Part shown: positions 1-46,934 of the stretch, piece by piece | How positions within the stretch are numbered: position 1 is the first letter of the stretch | How the letters are laid out: each line of letters opens with the position of its first letter | Assembly: GCA_014381985.1 (NCBI GenBank) | Contig: JACNKP010000022.1 | Coordinates: forward strand, 1 to 46,934 | Direction: 5' to 3' | DNA: 46,934 nucleotides | From: SAR92 clade bacterium | GTDB lineage: Bacteria > Pseudomonadota > Gammaproteobacteria > Pseudomonadales > Porticoccaceae | Translations under genes and position numbers: made by a program | The notes under the pieces: generated by a model | Database searches by the model: none | The model's input: only the letters and a program-made list of their open reading frames with translations | What the model was told of the DNA's origin: nothing

Positions 1-357
1 CTAGTTAGTATGCGGGACGGCAGTGGCTGGTGGATCATGGGCATCATTTGGGCGTTGGCGGCAGTCGGCATCTTGACCGAAATATTTCTATCAGGTCGTC
101 GGGTAAAAGTCATTCAGTTGACCACGTATTTGGCTATGGGTTGGGCCTGTGCCTTGGATTTCTCTGGCCTTAAAGCAGCGATGAATGTTGTCGGCTTTAA
201 CTGGTTAGTGGCTGGAGGTATTGCCTATACCACAGGTGTTATTTTTTATGTCGTTGATAAAACCTGGCATCTAAAGCATGCCCATGGGGTTTGGCACTTT
301 GCTGTATTGGCCGGCTCAACAGCTCATTTTATTGCAATAATTGGTTATGTCCGTTAG
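1..357 (+). CDS. Hemolysin III / TrhA (PAQR-like) family membrane protein, C-terminal part
   Basis: The reading frame is open from base 1, so the true start lies upstream of the window; the first in-frame ATG is at 10. The visible ~118 residues hold about four hydrophobic segments and end with an HGVWH...VLAGSTAHF stretch followed by a short hydrophobic tail. This matches the conserved last transmembrane helices of the hemolysin III/YqfA family, where the histidines belong to the conserved metal-site region. Family members are seven-helix inner-membrane proteins of poorly defined role in membrane-energy homeostasis. Assignment rests on the C-terminal motif only; the N-terminal half is not available. 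Confidence 0.72.
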   Translation, partial: LVSMRDGSGWWIMGIIWALAAVGILTEIFLSGRRVKVIQLTTYLAMGWACALDFSGLKAAMNVVGFNWLVAGGIAYTTGVIFYVVDKTWHLKHAHGVWHFAVLAGSTAHFIAIIGYVR

Positions 358-362
358 TCCAT

Positions 363-1601
363 TTAGTGGACTGGTGCGATATCTTCTTCCGCATGCAAAA
401 TTGTTCCGACAGGCAAGGCTGCGGCCTGCAATGTGCTTTGTACTTTGTATTCAGCGGGTAGGGCAGGAATAGTCAATACTCGCCAAATACTCATTACACC
501 CATGCCTAAAAGGCTGGCGGCCAGGAGTACGAAAAAGCTTTTTAGGCCAAATATCTGAAGCCAAAATACAGCTGTTACCGGGCCGGTAATTGAAGTAAGC
601 CCGGCGATTAGAACAATAGTGCCACTTGCAGGTACGATTTCGGCTGGCCGCAGGTGGTCATTAGTGAACGCGACCACGATGGAATAAAGAGATAACGAGC
701 AGCCGCCAAATAAAAACGTTAATCCATACAACCATAGAGAGGCTTCGTTAATAAAGCTGATTAGTAAGGCGATAAAGACACCAGCCAAACATGAGAAGCC
801 GATCACCCATCGACGATCTATTATGTCTGAAAGTTTACCCAGAGGCCATTGCAAAATCATCCCGCCTGCCATCATAGAGCCCATAAAATTTGCCACCTCA
901 GCAATGGTAAAGCCGAGTCTTGTGGCATACACGGCACCCATTCCGAACAGCATGCTGGACACCCATTGTGAGACTATAATAGCAATCACGCCAACACGGG
1001 TACGGTACCAAAGATGACTCATGGTAACCCGCTCCGTTTCTTCGATGGGCGGCGTCGGTACTACGGAAAGTAAAATAGGCACGGCCGCGACGCTAACCAT
1101 AACCGAGATCAAAATAAACAAGGTAAAGCCAGCTGGATCAGCAAGATTCAACATAAACTGACCAGCGCAGATGCCCGCCAGCAATATGGTGGTGTAAATT
1201 GACAGGATCTGACCACGATTAGCATTGTTAGATGACTGATTCAGCCAGCTTTCAGAGACCACATAGATGGTTGAAAAAGCAAATCCAGTCAGGAGCCTCA
1301 TCACTGCCCATACCCAAGGATTAACAAACAATGCATGGATTAAAATAGTTACCGAAGCGACGGCCGATAATGCGGCAAAAATACGGATGTGACCTACCCG
1401 TTCGATCAGTTTTGGCGTGAGTTGTGATCCGGCTAGAAAGCCCGCGAAATAGCATGACATTAGCAGTCCGATGGACATGTCATCAAAGCCCTCTAATGCC
1501 CCGCGCACGCCCAGCAAACTGCCCTGTACGCCAACGGCTAGGCCAATAAGAGAGAGGCCTACAAAGAGTGGCCAGATAGCAACAACGGTTCGAAGGGGCA
1601 T
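363..1601 (-). CDS. MFS transporter (YcaD-like)
   Basis: A 412-residue, highly hydrophobic protein with about 12 predicted membrane segments. An early loop LIERVGHIR after the second helix and the LGKLSDIIDRR loop in the second half match the MFS loop signature. The overall pattern, including VVSESWLN in the middle, resembles the YcaD group of presumed sugar or drug transporters. GGAG lies about 11 nt upstream of the ATG. It converges with the preceding membrane-protein gene, with 5 nt between the stop codons. The substrate cannot be read from sequence. Family assignment is good; function is unknown. Confidence 0.8.
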   Translation of the reverse strand: MPLRTVVAIWPLFVGLSLIGLAVGVQGSLLGVRGALEGFDDMSIGLLMSCYFAGFLAGSQLTPKLIERVGHIRIFAALSAVASVTILIHALFVNPWVWAVMRLLTGFAFSTIYVVSESWLNQSSNNANRGQILSIYTTILLAGICAGQFMLNLADPAGFTLFILISVMVSVAAVPILLSVVPTPPIEETERVTMSHLWYRTRVGVIAIIVSQWVSSMLFGMGAVYATRLGFTIAEVANFMGSMMAGGMILQWPLGKLSDIIDRRWVIGFSCLAGVFIALLISFINEASLWLYGLTFLFGGCSLSLYSIVVAFTNDHLRPAEIVPASGTIVLIAGLTSITGPVTAVFWLQIFGLKSFFVLLAASLLGMGVMSIWRVLTIPALPAEYKVQSTLQAAALPVGTILHAEEDIAPVH

Positions 1602-2009
1602 GTTAAAAATGGCTCCATTAATTTGGCGCCAATGTACTCTTAATAATGGCTATTTCAAAGCACTATTTTTACTTTTATTAGAGAAAAAAGGAAATTATGT
1701 ATCAGGCTAATTTGAGCTGCTTTTGGCGTTTAAAAGTTTCTTTTATTAGTTGCGAATTTGGACCTGACAGGTTTTGGTATTCTCTACTAGGTTGCGTTCC
1801 CTAAAAGCATATTCACCAGCATGTCTGCATGGGTTTCGATGACATTTTCATTGCGTGGATTGAATCCGAACTGGCCCTGCCCATTAAAGTCTATTTGAAG
1901 AGCATGCCCACGGATTAACGAAAACGCCGCGCCCTGTATGTCAGTCATTCCTTGTTCTGGTTCTTGGTAATCGGTATCCTGCACCCTTATTGTCCAACTT
2001 GGATTTACT
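1602..2009. other. 408-bp region between divergent MFS and DUF1415 genes
   Basis: The region carries the upstream sequences of two divergent genes and is AT-rich near 1640-1760. No convincing terminator, RNA gene or repeat was seen. It contains one weak minus-strand ORF (1787-1948) and a 35-codon plus-strand ORF (1697-1804). Neither has recognisable homology. Confidence 0.5.
1787..1948 (-). CDS. possible small hypothetical protein (53 aa)
   Basis: A minus-strand frame opens far upstream, but its upstream half overlaps the well-supported DUF1415 gene antisense, so only the part from the ATG at 1948 is considered. That ATG has AAGGA immediately before it, which is too close for a normal ribosome-binding site. 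The protein (MTDIQGAAF...) has no cysteines or membrane segments and is not recognised. It could equally be a chance ORF in the intergenic region. Confidence 0.2.
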   Translation of the reverse strand: MTDIQGAAFSLIRGHALQIDFNGQGQFGFNPRNENVIETHADMLVNMLLGNAT

Positions 2010-2579
2010 ATGGCCCCAGTGGCTTGGTCGTTGATAGAACAGCAGGTTAGAGCTTGGCTTGAGCAGTTTGTTGTTGGGCTCAATTTATGCCCCTTTGCCG
2101 CGCCTGTGGTGTCTTCCGACGGGCTGAGGATAAAAGTCTGCGAGTCCACTGACATAGAACAGATTATGCAAACTTTTCTGGCTGAGTTGGACCTTATTCA
2201 GAGTACCTCAGAGTTGGATGTCACCACTACTCTATTGGTCATCCCCAATGCATTGAGTGACTTTGACGATTATCTCGATGTTATTGATCTCGCTGAAACA
2301 CTTTTAAGTGATGTGGGTTTAGAGGGTATTATCCAGTTGGCTAGTTTTCATCCGAGCTATCAATTTGCTGAAGAGCCTACCGAGTCTGCCAGTCACTTCA
2401 GTAACCGCTCTCCCTATCCGTTGATTCATTTTTTACGCGAAGACATGATAGCTCGCGCCTTGGGTAGTTTTTCTAATCCGGAGACCATTCCGGTCAAAAA
2501 CATCAGTATTCTTGAGTCTATTGGTCGAGAGGAAATTGAGCGACGTTGGAAGAATATAGCGGGGGATGTTACTACATGA
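2010..2579 (+). CDS. DUF1415 domain-containing protein
   Basis: A 189-residue soluble protein. The N-terminal stretch VRAWLEQFVVGLNLCPFA (about residues 13-30) and the later SFHPSYQF and NRSPYPLIHFLRE motifs are characteristic of the DUF1415 family, which is common in gammaproteobacteria. No biochemical role is established. Its TGA overlaps the ATG of the following YhiN-like gene by 4 bp (ATGA), so the two are probably co-translated. An upstream GGA supports the ATG at 2010. Confidence 0.82.
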   Translation: MAPVAWSLIEQQVRAWLEQFVVGLNLCPFAAPVVSSDGLRIKVCESTDIEQIMQTFLAELDLIQSTSELDVTTTLLVIPNALSDFDDYLDVIDLAETLLSDVGLEGIIQLASFHPSYQFAEEPTESASHFSNRSPYPLIHFLREDMIARALGSFSNPETIPVKNISILESIGREEIERRWKNIAGDVTT

Positions 2580-3766
2580 AAGATTACGATGTCATTGTTA
2601 TTGGGGGCGGTGCTGCGGGATTATTTTGCGCTTTTACCGCAGGGCAGCGAGGTCAATCTGTATTAGTGCTCGACAGCAGCAATAAGGTGGGCAAGAAAAT
2701 ACTGATGTCTGGGGGTGGCCGCTGCAATTTTACCAACTTGGATACAACCCCTGAAAACTTTCTTTCTAGCAATCCACATTTTTGCATTTCAGCGTTAAAC
2801 CGTTACAACCAATGGCAGTTTATCGATTTAGTTGAGCGACATCAGATTCCTTATCACGAGAAAAGCCACGGTGAATTATTTTGCGATAACTCATCAAAAG
2901 ATATTCTAAAAATGTTACTCGATGAGTGCGCCGCAGTCGGGGTAGTCATTGAGACTAAGGCGATGATTAGCCAAGTTGAAGTTTGTAAAGAGGGTGGTTT
3001 TACCCTGTCAGTGAAGGAAAAACGTTTCCAGTGTCGGTCTTTAGTTATTGCTTCTGGCGGCCTATCTATACCAACTTTAGGGGCTTCAGGATTCGGCTAT
3101 GACATTGCCGAACAATTCGGGCTCAATTTACTGCCGCGCGCTGCTGGACTGGTGCCCTTTACTTTCAGTGATTGGGTAAAAGATATCAGCGAGACCAACT
3201 CTGGGTTGTCCGTCGATGTTGAAATGTCAGTCAATGGCATGACCTTTCGAGAGAATTTACTGTTTACTCATCGCGGCATCAGTGGTCCGGCCGCCCTGCA
3301 GTTGTCCAGTTATTGGAAGCCGGGGCAATTTATTAGCGTGAATTTATTACCTGATCAAAATGCTCAGGCGCTATTGCTGGAGCTTAAACAATCTAACCCA
3401 AAGAGTCTGTTGAGAAGTTTATTGGCTCCTCTACTCTCAAAAGGACTCACTCAGTCATTGGAAAGTATTTATTGGACGACCTATGCTGATACTGCGATTG
3501 CAGAAATTCCTAACGGAGTGTTGGAGTACATTGCCGATACATTAAGTAACTGGCAATTAAAGCCGTCTGGTACAGAGGGTTATCGCACCGCCGAGGTCAC
3601 ATTGTGTGGTGTTGACACCGATCACATTTCATCCAAGACCATGGAATGTAAGACCCAACCGGGTCTTTATTTTGTGGGCGAAGTACTTGATGTTACTGGT
3701 CATCTGGGTGGGTATAACTTTCAGTGGGCCTGGGCTTCTGGTTATGCGGCAGGGTGTTACGTATAG
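2576..3766 (+). CDS. NAD(P)/FAD-dependent oxidoreductase, HI0933/YhiN family
   Basis: A 396-residue flavoprotein. An N-terminal Rossmann dinucleotide-binding motif VIGGGAAG (residues 8-15) is followed by the family signature SGGGRCNFTN (about residues 45-54) and a C-terminal FAD-contact segment GEVLDVTGHLGGYN. The HI0933-like family is widespread, has two interwoven domains, and its substrate is unknown. The start chosen is the ATG at 2576, which overlaps the DUF1415 stop and is preceded by a GGGGGA ribosome-binding site. A longer in-frame start at 2546 lies inside the upstream gene and adds residues that do not fit the family N-terminus. The tight coupling suggests a shared function with DUF1415. 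Confidence 0.88.
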   Translation: MKDYDVIVIGGGAAGLFCAFTAGQRGQSVLVLDSSNKVGKKILMSGGGRCNFTNLDTTPENFLSSNPHFCISALNRYNQWQFIDLVERHQIPYHEKSHGELFCDNSSKDILKMLLDECAAVGVVIETKAMISQVEVCKEGGFTLSVKEKRFQCRSLVIASGGLSIPTLGASGFGYDIAEQFGLNLLPRAAGLVPFTFSDWVKDISETNSGLSVDVEMSVNGMTFRENLLFTHRGISGPAALQLSSYWKPGQFISVNLLPDQNAQALLLELKQSNPKSLLRSLLAPLLSKGLTQSLESIYWTTYADTAIAEIPNGVLEYIADTLSNWQLKPSGTEGYRTAEVTLCGVDTDHISSKTMECKTQPGLYFVGEVLDVTGHLGGYNFQWAWASGYAAGCYV

Positions 3767-3768
3767 CG

Positions 3769-4707
3769 CTATTTGCGGTTTGACTTAGCTTTTCTACGAC
3801 GCGCTGCGGCCTTGTCTAAGCGCAATTTTTCACGTTCTGCTTTCTCTTCTTTTAACACAGCCACTTGCTGCATCTCTGCCTCAATGATTTCAGGTGTTTC
3901 AAACCCCAAAGGCCCTAACAAACCAGCGCGTAATTCATTAATAAAGATGGTTGAGACACGTTCTAAATCGACACGTCCACCCGCTCTAAGACAGCCGCGT
4001 TGAGCACCAATGATCTCCAACAGCGCGATTTCTGTTCGCGGTAATTCCTCGACATTAAATCGTTCTCGCAGACGCTGAGGGTATGCCTCGAGCAGGAATT
4101 CTGCGGCAAAAAATGCCAAATCTTCATAGCTCACCGCAGTATCTTTAATGGCGCCAGTAGTGCCTAGACGATAGCTACCTTGAGGATTTTCTATCTTCGG
4201 CCAGAGAATACCTGGGGTATCCAGCAGCATGATTCCATTGCGAAGGTTAATCTTTTGCTGACCTTTGGTCACTGCTGGCTCGTCACCGGTTTTGGTAATG
4301 TGCTTTCCTGCCAGACAGTTAATTAACGATGACTTACCAACATTGGGGATGCCAGTCACCATGACCAAAGTGTTTCGACCTTCTTTCTGTGGACTCAGCT
4401 TGTTAATCAGGTCAATAATTTGCTTACTCGGGTCATGATTCTTTAAATCCAATAGCAAGGTCTTGGTGTTCGCCAGTTCCTCAAAATAGTCCTGCCACAG
4501 CTTGGTAATATCAGGGTCACCCAAGTCAGTTTTATTAAGTAGTTTAATGTGCGGCTTATCGGCACTCAGTTCTTGAATAAACGGATTTGAACTACTGAAT
4601 GGAATACGAGCGTCTAGAACTTCAATCACGACATTAACCAGAGGCAGAGCCTCGATCATCTCGTTGCTGGCCTTGCGCATATGACCGGGATACCACTGGA
4701 TAGACAT
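3769..4707 (-). CDS. Ribosome biogenesis GTPase, YlqF/RbgA family
   Basis: A 312-residue, circularly permuted GTPase. The G4 motif NKTD (residues 58-61) precedes the P-loop GIPNVGKS (119-126) and G3 DTPG (163-166). The N-terminus IQWYPGHM is the RbgA/YlqF signature. In Bacillus, RbgA acts in late maturation of the 50S subunit. The basic C-terminus (KAAARRRKAKSNRK) is typical of rRNA binders. The start at 4707 has AGAG 6 nt upstream and gives the canonical N-terminus; an in-frame ATG 20 codons upstream is less likely. It is convergent with the YhiN-like gene, only 2 nt away. Confidence 0.9.
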   Translation of the reverse strand: MSIQWYPGHMRKASNEMIEALPLVNVVIEVLDARIPFSSSNPFIQELSADKPHIKLLNKTDLGDPDITKLWQDYFEELANTKTLLLDLKNHDPSKQIIDLINKLSPQKEGRNTLVMVTGIPNVGKSSLINCLAGKHITKTGDEPAVTKGQQKINLRNGIMLLDTPGILWPKIENPQGSYRLGTTGAIKDTAVSYEDLAFFAAEFLLEAYPQRLRERFNVEELPRTEIALLEIIGAQRGCLRAGGRVDLERVSTIFINELRAGLLGPLGFETPEIIEAEMQQVAVLKEEKAEREKLRLDKAAARRRKAKSNRK

Positions 4708-4842
4708 GATTAACTCTTTTGATCTACGGTGAATTCTTTGGGAAGACGAGTATTTTCGTGGCGTCACCCTTCAAAAGCAAGCCTTACTCACCAATAAGGG
4801 TTAGATTAGATGCATTGAGAGAAGGAAAAGCAGAGTCTAGGC

Positions 4843-7008
4843 TTATTCACCAGGCCTGTAGCGGCGTTCTATTTTTGATTTCCGTAGGGACGAATCAAAT
4901 AGAGGATCATGAAGAATTTCGTTGGCATAATCTTCGGCTTGATCAGCATAGTGAGGTGAGTTTTCATCCAGTGTGGCTGAACCGTATTGGTGAACCCCAC
5001 GCACCTTTAATTCTCCTTGGGCATCCCAAGAAACCTGGTAATAAAGTCCATCACCGGCTACATTGGTTAAGAATTTATCTCCCTCCATACGCCTGCTATA
5101 AATAGCTCTCAACGTGTCTGGGCCGCCAGCCACTGGAATATTAAGATCACCGCGAACATGTCGATTCACATCACCCCAAAGTGGATCAATATGGCCGGTT
5201 GTCTCGATTAATAAATCAGTACAGCGAATAAGCTCGTCCAGAGCCTTGGGAGCAGAGTCACCCTTTTGTTCGGACAACCACTCACCGCCCAAAACGCAGG
5301 CACTAAGTGCCGCACCACGGTTATTGATGTCAGTGGACAGATCCCAGTTGGCAATGAGACCCTGCGCCGCTTGATAGTTATGTAACGTATCGCTCTTTAT
5401 ATCGCTCAGATCGGCGCTCGCTGCCTTTTGCAAATAAGCGTAAGCACGAGAGTTAACACTGTATTTTTTATCGTGTTTGATGTCATAAAATTGCTGTTCT
5501 GAGATGGAATCGAGTGCAGCCAACAGCTCTAGCCCACGGTCGGCACGATTGGTCATTCTAGTCGGAAAGCCGTCCTCAATACGGTAGTCATCTTTGTTGG
5601 GATTGTCAGCTTCCGCGCTAACACGAAAAGGCGTTTGATTGGCACTGTGCAGATAGCCCGAGGTTGGATTAATTACCTGTGGCAGATCATCAAAGGCCAT
5701 ATAGTTTTTCCAGATCAGACGGCTATCATCACCCGGTAAATATTGTGTCCAGTCATAACTAGGCAGCCGTTTAGGCGTCAGGGAATTATGCACAAACATA
5801 GTATTGCCTTCGCGATCGGCATAGACAAAATTAAAGCTGGCAAAGGCCTGCATGCGCAAAGCATCGCGCCACTGGTCAAAATTTTGCGCCTTGTTCATCG
5901 CGAGCCACTGTTCCAACTGACGCACTTCACCCATGCCCGCATAACGCACGGCATAGGTGCCGTGATCATTTTGAATCACAGGTCCATGAACTGATTTCAA
6001 GCCGACCTGAGTCACCGTCCAAGGAAGGAAACCGAACAATTTAACCTCAATGTGAATATCCTTCGCTTCCAAAGTTCTCCATTGGCCGTCCAACTTATAA
6101 CGCATGGGGTCATTGGGGTCCATATCTAGGACATAGATATCGACTAAGTCAGGTTTATTAACGGTAGCACCCCAGCCGAGATTTTTAGTAAAGCCAACGC
6201 CGATAGTGGCGCTACTAGGAAACAGTCCGCCCATCACATCAAGGCCTTCATTACTTTGAATGTGGGCCTCGTACCAGGCCACAGGGCCGGTAGTGGGCTG
6301 GTGGGAGTTGATAGCCAAACGGGTCGCTCCATCTACAGTAAAAGGCGCTGCGACAGCAATCGCATTTGAACCCACAGGCAGGTCACCGATAGTGACGCCT
6401 TCAGCTATTGGCCGCGCCTGATGATCTCGGTCAGCAGGACCACGACTAATAGCACGCTGTCGTTTAGGTTCAAATAACTCCATTAGTGACGCATCAAACC
6501 CGTAGAACAGCAAATGACGCAGCATATAGCCGGCAACAACGTCCTGGCCCGTGATGGGGAAAACCGATTGATCGGTCTGCTCTGGATGCAAGGCCGCGTA
6601 GTAATTTATGCCGTCAACAAAGGCATCGATCCAAGCATGAGTCTCAGGTTTTAATTGGGTTTCATAATCCGATTCAATCGTATCCCAAATACCCAACCAT
6701 TGGACCAAAAAGTCGACTGTTGCAGCCTCTTTACCATTAATTGCGGCATTGGTGCCCCGATAAAATGGGACGCTGTCATGGATAATTTTCCAGCTGTCTT
6801 CAGCTTGTGCATAGGCAAAGCCAAAGGCCGCGTCTACATCTCGCTCGCCAATAATATGGGGTACGCCTAAGTGGTCCCGCTCGATCACAACATTATATTT
6901 GTCGGCCAGGCTTAGAGTCTCTGAGGGGTTAAATTTTTCCGCGCAGCCAGCAAGCGCTAACCCAAAGATTGAAAGGATGACTAATAATTTCATTGAGAAG
7001 TTTTTCAC
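4843..7008 (-). CDS. Penicillin acylase family Ntn-hydrolase, lipoprotein
   Basis: A 721-residue protein. Its N-terminus has a lipoprotein signal ending LALAGC (Cys22), so it should be lipid-anchored in the envelope. The precursor layout is that of penicillin/AHL acylases: an alpha-chain region, a linker, then a Gly-Ser-Asn (Ser214 the likely autocatalytic nucleophile), followed by the long beta chain. Families of this type hydrolyse acyl amides such as penicillin G, cyclic lipopeptides or N-acyl-homoserine lactones. The start is a GTG at 7008 with GGA 8 nt upstream; the in-frame ATG at 6993 lacks a ribosome-binding site. The substrate is not determinable. It lies alone between the divergent GTPase-side region and the oxidoreductase. 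Confidence 0.88.
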   Translation of the reverse strand: MKNFSMKLLVILSIFGLALAGCAEKFNPSETLSLADKYNVVIERDHLGVPHIIGERDVDAAFGFAYAQAEDSWKIIHDSVPFYRGTNAAINGKEAATVDFLVQWLGIWDTIESDYETQLKPETHAWIDAFVDGINYYAALHPEQTDQSVFPITGQDVVAGYMLRHLLFYGFDASLMELFEPKRQRAISRGPADRDHQARPIAEGVTIGDLPVGSNAIAVAAPFTVDGATRLAINSHQPTTGPVAWYEAHIQSNEGLDVMGGLFPSSATIGVGFTKNLGWGATVNKPDLVDIYVLDMDPNDPMRYKLDGQWRTLEAKDIHIEVKLFGFLPWTVTQVGLKSVHGPVIQNDHGTYAVRYAGMGEVRQLEQWLAMNKAQNFDQWRDALRMQAFASFNFVYADREGNTMFVHNSLTPKRLPSYDWTQYLPGDDSRLIWKNYMAFDDLPQVINPTSGYLHSANQTPFRVSAEADNPNKDDYRIEDGFPTRMTNRADRGLELLAALDSISEQQFYDIKHDKKYSVNSRAYAYLQKAASADLSDIKSDTLHNYQAAQGLIANWDLSTDINNRGAALSACVLGGEWLSEQKGDSAPKALDELIRCTDLLIETTGHIDPLWGDVNRHVRGDLNIPVAGGPDTLRAIYSRRMEGDKFLTNVAGDGLYYQVSWDAQGELKVRGVHQYGSATLDENSPHYADQAEDYANEILHDPLFDSSLRKSKIERRYRPGE

Positions 7009-7178
7009 TAGGAGTCCTTTTTTACAGTTGTGTTCTCATTTTTTCAGGGGAATCTGGCCCTTATATCTTAGTAAAGATTATCAAATTGTAGGCTAGTATT
7101 GATTATAACTGCTATACGTTGATTATAGATTTGTGGGTCAAAATCGCTACCGTCCTATCGAAAACTTATTGATCTGTC

Positions 7179-8522
7179 TTAGCTCCAAGGGAAAGGGCTG
7201 TTAGAAACGGGGTGCAGCTTTCCTTGGGCATAGCGGGAAAATCGAAATGGATCCAGCAAGCTTGAGCTCTGACCACATATATCTTCTGCTACCAGTTTAC
7301 CTACCCCGATCATTTTGTATCCATGGTTGGAATCGGCGATCATATAACAATTACCATGGAACACATCAAACACAGGGAAGCTGTCTGGTGTGAAGGCCCC
7401 AATACCGCCAGAGGGTCCATTTTTATACTGGGCCATGGTCCCTGAAAACCGTTTTTGGCAATGAGCCAAAGCAGATACCCACATGGTTGAGAAATCGTTA
7501 CCAACAATAAATTCCGGCGATTCCGGGCCGTAGGGGTCAACCGCTACCAAGTCTGCCTTTTTGTCGATGATAAAAGGTGCGGCACCGCCTTGGATACCAC
7601 CGAAATTAAAGTCTGGCTTGTAATAGATACCCCACATTTTATCGGAGAGCAATGAACCATCAATATCGGAATATAGCGGTGCATCGGTATCCACGTGTAT
7701 GACCGGCGGCATCTTACCCTCATTGGTTTGCTGTAAATTGGGGTCAACACCAAGTGTTCCCTCCTGCAGGGACCAATATACCCACATGGGTATATCGTGG
7801 CTAATAGTGCCTGTACCAGGGTTTTTAATACTAACGGTGCTGGGCATCTCGAGCATGTGCCACAGCTGTTTTGCCCAAGGACCAGGGGCAACCACGATGT
7901 AATCACAGTCAATATTGCCTCTATCAGTTTCAACTGACTTTATGGCACCTTTATTATCCCGACTAAACCCAGTTACCGTAACGCCACCAATAATACGTAC
8001 TCCTTCAGCCTTGGCTTTGGACGCTAAGCCTTGTAGTGACTTTTTGTTATTGGCATAGCCACCTGATTTCTCATGAAGTACCGAAGTGATTCTCTGTGCT
8101 TGCCAGTCATGAAAAATATTCACCATGTAGTCTTTGCAATCCTTACGACCTTCAATAAAGACTGAGTCATAGCCAATGGCTTTTTGCTGCGCATAGATAG
8201 ACGCGACATCTTCATGCATCGATTCGCAACTAATCTGCATATAACCGACGGGGTGATAGCTAAAAGCATCTGGGTCTGTCTCCCAGACTGCGACACTATG
8301 TGCCATGAGTTCTCGCATGGCAGGCTGAAAATAATTATTGCGGATCACTCCGCAGGCGATACCTGAGGCGCCAGCCCCAATCTCAGTTTTGTCGATAACA
8401 ACGATATCCTTTCCGGACCCCTTACCGCTAGATTTTAAGGCTTGCGCTAAATGGTAAGCGGTACTTAGGCCATGAATGCCAGCACCCACAATAACGTATG
8501 GGGATTGCTTGATTGTAGACAT
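7179..8522 (-). CDS. FAD-dependent oxidoreductase, DAO / sarcosine-oxidase-like family
   Basis: A 447-residue protein opening with the FAD-binding motif VGAGIHGLSTAYHL and continuing with VVIDKTEIGAGASG, the second beta-strand and the conserved GAS of DAO-superfamily amine oxidases. The C-terminal part contains an IADSNHGYKMIGVGKLVAEDI segment like the FAD-closing motif of sarcosine and dimethylglycine oxidases/dehydrogenases. It is transcribed divergently from the Rieske oxygenase and shares its 165-bp promoter region. In context, oxidative demethylation of an N-methylated amine such as dimethylglycine or sarcosine is a reasonable inference. AAGAG lies 9 nt before the ATG. Confidence 0.82.
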   Translation of the reverse strand: MSTIKQSPYVIVGAGIHGLSTAYHLAQALKSSGKGSGKDIVVIDKTEIGAGASGIACGVIRNNYFQPAMRELMAHSVAVWETDPDAFSYHPVGYMQISCESMHEDVASIYAQQKAIGYDSVFIEGRKDCKDYMVNIFHDWQAQRITSVLHEKSGGYANNKKSLQGLASKAKAEGVRIIGGVTVTGFSRDNKGAIKSVETDRGNIDCDYIVVAPGPWAKQLWHMLEMPSTVSIKNPGTGTISHDIPMWVYWSLQEGTLGVDPNLQQTNEGKMPPVIHVDTDAPLYSDIDGSLLSDKMWGIYYKPDFNFGGIQGGAAPFIIDKKADLVAVDPYGPESPEFIVGNDFSTMWVSALAHCQKRFSGTMAQYKNGPSGGIGAFTPDSFPVFDVFHGNCYMIADSNHGYKMIGVGKLVAEDICGQSSSLLDPFRFSRYAQGKLHPVSNSPFPWS

Positions 8523-8548
8523 CGAAAAAGCTCTTAGAAATTGATTTA

Positions 8549-8588
8549 ATTGACGCTAATAGTGACCCCTCTATAAACGCTCGTCAAT
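8549..8588. promoter_or_regulatory. inverted repeat in divergent DAO/Rieske promoter region
   Basis: Perfect 7-bp arms ATTGACG (8549-8555) and CGTCAAT (8582-8588) are separated by 26 nt in the shared control region of the divergent oxidoreductase and Rieske genes. This could be a bipartite operator for a regulator encoded elsewhere; no regulator gene lies next to the cluster. It might also occur by chance. Confidence 0.3.
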
Positions 8589-8687
8589 CATCATAAGGAA
8601 AGCTAATCATTAAGTAATAAGTCGCTTATGGATATTCCAAAACCAATTAAATCGTCTACAGTGATCAGATGGAATAAGGAACACAGT

Positions 8688-9872
8688 ATGACTATAAACC
8701 TACAGGAAACTATCTCTCTAACGGAGCTGGACGCGGTGGGCAAGCCTATAACTGAAGCTAAGGGCATGCCTGGATCAGCCTATACTAGTGAGGCTCTTTT
8801 TTATTTTGAGCGAGACCAAGTCTTAGGTAAGACATGGGCAGGTTTAGGGTTTGAATCTGAGTTAGTCAACAATGGCAGTTTAGCCCCAGCCGATTTCATG
8901 GGTTTACCGCTCTTAATGGCCCGTGATCGTCAAGGCAGTATTCATGTATTTCATAACGTGTGTAGCCATAGAGGAATGACATTGGTGAGTGAGCCCAAGC
9001 CACAGGCTCGCAGCATTCGATGCCCCTATCATTCTTGGGACTATGACTTTAACGGTGATCTTAAAACCACGCCCTTTATCGGTGGTGTGGGCGTGAATCA
9101 TGTGAAAGGGTTTTCGTGTGAAAACAATGGACTAAAGTCAGTTCGCTCTCATATTTGGATGGGTATTATCTTTGTTAACCTATCTGGGGACGCCCCAGAC
9201 TTCGAACACTTCATTGCACCTTTAGCGCAACGTTGGGAGACCTTTGTAAGTCGTCCTAGTTTCGATCAATTGCATGTTTCTGCGTCCGAAAGTTCAATGG
9301 AACTCACCATTAAGGCGAACTGGAAGCTGGCCGTTGAAAACTATTGCGAGGCCTATCATCTTCCCTGGGTACACCCATCGTTAAATAAATACTCTCCGCT
9401 TAGTGAGCATTACAATATCGTTTTTACTGACGACATGTCGGGACAGGGGACCTATGTTTATACCTTGTCAGAAGTAGCTGGGACAGAGTTACCTCAATTT
9501 GAAGACTGGCCAAAAGATAAAATACGTCATGCAGAATATATCTCGCTATATCCAAATGTTTTACTGGGCCTTCAAATAGACCATGCTTTTGCCATGATTT
9601 TGCAACCCCAGTCTTGCGAGACTACGTTTGAAAAAGTGCAGCTTTATTATGTTGGAGAAAAGGCCCTGGATGATCGTTACCAAGCATGCAGGTCGTCTGT
9701 CTTAGAGAGTTGGCGTCAGGTCTTTGGAGAGGATGTATTTGCCCTTGAGGGTATGCAGAAAGCAAGGCATTCCCCCGGGTTTAGTGGCGGTCTGTTTTCT
9801 CCTGTCATGGATGTCCCCAGTCATCACTTCCACCAATGGGTTGCTGAGCGTTATAGTGCGAGCACAACCTAA
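8688..9872 (+). CDS. Rieske [2Fe-2S] non-heme iron oxygenase, alpha subunit (CMO/GbcA-like)
   Basis: A 394-residue protein. The Rieske domain shows CSHRG and CPYHSW, the CXH...CX2H ligands of the [2Fe-2S] cluster. The catalytic domain has NYCEAYHLPWVHP, giving the bridging Asp/Glu and the 2-His ligands of the mononuclear iron. The layout matches ring-hydroxylating oxygenase alpha subunits, including choline monooxygenase and glycine-betaine oxygenase GbcA. No reductase is encoded beside it, so electrons must come from elsewhere. The start at 8688 has AAGGA 7 nt upstream; an in-frame ATG at 8628 has none. It is followed 14 nt later by an aldehyde dehydrogenase. Oxidation of a quaternary amine is the favoured role; an aromatic or alkaloid substrate cannot be excluded. 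Confidence 0.85.
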   Translation: MTINLQETISLTELDAVGKPITEAKGMPGSAYTSEALFYFERDQVLGKTWAGLGFESELVNNGSLAPADFMGLPLLMARDRQGSIHVFHNVCSHRGMTLVSEPKPQARSIRCPYHSWDYDFNGDLKTTPFIGGVGVNHVKGFSCENNGLKSVRSHIWMGIIFVNLSGDAPDFEHFIAPLAQRWETFVSRPSFDQLHVSASESSMELTIKANWKLAVENYCEAYHLPWVHPSLNKYSPLSEHYNIVFTDDMSGQGTYVYTLSEVAGTELPQFEDWPKDKIRHAEYISLYPNVLLGLQIDHAFAMILQPQSCETTFEKVQLYYVGEKALDDRYQACRSSVLESWRQVFGEDVFALEGMQKARHSPGFSGGLFSPVMDVPSHHFHQWVAERYSASTT

Positions 9873-9886
9873 CAGGGGCTAATTCT

Positions 9887-11314
9887 ATGAATGACTGGCA
9901 TAATTTTATTGGCGGAAAATGGGTCTCGGGGAACAGCAGTATTAATATTGAAAACCCCGCGACAGGCGAGATTTTTGCAACGATAGCAAAAGCTAGCTTG
10001 GATGATCTTGAAGCCGCTGTCACCGCAGCCAGAGACTGTGTTAATTCTCGTGTGCTTATCGACTGTAAGCCCGCTGAACGTTCGGCCTTGTTATATCGCA
10101 TCGCTACCGAAATTAGAGGGATCAGCCAACAGGGTAGTGAGCTAGCGGTATTGGAGAATGGTAAACGTCTTAGCGATGCCCAAAACGAGTTTAACGAAGC
10201 TGCTCGCTACTTTGAGTATTACGCCGGTATGGCCGATAAAATTGAAGGCGTGTCTATCCCTCTTGGCAGTGATTATATTGATTATACGGTTTATGAGCCT
10301 TTTGGCATTTCTGCACAAATAGTGCCATGGAATTTTCCTGTTTCGATCTGTGCTCGGTCTCTAGCACCAGCGCTCGCAGCTGGCAATGCTGTGATTGTTA
10401 AGTCACCTGAGCTGACACCACTAGCGATGACATGGATAGCTACTGCCTGTCAACGTGCTGGTTTGCCAGAGGGTGCTCTAAGCATGCTTTGTGGCACGGG
10501 CTCTGACGTTGGCGCCGCGCTAGCTGCCCACAAAGATATAAATCAGATAGTTTTTACTGGTTCCGTGCTGACAGGCCGCGCGATCTTGCATGCCGCCGCC
10601 GAACGTGCCGTGCCCTGTGTGATGGAACTAGGGGGTAAATCCGCCGCGGTGGTTTTTGCCGATGCAGACTTAGAGCAGCTGATGGACAGTATTAATTGGG
10701 GTATTTTCTTTAATGCAGGCCAAGTCTGTTCGGCCATGTCGCGACTGCTGGTCGAGCGTAGTATTTATGACCAGTTAGTAGAGCGTATTGCGAGCTTTGC
10801 TAAGGGCCTTAAAATAGGGCCGGGCATACATAACAACGATATTACCCCTGTTATGTCTGCAGCACAGCAAAAAAAGGTCCTGCATTACTGTGACGAGGCT
10901 ACACAGCAGGGTGCAACCCTAATAACTGGAGGTAAAAAACCTGCTGGGCACAAAGGTTACTTCGTTGAGCCCACTGTGTTTGGCAATGTGAGCCCTGATG
11001 CCGATATTTTTACGCAAGAGGTATTCGGTCCAGTGTTGGCTATAACTGCCTTTGATTCTGAAGAGCAGGCTTGGGCTCTAGCTAACGCCACTGATTACGG
11101 TCTAGTGGCCGGTATTTTTAGTACTAATATTAACCGTTGCTTGCGCGGAACCAAATTATTAAAGGCCGGGCAGGTATTTGTTAATGAGTGGTACGCTGGC
11201 GGTATCGAAACACCCTTTGGCGGTACGGGTCTTTCAGGTTTTGGTCGTGAAAAGGGCCAAGAAGCCTTGTATAGTTATGTGCAAACTAAAAACGTAGCGA
11301 TTAAAATACGTTAA
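9887..11314 (+). CDS. Aldehyde dehydrogenase, betaine-aldehyde-dehydrogenase-like
   Basis: A 475-residue NAD(P)+-dependent ALDH. Seen motifs are PWNFP, the coenzyme-domain FTGSVLTGR, the general-base segment MELGGK, and the catalytic cysteine in NAGQVCSAMSRL. The CSAxSRL context around the cysteine resembles plant and bacterial betaine aldehyde dehydrogenases. It oxidises an aldehyde to the acid, plausibly betaine aldehyde produced by the preceding Rieske enzyme. It starts 14 nt after the Rieske stop, with AGGGG before the ATG, and is followed 32 nt later by the GH3 gene. Exact substrate range is not determined by sequence. Confidence 0.85.
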   Translation: MNDWHNFIGGKWVSGNSSINIENPATGEIFATIAKASLDDLEAAVTAARDCVNSRVLIDCKPAERSALLYRIATEIRGISQQGSELAVLENGKRLSDAQNEFNEAARYFEYYAGMADKIEGVSIPLGSDYIDYTVYEPFGISAQIVPWNFPVSICARSLAPALAAGNAVIVKSPELTPLAMTWIATACQRAGLPEGALSMLCGTGSDVGAALAAHKDINQIVFTGSVLTGRAILHAAAERAVPCVMELGGKSAAVVFADADLEQLMDSINWGIFFNAGQVCSAMSRLLVERSIYDQLVERIASFAKGLKIGPGIHNNDITPVMSAAQQKKVLHYCDEATQQGATLITGGKKPAGHKGYFVEPTVFGNVSPDADIFTQEVFGPVLAITAFDSEEQAWALANATDYGLVAGIFSTNINRCLRGTKLLKAGQVFVNEWYAGGIETPFGGTGLSGFGREKGQEALYSYVQTKNVAIKIR

Positions 11315-11346
11315 TCGACATTACGATAGAAATTAAAAGAAGCCCT

Positions 11347-13287
11347 ATGAAAAGATTCTTCAAGTATGCTGGTATTGCCATTTTAACTGTTCTTGTTGTG
11401 ACCGCTCTATGGGTGGTTAATCTGCTTATGCAGCCCTATGACAATATCCGTATTTATGTGAGTAAAGGGCCTGAGCCAGAGGTGCTGATTAGCGATGATT
11501 TCACCTATCGCGATCTTAATAAAAACCAACAGCTCGATATTTATGAAGATGTTCGTCAACCAGCTGTATTGCGCTTGGATAATCTGCTTGGCCAGATGAC
11601 CCTCGAAGAAAAAGTTGGTCAGATGATGCATCCAGCAATCACTATTAAGCCCGATTTTGCGCTACTGGCCTTTCACTTCGCCATGGGGCGAGTAGACATA
11701 GACGCCGCAGAGATATTTGACAAACATATTAGCCACTTTAACTTCTATGGTGCGCCAACGCCTTTAGAGATTGCTGAGAAACTTAATAGGCTACAAAAAA
11801 TAGCTGCAAGAACCAGACTGGGTATTCCGCTGACGATTAGTTCAGATCCACTGCACGAGGCAGCCAGTGGCGGCATTGCCGCGTTCTCTGTAAAAGGTTT
11901 TTCTGGTTGGCCATCACAGCTGGGTTTTGCTGCGGCACGAGATATTGATCTAGTTAAACGCTTTGGCGAAATTGCATCAGCTGAGTACCGTGCTGTTGGC
12001 CTGCGTACTGCGCTACACCCGATGGCAGACTTAGCCACGGAACCCCGTTGGGCTAGAAATTTTGGAACCTTTGGGTCTAACGCGCAGTTATCTGCCGAGA
12101 TGACTAACGCCTATATGCTAGGCTTTCAAGGTACTACCCTAACAGACAAAAGTGTTATGACTATGGTTAAGCATTTTCCTGGGGGTGGGCCACAAGAGTT
12201 CGGTTTGGACGCCCATTTGCCTAGCGGTAAACGGCAAGTCTATCCGGGAGATAATTTTGATTACCATGTGGAGCCGTTTAAAAAAGCTATTGATAACGGC
12301 CTGCGGGTGATTATGCCGTACTACGGTATTCCCATCGATCAGACCGATGAAAACGTCGCCATGGGCTTTAATAAAATGATACTCACTGATTTGTTGAGAG
12401 ACGAATTAGGGTTTGCCGGTGTGGTCTGCACTGACTGGGGTATTGTCTCGAGTCGCGCTTGGGGCGCAGAGGGCATGTCGGTGCGTGAGCGCTACAAAAA
12501 GTCCATTGATGCAGGGGTCGACCAATATGGAGGCGAGAATGATCCTGCGCATATTATTGATCTAGTCAGGTCAGGGGAGCTTAGCGAAGCGCGCATAGAC
12601 CAGTCAGTGCGAAGGATTTTACTCAACAAGTTTGAGCTGGGCCTATTTGAGCAGTCATTGGTCGATGAAGACGCCATACCCGCGCTCATTCGAACCCCCC
12701 AGTACCTCGCTGCTGGACTAGAAGCACAGCGCAAATCGATTGTGTTGTTGAATAATAAAATGGCCGATACAGTGGCACTGCCGCTTGCTGAGGGCACTAA
12801 AATCTTTGTTGATGGTTTAGATGCGGATCAGGCTAAGCGATATGGAACACTGGTTGATAGCGCGGATCAGGCCGATGTAGTAGTCTTGTATTTACCAACG
12901 ATTTTCAACGGAAATCAAGCACCGGGCTCGGATGAGTTGATGGATCAGTTTTTGAGTACTATTTTACCGGATGATAATCTTGCATTTAGCGCAGCAGTCT
13001 TAGATAAAGCCAAAGTTTACAGCGAGAATGCTCGCCTAATTACTGTGGTTGACCTTAATCGTCCTGCTATTTTGACCGAGCTCAACCAACTTAGCGACGG
13101 TCTGATTGGCACCTTTGGTGTTTATGATTCAGTACTGTTCGAAATGATTTTTGGTCAATTTAGCCCTCAAGGAAAGTTACCCTTTGAGATACCTTCCTCT
13201 ATGGCCGCAGTGATGGCGCAAAAAGAAGACCTTCCAGATGATTCCGTGGCACCAACCTTTATCTTTGGGCACGGGTTGAGTTATTGA
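11347..13287 (+). CDS. Glycoside hydrolase family 3 (beta-glucosidase-like), membrane-anchored
   Basis: A 646-residue protein. An N-terminal hydrophobic segment (about residues 8-27) without a clear cleavage site suggests a signal anchor to the inner membrane with a periplasmic enzyme. An EF-hand-like calcium loop DLNKNQQLDIYED (56-68) precedes LLGQMTLEEKVGQM, a GH3 hallmark. The substrate-binding KHFPGGG (275-281) and the nucleophile Asp363 in CTDWG are present. The C-terminal domain ends GHGLSY, as in beta-glucosidases. It follows the aldehyde dehydrogenase by 32 nt and is probably in the same transcript, which is an unusual pairing with amine-catabolism enzymes. The glycosidic substrate is unknown. 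Confidence 0.88.
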   Translation: MKRFFKYAGIAILTVLVVTALWVVNLLMQPYDNIRIYVSKGPEPEVLISDDFTYRDLNKNQQLDIYEDVRQPAVLRLDNLLGQMTLEEKVGQMMHPAITIKPDFALLAFHFAMGRVDIDAAEIFDKHISHFNFYGAPTPLEIAEKLNRLQKIAARTRLGIPLTISSDPLHEAASGGIAAFSVKGFSGWPSQLGFAAARDIDLVKRFGEIASAEYRAVGLRTALHPMADLATEPRWARNFGTFGSNAQLSAEMTNAYMLGFQGTTLTDKSVMTMVKHFPGGGPQEFGLDAHLPSGKRQVYPGDNFDYHVEPFKKAIDNGLRVIMPYYGIPIDQTDENVAMGFNKMILTDLLRDELGFAGVVCTDWGIVSSRAWGAEGMSVRERYKKSIDAGVDQYGGENDPAHIIDLVRSGELSEARIDQSVRRILLNKFELGLFEQSLVDEDAIPALIRTPQYLAAGLEAQRKSIVLLNNKMADTVALPLAEGTKIFVDGLDADQAKRYGTLVDSADQADVVVLYLPTIFNGNQAPGSDELMDQFLSTILPDDNLAFSAAVLDKAKVYSENARLITVVDLNRPAILTELNQLSDGLIGTFGVYDSVLFEMIFGQFSPQGKLPFEIPSSMAAVMAQKEDLPDDSVAPTFIFGHGLSY

Positions 13288-13331
13288 TGTAACCCTAAGC
13301 CCTTAGTTCTTTGATCTAAAAACCAAAACAC

Positions 13332-13349
13332 CTTGGGCTAAAAGCCCAG
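13332..13349 (-). terminator. rho-independent terminator overlapping the CPXCG gene stop codon
   Basis: A hairpin with stem TGGGCT/AGCCCA and a three-base loop (13340-13342); on the minus strand it is followed by a T-rich run (complement of 13314-13330). The TAG stop of the minus-strand gene lies at the apex of this hairpin, so the terminator begins inside the gene. Confidence 0.6.
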
Positions 13350-13532
13350 GTCTTCCTGCGTGACATTCACCTGAATATGGTCACCTTGTATTTCAGTGTT
13401 CACCAAAATGGGCCGACAGCAGACAAAACAGTCTTCGGTGTAGATTTGGGATTCTGAAGGATCTACTAACAGCGTAATAGTCTCCCAGCAAAAGGGACAG
13501 GTTATGGGTTCTTCGATCAGTTCAAATGACAT
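13338..13532 (-). CDS. CPXCG-motif cysteine-rich small protein
   Basis: A 64-residue protein with two cysteine pairs, CPFC (N-terminal) and CFVCCRP (middle), giving a small zinc-ribbon-like fold. It matches the PF14255-type cysteine-rich family, whose usual motif is CPxCG; here the glycine is replaced by tryptophan (CPFCWE). Function of the family is not established. It starts 22 nt upstream of the stop of the neighbouring hydrolase gene on the same strand, suggesting a transcript running through both, and ends in a terminator hairpin. Small size and acidic composition fit the family. Confidence 0.75.
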   Translation of the reverse strand: MSFELIEEPITCPFCWETITLLVDPSESQIYTEDCFVCCRPILVNTEIQGDHIQVNVTQEDLGF

Positions 13533-13554
13533 AAATCACGCTCTCTGGGGTCTC

Positions 13555-14646
13555 TTAGACTAAGTCCTTTAAGGGGTGATGTTCAGCGGCCCAAGGGCTT
13601 TCAAAAAATGGGTCAACCATGGCAGAAGTGACCTCTTCGATACGGGCTGGGTTCCACGCTGGGCTATGATCTTTGTCTATGGCCAACGCGCGAATACCCT
13701 CGATAGTTTCACTAGTTATTCCAGAGCGTTGCAAATGATCAGTTTGAAAACAGTGCCTTACCAGTGTTCTTTCCATTCTAAGATCATCTGCTAGCGTCAT
13801 TGAGCGCCCAAGCCGAAGCTGTTTGAAGGTAACATGTAGCATCAAAGGCGAGCGTTTTTGTAACACCGCCAAGGTGTCTGCGGCCCATTGGGAACCACTC
13901 TTGGTCAAGGCTTGCACAATATCCTTGACGCTATCTAAGCAAAATATGGAGTTAATCTCGGGTGTTAGCCAGTCTGACGAGGTGCCGCGCTTGAGACGAC
14001 TCTGCAAACGGCCAATCCTTGCGGTTACAGACATCATCGGGTTGTTGGTGAGACCGTCCCAGAGATCAGCCATATCATCGCTGTCTGCAAGGCCATCGGC
14101 TAAATCAACATCTAAAGCGTCAGCGCCGACTAACAGTTTTCCAGTTAGAGCGAGGTACTCGCCGCTACTGCCAGGGCATCTACTAAGGAAATAACCCCCG
14201 CCAACATCGGGGAATAGTCCAATATTTGTTTCAGGCATCGCCATTTTGGTTCGTTCAGTGATAACTCTAAGAGTAGCGCCTTGGGAAATGCCCATGCCAC
14301 CGCCCATAACAATGCCGTCCATGAAGGCTATATAGGGTTTTGGATAGTTAAAAATTAAATAATTTAATTGATATTCTTCGGTAAAAAAAGCCTCCAAATC
14401 AGGATCATTAGAAATGCCCGCAGCGTGGAAAAAGCGGATGTCACCACCAGCACAAAACCCACCAAAAGGACCATTCTTGTTAGAGCCGCGCACCGCAACT
14501 GCTTCAATGGCTGGGTCGTCACGCCAGTCGTTTAGCGTTTTGGTTAGGTCACGAATCATGTTCAGGTTTAGGGCGTTTAGGGCCGCTGGGCGGTCCAGAG
14601 TAACAAGTCCAACGCCGGCTACAACGTCAGTAATAATATAGCTCAA
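13555..14646 (-). CDS. 3-hydroxyisobutyryl-CoA hydrolase / enoyl-CoA hydratase-isomerase family
   Basis: A 363-residue crotonase-fold protein. The signatures GGGMGISQGATLRV, MPETNIGLFPDVGG and the C-terminal extension are typical of 3-hydroxyisobutyryl-CoA hydrolases of valine catabolism rather than of 260-residue hydratases. The ORF is open to an ATG at 14670, but a TTG at 14646 has GGAG exactly 7 nt upstream and gives the expected N-terminus SYIITDVVAGV, so it is taken as the start. It is divergent from an acyl-CoA synthetase gene, which agrees with a role in CoA-linked acid metabolism. Alternative: a close enoyl-CoA hydratase relative. Confidence 0.83.
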   Translation of the reverse strand: MSYIITDVVAGVGLVTLDRPAALNALNLNMIRDLTKTLNDWRDDPAIEAVAVRGSNKNGPFGGFCAGGDIRFFHAAGISNDPDLEAFFTEEYQLNYLIFNYPKPYIAFMDGIVMGGGMGISQGATLRVITERTKMAMPETNIGLFPDVGGGYFLSRCPGSSGEYLALTGKLLVGADALDVDLADGLADSDDMADLWDGLTNNPMMSVTARIGRLQSRLKRGTSSDWLTPEINSIFCLDSVKDIVQALTKSGSQWAADTLAVLQKRSPLMLHVTFKQLRLGRSMTLADDLRMERTLVRHCFQTDHLQRSGITSETIEGIRALAIDKDHSPAWNPARIEEVTSAMVDPFFESPWAAEHHPLKDLV

Positions 14647-14794
14647 GATAATACTCCGAAATGAATACATAAACGGCTTAGACAGTAGCGAAAACTACCC
14701 TTGATGTCGACCTTGCTTGCGGTCTGAATGCAAAAAATGATTTACTTCAGCTGTAATTTGAGTAGTTGCATCAAACCTTTACCGGAGATCTTGA

Positions 14795-16339
14795 ATGTAC
14801 ATTGGCGACTTAGCAAAACAGACACCCCATAAAGCGGCTTACATTATGGCGGGCAGTGGTGAAACGGTCACCTACCAGCAATTAAATGAACGATCCTGCC
14901 AGACTGCCCAATTATTTAGATCGATGGGGTTGCAAACAGGCGATCACATTGCGCTATTGATGGAAAATAATGCTCGGTTTCTCGAAATTTGCATGGCAGC
15001 TGCACGATCCGGCTTGTTTTATACCGCTATTAGTTCTCGGCTGACAGCTGGTGAGGCCGCTTATATTATTAACGACTGTGGCGCAAAGCTGTTTATTAGT
15101 TCTTTTGTTAAAGGTGGGCTGGCGACTGAATTACTAGATGATATGCCTAACGTGGAATCTAGGCTGATGGTTAATGGCACTGTAAATGGCTACGACAGTT
15201 ATGAGTCCTTGCGTGATCAGATGTTGCAGCACCCTATTGCTGACGAGGCTGCCGGGATTGATATGTTGTACTCATCGGGTACTACTGGGAAACCTAAGGG
15301 CGTTAAAATTCCTTTGCCAGACATAAACGTGGGGGATGAGTCTTCTAACTTAGTACTGCTGTCAAAGGGACTCTACGGCTTTGGCAATGAAACGATTTAT
15401 TTGTCTCCAGCGCCCCTCTATCATGCAGCGCCACTGCGCTATAACCTCGTAACGTTGCTCTTTGGCGGCACCAGTGTAGTGATGGAAGACTTTAACGAAC
15501 AAGAGGCGTTACGCCTGATTGAAAAATATCAGATTACCCACAGCCAATGGGTCCCTACTATGTTCGTTAAAATGTTAAAAATGTCGGAAGAGGCTCGCAC
15601 TAAATATGATATTTCCTCATTGCAGGTTGCGATTCATGCGGCGGCTCCCTGCCCGATAGAGATCAAGGAAAAAATGATTGATTGGTGGGGGCCGGTGATG
15701 TTTGAATATTATGCTGGCTCAGAAGGCAATGGCTTTTGTGCAATCAACTCCGATGAATGGTTGGCTCATAAGGGAAGCGTCGGTAAGGCCATGGTTGGCG
15801 TTTTACATATTTGTGATGATGACGGCAATGAGGTTGCTATTGGAGAGGCAGGAACCATTTATTTCGCGGATGGTCCTGTGTTCGAATATCACAATGATCC
15901 GGACAAAACCAAAGAATCAAAGCATGCAAAAGGCTGGACAACACTCGGTGATGTAGGGCGTGTTGACGAAGAGGGGTTTTTGTATTTGACAGACCGAAAA
16001 GCTTTTATGATTATTTCAGGCGGTGTAAATATATATCCACAAGAAGCGGAAAATCGATTAATTATGCACCCGAAAGTCGCTGATGTCGCTGTATTTGGGG
16101 TACCTAATGAAGAGTTTGGTGAAGAGGTTAAGGCCGTTGTTCAGCCAATGAACTGGGCTGATGTAGGGCCAGACTTCGAAGAAGAATTAATGGCATTTTG
16201 TCAGCAGGAGTTGGCGAAAATAAAATGTCCTAGATCTGTCGATTTTGACGAGGAATTGCCTCGGCATCCTACTGGTAAGCTTTATAAGCGCCTACTTCGA
16301 GATAAGTATTGGGCTGATCATAAAACCCACATTATTTAG
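14795..16339 (+). CDS. AMP-binding acyl-CoA synthetase
   Basis: A 514-residue member of the ANL adenylating superfamily. The P-loop YSSGTTGKPKG (about residues 157-167), the EYYAGSEGNG motif A5, the TLGDVG and YLTDRKAFMIISGGVNIYP hinge (A7-A8) and the C-terminal catalytic lysine region PTGKLYKR are all present. It activates a carboxylic acid, probably medium- or long-chain or branched, to its CoA ester. GGAG lies 7 nt before the ATG. The divergent neighbour is the HIBYL-CoA hydrolase. Which acid is used cannot be told. Confidence 0.87.
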   Translation: MYIGDLAKQTPHKAAYIMAGSGETVTYQQLNERSCQTAQLFRSMGLQTGDHIALLMENNARFLEICMAAARSGLFYTAISSRLTAGEAAYIINDCGAKLFISSFVKGGLATELLDDMPNVESRLMVNGTVNGYDSYESLRDQMLQHPIADEAAGIDMLYSSGTTGKPKGVKIPLPDINVGDESSNLVLLSKGLYGFGNETIYLSPAPLYHAAPLRYNLVTLLFGGTSVVMEDFNEQEALRLIEKYQITHSQWVPTMFVKMLKMSEEARTKYDISSLQVAIHAAAPCPIEIKEKMIDWWGPVMFEYYAGSEGNGFCAINSDEWLAHKGSVGKAMVGVLHICDDDGNEVAIGEAGTIYFADGPVFEYHNDPDKTKESKHAKGWTTLGDVGRVDEEGFLYLTDRKAFMIISGGVNIYPQEAENRLIMHPKVADVAVFGVPNEEFGEEVKAVVQPMNWADVGPDFEEELMAFCQQELAKIKCPRSVDFDEELPRHPTGKLYKRLLRDKYWADHKTHII

Positions 16340-16636
16340 TGTCTTGGGGGATATCTCAGGGAAAAAAGCCAGGCTCAGGGGCGATTATTACAGCCAAAAA
16401 GAGTGCCTTTACGTTGCTTAGACGGTCTTTTTAATAGCTTTTCTCGCAGCCTTAACCCGCAGGATCGAAATCGTCAATCAGAGCCGATCTTATATGGCCA
16501 AACACAACCATTGCGTTAGGTTCGGCTGTTTAGAGTTATTGATGTTTTTGCTGACAAAAAGGTCCTAGCACTGGACCGAAATAGGTAATCTAATTAGATC
16601 TTAAGGCCGTAACCTAGCACTTACCGAGAGCTAATT
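16340..16636. other. 297-bp intergenic region before the DUF3429 operon
   Basis: Non-coding apart from trivial frames. It contains a short hairpin-capable GGTCC-N7-GGACC (16561-16577) and a perfect 12-bp palindrome ATCTAATTAGAT (16588-16599), both within 80 nt of the next ATG and possibly part of its control region. A minus-strand 19-codon lysine-rich frame near 16420-16480 has no start signal. Confidence 0.4.
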
Positions 16637-17134
16637 ATGACAAACAACGAAAAATCTTCAGTGATGACCCTAATGCGGATTTTGGGTTATGTCGGACTAA
16701 TACCCTTTGTGGTGCCGGTGTTACTAATGCTTGATGGGTTTTGGTTTGGCCCTGGCTTGCAAAGTGCGGCGCTGTTTGGGCTTTATGCCCCCTATATCTT
16801 TATTGCCTACAGTGCGGTGATTTTAAGTTTTATGTCTGGCACCTTGTGGGCAAACTGGCAGACGGTTGAAAATCTAAGTTTAGCCAAGCCTATTGTTTTG
16901 ATGAGTAATCTTTTAGCCCTGAGCGCCTGGTGTGCGCTATTGCTTATTTATGTTGCTCCGATAATGACGATATTTGCGGTTACTTTACTGATGTTGGGTT
17001 TTATCAGCTTGTTATGGGCAGAACGTCTGGTTAATCCCGTTGATAAGCAGTATTGGCGGATGCGTTTGTCACTGACCTCACTGGTCACTGGCCTACATCT
17101 TGTGGTGGTTACCCTAATGTTGATGGAGTTTTAA
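16637..17134 (+). CDS. DUF3429 domain-containing membrane protein
   Basis: A 165-residue protein with about five hydrophobic segments. The GYVGLIPFV start, LYAPYIFIAYSAVILSFMSG in the middle and the GxxW after it are typical of DUF3429, a family of small inner-membrane proteins of unknown function that frequently neighbours DCC thiol oxidoreductases. GAGAG precedes the ATG. It is the first gene of a three-gene operon: 2 nt separate its stop from the next start. Confidence 0.78.
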   Translation: MTNNEKSSVMTLMRILGYVGLIPFVVPVLLMLDGFWFGPGLQSAALFGLYAPYIFIAYSAVILSFMSGTLWANWQTVENLSLAKPIVLMSNLLALSAWCALLLIYVAPIMTIFAVTLLMLGFISLLWAERLVNPVDKQYWRMRLSLTSLVTGLHLVVVTLMLMEF

Positions 17135-17136
17135 GC

Positions 17137-17535
17137 GTGACAGAATTGACTATTTTTTATGATGGAGGCTGCCCACTTTGCGCGGCTGAAATTAACCATA
17201 TTCAGCGACTGGATAGTGATAAGAAGATGGTCTTTGAGGATATCTATGCCCCTCATTTTAGCGATCGCTTCCCGCACATTGACCAACAGCAAGCCGATCT
17301 AATATTGCATGGACAATGGAAGGATGGTGGGATGATATATGGTTTAGATGTTACCTATTATTCTTGGACACTGGTTGGTAAAGGCCGATGGGTGAGTATT
17401 CTTCGCTGGCCGGTGTTTAAGCAGGTTGCCAATATAGGCTACCGTTTTTTTGCGAGATATCGCCACCGAATCTCTGCGCTCGTCACTGGAAAGCCCCGCT
17501 GTGAGAGATGTGACGCAGGCAGTACAGTAAAATGA
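17137..17535 (+). CDS. DCC (DUF393) thiol-disulfide oxidoreductase family protein
   Basis: A 132-residue protein. The motif FYDGGCPLCAAEI near the N-terminus is the DCC family signature with its CxxC pair; a second CERC motif lies at the C-terminus. These thioredoxin-fold-like proteins are presumed thiol-disulfide oxidoreductases. The start is a GTG at 17137, two bases after the stop of the DUF3429 gene, with GGAG 8 nt upstream; an in-frame ATG at 17053 lies inside the upstream gene and adds non-family residues. Its TGA overlaps the ATG of the SDR gene by 4 bp. Confidence 0.82.
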   Translation: MTELTIFYDGGCPLCAAEINHIQRLDSDKKMVFEDIYAPHFSDRFPHIDQQQADLILHGQWKDGGMIYGLDVTYYSWTLVGKGRWVSILRWPVFKQVANIGYRFFARYRHRISALVTGKPRCERCDAGSTVK

Positions 17536-18284
17536 TGACAGATACGGCTAGGTGTGCCTTGGTCTTAGGAGCCAGTGGTGGTTTAGGAACAGCGCTGGTG
17601 GTTGAGTTTTTAGCTGACCCTGCTATTACCCAGGTAATCGCTGTTAGTCGCAAGGGGCAGCCATTGTCTTTGTCGGTGTCAGACGACGTGACAAATAAAC
17701 TGGTCTGGATTCAAACGGAATACGATGAACAATCTATGACTACCGTGGTTGAGCAGATAGAGGGCCATGCGGGCAATATTGCCCGAGTATGCATCTGTCA
17801 TGGATTACTTCACTCGGAGACAATCTGGCCAGAAAAGCGTCTTGAAGACATTAATGCTGACGCCTTGCATGAGATATTTCAGAGCAATACGGTGGTGCCC
17901 ACCCTCTGGTTGAAATTACTGTTTAAATTACTTAAGGGGGAAGAGCCTTGCGTCGTGGCAACCATGAACGCTAGAGTTGGTAGTATCGGTGACAATCGAA
18001 TGGGTGGATGGCATTCTTATCGCGCGTCTAAGGCTGCGTTAAATATGGTCCTGCAAAACATGGCGATTGAATATGGCCGGCGGGCTAAAAACGTCAAATT
18101 AATCTCTTTTCATCCAGGTACAACAGATACTGGGTTGTCCAAACCCTTTCAGGCTGCTGTGCCAAGCGGGAAGCTTTTTTCACCCGCCTTCGTAGCTACT
18201 CGCCTGTCTGAGATAATGGATAATGCCGCTGTGGATGGCGAGTTGTCCTATGTTGATTGGAACGGCCAACCGATACCCTGGTGA
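17532..18284 (+). CDS. Short-chain dehydrogenase/reductase (SDR)
   Basis: A 250-residue Rossmann-fold enzyme. The glycine-rich GASGGLG (about residues 13-19) binds NAD(P)H; SYRASKAAL carries the catalytic Tyr and Lys. It resembles the CsgA-like SDR group, in which a cell-cell C-factor-like name is often given without functional proof. It overlaps the preceding DCC gene by 4 bp (ATGATGA), so it should be translated with it. The substrate is unknown; the operon suggests a reaction linked to thiol or membrane redox, which is inference only. Confidence 0.82.
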   Translation: MMTDTARCALVLGASGGLGTALVVEFLADPAITQVIAVSRKGQPLSLSVSDDVTNKLVWIQTEYDEQSMTTVVEQIEGHAGNIARVCICHGLLHSETIWPEKRLEDINADALHEIFQSNTVVPTLWLKLLFKLLKGEEPCVVATMNARVGSIGDNRMGGWHSYRASKAALNMVLQNMAIEYGRRAKNVKLISFHPGTTDTGLSKPFQAAVPSGKLFSPAFVATRLSEIMDNAAVDGELSYVDWNGQPIPW

Positions 18285-18407
18285 TCGGCATGCAAGTTTC
18301 TTTAGCCGCCCAATAGTTCAGCGTGTAAACTAGTGACCTGCAGGGTTTTTACTGGCGAACCTTTGCCATGTTAAAAGCTGTTCCCGACAATTCCATCTAG
18401 GCATTCT

Positions 18408-19715
18408 ATGGTCAAACAACAGGTTCTCAATTGCGACATCGTGGATCTTCTTCATGATGGTCGAGGAGTAGGCCGTATTAACGGTAAAGCCTATTTCGTC
18501 GAGGGCGCTTTGCCGGGTGAGTCGGTGGAGTTCCAAGTGACCAATGAAAAGCGTAATTACGGTGAAGGGCGTATGCGTAGCCGGAGTGTAACCTCAGAGC
18601 ATCGAGTAGAGCCTAGGTGTAAGCACTTTTCACGCTGTGGTGGCTGCAGTTTGCAGCACCTTGACCACCAGCAACAAATTGAATTCAAAAAAACTCAAGT
18701 GGTGAGTAGTTTCGATCGGTTAAATATAATAACTGAGTCATTGCTAACACCGATCAATGGTTCTCAATGGGGTTATCGACGTCGTGCTCGGCTTGCTGTG
18801 CAAAGAGCTAAGGATGGCCAGTTTATTGTGGGCTTTCGTAATGCAGGTAGTCGGCGAATAGAACCCATTACCGAGTGCCTTGTGTTAGATGATTCTTTAG
18901 CGGCACTTTTAGTCGTATTACCTCAGTGGCTGCAGTCATTGCCTGCAGACATTACCTTTTATGAGATAGAGTTGGTCAGTGCAGATAATGCCATCGCCAT
19001 TGCGCTGGAAGCGAGTCGTCAACTTAAAGATAATGAGCTTAATGTTTTAATGAAAGGTCTCCAGTCTCTCAGCGAAACTCCTATCCAGTGTTGGTGGAAG
19101 GCGGGTAAAAATGGCCAGTTCCAACAGTTAGGCGAGGGTGCTGGCGAGCTTTATCTTAAGGTATCAGGAAAACTTAAATTTTGTTTTGAGCCAGGGCAGT
19201 TTATTCAAGTGAATGGCGAAATTAACACCAAAATGGTGGATCAAATGCTCAGGCTAGTCTCGCCTAGCAGTTCTGGTGTTGCGGTGGACTTATTCTGCGG
19301 AGCCGGCAATCTTTCATTGCCCTTAACAAGGCAGTTTGATCAAGTAATTGGCATTGAAGGGTTAGAAAGTTTGGTGGCTGGCGCGGCAAAAAATGCGATC
19401 GAAAATAAAATAACGACTGCGCAATTTTTTACCGCCGATCTCACTCAGAGAAACAGTCTAAACAAAATAAAGCAAATACCGAAATCGCTAGACTTAGTGG
19501 TGCTTGATCCGCCACGCAGTGGCGCCTTAGACATTATGCCTTGGATTGCTAAATCAGGGGCCAAGCAGGTGATCTACATTTCCTGTCATCCGGCCACAAT
19601 GGCCAGAGATGCAAAGTATCTGTTAGATGCGGGCTATAAAATAAAAGACCTTGGGGTACTGGATATGTTCCCTCATACCGCTCATGTGGAAGCAATGGCA
19701 TTGTTCGAAAAATAA
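18408..19715 (+). CDS. rlmD: 23S rRNA (uracil(1939)-C(5))-methyltransferase
   Basis: A 435-residue RNA methyltransferase. An N-terminal TRAM domain (about residues 5-60) is followed by the [4Fe-4S] cysteines C71, C77, C80 and one near 157. The SAM-binding VDLFCGAGNLSLPL and the catalytic block LDPPRSGA...ISCHPATMARD follow, with the nucleophilic cysteine in ISCHP. It methylates U1939 of 23S rRNA (E. coli numbering). Length and cysteine spacing match RlmD (RumA). It has its own upstream region and is followed by a 122-nt gap to glyA. Confidence 0.95.
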   Translation: MVKQQVLNCDIVDLLHDGRGVGRINGKAYFVEGALPGESVEFQVTNEKRNYGEGRMRSRSVTSEHRVEPRCKHFSRCGGCSLQHLDHQQQIEFKKTQVVSSFDRLNIITESLLTPINGSQWGYRRRARLAVQRAKDGQFIVGFRNAGSRRIEPITECLVLDDSLAALLVVLPQWLQSLPADITFYEIELVSADNAIAIALEASRQLKDNELNVLMKGLQSLSETPIQCWWKAGKNGQFQQLGEGAGELYLKVSGKLKFCFEPGQFIQVNGEINTKMVDQMLRLVSPSSSGVAVDLFCGAGNLSLPLTRQFDQVIGIEGLESLVAGAAKNAIENKITTAQFFTADLTQRNSLNKIKQIPKSLDLVVLDPPRSGALDIMPWIAKSGAKQVIYISCHPATMARDAKYLLDAGYKIKDLGVLDMFPHTAHVEAMALFEK

Positions 19716-19837
19716 ATAATATTTATGCTGTTTTTGGATCTGGAAGTCGGTTATGAGACTGTAAGGGTTGGGTCATTTAAGGTAAACTTCGCTTAATACG
19801 TGCAACTCGATTTAACTCCCTAGGAAACCTTTTAATC

Positions 19838-21097
19838 ATGTTTGATAAAGATCATACCATTGAAAATATTGACCCTGAATTATGGCAGGCCATTCAACTT
19901 GAAGACCAGCGTCAAGAGCAACATATAGAACTAATTGCCTCTGAGAATTACACCAGTCTTGCGGTTATGGAGGCTCAGGGCGGCAAGATGACTAATAAGT
20001 ATGCAGAAGGTTATCCTGGCAAGCGTTATTACGGCGGTTGTGAGTATGTTGATGTTGCGGAACAATTGGCTATTGATCGATTAAAAAGTCTCTATGGGTC
20101 TGAATATGCGAATGTGCAGCCGCACTCTGGGTCTCAGGCAAACAGTGCCGTATTCTTAGCGCTGATTAAAGGTGGTGATACTGTGTTGGGGATGAGCCTA
20201 GCAGACGGAGGTCATCTTACGCATGGAGCCAAGCCCAACTTTTCTGGGAAGCTCTATAATCCAATTCAATATGGCCTAAATGCCGATACAGGCTTGATCG
20301 ACTATGAGCAAGTTGAATCGCTGGCTATCGAGCATAAGCCGGCTATGATTATTGCAGGCTTTTCAGCCTACTCGGGAATTATGGATTGGGCGAGGTTTAG
20401 AGAGATTGCAGACAAAGTGGGTGCTTACTTACTTGTTGATATGGCGCATGTATCAGGTTTGGTTGCTGCAGGTGTTTATCCAAGCCCAATACCCCACGCT
20501 CATGTTGTGACATCTACGACTCACAAGACCTTGCGTGGTCCTCGTGGCGGAATTATTTTGACTAACGATGCGGAGATCGCCAAGAAGTGTAACTCTGCCG
20601 TTTTCCCTGGCAGCCAAGGCGGACCACTCTGTCATGTGATCGCAGCTAAGGCTATTGCTTTTAAAGAAGCGGCCAGCGAAGATTTTGTGGTTTATCAAAA
20701 ACAAGTTGTTGCGAACGCTAAAGCAATGGCCGCAACCTTTATGGAGCGTGGTATCAATATCGTTTCTAATGGTACTGAAAATCACCTTATGCTGGTTAGT
20801 TTGATTGGCAAAGAGTACACCGGAACTGATGCCGACCGTGCTATGGGGGAGGCGTTTATTACCGTCAATAAAAATGCAGTTCCTAAGGATCCACGGTCTC
20901 CGTTTGTGACCTCTGGGTTACGTGTTGGCACACCAGCGATCACTACTCGCGGGTTCGGTTTAGACGAAACCGTCGAGTTGACTCATTGGATGTGTGACAT
21001 TCTCGATAGTCTTGAAAATGGTACGTCGGAACAAGTAGTTGCAGAGACTAAACTGAAGGTTCTGGAGATATGCCAGCGCTTCCCTGTTTATGGCTGA
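19838..21097 (+). CDS. glyA: Serine hydroxymethyltransferase
   Basis: A 419-residue PLP enzyme converting serine and tetrahydrofolate to glycine and 5,10-methylenetetrahydrofolate. The [16 protein letters not shown] segment (57-72) and the PLP-binding Lys230 in [14 protein letters not shown] are exactly those of GlyA. It precedes the nrdR-rib cluster, as it often does in gammaproteobacteria, and is separated from the NUDIX gene by 59 nt. Full family length. AGGA lies 14 nt before the ATG. Confidence 0.97.
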
Positions 21098-21156
21098 TTT
21101 CCTTAAGCCTAAACTGTCGTGTTAAAACAGCATGCTTTAATAACTAGGTGAAATCT

Positions 21157-21870
21157 ATGTCCGACCAATCTGTGCCACTCCGTTTAGCGGCCACTGCGGT
21201 TTTGTTGCGAAACTCAAATAATGGCATGGAAACGTTGTTGCTAAGGCGTAACGCCAAGCTGGCGTTTGCTGGTGGCGCCTGGGTCTTCCCTGGTGGGGCA
21301 ATTGATGCTGATGGGTTAGAGGCTGCGGCTAGTGAAAAAGAGGCGGCAGTGGCGGCAACGGTGCGAGAGATTGACGAGGAATGTGGCCTAAATGTACCAG
21401 GCCAAGACTTGATCCATTTTTGTAATTGGACTACCCCGGTGGGGGAAAAGCGGCGTTTTGCTACTTGGTTTTTTGTTGGCAACGTCGATGCTGACTCGGG
21501 GAAGGTTGTTATTGATGACGGTGAGATCCATGAATTTCAATGGATCAGGCCTGAAGACGCCATTACCCTGCATCACCAAGGTGAGTTAACTCTTATGCCG
21601 CCCACCTATCTTTCGCTAAGCCTTTTAACGCATTATGAGACGGCTGAATTAGCCTGTAGCGCGCTTGCGGTGCGCAAGCCTTATGACGTAACGCCTAGAT
21701 TATGTCAGTTTCAAGATGAGATAGTTTGCCTGTATCCTGGTGATGCGGGTTATGCGGCAATAGATGCTGCTTTGCCTGGGCCGCGGCATCGAATAGTATT
21801 TGCCAGTCGGGGTATGCTTTACGAACATTCGGGTGATAATGTTGGTCTTACGCCGATGAATCAGCCTTGA
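21157..21870 (+). CDS. NUDIX hydrolase (NUDT7/NUDT19-like)
   Basis: A 237-residue protein. The NUDIX box ends AAVAATVREIDEECGL (about residues 66-81), containing the REx2EE metal-binding core; the first glycine of the usual box is displaced by an insertion, as in the eukaryotic NUDT7/19-type coenzyme A/nucleotide hydrolases. The N-terminal part TAVLLRNSNNGMETLLLRRN and the following GGAWVFPGG are typical. The start is the ATG at 21157, with AGGTG 6 nt upstream; the GTG at 21148 is the weaker option. Substrate (CoA derivatives or other nucleoside diphosphates) is inferred from the family only. Confidence 0.82.
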   Translation: MSDQSVPLRLAATAVLLRNSNNGMETLLLRRNAKLAFAGGAWVFPGGAIDADGLEAAASEKEAAVAATVREIDEECGLNVPGQDLIHFCNWTTPVGEKRRFATWFFVGNVDADSGKVVIDDGEIHEFQWIRPEDAITLHHQGELTLMPPTYLSLSLLTHYETAELACSALAVRKPYDVTPRLCQFQDEIVCLYPGDAGYAAIDAALPGPRHRIVFASRGMLYEHSGDNVGLTPMNQP

Positions 21871-21950
21871 TTTCAAGCTAGGCTAATAACGACTGTTGTT
21901 GTGTTAGAATAACGCTCCATTTTTTGAGCTTCACGTTTACGAGCTTAGTT

Positions 21951-22427
21951 ATGTATTGTCCGTTTTGTAATGCTGATGACACCAAAGTCGTCGATTCGCG
22001 ATTGGTTGCTGAGGGTGGCCAAGTGCGTCGTCGTCGCGAGTGCGTAGAGTGCAGTGAGCGATTCACTACCTATGAGCTTGCTGAATTGGTGATGCCCAGA
22101 GTGATTAAAAGCGATGGCAGCCGAGAACCATTTAATGAAGAAAAACTCCGAGCTGGGTTGCAGCGTGCTTTGGAAAAGCGACCCGTTTCTATTGAGCAAA
22201 TTGAAGTTGCTCTGTCTCAAATAAAACATTTCCTTCAGGTCACCGGTGAGCGAGAAATTAACTCTCGAATCATTGGGGAAGAAGTTATGAGTCAGCTTCA
22301 TGAGTTAGATGAAGTGGCCTATATCCGCTTTGCTTCGGTGTATCGAAGTTTTCAGGACTTAAGCGAATTTCAAGATGAACTTAATCGATTAAAAGACAAA
22401 AAACCTAGTCAGGAAGAAGGGCAGTGA
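21951..22427 (+). CDS. nrdR: Transcriptional repressor NrdR
   Basis: A 158-residue protein. It begins MYCPFC and contains the paired zinc-ribbon cysteines CPFC...CVEC (residues 3-34), followed by an ATP-cone domain ([16 protein letters not shown]). NrdR senses ATP/dATP and represses ribonucleotide reductase genes. The chosen ATG at 21951 gives the canonical start; an upstream in-frame start adds nine non-conserved residues. Its TGA overlaps the GTG of ribD (GTGA), placing it at the head of the riboflavin operon. Confidence 0.95.
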
Positions 22428-23545
22428 GTTTCTCTCTAGTTGACCGCGAGATGATGTCTAGAGCCCTGACGCTGGCGGCCAAGGGGCGCTATACCACGTC
22501 GCCTAATCCAACTGTAGGCTGCGTAATCACTGTCGACGACCAGATTGTCGGTGAAGGCTTTACTCGCCCGTTGGGCGGCAATCATGCAGAGATTGAGGCT
22601 CTTAATCAGGTGTCTGTTACTGCTAATAGCTGTGTTTATGTGACGCTGGAACCCTGTAGCCATCAAGGCAAAACGGGACCCTGTGCCCTAGCATTGATTG
22701 AAGCCGGGGTGTCGAGAGTCGTGATAGCCTGTGAGGACCCTAATCCTCTTGTGGCGGGTTCGGGCATTAAGCTATTGCAAGAGGCAGGTATAGAGGTTGA
22801 GTGCGGGTTACTGGAAGATCAGGCGCGAGAGATAAATAAGGGTTTCATTAAGCGTCATGAGCAGGGCCTGCCGTGGGTGTTAGTTAAGATGGCCGCAAGC
22901 CTAGATGGCCGCACAGCGATGGCCAGTGGCCAAAGCCAGTGGGTGACTACACCAGCATCTCGGCAAGACGTGCAACGATTGCGCGCCGCAAGTTGCGGAA
23001 TCATTACAGGTATTGGTACTCAGTTAATGGATGATCCCTCATTGACGGTGCGGATAACGGGCGAAGAGTTGGGTGTGCATGATCCCTTAATTCAACCTAT
23101 ACGAGTGGTGGTTGATAGTCAGCTGAAAATGCAGCCTAGCGCGAGAATGCTCGCCCAGCCAGGCGTTACGTTGATTGCTACTTTGGATGGAGATCGTCAA
23201 CGGCAAAAGGCTCAGGCACTTATTGATACTGGAGCAGAGGTTGTATTTTTGCCAGCCAATGGGAACCATGTTGATCTGCAGGCATTGTTGACTGAGTTAG
23301 CTGCCCGCAACTGTAATCGGGTAATGGTTGAAGCGGGTGCTGGCTTGGCTGGTGCTTTTGTAGCAGAGGGTTTATTAGACGAATTAGTGTGCTACTGGGC
23401 TCCAAAATTATTTGGTAGCGATGCAAGACCTATGTTTGATTTGGCGATTAATACGATCGATGCCCATCTTGCGTTGTCGATAAAAGATATTAGACAAATT
23501 GGTGAAGACTTGCGTATTACTTTGTACCCAGACAAAGATTATTAA
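22424..23545 (+). CDS. ribD: Bifunctional riboflavin deaminase/reductase
   Basis: A 373-residue enzyme for two steps of riboflavin synthesis. The N-terminal deaminase domain holds the zinc site HAE (54-56) and [11 protein letters not shown] (C78, C87). The C-terminal reductase domain (from about 150) has [12 protein letters not shown] and the [11 protein letters not shown] motif. The start is GTG at 22424, overlapping nrdR by 4 bp, with GAAGG just upstream. It is followed 60 nt later by ribE. Confidence 0.95.
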
Positions 23546-23605
23546 TATAGACCGCACGCAGGGTGTCATAATGGAATTTAAAATTTATAGTTAGGGCGAA
23601 AATTT

Positions 23606-24211
23606 ATGTTTACAGGAATTATTACGGCTATCGGCGAAGTCACTGCTTTGGAGCCTCGCGGTGGCGATGTTCGGCTGACTATTAACACGGGTGATTTAAG
23701 CTTGGGTGATGTTGGTCTGGGCGACAGCATCGCTTGTAATGGTGCTTGCCTTACTGCCGTAGAGTTAACTGGCCAAGGATTTGTTGCTGACGTGTCAATT
23801 GAGACATTAAGCCTGACCACTATTGGTGGTTGGAGCGTCGGTACCTGTGTCAACCTTGAAAAAGCCATGCTCGCTAGCGATCGATTTGGCGGTCATATAG
23901 TGTCTGGACATGTTGATGGGCTTGGAAAAGTGACCGCTTTTTATGAGGACGCTCGCTCCTGGAGGCTAAGAATTCTCGCCCCGCGGGAACTTGCCAAATA
24001 CATTGCCCAAAAAGGCTCAATTACCGTCGATGGCACAAGCTTGACCGTCAATAATGTTGATGGCGCGGAATTTGAGTTAAATATTATTCCACAAACGTTG
24101 ACTCATACGGTAATAGGGAAATACAAAGTTGGCACTGATGTGCATCTTGAAATTGATTTGGTCGCTCGATATTTAGAGCGGTTATTACTTGGTGATAAAG
24201 CTGCTGACTAA
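23606..24211 (+). CDS. ribE: Riboflavin synthase (alpha chain)
   Basis: A 201-residue protein starting MFTGIITAIGEV. It contains two lumazine-binding repeats (about 1-97 and 98-190), with CNGACLTA and GSITVDGTSLTVN as the repeat signatures. It dismutates 6,7-dimethyl-8-ribityllumazine to riboflavin. AGGGC lies 7 nt before the ATG. It sits between ribD and ribBX, which is standard gammaproteobacterial order. Confidence 0.95.
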   Translation: MFTGIITAIGEVTALEPRGGDVRLTINTGDLSLGDVGLGDSIACNGACLTAVELTGQGFVADVSIETLSLTTIGGWSVGTCVNLEKAMLASDRFGGHIVSGHVDGLGKVTAFYEDARSWRLRILAPRELAKYIAQKGSITVDGTSLTVNNVDGAEFELNIIPQTLTHTVIGKYKVGTDVHLEIDLVARYLERLLLGDKAAD

Positions 24212-24229
24212 TAGGCATTAAGGCATAAA

Positions 24230-25366
24230 ATGGAAGAGACAAAAGACATGGTGTTAAACACAGTAGAAGAGTTACTAGAAGATATCCGTCAAGGCAAGAT
24301 GGTTATTTTAATGGACGACGAAGACCGAGAGAACGAGGGTGACTTGGTTATGGCTGCACCGATGGTGCGCCCGCAAGACATTAACTTCATGGCTACCTTT
24401 GCCCGCGGACTGATTTGTCTGACCTTAGACGAGCAACGCTGCAAACAGCTTGATTTGGCGATGATGGTTAATCATGACAGCAACGCTTCGAGTCATGGAA
24501 CACCTTTTACGCTCTCTATTGAGGCGGCAGAGGGAGTGACTACAGGGATTTCTGCAGCTGATCGAGCACGAACGGTTCAGGCGGCTGTGGCGAGTAATGC
24601 CAGACCAAATGATATTGTTCAGCCGGGACATATTTTTCCTCTTAAAGCGCAGCCAGGGGGTGTGTTGAGTCGAGCTGGCCACACTGAAGCGGGTTGCGAT
24701 TTAGCTAGAATTGCAGGTTTTGAGCCAGCCGCCGTGATTGTAGAGATCATGAATGAAGATGGCACAATGGCTCGACGTGATGATCTTGAAAAGTTTTCTA
24801 AAAAGCACCAGCTTAAAATTGGCACTATTGCAGACCTGATTCATTATCGGTTGGTAACGGAGAAAACCACTCAGTGCATTAATGAGCGCACTGTAACCAC
24901 TCATTATGGTGAATTTATATTAAAGACCTATCTGGACAATGCTCGTAATGAAAAACATTTTGCGTTGGTCATGGGTGATGTGAGTACAGATGAACCAGCC
25001 CTAGTAAGAGTTCATATTAATCGTTCTGCAAGAGATATCTTGGCTCTGGAATCGGGAGGGAAATTCAAATCTTGGTCTTTTCATAGTGCTCTAGAGCGCG
25101 TTGCTAAGGAAGGCCGTGGTGCTGTGGTGTTGGTGTACCACTCTGAAACTGCAGAGGATGTCGACAACAATATCGAGATGATCGTTAACCCCGGTATTGG
25201 CGGCGCTCAGTCTGCAAGTGACGTCGTTTACCAGCAAGTAGGTACGGGGTCACAGATCTTGATGGATTTGGGCGTGCATAAAATGCGACTAATGAGTGCG
25301 CCATTTAAGTTTAGCGCAATCTCGGGCTTTGACCTTGAGGTTGTTGAATACGTTAATTGCGATTAA
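24230..25366 (+). CDS. ribBX: 3,4-dihydroxy-2-butanone-4-phosphate synthase fused to a degenerate GTP cyclohydrolase II-like domain (RibBX type)
   Basis: A 378-residue protein. The N-terminal domain (about 8-207) is a DHBP synthase with the metal/acid motif [11 protein letters not shown] (29-39) and the HTEAGCDL loop. The C-terminal domain (about 208-378) aligns with GTP cyclohydrolase II in layout, but where RibA has its zinc cysteines and the TGD, it reads [16 protein letters not shown], with no cysteine. That half cannot bind zinc as RibA does. This corresponds to the RibBX variant described in Proteobacteria. A complete ribA lies at 32601-33197. Start at ATG 24230 (TAAGG upstream); ATG 24248 is an alternative. 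Confidence 0.92.
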
Positions 25367-25417
25367 TGTCTCCAATAGTATTGATCATGAAAATTCAAAA
25401 GAGAACAGGAATTATAG

Positions 25418-25900
25418 ATGGGTGAATACAAGCCGGAAGAGGGCAGTTTCAATGTTGGCGCGGTGCGCATAGCAGTTATTGCAGCACGTTGGAATTCAGA
25501 AGTGACTGATGGGTTGTTGGCGGGGGCAGTTCGTGCGCTCAGCCGTCATGGTGTAAGTGATGATGCTCTTGAGATATATCGGGTGCCAGGTGCGTTTGAA
25601 TTACCCCTGGCAAGCCAAAGAGCGGCCCAAACAGGACGTTTTGATGGGGTTATAGCGTTGGGCTGTGTGGTCCGTGGTGACACGCCCCACTTTGACTATG
25701 TTTGCTCAGAGACAACCCGAGGAATCGGAGAGGTTGGATTGACAGAGAACTTGCCAGTTGCCTTTGGGTTACTGACCACCGACACGTTAGAGCAGTCGTT
25801 GGAGCGTTCGGGCAACAATACTGAGAATAAAGGTGAAGAAGCTGCTTTGACCGTTCTTGAGATGTTGACAATATTTAAACAGATGGACGGTGACGCATAG
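25418..25900 (+). CDS. ribH: 6,7-dimethyl-8-ribityllumazine synthase
   Basis: A 160-residue protein. ARWNSEVTDGLLAGA, RVPGAFELP and RGDTPHFDYV are the active-site segments, the last with the catalytic histidine. It condenses the RibBX product with the aminouracil made by RibD. It lies 51 nt after ribBX. Its stop is immediately followed by the ATG of nusB with no gap, so the two are translationally coupled. Confidence 0.95.
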   Translation: MGEYKPEEGSFNVGAVRIAVIAARWNSEVTDGLLAGAVRALSRHGVSDDALEIYRVPGAFELPLASQRAAQTGRFDGVIALGCVVRGDTPHFDYVCSETTRGIGEVGLTENLPVAFGLLTTDTLEQSLERSGNNTENKGEEAALTVLEMLTIFKQMDGDA

Positions 25901-26341
25901 ATGTCTAAAGCTAGAGAACGACAAAAAGCACGCAGAATGGTTGTTCAGGCACTCTACTCATGGGAAATGAGCGGTACTGACCTGGAGACTATAGAGGCTG
26001 AATTCCACACTGCTCACAATATGACTAAAGTCGATGGCAAGCTATTCCATAACATATTGTTTGGTGTTCCTAAAAACCTAGGTGAGGTTGATGGTGCATT
26101 TGAGTCTCATCTTGATCGAGAAAATAAACAGTTAGATCCAATATCACGCGCTGTTTTGCGTTTGTCGACCTATGAAATGCTCTACACAATCGAGGTGCCT
26201 TATAAAGTAGTGATAAACGAAGGTGTCAATCTGGCGAAAACCTTTGGTCCCACGGACGCATTTAAATTTATAAACGGCGTACTTGATCGTGTCGCTATAG
26301 ACCTTCGCTCCATTGAAATTAAAGAAAATAAAGCCATCTAA
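25901..26341 (+). CDS. nusB: Transcription antitermination factor NusB
   Basis: A 146-residue all-helical protein. It starts with RERQKARRMVVQALYSWEMSG (RNA-binding region) and has RAVLRLSTYEMLY and VVINEGVNLAKTFG in its C-terminal half. NusB acts with NusE in rRNA antitermination. The ATG directly abuts the ribH stop. The following thiL is in the same reading frame, separated only by the nusB TAA and a short leader. Confidence 0.95.
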   Translation: MSKARERQKARRMVVQALYSWEMSGTDLETIEAEFHTAHNMTKVDGKLFHNILFGVPKNLGEVDGAFESHLDRENKQLDPISRAVLRLSTYEMLYTIEVPYKVVINEGVNLAKTFGPTDAFKFINGVLDRVAIDLRSIEIKENKAI

Positions 26342-26365
26342 ACGCTGATAACGGAGCGGAATACT

Positions 26366-27373
26366 CTGACCCAAACTAAACTTCCCCGGCTCAGCGAATT
26401 TGAAATCATCGCAGACTATTTTAAAGATTTAACAGGTCAAGAGGGCGTTGCTTTGGGTATTGGCGACGACGCGGCTATTATAAATCTACCCCTTAATTCT
26501 AAAGCTCAGTTAGTGGTGGCCAGCGACACCTTAGTGGAAGAGGTGCATTTCCCTGGGGACGCAAGTGCTTATCAAGTCGCTCAACGAGCTCTTTGCGTTA
26601 ATCTGAGTGATATGGCGGCTATGGGAGCCGCTCCTCGATGGTTCACGTTAGCCTTGACGCTACCTCAGGGAAAAGCCAATGAGCAGTGGTTAAAAGGGTT
26701 TAGCGACGGGCTATCAGAAATCGCGATAGCTTATAATTGTGCCTTAATCGGCGGTGATACAACGGCTGGACCATTGGCAATAACCATTACCATGCTAGGA
26801 GAGGTGCCTTTAGGGGAGGGTCTTGTACGCAGCGGTGCCGCTAATGGAGATCGAGTTTATGTGACAGGGATTTTAGGTGATGGGGCGGCTGGTTTATTGG
26901 CGGCAAGAAAAGATAAATCCCTTAATTGTATAGATAATACGGTAAGTGAGCGCTTACTTTTATCATTTTATAAGCCCCATCCAAAAATTAACATTGGCTT
27001 AAAAATACGAGCTTTGGCTTCTGCGTGCATTGATATATCCGACGGGCTGGTGGCTGACTTAGGCCATATATGTAAGTCCAGTGGGGTTGATGCATCCGTA
27101 CACACTTCAAGGTTACCAATACACCCAGATTTAGAGGCAAATTTTCAAGGTCAATGTGTCGACTGGGCACTCTTTGGTGGTGATGATTATCAACTGTGCT
27201 TTACAGTGCCGGCAGAGCATTATCCGATGGTTGACGACTGGATCTTGCTGGGCGAATTAGACGCCACATGGATAGGTTCTATAATACCCTGTAGCGACAA
27301 TAGTCCGGCTGTCTTGGTAGACGGCGTTAAGTCACAGGAAAGAGAAAGAGGCTTTGATCATTTTGACCAATAA
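26366..27373 (+). CDS. thiL: Thiamine-phosphate kinase, probable CTG start
   Basis: A 335-residue protein. LGIGDDAAII and the AMGAAPRWF motif are characteristic of ThiL, which phosphorylates thiamine phosphate to thiamine diphosphate; the GGDT and SGVDASVH segments follow. Conserved family residues (PRLSEFEIIADYF) extend upstream of the first in-frame TTG at 26453, yet no ATG, GTG or TTG exists between the nusB stop and that codon. A CTG at 26366 has GGAG (26353-26356) 9 nt upstream and yields a normal-length enzyme, so it is taken as the start. If translation began at 26453, the N-terminal domain would be truncated by 29 residues. Confidence 0.9.
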   Translation: MTQTKLPRLSEFEIIADYFKDLTGQEGVALGIGDDAAIINLPLNSKAQLVVASDTLVEEVHFPGDASAYQVAQRALCVNLSDMAAMGAAPRWFTLALTLPQGKANEQWLKGFSDGLSEIAIAYNCALIGGDTTAGPLAITITMLGEVPLGEGLVRSGAANGDRVYVTGILGDGAAGLLAARKDKSLNCIDNTVSERLLLSFYKPHPKINIGLKIRALASACIDISDGLVADLGHICKSSGVDASVHTSRLPIHPDLEANFQGQCVDWALFGGDDYQLCFTVPAEHYPMVDDWILLGELDATWIGSIIPCSDNSPAVLVDGVKSQERERGFDHFDQ

Positions 27374-27848
27374 TCCAACGTATGCACAACTACTTAAATC
27401 ACCTGTCCTCTTATTGGCCTTTGGCTTTGGTAGCGGGCTTTCCCCTAAAGCGCCCGGCACAGTAGGCTCTTTTTTGGCCTTAGTACTTTGGTTGTTCTTA
27501 GCAAAGCTATCTCTTCCGTTCTATTTGGTTTTTGTGGCCATCTGCGCGGTGGCAGGTGTCTATATTTGTGGTGTGGCAGCAGATCGATTAGGCGTACATG
27601 ATCATGGCGGTATAGTCTGGGACGAGTTTGTCGGCTTGTGGGTAGCAATGGCTGCGCTGCCCGTATCTTGGGCATCAATTATTTTAGGGTTTGGTTTGTT
27701 TCGGCTTTTCGATATTTTTAAGCCTTGGCCAATTAGCTGGATGGACAAAAATATATCGGGTGGGCTTGGCATCATGCTTGATGACATAGCCGCTGGTGTG
27801 GCCACCGCAGTCAGTATCGGCCTGCTAAGCCTGCTGGGTTGGATATAG
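27354..27848 (+). CDS. pgpA: Phosphatidylglycerophosphatase A
   Basis: A roughly 161-164 residue inner-membrane phosphatase with four hydrophobic segments. FGSGLSPKAPGTVGS and GGIVWDEFVGLW are PgpA signatures. It dephosphorylates phosphatidylglycerophosphate. No ATG is available: two TTG codons at 27354 and 27363 are candidates. The second has AGAGG 11 nt upstream and gives the better N-terminus (MTNNP), so the true start may be 27363. It overlaps the end of thiL by 11-20 nt and is the last gene of the riboflavin operon. Confidence 0.9.
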   Translation: MIILTNNPTYAQLLKSPVLLLAFGFGSGLSPKAPGTVGSFLALVLWLFLAKLSLPFYLVFVAICAVAGVYICGVAADRLGVHDHGGIVWDEFVGLWVAMAALPVSWASIILGFGLFRLFDIFKPWPISWMDKNISGGLGIMLDDIAAGVATAVSIGLLSLLGWI

Positions 27849-27965
27849 AGACCTAGTTTTCGTGGGCGAACATAGATTATGAGGCCTAGCCCGATTCTGT
27901 TGCTTTTTTAGGATAAATAGCCCGATCATTTTTGAAGTGGACTGAATCTAATATTTGTTTAATAG

Positions 27966-27980
27966 CGTCTTAATAAGACG
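27966..27980. promoter_or_regulatory. 15-bp palindrome upstream of RND efflux operon
   Basis: CGTCTTA-A-TAAGACG is a perfect inverted repeat of two 7-bp arms about 42 nt before the adaptor start. Its position and symmetry are those of an operator for a dimeric repressor or activator, or of a short hairpin in the mRNA leader. It is followed immediately by a second dyad. Confidence 0.45.
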
Positions 27981-27983
27981 AGT

Positions 27984-28000
27984 AGATTAGTTATTAATCT
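27984..28000. promoter_or_regulatory. second palindrome AGATTA-N5-TAATCT upstream of RND operon
   Basis: Perfect 6-bp arms AGATTA (27984-27989) and TAATCT (27995-28000) with a 5-nt spacer lie 4 nt after the first palindrome and 21 nt before the ATG. Together they form a compact candidate control region. No regulator gene is adjacent. Confidence 0.4.
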
Positions 28001-28021
28001 AGAAATAAGGAACGTAAGTTG

Positions 28022-29194
28022 ATGAAAAAATTTGTACCGGTATTGTTAGTTTTAGGCGCCATAATGCTCGCTATATTAATGTCTGCGCTGAAACCAGAGC
28101 CTTTAAAGGCCGAGGAGCCTGAGGCAGCATTGGCTGTTAAAACGCAGATACTTAATCGGACTGAGGTGACCTTGTCAGTTGAATCTCAAGGCACTGTGCG
28201 GCCACGAACTCGAACAACTCTAATTTCGGAGGTTTCGGGAACCGTTCTTGAGGTTTCTGACTATTACATCGTTGGCGGCAGCTTCGATGCCGGCGATATT
28301 TTAATGCGTCTTGATCCTACGGATCATGAGGTAGCTTTGCAGCGAGCCAAAGCACAGTTAATTAGTGCAAATGCCCTGCTAGAGCTAGAAAAAGCCAGAG
28401 CGGTCCAAGCTAAAAAAGAGTGGGAAATGACTGGCCGGCCTGAGTCGGATGCACCGATATTGGCCTTGCGTAAGCCTTATTTAGCCGAAGCTGAAGCGAA
28501 TATTCTACAAGCAAAAGCTCAGCTAAAGCAGGCAGAGCTAAAATTGCAAAGAGCCACTATTCGAGCACCTTATGCCGGTATGGTATCCCTGAAGTCGGTG
28601 GATGTTGGTCAATATGTCACTACGGGTTCACGCTTAGGTGAAACATTCGCTATTGATTTTGTCGAAGTGAGACTACCCCTGACGGAAAAAGATCTATCGC
28701 AGATGGAGACAATGTCATTCCAAAATAGTGATGTCGTTAATACGGTTGTACTGAGTGGTTCGGCAAATGGTAATCCGGCTAGTTGGTCGGCAGTGATAGT
28801 TCGGACTGAAGGAGTTGTCAATGAGCTTAATCGCTCTCAATATGTGGTAGCTCGCATCTCTAACCCCTACAGACTTAATCAAACGCAGACGGCGAGTACG
28901 CCACCACTATTAGTGGGTACATTTGTCACTGCAAAATTAAAAGGTAAGACCTTAGATAATGTTTTCAAAGTGCCACGCAGTGCTTTGTTGCAGGGTTCTA
29001 AGGTTGCTGTAGTGGATGACATGCAGAGGTTGCGCATCAATTCTGTGAATGTCGTGTTTTCTGACGAAGGCTACTACTACGTGAGTGAGGGTCTTAAGGA
29101 AGATGCCGAGGTTGTTGTTAGTGCTATCGGTACACCTATTGAAGGCAGTAAGCTCGAAATTAAAAATTCGTTTAATAACGGAAGTACAGAATAA
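28022..29194 (+). CDS. RND efflux periplasmic adaptor (HlyD/MFP family)
   Basis: A 390-residue periplasmic protein with an N-terminal membrane anchor (about residues 5-21). The lipoyl-like half-motifs ISEVSGTVLEVS and TIRAPYAGMVSLKSVDVGQYV flank an alpha-helical hairpin (about 105-185, rich in Ala/Glu/Lys). It bridges the RND pump to an outer-membrane channel, not encoded nearby. AAGGA lies 10 nt before ATG 28022; the adjacent TTG at 28019 has better spacing and is possible. Its TAA overlaps the pump gene's ATG by one base. Confidence 0.9.
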   Translation: MKKFVPVLLVLGAIMLAILMSALKPEPLKAEEPEAALAVKTQILNRTEVTLSVESQGTVRPRTRTTLISEVSGTVLEVSDYYIVGGSFDAGDILMRLDPTDHEVALQRAKAQLISANALLELEKARAVQAKKEWEMTGRPESDAPILALRKPYLAEAEANILQAKAQLKQAELKLQRATIRAPYAGMVSLKSVDVGQYVTTGSRLGETFAIDFVEVRLPLTEKDLSQMETMSFQNSDVVNTVVLSGSANGNPASWSAVIVRTEGVVNELNRSQYVVARISNPYRLNQTQTASTPPLLVGTFVTAKLKGKTLDNVFKVPRSALLQGSKVAVVDDMQRLRINSVNVVFSDEGYYYVSEGLKEDAEVVVSAIGTPIEGSKLEIKNSFNNGSTE

Positions 29195-32100
29195 TGGATC
29201 TGAATTCCAAAGGGCTCATTAGTTGGTTTACGCAAAATCCGGTGGCTGCAAACTTGGTTATGGTATTTGTTTTTTTTGCAGGATCATTATCACTGATGAA
29301 TATCAGTAAAGAGATGTTCCCTCGATCAGAAAGCAGAATGATCAGCATTGGTGCCCCTTACCCCGGCGCCGCACCTGTTGAGGTAGAAAAAGGCGTTATT
29401 TTACCTATGGAATCAGCTCTTGAAGGGCTTAAAGGTATAAAGAAAATAACGTCGGCTGCTGATCGAGATTACGCCAGAATCTATTTGGAAGTTGAAGCTA
29501 ACGAAGATATCAATGAGGTAATGAGCCAAGTTGAAAATCGCATCGATAGCATTACTAATTTACCGGCTGATCTTGAGAAGCCCACGGTACAGAGAATAGA
29601 GCGCAATCTTTGGGGTATGGGCGTGGCTGTCTATGGAGACATGACAAAGCGAGAAAAGAAGGTAATAGGAGACGAAATTTATGACGAGCTCTTAGCCTTA
29701 CCTGAGGTGAAGGAACTCCAGTTATGGGGGGCTGGAACATACGAAATATCAATAGAGGTTAGAGAAAACAGACTTCGTGAACTTAATCTCACTTTAAGCG
29801 AAGTTGCTTCCGCGGTACGAGCGTCCTCCCTTGACTTGCCTGCTGGAATTATTAGAACGGAGTCAGGTAATGTATTAGTTCGAACGGAGGGGAAAGCTTA
29901 TATTGGCGAGGATTTTGAAAATATCATACTTAGAAGTGAGGTGGACGGGACACAATTGTTACTTTCTGATGTTGCTGATGTCAGGGATGAGTTCACCGAG
30001 AGTGTATCTGATGATCGCTTTGATCGTCAAAGTAGCATCTTTGTTGGTATCTTCTCATTGAAGGGGCAAAATTTACTCGATATCAGCAAGGCAGTACACG
30101 CCTACGCTGAAAAAAAACAGGAGTCCATGTCTGGTAAGTTGAGTATTAGCGTATTTGACGATGAGGCTTATAGTCTTAATGGCAGGCTTACTATGATGTC
30201 TGAAAATCTCTTGATAGGCGGAATTTTGGTAGCCCTAGTGTTAGGTATTTTTCTCAATTTAAAAGTAGCACTGTGGGTGATACTGGGTATTCCAGTAAGT
30301 TTTGCTGGCGCATTTTGGTTGATGCCATTTGGCGGAGTAACGGTCAATATTCTCAGTCTATTTGCCTTTATTATGGTTCTGGGCATTGTTGTGGATGATG
30401 CTATCGTCATTGGTGAGAGCGTGTTTAGTGAAGCCAAAAAAGATTATCGCTCAAAGCTTGATGCGGGACAGATTCCTGCTGCGGGATATTCCACCTCCGT
30501 AGAGACCGTCATAGCTGGCACTAAAAGAGTAGCCACGCCATCAACCATAGGCGTGCTAACCACCATGGCAGCATTTTTCCCGATCATCTTTATTGGAGGA
30601 AGCTTTGACGGCATTACCCGTGCGATCGGTATTGTTGTGATTCTATGCCTAGTGTTTTCTTTAATCGAATCAAAATTAATCCTTCCCGCGCATCTTGTAG
30701 GCCTAAAATTCGGTCAACGGCCAACGGGAATAATGGCCATGATTGGTCGCTTTCAGACTAAAGTTGCCACTGGATTGGATTATTTTATTGAGAATGTTTA
30801 TGAACCCGGGCTAAGAAAGGCGCTACGCAATCGGTACATTACGCTAGCTGGATTTGGCGCAATCTTGATCATTATTCTTGGTGCGATGAATAGTGGCATT
30901 GCTCGCGTTGAATTTTTTCCTCGGGTGCCTGGTGATAATGTTCAGGCGGAAATCATTATGCAAGATGGTACGTCTACGGAGAATCTTGCAGAGACAATTG
31001 CCCATATAGAAGAGGCAATATACAAAATAGATAAAGAGTATCGCGCTGAAAATCCCGACACTGTTGGTCTTGTTGACCATGTTGCCTCTTTTGGAAGAGG
31101 CGACGATCAGGTCTCGTTTCGCGTAGTGCTAACAAGGTCAGAATTTCGTAGTGTTAGCGCAAATGAAATCGAAAGATGGTGGCGCACTGAGGTAGGTTTG
31201 CTACCCAACGTGCGAAAGCAACGATATTTTTCTAGTGAGGGCCCATCTGGAGTGGCAATCAGTCTGTCTTTGTCGGGAACTGATCCCGATGAGTTAACTT
31301 TGGCTAGTGCTGAATTACAACAATATTTGACTAAGTTTCCTGGGGTCTATGATATTTACAATTCTCAAGGCTCGGGTAGTAAAGAGGTACTCATTAGCTT
31401 GAAGCCATACGCTAGTCAGGTTGGTGTACGACTTTCAGATGTCGCGGGGCAAGTAAGACAAGCGTTTTATGGTGAAGAGGCACAGCGTATCCAGCGGGAT
31501 TCAGACACTATTAAAGTAATGGTTAGATATCCGCTAGAGGAGCGAGGCACTATCTCCACGCTAGAGAACATGCATATTAGAACGGCTAGTGGGGAAGCTA
31601 TTGCCATAGGCGAAGTAGCCAACATTGCTCTTGGACTGGGACTCACTGCGATAGATCGGTTAGATCGGAAACGTACTGTTACAGTCACCGCTGAAGTTGA
31701 AGCAGAGAAAGTCCAAAGTGGGGAGGTCGTAAAAGATGTAAAAGAAAACCTAGTACCCACTCTGCTCAAAAAATATCCCAGCGTTGAGTTTCGATTGAGT
31801 GGTGGAACGCAAGAGCAGAGCGAGTATTACGCAAAGATGGGTGTTGGTTTTCTGGCATCCATGTTTTTGATCTATGGTTTGCTGGCAGTGCCGCTACGAT
31901 CTTATATCCAACCGATCGTCATTATGTCGGTGATTCCTTTTGGTTTTATCGGCGCAGTAATGGGTCATGTTCTATTTGATGTGTCGATTAATGTAATGTC
32001 TATATTTGGCATCATTGCTTTGTCGGGTGTTGTTGTAAACGATAGCTTGATCTTAGTTGAATTTGCGAATAGAGGAAAGGCCGACAACCTGTCTTCTGAA

Positions 32101-32499
32101 GATGCGATCTTAAATGCAGGTAAAAAACGCTTTCGAGCCATATTGCTAACGACGTTGACCACATTTGTTGGCTTGTTACCATTGCTATTTGAGACCAGTG
32201 TTCAGGCGCAATTCGTTATACCTATGGCCCTGTCCCTTAGCTTCGGGATTCTGTTTGCATCGACGATAACCCTGTTGCTGATACCTTGCTTATATTTGGT
32301 TGTTGAGACTAATCATCGATTTATTAGTCTAGTGCTTCTGTTGCTACTGCTAATTGCAGCAAGCTTTTTAATGGTCTTCTTTCAGCTCTTTAATGTTAGC
32401 ACTGCGGTACTTGTGTCGGCAGTGCTGATAGCTATCATGATTGGTTTGTCTGTGCGGAAGTGGCTAGGCCATTTTCCGGAGTACGAAGCCAAAGTATAA
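29194..32499 (+). CDS. RND family efflux permease (AcrB/HAE1-type)
   Basis: A 1101-residue proton-coupled pump of the inner membrane. It has the two large periplasmic loops and about 12 helices. The first-half transmembrane block (residues 330-510) carries the conserved GIVVDDAIV motif and its duplicate GVVVNDSLIL lies near 950; the aspartates there form the proton relay. An unusual extra hydrophobic segment near the C-terminus (around 1050-1085) extends beyond the typical AcrB end. Start ATG 29194 shares its A with the adaptor stop. Substrates are unknown. Confidence 0.92.
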   Translation: MDLNSKGLISWFTQNPVAANLVMVFVFFAGSLSLMNISKEMFPRSESRMISIGAPYPGAAPVEVEKGVILPMESALEGLKGIKKITSAADRDYARIYLEVEANEDINEVMSQVENRIDSITNLPADLEKPTVQRIERNLWGMGVAVYGDMTKREKKVIGDEIYDELLALPEVKELQLWGAGTYEISIEVRENRLRELNLTLSEVASAVRASSLDLPAGIIRTESGNVLVRTEGKAYIGEDFENIILRSEVDGTQLLLSDVADVRDEFTESVSDDRFDRQSSIFVGIFSLKGQNLLDISKAVHAYAEKKQESMSGKLSISVFDDEAYSLNGRLTMMSENLLIGGILVALVLGIFLNLKVALWVILGIPVSFAGAFWLMPFGGVTVNILSLFAFIMVLGIVVDDAIVIGESVFSEAKKDYRSKLDAGQIPAAGYSTSVETVIAGTKRVATPSTIGVLTTMAAFFPIIFIGGSFDGITRAIGIVVILCLVFSLIESKLILPAHLVGLKFGQRPTGIMAMIGRFQTKVATGLDYFIENVYEPGLRKALRNRYITLAGFGAILIIILGAMNSGIARVEFFPRVPGDNVQAEIIMQDGTSTENLAETIAHIEEAIYKIDKEYRAENPDTVGLVDHVASFGRGDDQVSFRVVLTRSEFRSVSANEIERWWRTEVGLLPNVRKQRYFSSEGPSGVAISLSLSGTDPDELTLASAELQQYLTKFPGVYDIYNSQGSGSKEVLISLKPYASQVGVRLSDVAGQVRQAFYGEEAQRIQRDSDTIKVMVRYPLEERGTISTLENMHIRTASGEAIAIGEVANIALGLGLTAIDRLDRKRTVTVTAEVEAEKVQSGEVVKDVKENLVPTLLKKYPSVEFRLSGGTQEQSEYYAKMGVGFLASMFLIYGLLAVPLRSYIQPIVIMSVIPFGFIGAVMGHVLFDVSINVMSIFGIIALSGVVVNDSLILVEFANRGKADNLSSEDAILNAGKKRFRAILLTTLTTFVGLLPLLFETSVQAQFVIPMALSLSFGILFASTITLLLIPCLYLVVETNHRFISLVLLLLLLIAASFLMVFFQLFNVSTAVLVSAVLIAIMIGLSVRKWLGHFPEYEAKV

Positions 32500-32600
32500 T
32501 ATAGGCCTGATTTAGCCAGTATTTCTGAAAATTCTGTATTAGCTAGGGGTTGGTTGTACAATGCCAACCTTATTGTTAACAAATATTGGAGTCGTTATCA

Positions 32601-33197
32601 GTGCTTCGTTACATCGAATCTTCTAAGTTGCCCACTCGTTGGGGAACCTTTGATATCCATGGGTTTGAAGATCCTTTCAAAGGCAAAGAGCATATCGCTA
32701 TTACCATGGGGGACTGCGGTACTGATGAGCCTTTGTTGCTTAGAATTCATTCCGAATGCCTTACCGGTGATGCCTTGGGCAGTTTGCGCTGTGATTGCGG
32801 CGAGCAGCTGCATGAGGCGATGAAACGTATTTCGGACGAGGGGCGTGGGGCTATCCTGTACCTTCGGCAAGAGGGACGAGGCATTGGTCTGGTAAACAAA
32901 ATTCGTGCTTATAATTTGCAGGACGAGGGAGCTGATACCGTTGAGGCAAATGAGCGCCTAGGGTTTGGTGCAGATATGCGTGATTACTCTATTTGCGCAC
33001 CCATGTTGGCGCATTTAGGGTCTCAAAAAGTCCAGTTAATGACCAATAATCCTCGTAAAATTAATGCCCTTATAGAATTGGGTATTGATGTTGTTGAGCG
33101 CAAACCTCTCCAGACTGATAGCAACCCCCATAATGTGCAGTACCTTTCTACTAAGGCTGGTAAATTAGGACATCTCTTTGAGGATCAAATCGAGTGA
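32601..33197 (+). CDS. ribA: GTP cyclohydrolase II
   Basis: A 198-residue protein catalysing the first step of riboflavin synthesis. The zinc cysteines C53, C64 and C66 are in [20 protein letters not shown], followed by [19 protein letters not shown]. coli RibA has the same spacing and length. The start is GTG 32601 with GGAG 9 nt upstream; TTG 32586 is an alternative. It complements the degenerate C-terminal half of RibBX. Its TGA overlaps the GTG of hisF by 4 bp. Confidence 0.94.
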
Positions 33198-33970
33198 GCC
33201 TAGGACTGTCCAAACGTATCATTCCTTGTCTGGATGTTGATAAAGGCCGGGTTGTTAAAGGTGTTCAGTTTGTTGATATACGTGATGCTGGAGACCCAGT
33301 AGAAGTTGCGCGCCGTTATAACGAACAGGGTGCAGATGAAATAACCTTTCTTGATATCACCGCCAGTCATGAAGGACGTGATACTACCTTACACACCGTT
33401 GAGCGGATGGCAGGCGAAGTGTTCATTCCTTTGACTGTGGGCGGCGGTGTGCGCGAATTACAGGACATCCGTAATTTATTAAATGCAGGTGCTGATAAGG
33501 TGGCGATTAACTCAGCGGCTATATTCAACCCTGAATTCGTTGGTGAAGCAGCTCAACGATTTGGTTCTCAATGTATTGTTGTCGCCATTGATGCCAAACA
33601 GGTGAATCATGGTGAAAATCCACGTTGGGAGATATTCACCCATGGCGGACGCAAACCTACGGGTATCGATGCTGTCCAATGGGCAAGAAAAATGACTGAA
33701 CTTGGTGCAGGTGAGATTTTACTCACTAGTATGGATCGAGACGGCACTAAAAATGGCTTTGATTTAGATTTGACCTCTAAGGTAAGCGGCGAGGTTAATG
33801 TTCCTGTGATTGCTTCCGGCGGCGTCGGAACTCTGCAACATTTAGCTGATGGGATTATCCACGGTAAGGCTGATGCGGTTTTAGCCGCTAGTATTTTCCA
33901 TTTTGGTGAGCACAGTGTCCCTGAGGCCAAGCAATTTATGGCGAAGCAGGGCATTAATGTGCGGCTATAG
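33194..33970 (+). CDS. hisF: Imidazole glycerol phosphate synthase cyclase subunit
   Basis: A 258-residue TIM-barrel. [16 protein letters not shown] (catalytic Asp), [18 protein letters not shown] and the phosphate-binding [11 protein letters not shown] are HisF hallmarks. With HisH it forms imidazole glycerol phosphate and AICAR. It begins with GTG overlapping the ribA stop. No other his gene is in the window, so it is detached from hisH, hisA and the rest, unlike the usual hisHAF order. Confidence 0.95.
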
Positions 33971-33994
33971 CGCGGTTTTTAAATTGCTGCCAGC

Positions 33995-34666
33995 CTACAT
34001 TGGGTTAATACGCAGCCACGGCTTCATCAAAAACCCGAATGGACTAGATAACTCAATTGGGGCAGCTAAGGCTGAAAGACAAATACATTCACCATTCTGA
34101 GCCCCTAGTGGTTGGTGAACGTCACCTGGTTGGCAGGACAAGAAATCACCTTCTTTATAAACAGCTTGCTCATCAGAAAAGCTGCCTTTAAGCACCACAG
34201 TAAATTCTTGACCACCATGATTATGTCGTGGCGTCTTTCCCCCAGCACAGATTTTATGCAGGGCAACTTCATACTCATTTTGGCCCGTTGTAACCTGAGC
34301 CACATCTAACCAGCGGGACAGGCGGCGCCATTTGGGCACAGATTCACTACCATTAATGAGTTTATTCACTAAGAGTGGATAGCGGCTGTCAGCCATATCG
34401 GAGGTGCTACTTACCTCAGCCGTATCACTTTCAGGTAATTGGTCAATTTGGCTCATCACCGAATCAAATAAGTGCTCACCTACCTCCGTTGGTTCTACTT
34501 CACTCATCAAGTTCGAGCCCACCTGATCAAGGCGTAATAACTCATTACGACATTGATTACAAAAGTGTAGGTGCGCTGAAACACATATGGATGGAGCGGT
34601 TGCAAGATTACCAGCCGAAAAATCAACTAACATTGAGGATTCAGGATGGTGGTTAACTGTACTCAT
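33995..34666 (-). CDS. chrR: ChrR-type zinc anti-sigma factor
   Basis: A 223-residue protein. The N-terminal zinc-binding anti-sigma domain has His6 and HX3CX2C (H32, C36, C39), with spacing as in Rhodobacter ChrR. The C-terminal cupin domain has the second metal site H148, H150, E154 and H184. In Rhodobacter ChrR holds RpoE inactive until singlet oxygen releases it; the same is inferred here. Its ATG overlaps the sigma gene's stop (ATGA) and it is downstream in the same operon. Role assigned from motifs and pairing. Confidence 0.85.
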   Translation of the reverse strand: MSTVNHHPESSMLVDFSAGNLATAPSICVSAHLHFCNQCRNELLRLDQVGSNLMSEVEPTEVGEHLFDSVMSQIDQLPESDTAEVSSTSDMADSRYPLLVNKLINGSESVPKWRRLSRWLDVAQVTTGQNEYEVALHKICAGGKTPRHNHGGQEFTVVLKGSFSDEQAVYKEGDFLSCQPGDVHQPLGAQNGECICLSALAAPIELSSPFGFLMKPWLRINPM

Positions 34667-35316
34667 AAAATTTCGTCTCTAAATTCTGGCGCTACCAGAA
34701 TTTGCATTTTCTGAAGTGCTAGCCGCACTCTTGATTTGACCGTTCCTAGGGGCAAACCAAGTTCATTGGATGCCTCTGCATGTGATTTACCTTCTAAATA
34801 GACCTTGCGAAGGATCTCGTCTTGTTCTTTTGGCAGTCGGGCAAGACATGACTGAACCTTGTCTTCACTACGTTTTTGTCTCATTAAAGAGACGGGGGTC
34901 TCTTCGTCTGCTTCATGCCAGAAATCTTCGTTCTCAAGAGGTAGGTGCTGAGTATTACTCTTGCGCCGAAGCATATCGATTCTACAATTTCGAGCCACTG
35001 TATAGATCCAAGTAGTTGCAGAGGCTTTTTCTGGGTTGTAGCTTGCCGATTTCTGCCATACCTTAATCATGACTTCTTGCACTAAATCCTCGCTTAAGCC
35101 TGGAAACCATCCTTCATGACGGCTTGCTTGAGCAAAACTTTTCAGTAGAGGTGCAAAATGGGTGAATAGCTGGCTAAAAGCGCGCCTGTCACGAGTTTCA
35201 GCAACAGACACCAGCAACATGGACCACTGATCAGAGCGCTTCTCAGTGCTCAATAATACAGTTTTCTTGCTCGGTTCTTCGTTTTCATCAACAAGTTTAA
35301 TTGTGAAGCCCAACAT
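34663..35316 (-). CDS. rpoE: ECF sigma factor (RpoE, ChrR-controlled)
   Basis: A 217-residue sigma-70-family factor. Region 2 (FTHFAPLLK, LSEDLVQEVMIKVWQ, TWIYTVARNCRID) and region 4 (LPKEQDEILRKVYLEGKSHAEA, GTVKSRVRLAL) are complete. A 32-residue N-terminal extension precedes the usual family start, but AAGG and the promoter 27 nt upstream favour ATG 35316. Paired with a ChrR-like anti-sigma, it is the ECF11/RpoE type that responds to singlet oxygen. It probably drives its own operon (see promoter). Confidence 0.87.
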   Translation of the reverse strand: MLGFTIKLVDENEEPSKKTVLLSTEKRSDQWSMLLVSVAETRDRRAFSQLFTHFAPLLKSFAQASRHEGWFPGLSEDLVQEVMIKVWQKSASYNPEKASATTWIYTVARNCRIDMLRRKSNTQHLPLENEDFWHEADEETPVSLMRQKRSEDKVQSCLARLPKEQDEILRKVYLEGKSHAEASNELGLPLGTVKSRVRLALQKMQILVAPEFRDEIL

Positions 35317-35342
35317 TATATAAACTACCTTTCTAATTGAGG

Positions 35343-35372
35343 GTTTTACGATCCTAATATTTAATTGGATCA
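35343..35372 (-). promoter_or_regulatory. predicted ECF (RpoE-type) autoregulatory promoter
   Basis: On the minus strand, TGATCC (35372-35367) and TAAAAC (35348-35343) are separated by 18 nt, with the -10 element ending 26 nt before the rpoE start codon. The TGATCC-N18-TA arrangement is the promoter type known for Rhodobacter RpoE. It would give a ~20-nt leader and positive autoregulation of rpoE-chrR. Confidence 0.6.
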
Positions 35373-35505
35373 GCCTTAATTTAGGTCTAGTAGTGTATGA
35401 ATTTGTATTACACTATACGCGTTTTATATCAGCAATCTACTCAATCACTTTTAATATTAAAGGTACCAACGATTTTTTTTCAACACTTGTCTCCAGGAGG
35501 CCTCG

Positions 35506-35994
35506 ATGAATAAGCTGGTGATTCTGACCACAGGGGGAACCATTGATAAGGTCTATTTTGATGCGGCGAGCGAATTCCAGGTAGGGGCCCCAGTCATTGA
35601 GGCCTTGCTAGCCAAGATGAATGTGGATTTCGATGTGAGTCTCAACCAACTGATGCGTGTGGATAGTCTTGATATGACCGATCGGCATCGAGAATTGATT
35701 CACCGAGCCGTTGAAGAGAGTGATGCTGAGCATATTATAATTACCCACGGTACGGATGGCATGGTTGAGACTGCTAATTGGTTGAAAAATTTTGATGAAA
35801 AGAAAATTATTCTCACTGGTGCGTTGCAACCGGCAGCTTTTGCTGAAAATGATGCGGTTTTTAATATCGGTTGCGCTATTGGGGCCCTACAAATAGTAGA
35901 CTCTGGAGTCTATATAGCGATGAATGGACGTATTTTTGACTCCAACAAGGTGGTTAAAAATCGCTTTAAAAACCGCTTTGAACTAACGCTTTGA
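35506..35994 (+). CDS. Single-domain asparaginase-like protein
   Basis: A 162-residue protein equivalent to the N-terminal domain of type I/II asparaginases (normally about 330 residues). The catalytic TTGGTID (T12) and THGTD (T83, D84) are present, as is a Lys near 151 in SNKVVKNRF. The C-terminal domain that supplies part of the active site in the tetrameric enzymes is absent. A strong AGGAGG ribosome-binding site lies 6 nt before the ATG. It may be a compact asparaginase-like hydrolase. It is divergent from rpoE-chrR and could share their control region. Confidence 0.8.
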   Translation: MNKLVILTTGGTIDKVYFDAASEFQVGAPVIEALLAKMNVDFDVSLNQLMRVDSLDMTDRHRELIHRAVEESDAEHIIITHGTDGMVETANWLKNFDEKKIILTGALQPAAFAENDAVFNIGCAIGALQIVDSGVYIAMNGRIFDSNKVVKNRFKNRFELTL

Positions 35995-35996
35995 AT

Positions 35997-37664
35997 TTAG
36001 TGCTGTCTATCCAAAATTTTCTTTAAACCTTGGTTGCGAATCTCAAGTTTAAAAATCTTTCCTGATGCTGTGCGCGGTAGAGTCGCATCGGTGAAATTAA
36101 AATAACGAGGGATCTTAAATTTTGCCAACTGCCTACTAAGGAAGTGGCGTAACTCATTTTCATCGACACTATCAACGCAAAAAACGGTCGCGCCGACTTC
36201 TTCACCAAGCCGATCATCAGGCACCGAATATACGCAGGCTTCGCGCACGTATGGGTGCTCTAGTAGTGCAGCCTCAACTTCACCACAGCCTATATTTTCA
36301 CCGCCACGAATAACCATGTCTTTAATTCGATCAACGATGAACAGATAACCTTCATTATCAAGGTAACCGACATCACCCGTCAGGAACCAGTCATCCATAT
36401 GGGACTCTGCAGTGGCTTGTGGGTTATTCCAATAACCACGAAACATTGACGTGCCTCTAATCTGTACTTCGCCTCGTTGACCCGCAGAAAGTTCATTGCC
36501 GTCCTCGTCGGCTATTCTTATGTCTAACACAGCAGCAGGCAAGCCGGAGCTATTGGGTCTCTCCAGATAGAGTTCGCCGGCGATAGCAGTGCCAATGGCA
36601 TTAGTCTCTGTCATACCCCATCCGGTATTAGGTAGGGCATTATCAAATATGGTGTCGATACTTTTGACTTGCTCAGGTGCCCGCGCAGCACCCCCCCCAC
36701 CAACCGAAATAAGACTCGATAGATCATGCCCTCCTTGTTTGGCGTGATAAATAAGATCACTGGTCATGGCCGATGGCGAGATAAAAGAACTAATCTGCTC
36801 TTTTTCTATGAGCCTAGCGGCTTCAGCTGGATCCCATTTTCTCGTTAGAACAAGCTTATTTTGTGCTCTAAAGGCCATTAGAAATACCGCGTGACTGCCA
36901 GAGACGTGAAACAATGGAACTGCCAGCAAGCCAGACGGCTGCTGTTTAGGTGGATCAAGTGGAGCTTCTCGAACCATCATCCAAACCTGTAAAGAGATTT
37001 CCCAGCTAAGTAGGGCGCTAACCACGGCCAGATTACTAGAGACCACGCCTTTTGAGCGGCCGGTGGAGCCTGAGGTGTATAAAATAATCACATCATCAAT
37101 GGCTTTAATGATGGCATCTGGCATCTCAATGCCGCCATGACGTTCTCTCAGATCTTCCCATCGAGAGTGGGTATCTCCAGGATCACCACGGACGACCAAA
37201 ACGTCACAGGGTATCAGGGTCTTGCTCAATAGGTTCACGCGCTCTTGGTCAGCGACCAGAAGCTTTGAGCCAGAATCATTAATACCGTAAATAAGTTCTT
37301 CCGCCTGCCATAGAGAATTCATCGCCACAGCGATTGCACCCACGGAGGTAATTGCTTGAAAGGCGATGATCCATTCAGGGAAGTTGCGCATGCAGATGGC
37401 AACTCGATCACCTTTTTCAATCCCATATTCCTTTACTAGACCGTTACCAATTGCTGAAGCTAACCGCCAGGTGTCATTAAAGCTATAGCGCTCTTCTTCA
37501 AATACTAAGAAGGTCTCATCGCTGAGGTTTTGAGCGAACAACTCTCGAAGACTTGGGGGTGCATTTTTATAGGCGCGACGGGTTTCCCCATAGACCTCAA
37601 CACTCGTCATTTCTAGAGGCATGCCAGGGGCGGAGAGTATATCTAAAGCTTGTTGACGATCCAT
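35997..37664 (-). CDS. AMP-dependent acyl-CoA synthetase/ligase
   Basis: A 555-residue ANL-superfamily ligase. The P-loop LYTSGSTGRSKGVV, the A5 segment GWGMTETNA, FLTGDVGYL and the hinge IKDMVIRGGENIGCGEVE, followed by PRTASGKIFK, are all present. It should activate a fatty or other organic acid to CoA. It is convergent with the asparaginase-like gene (2 nt between stops). GGA lies about 10 nt before the ATG. Substrate not determinable. Confidence 0.87.
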   Translation of the reverse strand: MDRQQALDILSAPGMPLEMTSVEVYGETRRAYKNAPPSLRELFAQNLSDETFLVFEEERYSFNDTWRLASAIGNGLVKEYGIEKGDRVAICMRNFPEWIIAFQAITSVGAIAVAMNSLWQAEELIYGINDSGSKLLVADQERVNLLSKTLIPCDVLVVRGDPGDTHSRWEDLRERHGGIEMPDAIIKAIDDVIILYTSGSTGRSKGVVSSNLAVVSALLSWEISLQVWMMVREAPLDPPKQQPSGLLAVPLFHVSGSHAVFLMAFRAQNKLVLTRKWDPAEAARLIEKEQISSFISPSAMTSDLIYHAKQGGHDLSSLISVGGGGAARAPEQVKSIDTIFDNALPNTGWGMTETNAIGTAIAGELYLERPNSSGLPAAVLDIRIADEDGNELSAGQRGEVQIRGTSMFRGYWNNPQATAESHMDDWFLTGDVGYLDNEGYLFIVDRIKDMVIRGGENIGCGEVEAALLEHPYVREACVYSVPDDRLGEEVGATVFCVDSVDENELRHFLSRQLAKFKIPRYFNFTDATLPRTASGKIFKLEIRNQGLKKILDRQH

Positions 37665-37824
37665 GGATAAAATTTCCGTTGAACGATTAGCAGTCTAATT
37701 AAATTGTTTGACTGAACTGACGCTGCGCAGATAATAAAAGATACCAAACAATGACACAGAGCACTCTCTCATTGGAGAATTTTCGATTATAGCTATTCGC
37801 CAAAAGATATACCCATTGAATTAT

Positions 37825-37843
37825 CGTAAATTTATACTTTACG
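37825..37843. promoter_or_regulatory. dyad CGTAAA-N7-TTTACG overlapping TATACT
   Basis: Perfect 6-bp arms CGTAAA (37825-37830) and TTTACG (37838-37843) lie in the 253-bp intergenic region upstream of the Hsp70-like gene. The spacer contains TATACT, a -10-like hexamer. No matching -35 at 17 nt was found, so promoter status is unproven. Confidence 0.25.
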
Positions 37844-37917
37844 CATAAGTATTTTAGTTCCTTGCGTTTAATTTTCGGATAAAATGGCTCCGTTAATTCA
37901 TTTCTAGCGTTTTATTC

Positions 37918-39357
37918 ATGGAAAAAAAATCACATTCATCATGCCCCAAGCTTGGCATCGGTATAGATTTCGGCACGAGTAATAGCGCTGCTGCGATATT
38001 TGATGGCCAGCGTGTAAAGTTAGTTAAGCTAACTGCCCATAATCCAATTATGCCTTCAGCCAATTACATTGACCGAGACTTTATGGCAGAGATTGGGCAG
38101 GAGGCGATAGACGAGTATATTAAAGGCAATCAAGGCCGAAAGGTCGAATTGAGCGTTGAGGTGTTGGGCGAGGCGAGGACCAGTGCTGGAGGACCAGATG
38201 GGCCTGCTGGTGAAGGTGAAACAAGTAAAGTTTATGGTCAAGCTTTTAATGATGGAAGCTTACCTGGACGCTTGTTTCGGGGTACCAAAAGGCTTCTAGG
38301 TAATCTGGCCAGTGATAGGACATTAATATTCTCTCGGCCGTTTAGGTTGGTGGCTTTAGTTACACCGATACTGGTTGGCATTCGCGGTGCACTGCGGGAT
38401 GCAATTAGGCAAATGTCAGATAGAGACATCCAAGATTTGGCCGATCACGCCTGTATTGGTCATCCTGTTAATTTTGAGGGAAACGAACAGCAGCGCAATA
38501 CTGTTGCACTGGACCGGCTTAGCGAGGCTTATCGTCATGCCGGTATCGCAGAACAAAGTTTTTGTCCTGAGCCGACAGCGGCTGCCATCAGCTTTTTACA
38601 CAACCAGTCCGATCGCCAGAACCAGCGATTGCTGACAGTTGATTTTGGCGGTGGCACCTTGGATTTTAGTATTTTGCGACGTCTTGACGATTCCTTTAAA
38701 GTTGAGGCTACCCATGGTATTGCGCTTGGTGGAGATAAAATTGATCAAATCATCTTTAGAGAGCTAGTGTTTCCTCTGTTGGGTAAAGGGGAACGATGGA
38801 GTCGTGTCGTCGACGGACTCACTGTTGATACTCTTTTTCCCTTTGGCGATTTCGAAGATTTACTGATCAATTGGCCCGTCAGCTATATGCTTAACCAAAA
38901 TAAATATACTGCACCGGTCATGCAACGTATGGCTGAGGATGATGTTGCAGCAGATAAATTTAGGCGCCTTTATGACCTTATTAGGCAAAATTATAGCTAC
39001 CAGGTTTTTGAGGCGATAAAGGACTTTAAAGCGAGCCTCTCTGTACAGCAATCCGCGACACTTGATATCCCTCAGCTTGATATTGAAGTTGAGTTAGAAC
39101 GGTGGGAGTTTGAGGTGATGATCTCTGATGCTCTGTTTGAGTTAGAGCAGGCCATTACTCTTATTCTAAGTAAGGCTGATTTAGAAGCAACGGATATTGA
39201 TCTAGTATTACGTACTGGAGGCTCTTCATTGATTCCTGCAGTAAAAGATATTCTCGATAATCAGTTTGCTGGGAAGGTGGTGGAACATGACCCTTTTACG
39301 AGCGTGGCGGCAGGTTTGGCCATCGCCGATTACTATGGTTACGGCCAATCGCAGTAA
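37918..39357 (+). CDS. Hsp70 family protein (YegD-like)
   Basis: A 479-residue actin-fold ATPase without the substrate-binding and lid domains of DnaK. Phosphate-1 GIDFGTSNSAAAIF, phosphate-2 LTVDFGGGTLDFSI and the adenosine motif RTGGSSLIPAV are in order. Between about residues 70 and 110 it has an insertion rich in Gly, Ser and Glu (VLGEARTSAGGPDG...). YegD-type proteins are Hsp70-like ATPases of unknown client. Start ATG 37918; ribosome-binding site is weak. Confidence 0.87.
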   Translation: MEKKSHSSCPKLGIGIDFGTSNSAAAIFDGQRVKLVKLTAHNPIMPSANYIDRDFMAEIGQEAIDEYIKGNQGRKVELSVEVLGEARTSAGGPDGPAGEGETSKVYGQAFNDGSLPGRLFRGTKRLLGNLASDRTLIFSRPFRLVALVTPILVGIRGALRDAIRQMSDRDIQDLADHACIGHPVNFEGNEQQRNTVALDRLSEAYRHAGIAEQSFCPEPTAAAISFLHNQSDRQNQRLLTVDFGGGTLDFSILRRLDDSFKVEATHGIALGGDKIDQIIFRELVFPLLGKGERWSRVVDGLTVDTLFPFGDFEDLLINWPVSYMLNQNKYTAPVMQRMAEDDVAADKFRRLYDLIRQNYSYQVFEAIKDFKASLSVQQSATLDIPQLDIEVELERWEFEVMISDALFELEQAITLILSKADLEATDIDLVLRTGGSSLIPAVKDILDNQFAGKVVEHDPFTSVAAGLAIADYYGYGQSQ

Positions 39358-39378
39358 TTATTGGATGTTTCAACTGCC

Positions 39379-40146
39379 TTACTTGCCAAATCGTCGATTA
39401 CGTTGCTGCCAGACCCTTATCGCTCGCCAAAAATCAATTTTACGAAAGGCGGGCCAAAATATCTCGGTGAAATAGAGTTCTGAGTAGGCGCTTTGCCATA
39501 ATAAAAACCCAGACAACCTTTCCTCACCTGAGGTGCGAATAATGAGATCTGGGTCAGGCATGCCCTCTGTGTAGAGATGATTGGAGAGAAGTTGCTCATC
39601 AATATCGTCAATATCTATTTCGCCAATCTTAATCCGCTCACCGATTTTCTTGACCGCGTCGACTATTTCCGCGCGACCGCCGTAGCCAATCGCAATGTTT
39701 AGCTGAAAGCCATCATTCTCAGCTGTTTGAGCTTCTACAGAATCTATTTCTTTGTTCATTTCCTGTGAGAGCTGATCTCGCCTGCCGATGACTTTGATTT
39801 TAACATTTTCGTCTGCAATTAAAGGGTCGGTCTTTAGTGTTCGAAATTTATTCAAAATAATACTCATCAGCTCTTCTACTTCTTCTCCGCTTCGATTGTA
39901 GTTTTCTGTAGAGAAGCCATATAAGGTGACCATTTTAATGTCGAGATCTAAACACCATCTTAGAAATCCTTCTAAATTATCGGATCCAGCCATATGGCCA
40001 GCTTTTCTCGTAGCTAGCTTTTGCGCCATTGCAAAGCGTCGATTGCCATCTACGATGAGGCCCATATGATGAGGCCTTTTGGCTGCAAAAAGCTGTCTGC
40101 GAAGTGTTTTTTCATACACTTTATAAAAAATAGAAGGAACGTACAT
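39379..40146 (-). CDS. cis-prenyltransferase, atypical UppS-like
   Basis: A 255-residue polyprenyl diphosphate synthase. The first motif reads VDGNRRFA (D33 to A39) instead of the bacterial MDGNGRWA; TLYGFSTENYNRS and the C-terminal IIRTSGEERLSGFLLWQSAYSELYFT block are conserved. An N-terminal extension of about 27 residues precedes the motif, and Arg replaces Gly36. Both features recall archaeal and actinobacterial cis-prenyltransferases. It is probably a second, specialised enzyme making a different Z-polyprenyl chain. It is convergent with the Hsp70-like gene. Confidence 0.83.
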   Translation of the reverse strand: MYVPSIFYKVYEKTLRRQLFAAKRPHHMGLIVDGNRRFAMAQKLATRKAGHMAGSDNLEGFLRWCLDLDIKMVTLYGFSTENYNRSGEEVEELMSIILNKFRTLKTDPLIADENVKIKVIGRRDQLSQEMNKEIDSVEAQTAENDGFQLNIAIGYGGRAEIVDAVKKIGERIKIGEIDIDDIDEQLLSNHLYTEGMPDPDLIIRTSGEERLSGFLLWQSAYSELYFTEIFWPAFRKIDFWRAIRVWQQRNRRFGK

Positions 40147-40215
40147 TAATATTGTGTCTCAATTTGTATCATTCGATGTAAAGAATGAAATAGCTATTAA
40201 GGCTACTGTTGTGCT

Positions 40216-40240
40216 CAAAATAGGGGGGTAGGGCCCCTAT
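40216..40240 (-). terminator. probable terminator downstream of the DoxX gene
   Basis: A perfect 7-bp inverted repeat ATAGGGG/CCCCTAT (40220-40226 and 40234-40240, 7-nt loop) lies 22 nt beyond the DoxX stop. On the minus strand it is followed by TTTTGAG, a short U-run. Confidence 0.5.
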
Positions 40241-40262
40241 GGGCGCAATATAACCGTAGAGT

Positions 40263-40685
40263 TTAATCGTTGCCTTTAATGGCAAAATATGTGCCTAGAG
40301 CGAACAGAAAAATTTGCTCGCTGGTAAATAACTTAGTTGTTATGAACCAGTCAGCGTGCGCTATAGAAAATGCACCAATCATAATGATCATTATTGCTCC
40401 ACCTGAAAGTCTGGTGATTAAGTGACCCAGTGAACTGCCCAACAGGCCTCCTAAGATAATGCCAACACCTGCTGTTGTTTCACCAATGGCCACCATGCTG
40501 CTAACAATTTCAGGTGCTGGGATACCAATACTGCCAAACCAGCCAACCATTTTTTCAGGTGGTAAAGGAAATTTACCGTAACCGTGCAAGAAGAATGCGA
40601 TGCCCAATGTTAGTCTTAGCAACCAAGGTGCTAATCCAGTAAATGGTTTAGCCAGTGAGTTAAGCGTTGTATTAAGGTTAGACAT
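40263..40685 (-). CDS. DoxX family membrane protein
   Basis: A 140-residue protein with four hydrophobic segments and the N-terminal RLTLGIAFFLHGYGKF motif of DoxX-like quinol-interacting or oxidoreductase-associated proteins. Function in this genome is unknown. AGAGG lies 6 nt before the ATG. A terminator hairpin follows, and it has its own upstream region. Confidence 0.82.
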   Translation of the reverse strand: MSNLNTTLNSLAKPFTGLAPWLLRLTLGIAFFLHGYGKFPLPPEKMVGWFGSIGIPAPEIVSSMVAIGETTAGVGIILGGLLGSSLGHLITRLSGGAIMIIMIGAFSIAHADWFITTKLFTSEQIFLFALGTYFAIKGND

Positions 40686-41002
40686 GGAGATCCTCTCAAA
40701 AAATTAGTTATTTTGTCCTTTGGGCTAACTAAGCGATATTCTACACAGCTAACCCTTAAGTGCTTAGTTTAATATATTTTGCAGAGATTATTGGGTCTAT
40801 ATTGATTTAATTACTCTCACAAGTAATACACACTCCCCGCCTGTCGGGGGAGGCCGGGAATACTCGTCGGCAAGGGTTGCGGTTAATACAATAATGGCAT
40901 GGATATCAGGTGCATGGCCACGTGCATAAAGCCGATGTAGCGGCAGGTTTTTTCGATCTCGTTGGTGCTGTTATTCAGGTTGATGAGTGGATTGCGCAGC
41001 AG
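40686..41002. other. 317-bp region between DoxX and phosphodiesterase genes
   Basis: It holds a GC-rich palindrome (40833-40852) and, next to the phosphodiesterase stop, a 39-codon open minus-strand frame (40883-41002) that continues in the same frame past the TGA at 41003-41005. Third positions of these codons are mostly G or C, as in real coding sequence; the residues are not recognised. The half nearest DoxX is AT-rich with no other feature seen. Confidence 0.5.
40833..40852. repeat. GC-rich palindrome
   Basis: CTCCCC (40833-40838) and GGGGAG (40847-40852) form perfect 6-bp arms around an 8-nt loop in an otherwise AT-rich gap. No T-run follows on either strand, so it is not a standard terminator. 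It may be a REP-like element or the edge of a transferred segment. Confidence 0.35.
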
Positions 41003-41995
41003 TCAGTCAATGAAGCTCTGACCGTCAAGTTGATTCCGAATGTTCTCGGGAATTTTAAGTCTAAGATGCGCAGCAATTGAGGGAAGGATGTCAACAATCG
41101 CTGGCGTTTGATAGTAGTGCTCATTGAGATCATCGCTATTGGTTACTATCCAGGTCGTCCGCTCTCGTTCGCTCTGATTTCCGTGGCCATGGCCAGTTTT
41201 AGCATCGCGCCCATGGTCGGTGGTAATTATGATTATCCAGTCTTCGTCATATGCCTGTTGCCGTTTTTGCACAGCGCTCCAAATTTTACCGATCTGGCCG
41301 TCCATGTGTTGCACTGCGGCCGTCAGTTCCGGCCCGTCGCCATAGCCATGGCCTACAGAGTCGGTGTATTCCAGGTAGACCCATGATAAATCTGGCCCGT
41401 CTGACTCAACATATCTCGCCGCTTCATCTGTGACGAGATCGTCGATAGCGCGGATGTAATTTGCTAACAGATCGTGCGGGAAACGTTCAGTATCAAGTTC
41501 GAAGCCATCAAACGCATAATCCAGTTTGTTGCCACCAGCCTCCTCTAGGCCGTCACCAATCAGTTTGGTGCGATTGTCCGTCCAGGTAGAAAAAACAGCG
41601 GTATGCAATGTCGGGTCGTGCTCTTTGGCTATTCTGAAGATATCCCAGTAGGCGTAATTCGGATCACCGACCTGGTTATCATAAACATTGTGCTTATTGG
41701 CCCAGGTCCCTGTTAGCAAATTATTGTAGCCGATCGCCGAAGACGTTGGGCTTTGGGTCGCCCCTCCAACCTCTCCGCCGACGAAGGCTCTCGTATAGCC
41801 GTCTTTGCCGGCAATTGAATCCAGTACGGGTGTGGCTGTATTTTCCAGTACGTCCGCAGGAATACCGTCAACAATGATGAATATTGCTGCCGGCGTCGTT
41901 ATAGGCCCAGCAGTAACACTCGCACAGCCTGACAGCACAGTGATCAGCAGGATGGTCATCATCCATCTTCGGTCTCCTGTGTGCTGGATCAGCAT
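41003..41995 (-). CDS. Alkaline-phosphatase-superfamily phosphodiesterase, lipoprotein
   Basis: A 330-residue protein. The N-terminus carries a lipobox TVLSGC (Cys24), so it is membrane-anchored and secreted. IIVDGIPADV (metal ligand Asp), the TQSPTSSAIGYNNLLTG nucleophile region, DSVGHGYG and TTDHGRDAKTGHG (metal ligands) match type I phosphodiesterase/nucleotide pyrophosphatases. Codons end in G/C more often than in neighbours. Its TGA is followed by an in-frame 39-codon open stretch. Start ATG 41995 (AAGGG upstream); ATG 41962 is a shorter alternative with a good signal peptide. Confidence 0.8.
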   Translation of the reverse strand: MLIQHTGDRRWMMTILLITVLSGCASVTAGPITTPAAIFIIVDGIPADVLENTATPVLDSIAGKDGYTRAFVGGEVGGATQSPTSSAIGYNNLLTGTWANKHNVYDNQVGDPNYAYWDIFRIAKEHDPTLHTAVFSTWTDNRTKLIGDGLEEAGGNKLDYAFDGFELDTERFPHDLLANYIRAIDDLVTDEAARYVESDGPDLSWVYLEYTDSVGHGYGDGPELTAAVQHMDGQIGKIWSAVQKRQQAYDEDWIIIITTDHGRDAKTGHGHGNQSERERTTWIVTNSDDLNEHYYQTPAIVDILPSIAAHLRLKIPENIRNQLDGQSFID

Positions 41996-42303
41996 AAGGT
42001 TTGTCCCTTAAAGTTTTGGCAAAAATTATCACTTAACTGTGACACTGTAACTGCAAATTGTATAGGAATAGTATTAGATTCGATAATCTTAATGATCAGT
42101 CGAACAGCAACTATGGATACTTATCTCATCTTTATACGCCCAATTTTTACGAGTCTTAAAATAAAGATCAGGCCATACTTGTACTATTAATTTCACCTTA
42201 ACTAGCCAGGGTTTTTAGGTAAATTGGAAGCAGATTAATTTTGTAAAATCGGTATAATCATCACCTACATAAATATCATTAAACAAGTTTCGAGCGAACC
42301 ATC
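41996..42303. other. 308-bp AT-rich divergent region
   Basis: Non-coding upstream sequence for the divergent phosphodiesterase and PyrD-PyrK-like genes. It is AT-rich. I saw no clear dyad, promoter pair, repeat or RNA gene in it. Confidence 0.5.
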
Positions 42304-43944
42304 TTGAAAACAGAATTTCTTGGCAAGACCCTATCGGGGCCATTCACGATTCCTTCTGGAATTGTTACCACTGCAACCTCGATTATTCAGGCTATGTTTG
42401 ATCATATGCCACAGATTGGCGTAATAACGACGAAAAGTGTTGGTCCTACACCACGCGCGGGTAATCGTGAACCTGTTTATAGTCAGTATGCGCCGGGCTG
42501 TTTCGTCAATGCCGTAGGCCTAACTAACCCAGGTGCTGAGGCCTCTGCTGTGGCAATGTCGACGTTACGTATTCCTGACGATCGGTTTTTGCTGGTGTCA
42601 ATCTTTGGCGGTAGTATCGAAGAGTTTGTAGAAGTGGCTAAGATTATGGCGCCTGTGGCCGATGGTCTAGAACTCAATCTCTCCTGCCCGCATGCAAAAG
42701 GTTATGGTATGGCGATGGGCCAGGATCCAGATATGGTTCGGGAAGTGACCGCTGCGGTCAAAGCTGTTGTTGATATCCCTGTGATTCCAAAATTAACGCC
42801 CAACACATCGAATACTAGTGAGATAGCACTCGCCGCAGTGGCTGGTGGGGCCGATGGTCTTTGCGCAATTAACACTGTAGGGCCTGGTTATACGTCTTCT
42901 CATGGTCAGCCTGTATTAAGTAACGGCGCAGGAGGGATGTCGGGTAAAGGTGTTCTACCTATCGCACTTAAATGTATTCGTGAAATTGCAGCGGTGACTG
43001 ATGTCCCTATTATTGGTTGTGGTGGTGTAAGTAGTGCCTCTGATGTACGAGAATTCATTGACGCTGGGTCTACTATTGTTGGGGTGGGATCTGCGCTTAC
43101 GGGCATGACTACCGATGATATTGGAAGTTATTTTAGTCAGCTTGAATCTGATATCTGCTTTGATAGTAATAAAGCTGAGGCACATATTCGCTACGATATT
43201 GATATGGACTTTCAGCCTGTTGTGCTGGTGGAAAACAAGCGTGTGTGTGAGGATATTTGTGTTCTGACCTTTGATCGAAAGATCAACATACAGGCTGGTG
43301 AATTTGTTTTTCTCTGGATACCCGGGGTAGGCGAAAAGCCTTTTTCAGCTCTTTCAGATGATCCTTTTCAATTAGCGGTTATTGATGTAGGTATCTTTAC
43401 TCACGAATTAATGGATTTAGCAGTTGGAACTGAAGTCTACGTGCGTGGCCCACACGGCATTCCAGTATTGCCACCTGAAGATGCCAAGATTATGGCTGTT
43501 GCGGGTGGAACCGGTCTAGCGGCCGTGTATCAACTGGCTAGAGATTTTGGTGACGCTGAAATATTTACGGGTGCTCGTACCGCAGAGCGCCTCTACTATC
43601 TTGACGAGTGTCAGAGAATTGCTACTGTACATGTGGCTACCGACGACGGTAGTGAGGGTTTTAAGGGGGTTGTCACGGAGCTGTTGCGCTCCCGTTTGGA
43701 GGAGATGACCCAGGCTGAGCTGGATACATTGGTGTTCTATAACTGTGGTCCTTCGCCTATGGTACATGCGGCTGCTGCAGTGCAGCGTGAGTTTTGCCGT
43801 GATGATCAGATTTTTAGTGCCATTGACTACTTAACAAAGTGTGGTGTGGGTATCTGTGGAGCCTGTGCAGCGCCCGATGGCCAGCGTATTTGTGTTGATG
43901 GCCCTTTTTTACAAGGCTCACCAGCAAGACCTGCTAGTCTTTAA
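42304..43944 (+). CDS. Fused dihydroorotate dehydrogenase B-like catalytic and PyrK-like electron-transfer protein
   Basis: A 546-residue single chain. Residues 1-~290 are a class 1B PyrD-like FMN barrel: TTKSVG (Lys near 44), FVNAVGLTNPG (67-77), Cys128 in LNLSCP as catalytic base, and GCGGVSS/VGVGSAL phosphate binding. Residues ~305-546 resemble PyrK: FAD/NAD ferredoxin-reductase fold with GGTGLAAVY (401-409) and FYNCGPSPM, then [2Fe-2S] cysteines 513, 518, 521 and 530. In Gram-positives these are separate PyrDB and PyrK subunits. Start is TTG 42304; nothing better exists before the in-frame stop. It likely oxidises dihydroorotate with NAD+; a related dihydropyrimidine substrate is possible. 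Confidence 0.85.
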   Translation: MKTEFLGKTLSGPFTIPSGIVTTATSIIQAMFDHMPQIGVITTKSVGPTPRAGNREPVYSQYAPGCFVNAVGLTNPGAEASAVAMSTLRIPDDRFLLVSIFGGSIEEFVEVAKIMAPVADGLELNLSCPHAKGYGMAMGQDPDMVREVTAAVKAVVDIPVIPKLTPNTSNTSEIALAAVAGGADGLCAINTVGPGYTSSHGQPVLSNGAGGMSGKGVLPIALKCIREIAAVTDVPIIGCGGVSSASDVREFIDAGSTIVGVGSALTGMTTDDIGSYFSQLESDICFDSNKAEAHIRYDIDMDFQPVVLVENKRVCEDICVLTFDRKINIQAGEFVFLWIPGVGEKPFSALSDDPFQLAVIDVGIFTHELMDLAVGTEVYVRGPHGIPVLPPEDAKIMAVAGGTGLAAVYQLARDFGDAEIFTGARTAERLYYLDECQRIATVHVATDDGSEGFKGVVTELLRSRLEEMTQAELDTLVFYNCGPSPMVHAAAAVQREFCRDDQIFSAIDYLTKCGVGICGACAAPDGQRICVDGPFLQGSPARPASL

Positions 43945-44083
43945 TTCTATTTTCAATGTGTTATTTTGGCGTCGTGCTGATTTAAACCTACCAGGCTTTA
44001 TCGACTAAGTTTCAGTGTAGGTAAAAGAAATAGTACGTCATTAGATAATGGAATAGTTAACGAGCCATCATTGGGGTCGCTTT

Positions 44084-44953
44084 ATGTCAGTTGGGAAAAA
44101 TCATTTTGGCCCCTTAAAAATCAGTAAGCGATACCATCCACAAAATGCCCTTTCATTGGCCTTTGCCTGCCAGCTGTCCTATAAAAGCGAGAAAAGTATT
44201 ATCGCGAGGGCGTCAGATTGGGGTTTCTCTCAGGTACAGTTTTTAGAAGTTACCGAAGGTCATCGTATTGATATGCAGTGCTATGTAATGGCTGACCACG
44301 ATAATATTGTGGTTGTTTTTCGTGGTAACGACGATTTAAAGGATTGGTTGGCTAATTTCACGGCAATCACTGAGACTGGCCCATTCACTGACAGCAGTAC
44401 TCATAAAGGATTTCAAGATGCTCTTGACTCAGCGGCACAAGGACTCACTGAAATAGTTAAAAAATTTGGATCAGAAAGTAAAAAAATATGGATTACTGGC
44501 CATAGTTTTGGGGGAGCTCTGGCCTCACTCTATGGTGGTGTGTTAACGAGGGAGCATCATCAGGTCTATGGTATCTATACCTTTGGTAGCCCTCGGCCTG
44601 GTGACGAGAATTTTGCTGCCAGTCTCAATAGTGCTGTCATCGGCCCCCATTATCGAATAGCCAATGAAGGCGATATTGTGGTTCATCTTCCTCCAGAACC
44701 GTTCTACAGTCACGCTGGTAAACGTATAATTTTAAAACGAGACAAGCGTGAGACCTCTAAAGAGTCGTGGTTGCAGCTGCAAATTACGACCGTCAAAGCA
44801 TTTTTTCGTCATGTCGCTGATGTTATTGATATCACTGACAACCATCGACTTAATGGAGGTGATGAAAGCTATATTCCACGATTGATAAAGGATGCTGCGC
44901 GGACAATTTCTACGGTGGACGTTGTAGTGGTGAATTCTGAGTATGAGCGTTAA
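44084..44953 (+). CDS. Lipase class 3 family protein
   Basis: A 289-residue alpha/beta hydrolase. GHSFGGALA has the nucleophilic Ser141; Asp197 in NEGDIV and His254 in DNHRLNGG complete the expected triad, matching fungal-type class 3 lipases. No signal peptide is seen, so it may be cytoplasmic. GGGG lies 8 nt before the ATG. It is alone between the PyrD-PyrK-like gene and a convergent hydrolase. Substrate class (acylglycerols) inferred. Confidence 0.83.
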   Translation: MSVGKNHFGPLKISKRYHPQNALSLAFACQLSYKSEKSIIARASDWGFSQVQFLEVTEGHRIDMQCYVMADHDNIVVVFRGNDDLKDWLANFTAITETGPFTDSSTHKGFQDALDSAAQGLTEIVKKFGSESKKIWITGHSFGGALASLYGGVLTREHHQVYGIYTFGSPRPGDENFAASLNSAVIGPHYRIANEGDIVVHLPPEPFYSHAGKRIILKRDKRETSKESWLQLQITTVKAFFRHVADVIDITDNHRLNGGDESYIPRLIKDAARTISTVDVVVVNSEYER

Positions 44954-45048
44954 ATGAAGAACACTGAGAGCATTTCTCGAAAACGCTAACGTCTAGTCTT
45001 AAAGGAATTTTTACGAAGATTGCCCTTGAGAAATCTGCCTATATTTAA

Positions 45049-45897
45049 TTATTCATGACTGAGCTGACCGGCTTCCCAGCTTTCTAGTAAAGGCCGAGTG
45101 TCACGTTGCCAGGGATGGAAATCGTCTTTAAAGTACTCTTTGTAGGCTGGCCATGACGTGCGTATATAGCCATTTCTGCCTAATAAAAACTGTACCCCTT
45201 CAATCCAAACTTTGATATTCCACAGCTTTTTATCTCGGCGTAGCATGTGAATCATGCCCACAAAAATATCCTGTATTAGAAAGAATGTAGCAAGTCTCAG
45301 CGAAGACTTACGCATTTTTTCGCTGTACGACTTATTTTGAGTGACTGACCGATAAACATCAAAGGCAACTGCTTTGTGCTCCATTTCTTCTGCTGCATGC
45401 CAGGTCCATAACTCTTTCATTGGCCCTTCAATGACACCATTCGCGTCAACTTGATCACCTAACATTCTCTCCGCCAGAACAGCTGTAATGTGCTCGAGTG
45501 CGACCGTCACAGATAGACGTTGAATCGAGCTAAGCTTAGTGTCGGACTCTTTGATTTTTCGGGCTATTCGCCCTTCGAGGTAATTAAGGTCATAGCCGCG
45601 CTCTTTGCACAGCGTTATATTATAGAGTTCATGCTCGCGGCGATGAATGCCTTCTTGGCCACAAAAATGTTTAATTTCACTCTGTAACTTAGGATCAGTA
45701 ATCTTGTCTGCATAGTGCCGCACACTGTCAATGAACGATTTTTCACCGAGTGGAAAAGTAATTGACATGGCGTTAAACCAAGCCGTTTTAAACGGATGAT
45801 TATCATACCAATCTCTGCCAAGGCAGTCGGCCAACTCATGCTTTTTGTTGCGCAGTTGGATAGAGATATCTTCTGGCGTGTATGACTCTTGCTTCAT
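45049..45897 (-). CDS. Metal-dependent hydrolase, PF10118 family
   Basis: A 282-residue mostly helical protein. The pattern FPLGEKSFI, QEGIHRREH, ALEHITA and WHAAEEMEHKAVAFDVY contains paired Glu/His helices typical of the PF10118 predicted metal-dependent hydrolases, which look ferritin-like with a di-metal site. No enzymatic activity is established. A ribosome-binding GGGAAAAGAA precedes the ATG. It is downstream of an acyl-CoA synthetase on the same strand and convergent with the lipase, so lipid metabolism is a possible context. Confidence 0.8.
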   Translation of the reverse strand: MKQESYTPEDISIQLRNKKHELADCLGRDWYDNHPFKTAWFNAMSITFPLGEKSFIDSVRHYADKITDPKLQSEIKHFCGQEGIHRREHELYNITLCKERGYDLNYLEGRIARKIKESDTKLSSIQRLSVTVALEHITAVLAERMLGDQVDANGVIEGPMKELWTWHAAEEMEHKAVAFDVYRSVTQNKSYSEKMRKSSLRLATFFLIQDIFVGMIHMLRRDKKLWNIKVWIEGVQFLLGRNGYIRTSWPAYKEYFKDDFHPWQRDTRPLLESWEAGQLSHE

Positions 45898-45996
45898 TTC
45901 TTTTCCCAGAGCTTATCGCTCCACTATGATTTAAGTTCAACTAAATATTGGTAGCATACATATCAATACATACTCAGCACTATAGTCTACAGTGGT

Positions 45997-46934
45997 TTAT
46001 TGGCTATTTATCATTTCTTTTGCTCGCTGGCGGAGCGCAAATTTTTGTACTTTGCCTGTGGAGGTTTTAGGGATGACTTCAAAGACATAATGACGGGGAA
46101 CTTTAAAGCCTGCCAAATGTTGGCGGCACCAGTCTTCGATGTCTGCTTCTGAAGCTTGACTATTTGGGTCTAGTTCGACAAAGGCACAAGGTGTTTCGCC
46201 CCACTTCTCATCCGGCATTGCCACCACGGCGGCAGTGACTACGTCACTATATTTATGTAATACCTCTTCTATTTCAATGGATGAGATGTTTTCTCCACCT
46301 GAGATAATAATGTCTTTTGAGCGATCTTTGAGTTGAATATAGCCATCGGGATGTATAACGGCCAAATCGCCTGAATGAAACCACCCTCCTGAAAAAGACT
46401 CTTCATTGGCTGCTTTGTTTTTTAAATAACCCTTCATCACTACATTGCCCCTAAACATTACCTCACCGAGAGTTTCACCATCTCGAGGTACAGGCGTCAT
46501 CGTTTTAGGGTCTAGGACGTCGAGGTATTCCAGGCCGTGGTAGCGCACACCCTGTCGAGCTTTTAATCTAGCCTGTTCAGAGCCGGGAAGTTCATCCCAT
46601 CGTTGATGCCAGTCGTTAACTACTGCAGGGCCATACACTTCGGTAAGGCCGTAGAGATGGGTGACATTAAATCCAGCATCACGCATATCAGCCAAAACTC
46701 TTTCAGGAGGTGGAGCAGCAGCGGTAAAGAAATCCACACTACTTGGCAGCTGAGGGCGCTCACTCGGGTCTGTTGCTAATATCGTCGACATCACCACCGG
46801 TGCACCGCATAGAAGAGTCACATCATGCTGTTTTAGAGCCGCCCAGATAGCATCGGCGCGGACTTCTCGTAAACAGACTTGAGTGCCGCTAACAGCTGTT
46901 ATCGCCCAAGGGAAACACCACCCGTTGCAGTGAA
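45997..46934 (-). CDS. Acyl-CoA synthetase, C-terminal part (truncated by window end)
   Basis: The frame continues through base 46934, so the N-terminus is beyond the window; the GTG at 46821 is not the true start. The visible ~312 residues begin with HCNGWCFPWA, a fatty-acyl-CoA-synthetase signature, then LYGLTEVYGPAV (A5), WFHSGDLAV, LKDRSKDIIISGGENISSIE and PKTSTGKVQKF. It activates an organic acid to CoA. Third AMP-forming ligase in this window. Downstream on the same strand is the PF10118 gene. Confidence 0.9.
   Translation of the reverse strand, partial: HCNGWCFPWAITAVSGTQVCLREVRADAIWAALKQHDVTLLCGAPVVMSTILATDPSERPQLPSSVDFFTAAAPPPERVLADMRDAGFNVTHLYGLTEVYGPAVVNDWHQRWDELPGSEQARLKARQGVRYHGLEYLDVLDPKTMTPVPRDGETLGEVMFRGNVVMKGYLKNKAANEESFSGGWFHSGDLAVIHPDGYIQLKDRSKDIIISGGENISSIEIEEVLHKYSDVVTAAVVAMPDEKWGETPCAFVELDPNSQASEADIEDWCRQHLAGFKVPRHYVFEVIPKTSTGKVQKFALRQRAKEMINSQ

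Follow-up and report, generated by a model that had tools for sequence, protein, structure and literature searches.

The window analysed here, i.e. the whole 46,934-nucleotide stretch of contig JACNKP010000022.1 from a SAR92 clade bacterium, contains a gene in which a dihydroorotate dehydrogenase (DHOD)-type barrel and a PyrK-like electron-transfer module are encoded in one frame (Table 1), flanked by genes for a phosphodiesterase-type protein and a class 3 lipase. Its start codon is TTG, while most of the homologues shown have ATG at the equivalent site. On the opposite strand, the frame inspected is interrupted by many stops. Elsewhere in the window there are two GTP cyclohydrolase II genes (24230-25366 and 32586-33197), one fused to DHBP synthase and one separate, the fused gene standing, as judged by eye, among riboflavin genes. 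A short frame of 162 residues at 35506-35994 matches the N-terminal asparaginase domain only.

Table 1. Features of the PyrD-PyrK fusion gene (window coordinates)
Feature	Position	Strand	Residues and basis
PyrD-PyrK fusion gene	42304..43944	+	single uninterrupted frame of 546 residues; TTG start, stop at 43942-43944
FMN-type DHOD barrel	42304..43098	+	1-265; Pfam DHO_dh, HHalign to PyrD
NAVGLTNPG, DHOD-type loop	42508..42534	+	69-77; not kept in 4/4 PreA compared
Cys128 in LNLSCP	42685..42687	+	position of the class 1 catalytic base; alignment
Barrel end and short join between the halves	43099..43215	+	266-304; bounded by HHalign PyrD/PyrK matches and alignment
PyrK-like FAD/NAD reductase and [2Fe-2S] module	43216..43920	+	305-539; profile and structure-database matches
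KPFS, position of the FAD motif	43336..43347	+	345-348; RPxS in 13 canonical PyrK printed
GGTGL, nucleotide-binding motif	43504..43518	+	401-405; Pfam and alignment
[2Fe-2S] domain	43837..43917	+	C513, C518, C521, C530 (CX4CX2CX8C)

The original prediction, that a single frame joins a class 1B DHOD-like barrel to a PyrK-like module, agrees with both Pfam and HHalign. The Pfam families DHO_dh, NAD_binding_1 and DHODB_Fe-S_bind matched residues 1-265 (199 bits), 399-490 and 512-538, respectively. In profile-profile comparisons, residues 2-266 aligned to a set of eight canonical PyrD sequences with an E value of 4e-46 and residues 305-539 to a canonical PyrK set with an E value of 1.5e-24 (99.6%), both far beyond chance. 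The best solved-structure matches of the barrel were class 1B PyrD proteins (5ue9, 5ksw and 1ep1), and the C-terminal half matched the PyrK homologue 4ylf, the NfnI beta subunit 5jca and the PyrK chains 5ksw_B and 1ep1_B.

When a single genome of each species was scanned with short exact peptide patterns, a method limited to close relatives, 224 related stretches emerged. The best 80 of these, at 72-98% identity, are titled as SAR92, Porticoccaceae, Halieaceae and related gammaproteobacteria, and include the cultured isolates HTCC2207, HTCC2148 and MOLA455 as well as Haliea and Halioglobus strains. Together with 43 of these best 80 loci, the window gene forms an alignment of 44 sequences, all nearly full-length single chains. 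Residues Lys44, Asn69, Asn125, Lys163 and Asn190, which we take to be the lysines and asparagines surrounding orotate, and Cys128, presumably the catalytic base, are invariant in 44/44 sequences and agree with the canonical class 1B PyrD rows; the loop formed by residues 69-77 is presumably the orotate-binding loop. The title of a reference in PMC8097209 concerns Lys-D48 of the Lactococcus lactis enzyme. The four cluster cysteines and their spacing are likewise invariant in all 44 fusions, so that both the cysteine in the LNLSCP motif and the four cysteines in the PyrK-like module held up as originally described.

The genome from which the window derives (2.5 Mb, 82 contigs, 98% complete) encodes pyrB, pyrC, pyrE and pyrF above cut-offs, and the fusion provides its only match to DHO_dh (PF01180) and, at its C-terminus, its only match to DHODB_Fe-S_bind (PF10418), a search that found PyrK in the controls Bacillus subtilis and L. 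lactis and none in Escherichia coli. No second DHOD, class 2 pyrD included, and no separate PyrK was found with these two families in this nearly complete, fragmented assembly, which answers the check for a class 2 gene proposed at the outset. A pathway in which the fusion is the sole step-4 candidate detected constitutes the strongest argument for its function. The fusion is thus likely to be the DHOD of the organism, a class 1B-like enzyme catalysing step 4 of UMP synthesis with the PyrD and PyrK subunits combined in one polypeptide, a reading to which, on sequence grounds, we assign a probability of about 0.8.

By analogy with L. lactis DHOD B, dihydroorotate would bind over the FMN in the barrel, Cys128 would take up a proton and a hydride would pass to FMN, from which electrons would travel via the [2Fe-2S] cluster to FAD in the C-terminal half and on to NAD+. 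The protein would be active, loaded with its cofactors and soluble, with NAD as the acceptor and with electrons passing either within the chain or between protomers. A single chain fixes the 1:1 stoichiometry of PyrD and PyrK and would aid cofactor assembly without an operon. Passages of PMC8097209 describe the FMN-[2Fe-2S]-FAD relay of L. lactis DHOD B and report that PyrK seems to need PyrDB to acquire its cluster and binds FAD more weakly in its absence, and that PyrDB is destabilized without PyrK; a single chain might secure this mutual stabilization where the genes do not form an operon.

NAD+ may not be the acceptor, since the FAD and nucleotide motifs are altered. Lys345, Pro346, Phe347 and Ser348 are invariant across the aligned fusions, while the 13 canonical PyrK sequences printed have RPxS, and a GGTGLAA motif replaces the GGVG-type motifs of canonical PyrK, which are followed by proline in several of them. 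The final cluster loop, CX8C, is the shortest among the PyrK compared, being CX15-16C in 15/15 gammaproteobacterial PyrK and CX11-15C in eight operon PyrK if the last cysteine printed is taken as the ligand, a count that is less sure where the loop holds an extra cysteine. These changes, together with the deep separate clade formed by the fusions, would fit a DHOD whose PyrK half has been retuned to a main cellular acceptor other than NAD+, such as NADP+, ferredoxin or flavodoxin, or oxygen; the Pfam NAD_binding_1 and PyrK profiles nevertheless still match and no residue indicative of a different acceptor was found, making this alternative unlikely.

An NAD-linked dihydropyrimidine dehydrogenase, in which a PreA-like barrel would be paired with a PyrK-like module in place of the PreT partner to reduce or oxidize uracil or thymine, appears still less probable. 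The barrel grouped with four PreA sequences in one tree and with one in another, the catalytic loop (SCPH...GQDP) is nearer to PreA than to the class 1B rows shown, and HHalign to a set of four PreA sequences gave an E value of 7e-29 over the barrel. The match to the larger PyrD set is, however, stronger; the fusion keeps Asn69 and Gly77 as in class 1B, whereas 4/4 PreA lack Asn69 and have Glu at position 77; the PreA-type cysteine tail is absent; and the genome, in spite of its pyrB, pyrC, pyrE and pyrF genes, would be left without an enzyme for step 4. Of the two functions originally envisaged, genome context and residues give good support to the DHOD with its internal electron path, whereas a new dihydropyrimidine oxidoreductase is disfavoured by that missing step and by the conserved NAVGLTNPG loop. 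A comparison of the window gene with seven relatives gave dN/dS ratios of 0.01-0.11 for all three parts (barrel, join and PyrK half) in every case with unsaturated dS, and the gene, join included, is under purifying selection. Mis-assembly does occur in the data (one contig end joins a tetratricopeptide-like frame to a piece of the fusion), but this selection across the join and the 44 single chains from independent genomes, named isolates included, rule out a missed stop as well as the frameshift or assembly artefact that the original prediction had named as its refutation.

Returning to the fusion as a DHOD, its distribution was followed through 390 genomes of the order. It is present, whole or in part, in 47 of them, in 44 near full length (six of these matches with one stop counted inside the matched stretch) and in three partial or interrupted (G037, G630 and G669). 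The best DHO_dh match in all 47 has the strength of the fusion (E values of 1e-49 to 1e-60; 3.8e-19 for the split copy of G669). Among the other 343 genomes, about 326, counted by hand and judged by score, have a DHO_dh match of class 2 strength (E ≤ 5.6e-63), and 17 have neither. In the family scan, which unlike that of the 390 genomes listed every match, the largest secondary DHO_dh match in a fusion genome, split-fusion pieces aside, was of 55 bits (G065), and no convincing case of a genome with both enzymes was found among the 390. Two candidates for such a genome were rejected: in G681 the piece of the fusion comes from the end of a chimeric contig, and in G080 the second match is another class 2-like PyrD. 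The G681 piece lies on contig C70 (3-1760, minus strand), where a frame that looks tetratricopeptide-like by eye runs into part of the fusion barrel, and the genome also has a class 2-strength match. The G630 copy (contig C7, 900-2541) is split over three frames, perhaps by sequencing error or decay.

Within the genus of the window, judged by score and frame length, fusion-type matches occur in 32/36 genomes (two of them split or cut), class 2 in two (G080 and G091, checked individually) and nothing in two. Five genera contain both states: this count includes g1 and, with class 2 judged by score, g4, g336, g343 and g293. Both states inside single genera mean that the fusion and class 2 PyrD replace one another among close relatives. 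The PF10418 domain was detected in 39/40 fusion genomes scanned, the exception being G508, in which the cluster domain of the fusion itself was not found; three of the 40 have a further match over the cut-off, namely G468 and G650 (frames of 285-305 residues) and, marginally, G010 (178 residues). Six class 2 genomes were scanned in the same way, and one showed weak matches below the cut-off. In G512 and G571 (family f191; 93% and 97% complete, respectively) there was no DHO_dh match, while congeners have the fusion or class 2; this may reflect missing sequence or pyrimidine auxotrophy.

Beyond the order, surveys of 369 class and 349 phylum genomes gave no other full-length match to the fusion; both samples were drawn evenly and hold few genomes of the order, and a distant fusion whose second half is weak could have escaped detection. 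The fusion protein did match 169/369 class genomes at E ≤ 1e-20, and the premise of the original prediction regarding class 2 use by gammaproteobacteria proved too broad. Most of the matches listed in class genomes are stand-alone, class 1B-like PyrD proteins of about 320 residues, and a separate scan found DHODB_Fe-S_bind in 177/321 class genomes. No PyrK was found in flanks of up to 1.5 kb at 40/40 stand-alone PyrD loci, six of which are limited on one side to 182-668 bases, and the same search found PyrK beside PyrD in 6/6 operon loci. Families of Gammaproteobacteria thus commonly carry class 1B-like genes, and it is the single chain that is unusual. Passages of PMC3056875 and PMC3224940 describe PyrD 1B as a heterotetramer of Archaea and Firmicutes, and PMC3224940 places PyrD 2 across Gram-negatives and Actinobacteria. 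A split that assigns class 2 to Gram-negatives is too simple, because class 1B-like pyrD is found in many families of Gammaproteobacteria and also in other classes of the phylum.

A single clade (100/99) unites the fusion barrels, separate from the gammaproteobacterial class 1B PyrD sampled; the fusion is not nested among these, and the trees do not support its descent from those genes. The clade stands on a long stem beside PreA (96/81) and not canonical class 1B, a grouping that the program marks as a possible long-branch effect, in a tree without archaeal rows. At 14/14 canonical loci (ten from the plasmids collection and four from unverified scaffolds of the phages collection) pyrK precedes pyrD and, because of this order, the fusion, with its PyrD half first, is unlikely to have arisen by simple read-through of a pyrK-pyrD operon. 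On the TIGR01037 and archaeal PyrD models the fusion scores 241 and 211 bits, three canonical PyrD 447/235, 383/240 and 366/228 bits, and PreA 201/141 bits; the PyrK half scores best on NF000796, while three canonical PyrK prefer other models. These profile scores hint at an archaeal-like affinity or origin, and the fusion has motifs that we take to be archaeal. It is conceivable, but rather doubtful, that it represents a fourth type of DHOD: a single-chain enzyme of its own deep lineage, with PyrD ahead of PyrK, that would stem not from bacterial pyrK-pyrD operons but perhaps from a pair of archaeal type. Its FAD/[2Fe-2S] module would be remodelled, its acceptor or cis/trans electron route might differ, and it would have been swapped with class 2 PyrD several times among marine Pseudomonadales.

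No conserved neighbour was found around the fusion, the commonest neighbouring family occurring in 31/81 loci, and no viral relative was confirmed in viral_contigs. In the phages collection 28 records match the fusion at less than 60% identity, seven of them with query coverage of 80% or more; four of these were fetched and proved to be not fusions but separate pyrK and pyrD genes, in different frames with pyrK first. At three plasmid loci (L196, L197 and L200) pyrK-pyrD lie beside hydrolase/amidase genes and a transporter, with an orotate phosphoribosyltransferase or dihydroorotase annotated, and these loci look like orotate catabolism cassettes.

Among the titles and abstract beginnings listed by full-text literature searches there was no paper on a PyrD-PyrK fusion; InterPro or AlphaFold DB may well list the architecture, and the finding is moderately surprising. 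Most of the sampled genomes of the order appear to link pyrimidine synthesis to the quinone pool by way of class 2 PyrD; in marine clades such as SAR92 and Halieaceae step 4 would be uncoupled from that pool and, should NAD+ be the acceptor, would produce NADH. The exchanges with class 2 within genera make the physiological consequences directly comparable, and a natural one-chain FMN-[2Fe-2S]-FAD relay would offer a convenient model of flavin-to-flavin electron transfer.

Among the known systems, PreA has a related FMN barrel whose catalytic loop likewise contains SCPH or SCPQ and GQ; it differs in lacking Asn69 and Gly77 and in carrying two CX2CX2CX3C cysteine sets, and the fusion reaches 129 of the 335 bits of NF006183. 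Class 1A enzymes are single-subunit and fumarate-linked (profile PRK02506), whereas the fusion has a PyrK half and scores 89 of 301 bits on NF002702. The quinone-linked class 2 PyrD, with which the fusion probably shares its reaction and is exchanged between close relatives, has Ser in the rows shown where the fusion has Cys128, lacks a PyrK module and shows 21-32% identity over local matches, and the fusion scores 62 of 200 bits on TIGR01036.

The closest likeness is to class 1B, represented by the L. lactis PyrDB/PyrK complex (1EP1-1EP3), with which the fusion shares both modules, the catalytic cysteine, the lysine and asparagines, the FAD/NAD module and the four-cysteine CX4CX2C...C site. 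The fusion is a single chain with PyrD first, whereas class 1B consists of two subunits in a heterotetramer, with pyrK ahead of pyrD at the canonical loci examined; its PyrK half has a CX8C end loop and KPFS for RPxS, and its barrel, at 31-41% identity to operon PyrD, falls in its own clade. Its scores lie below the curated PyrD and PyrK cut-offs (241 of 270 for TIGR01037, 240 of 269 for NF005574 and 168 of 224 for NF000796), of which those for PyrK are strict, since two of the three canonical PyrK scanned fail them and one passes a PyrK cut-off. The two-gene class 1B systems of Gammaproteobacteria and other classes of the phylum would be of the same enzyme type, with a stand-alone PyrD among which the fusion is not nested. 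The fusion is a real and conserved single chain and, judged by its residues and domains, appears to be a variant class 1B DHOD used in part of the Pseudomonadales instead of class 2 PyrD.
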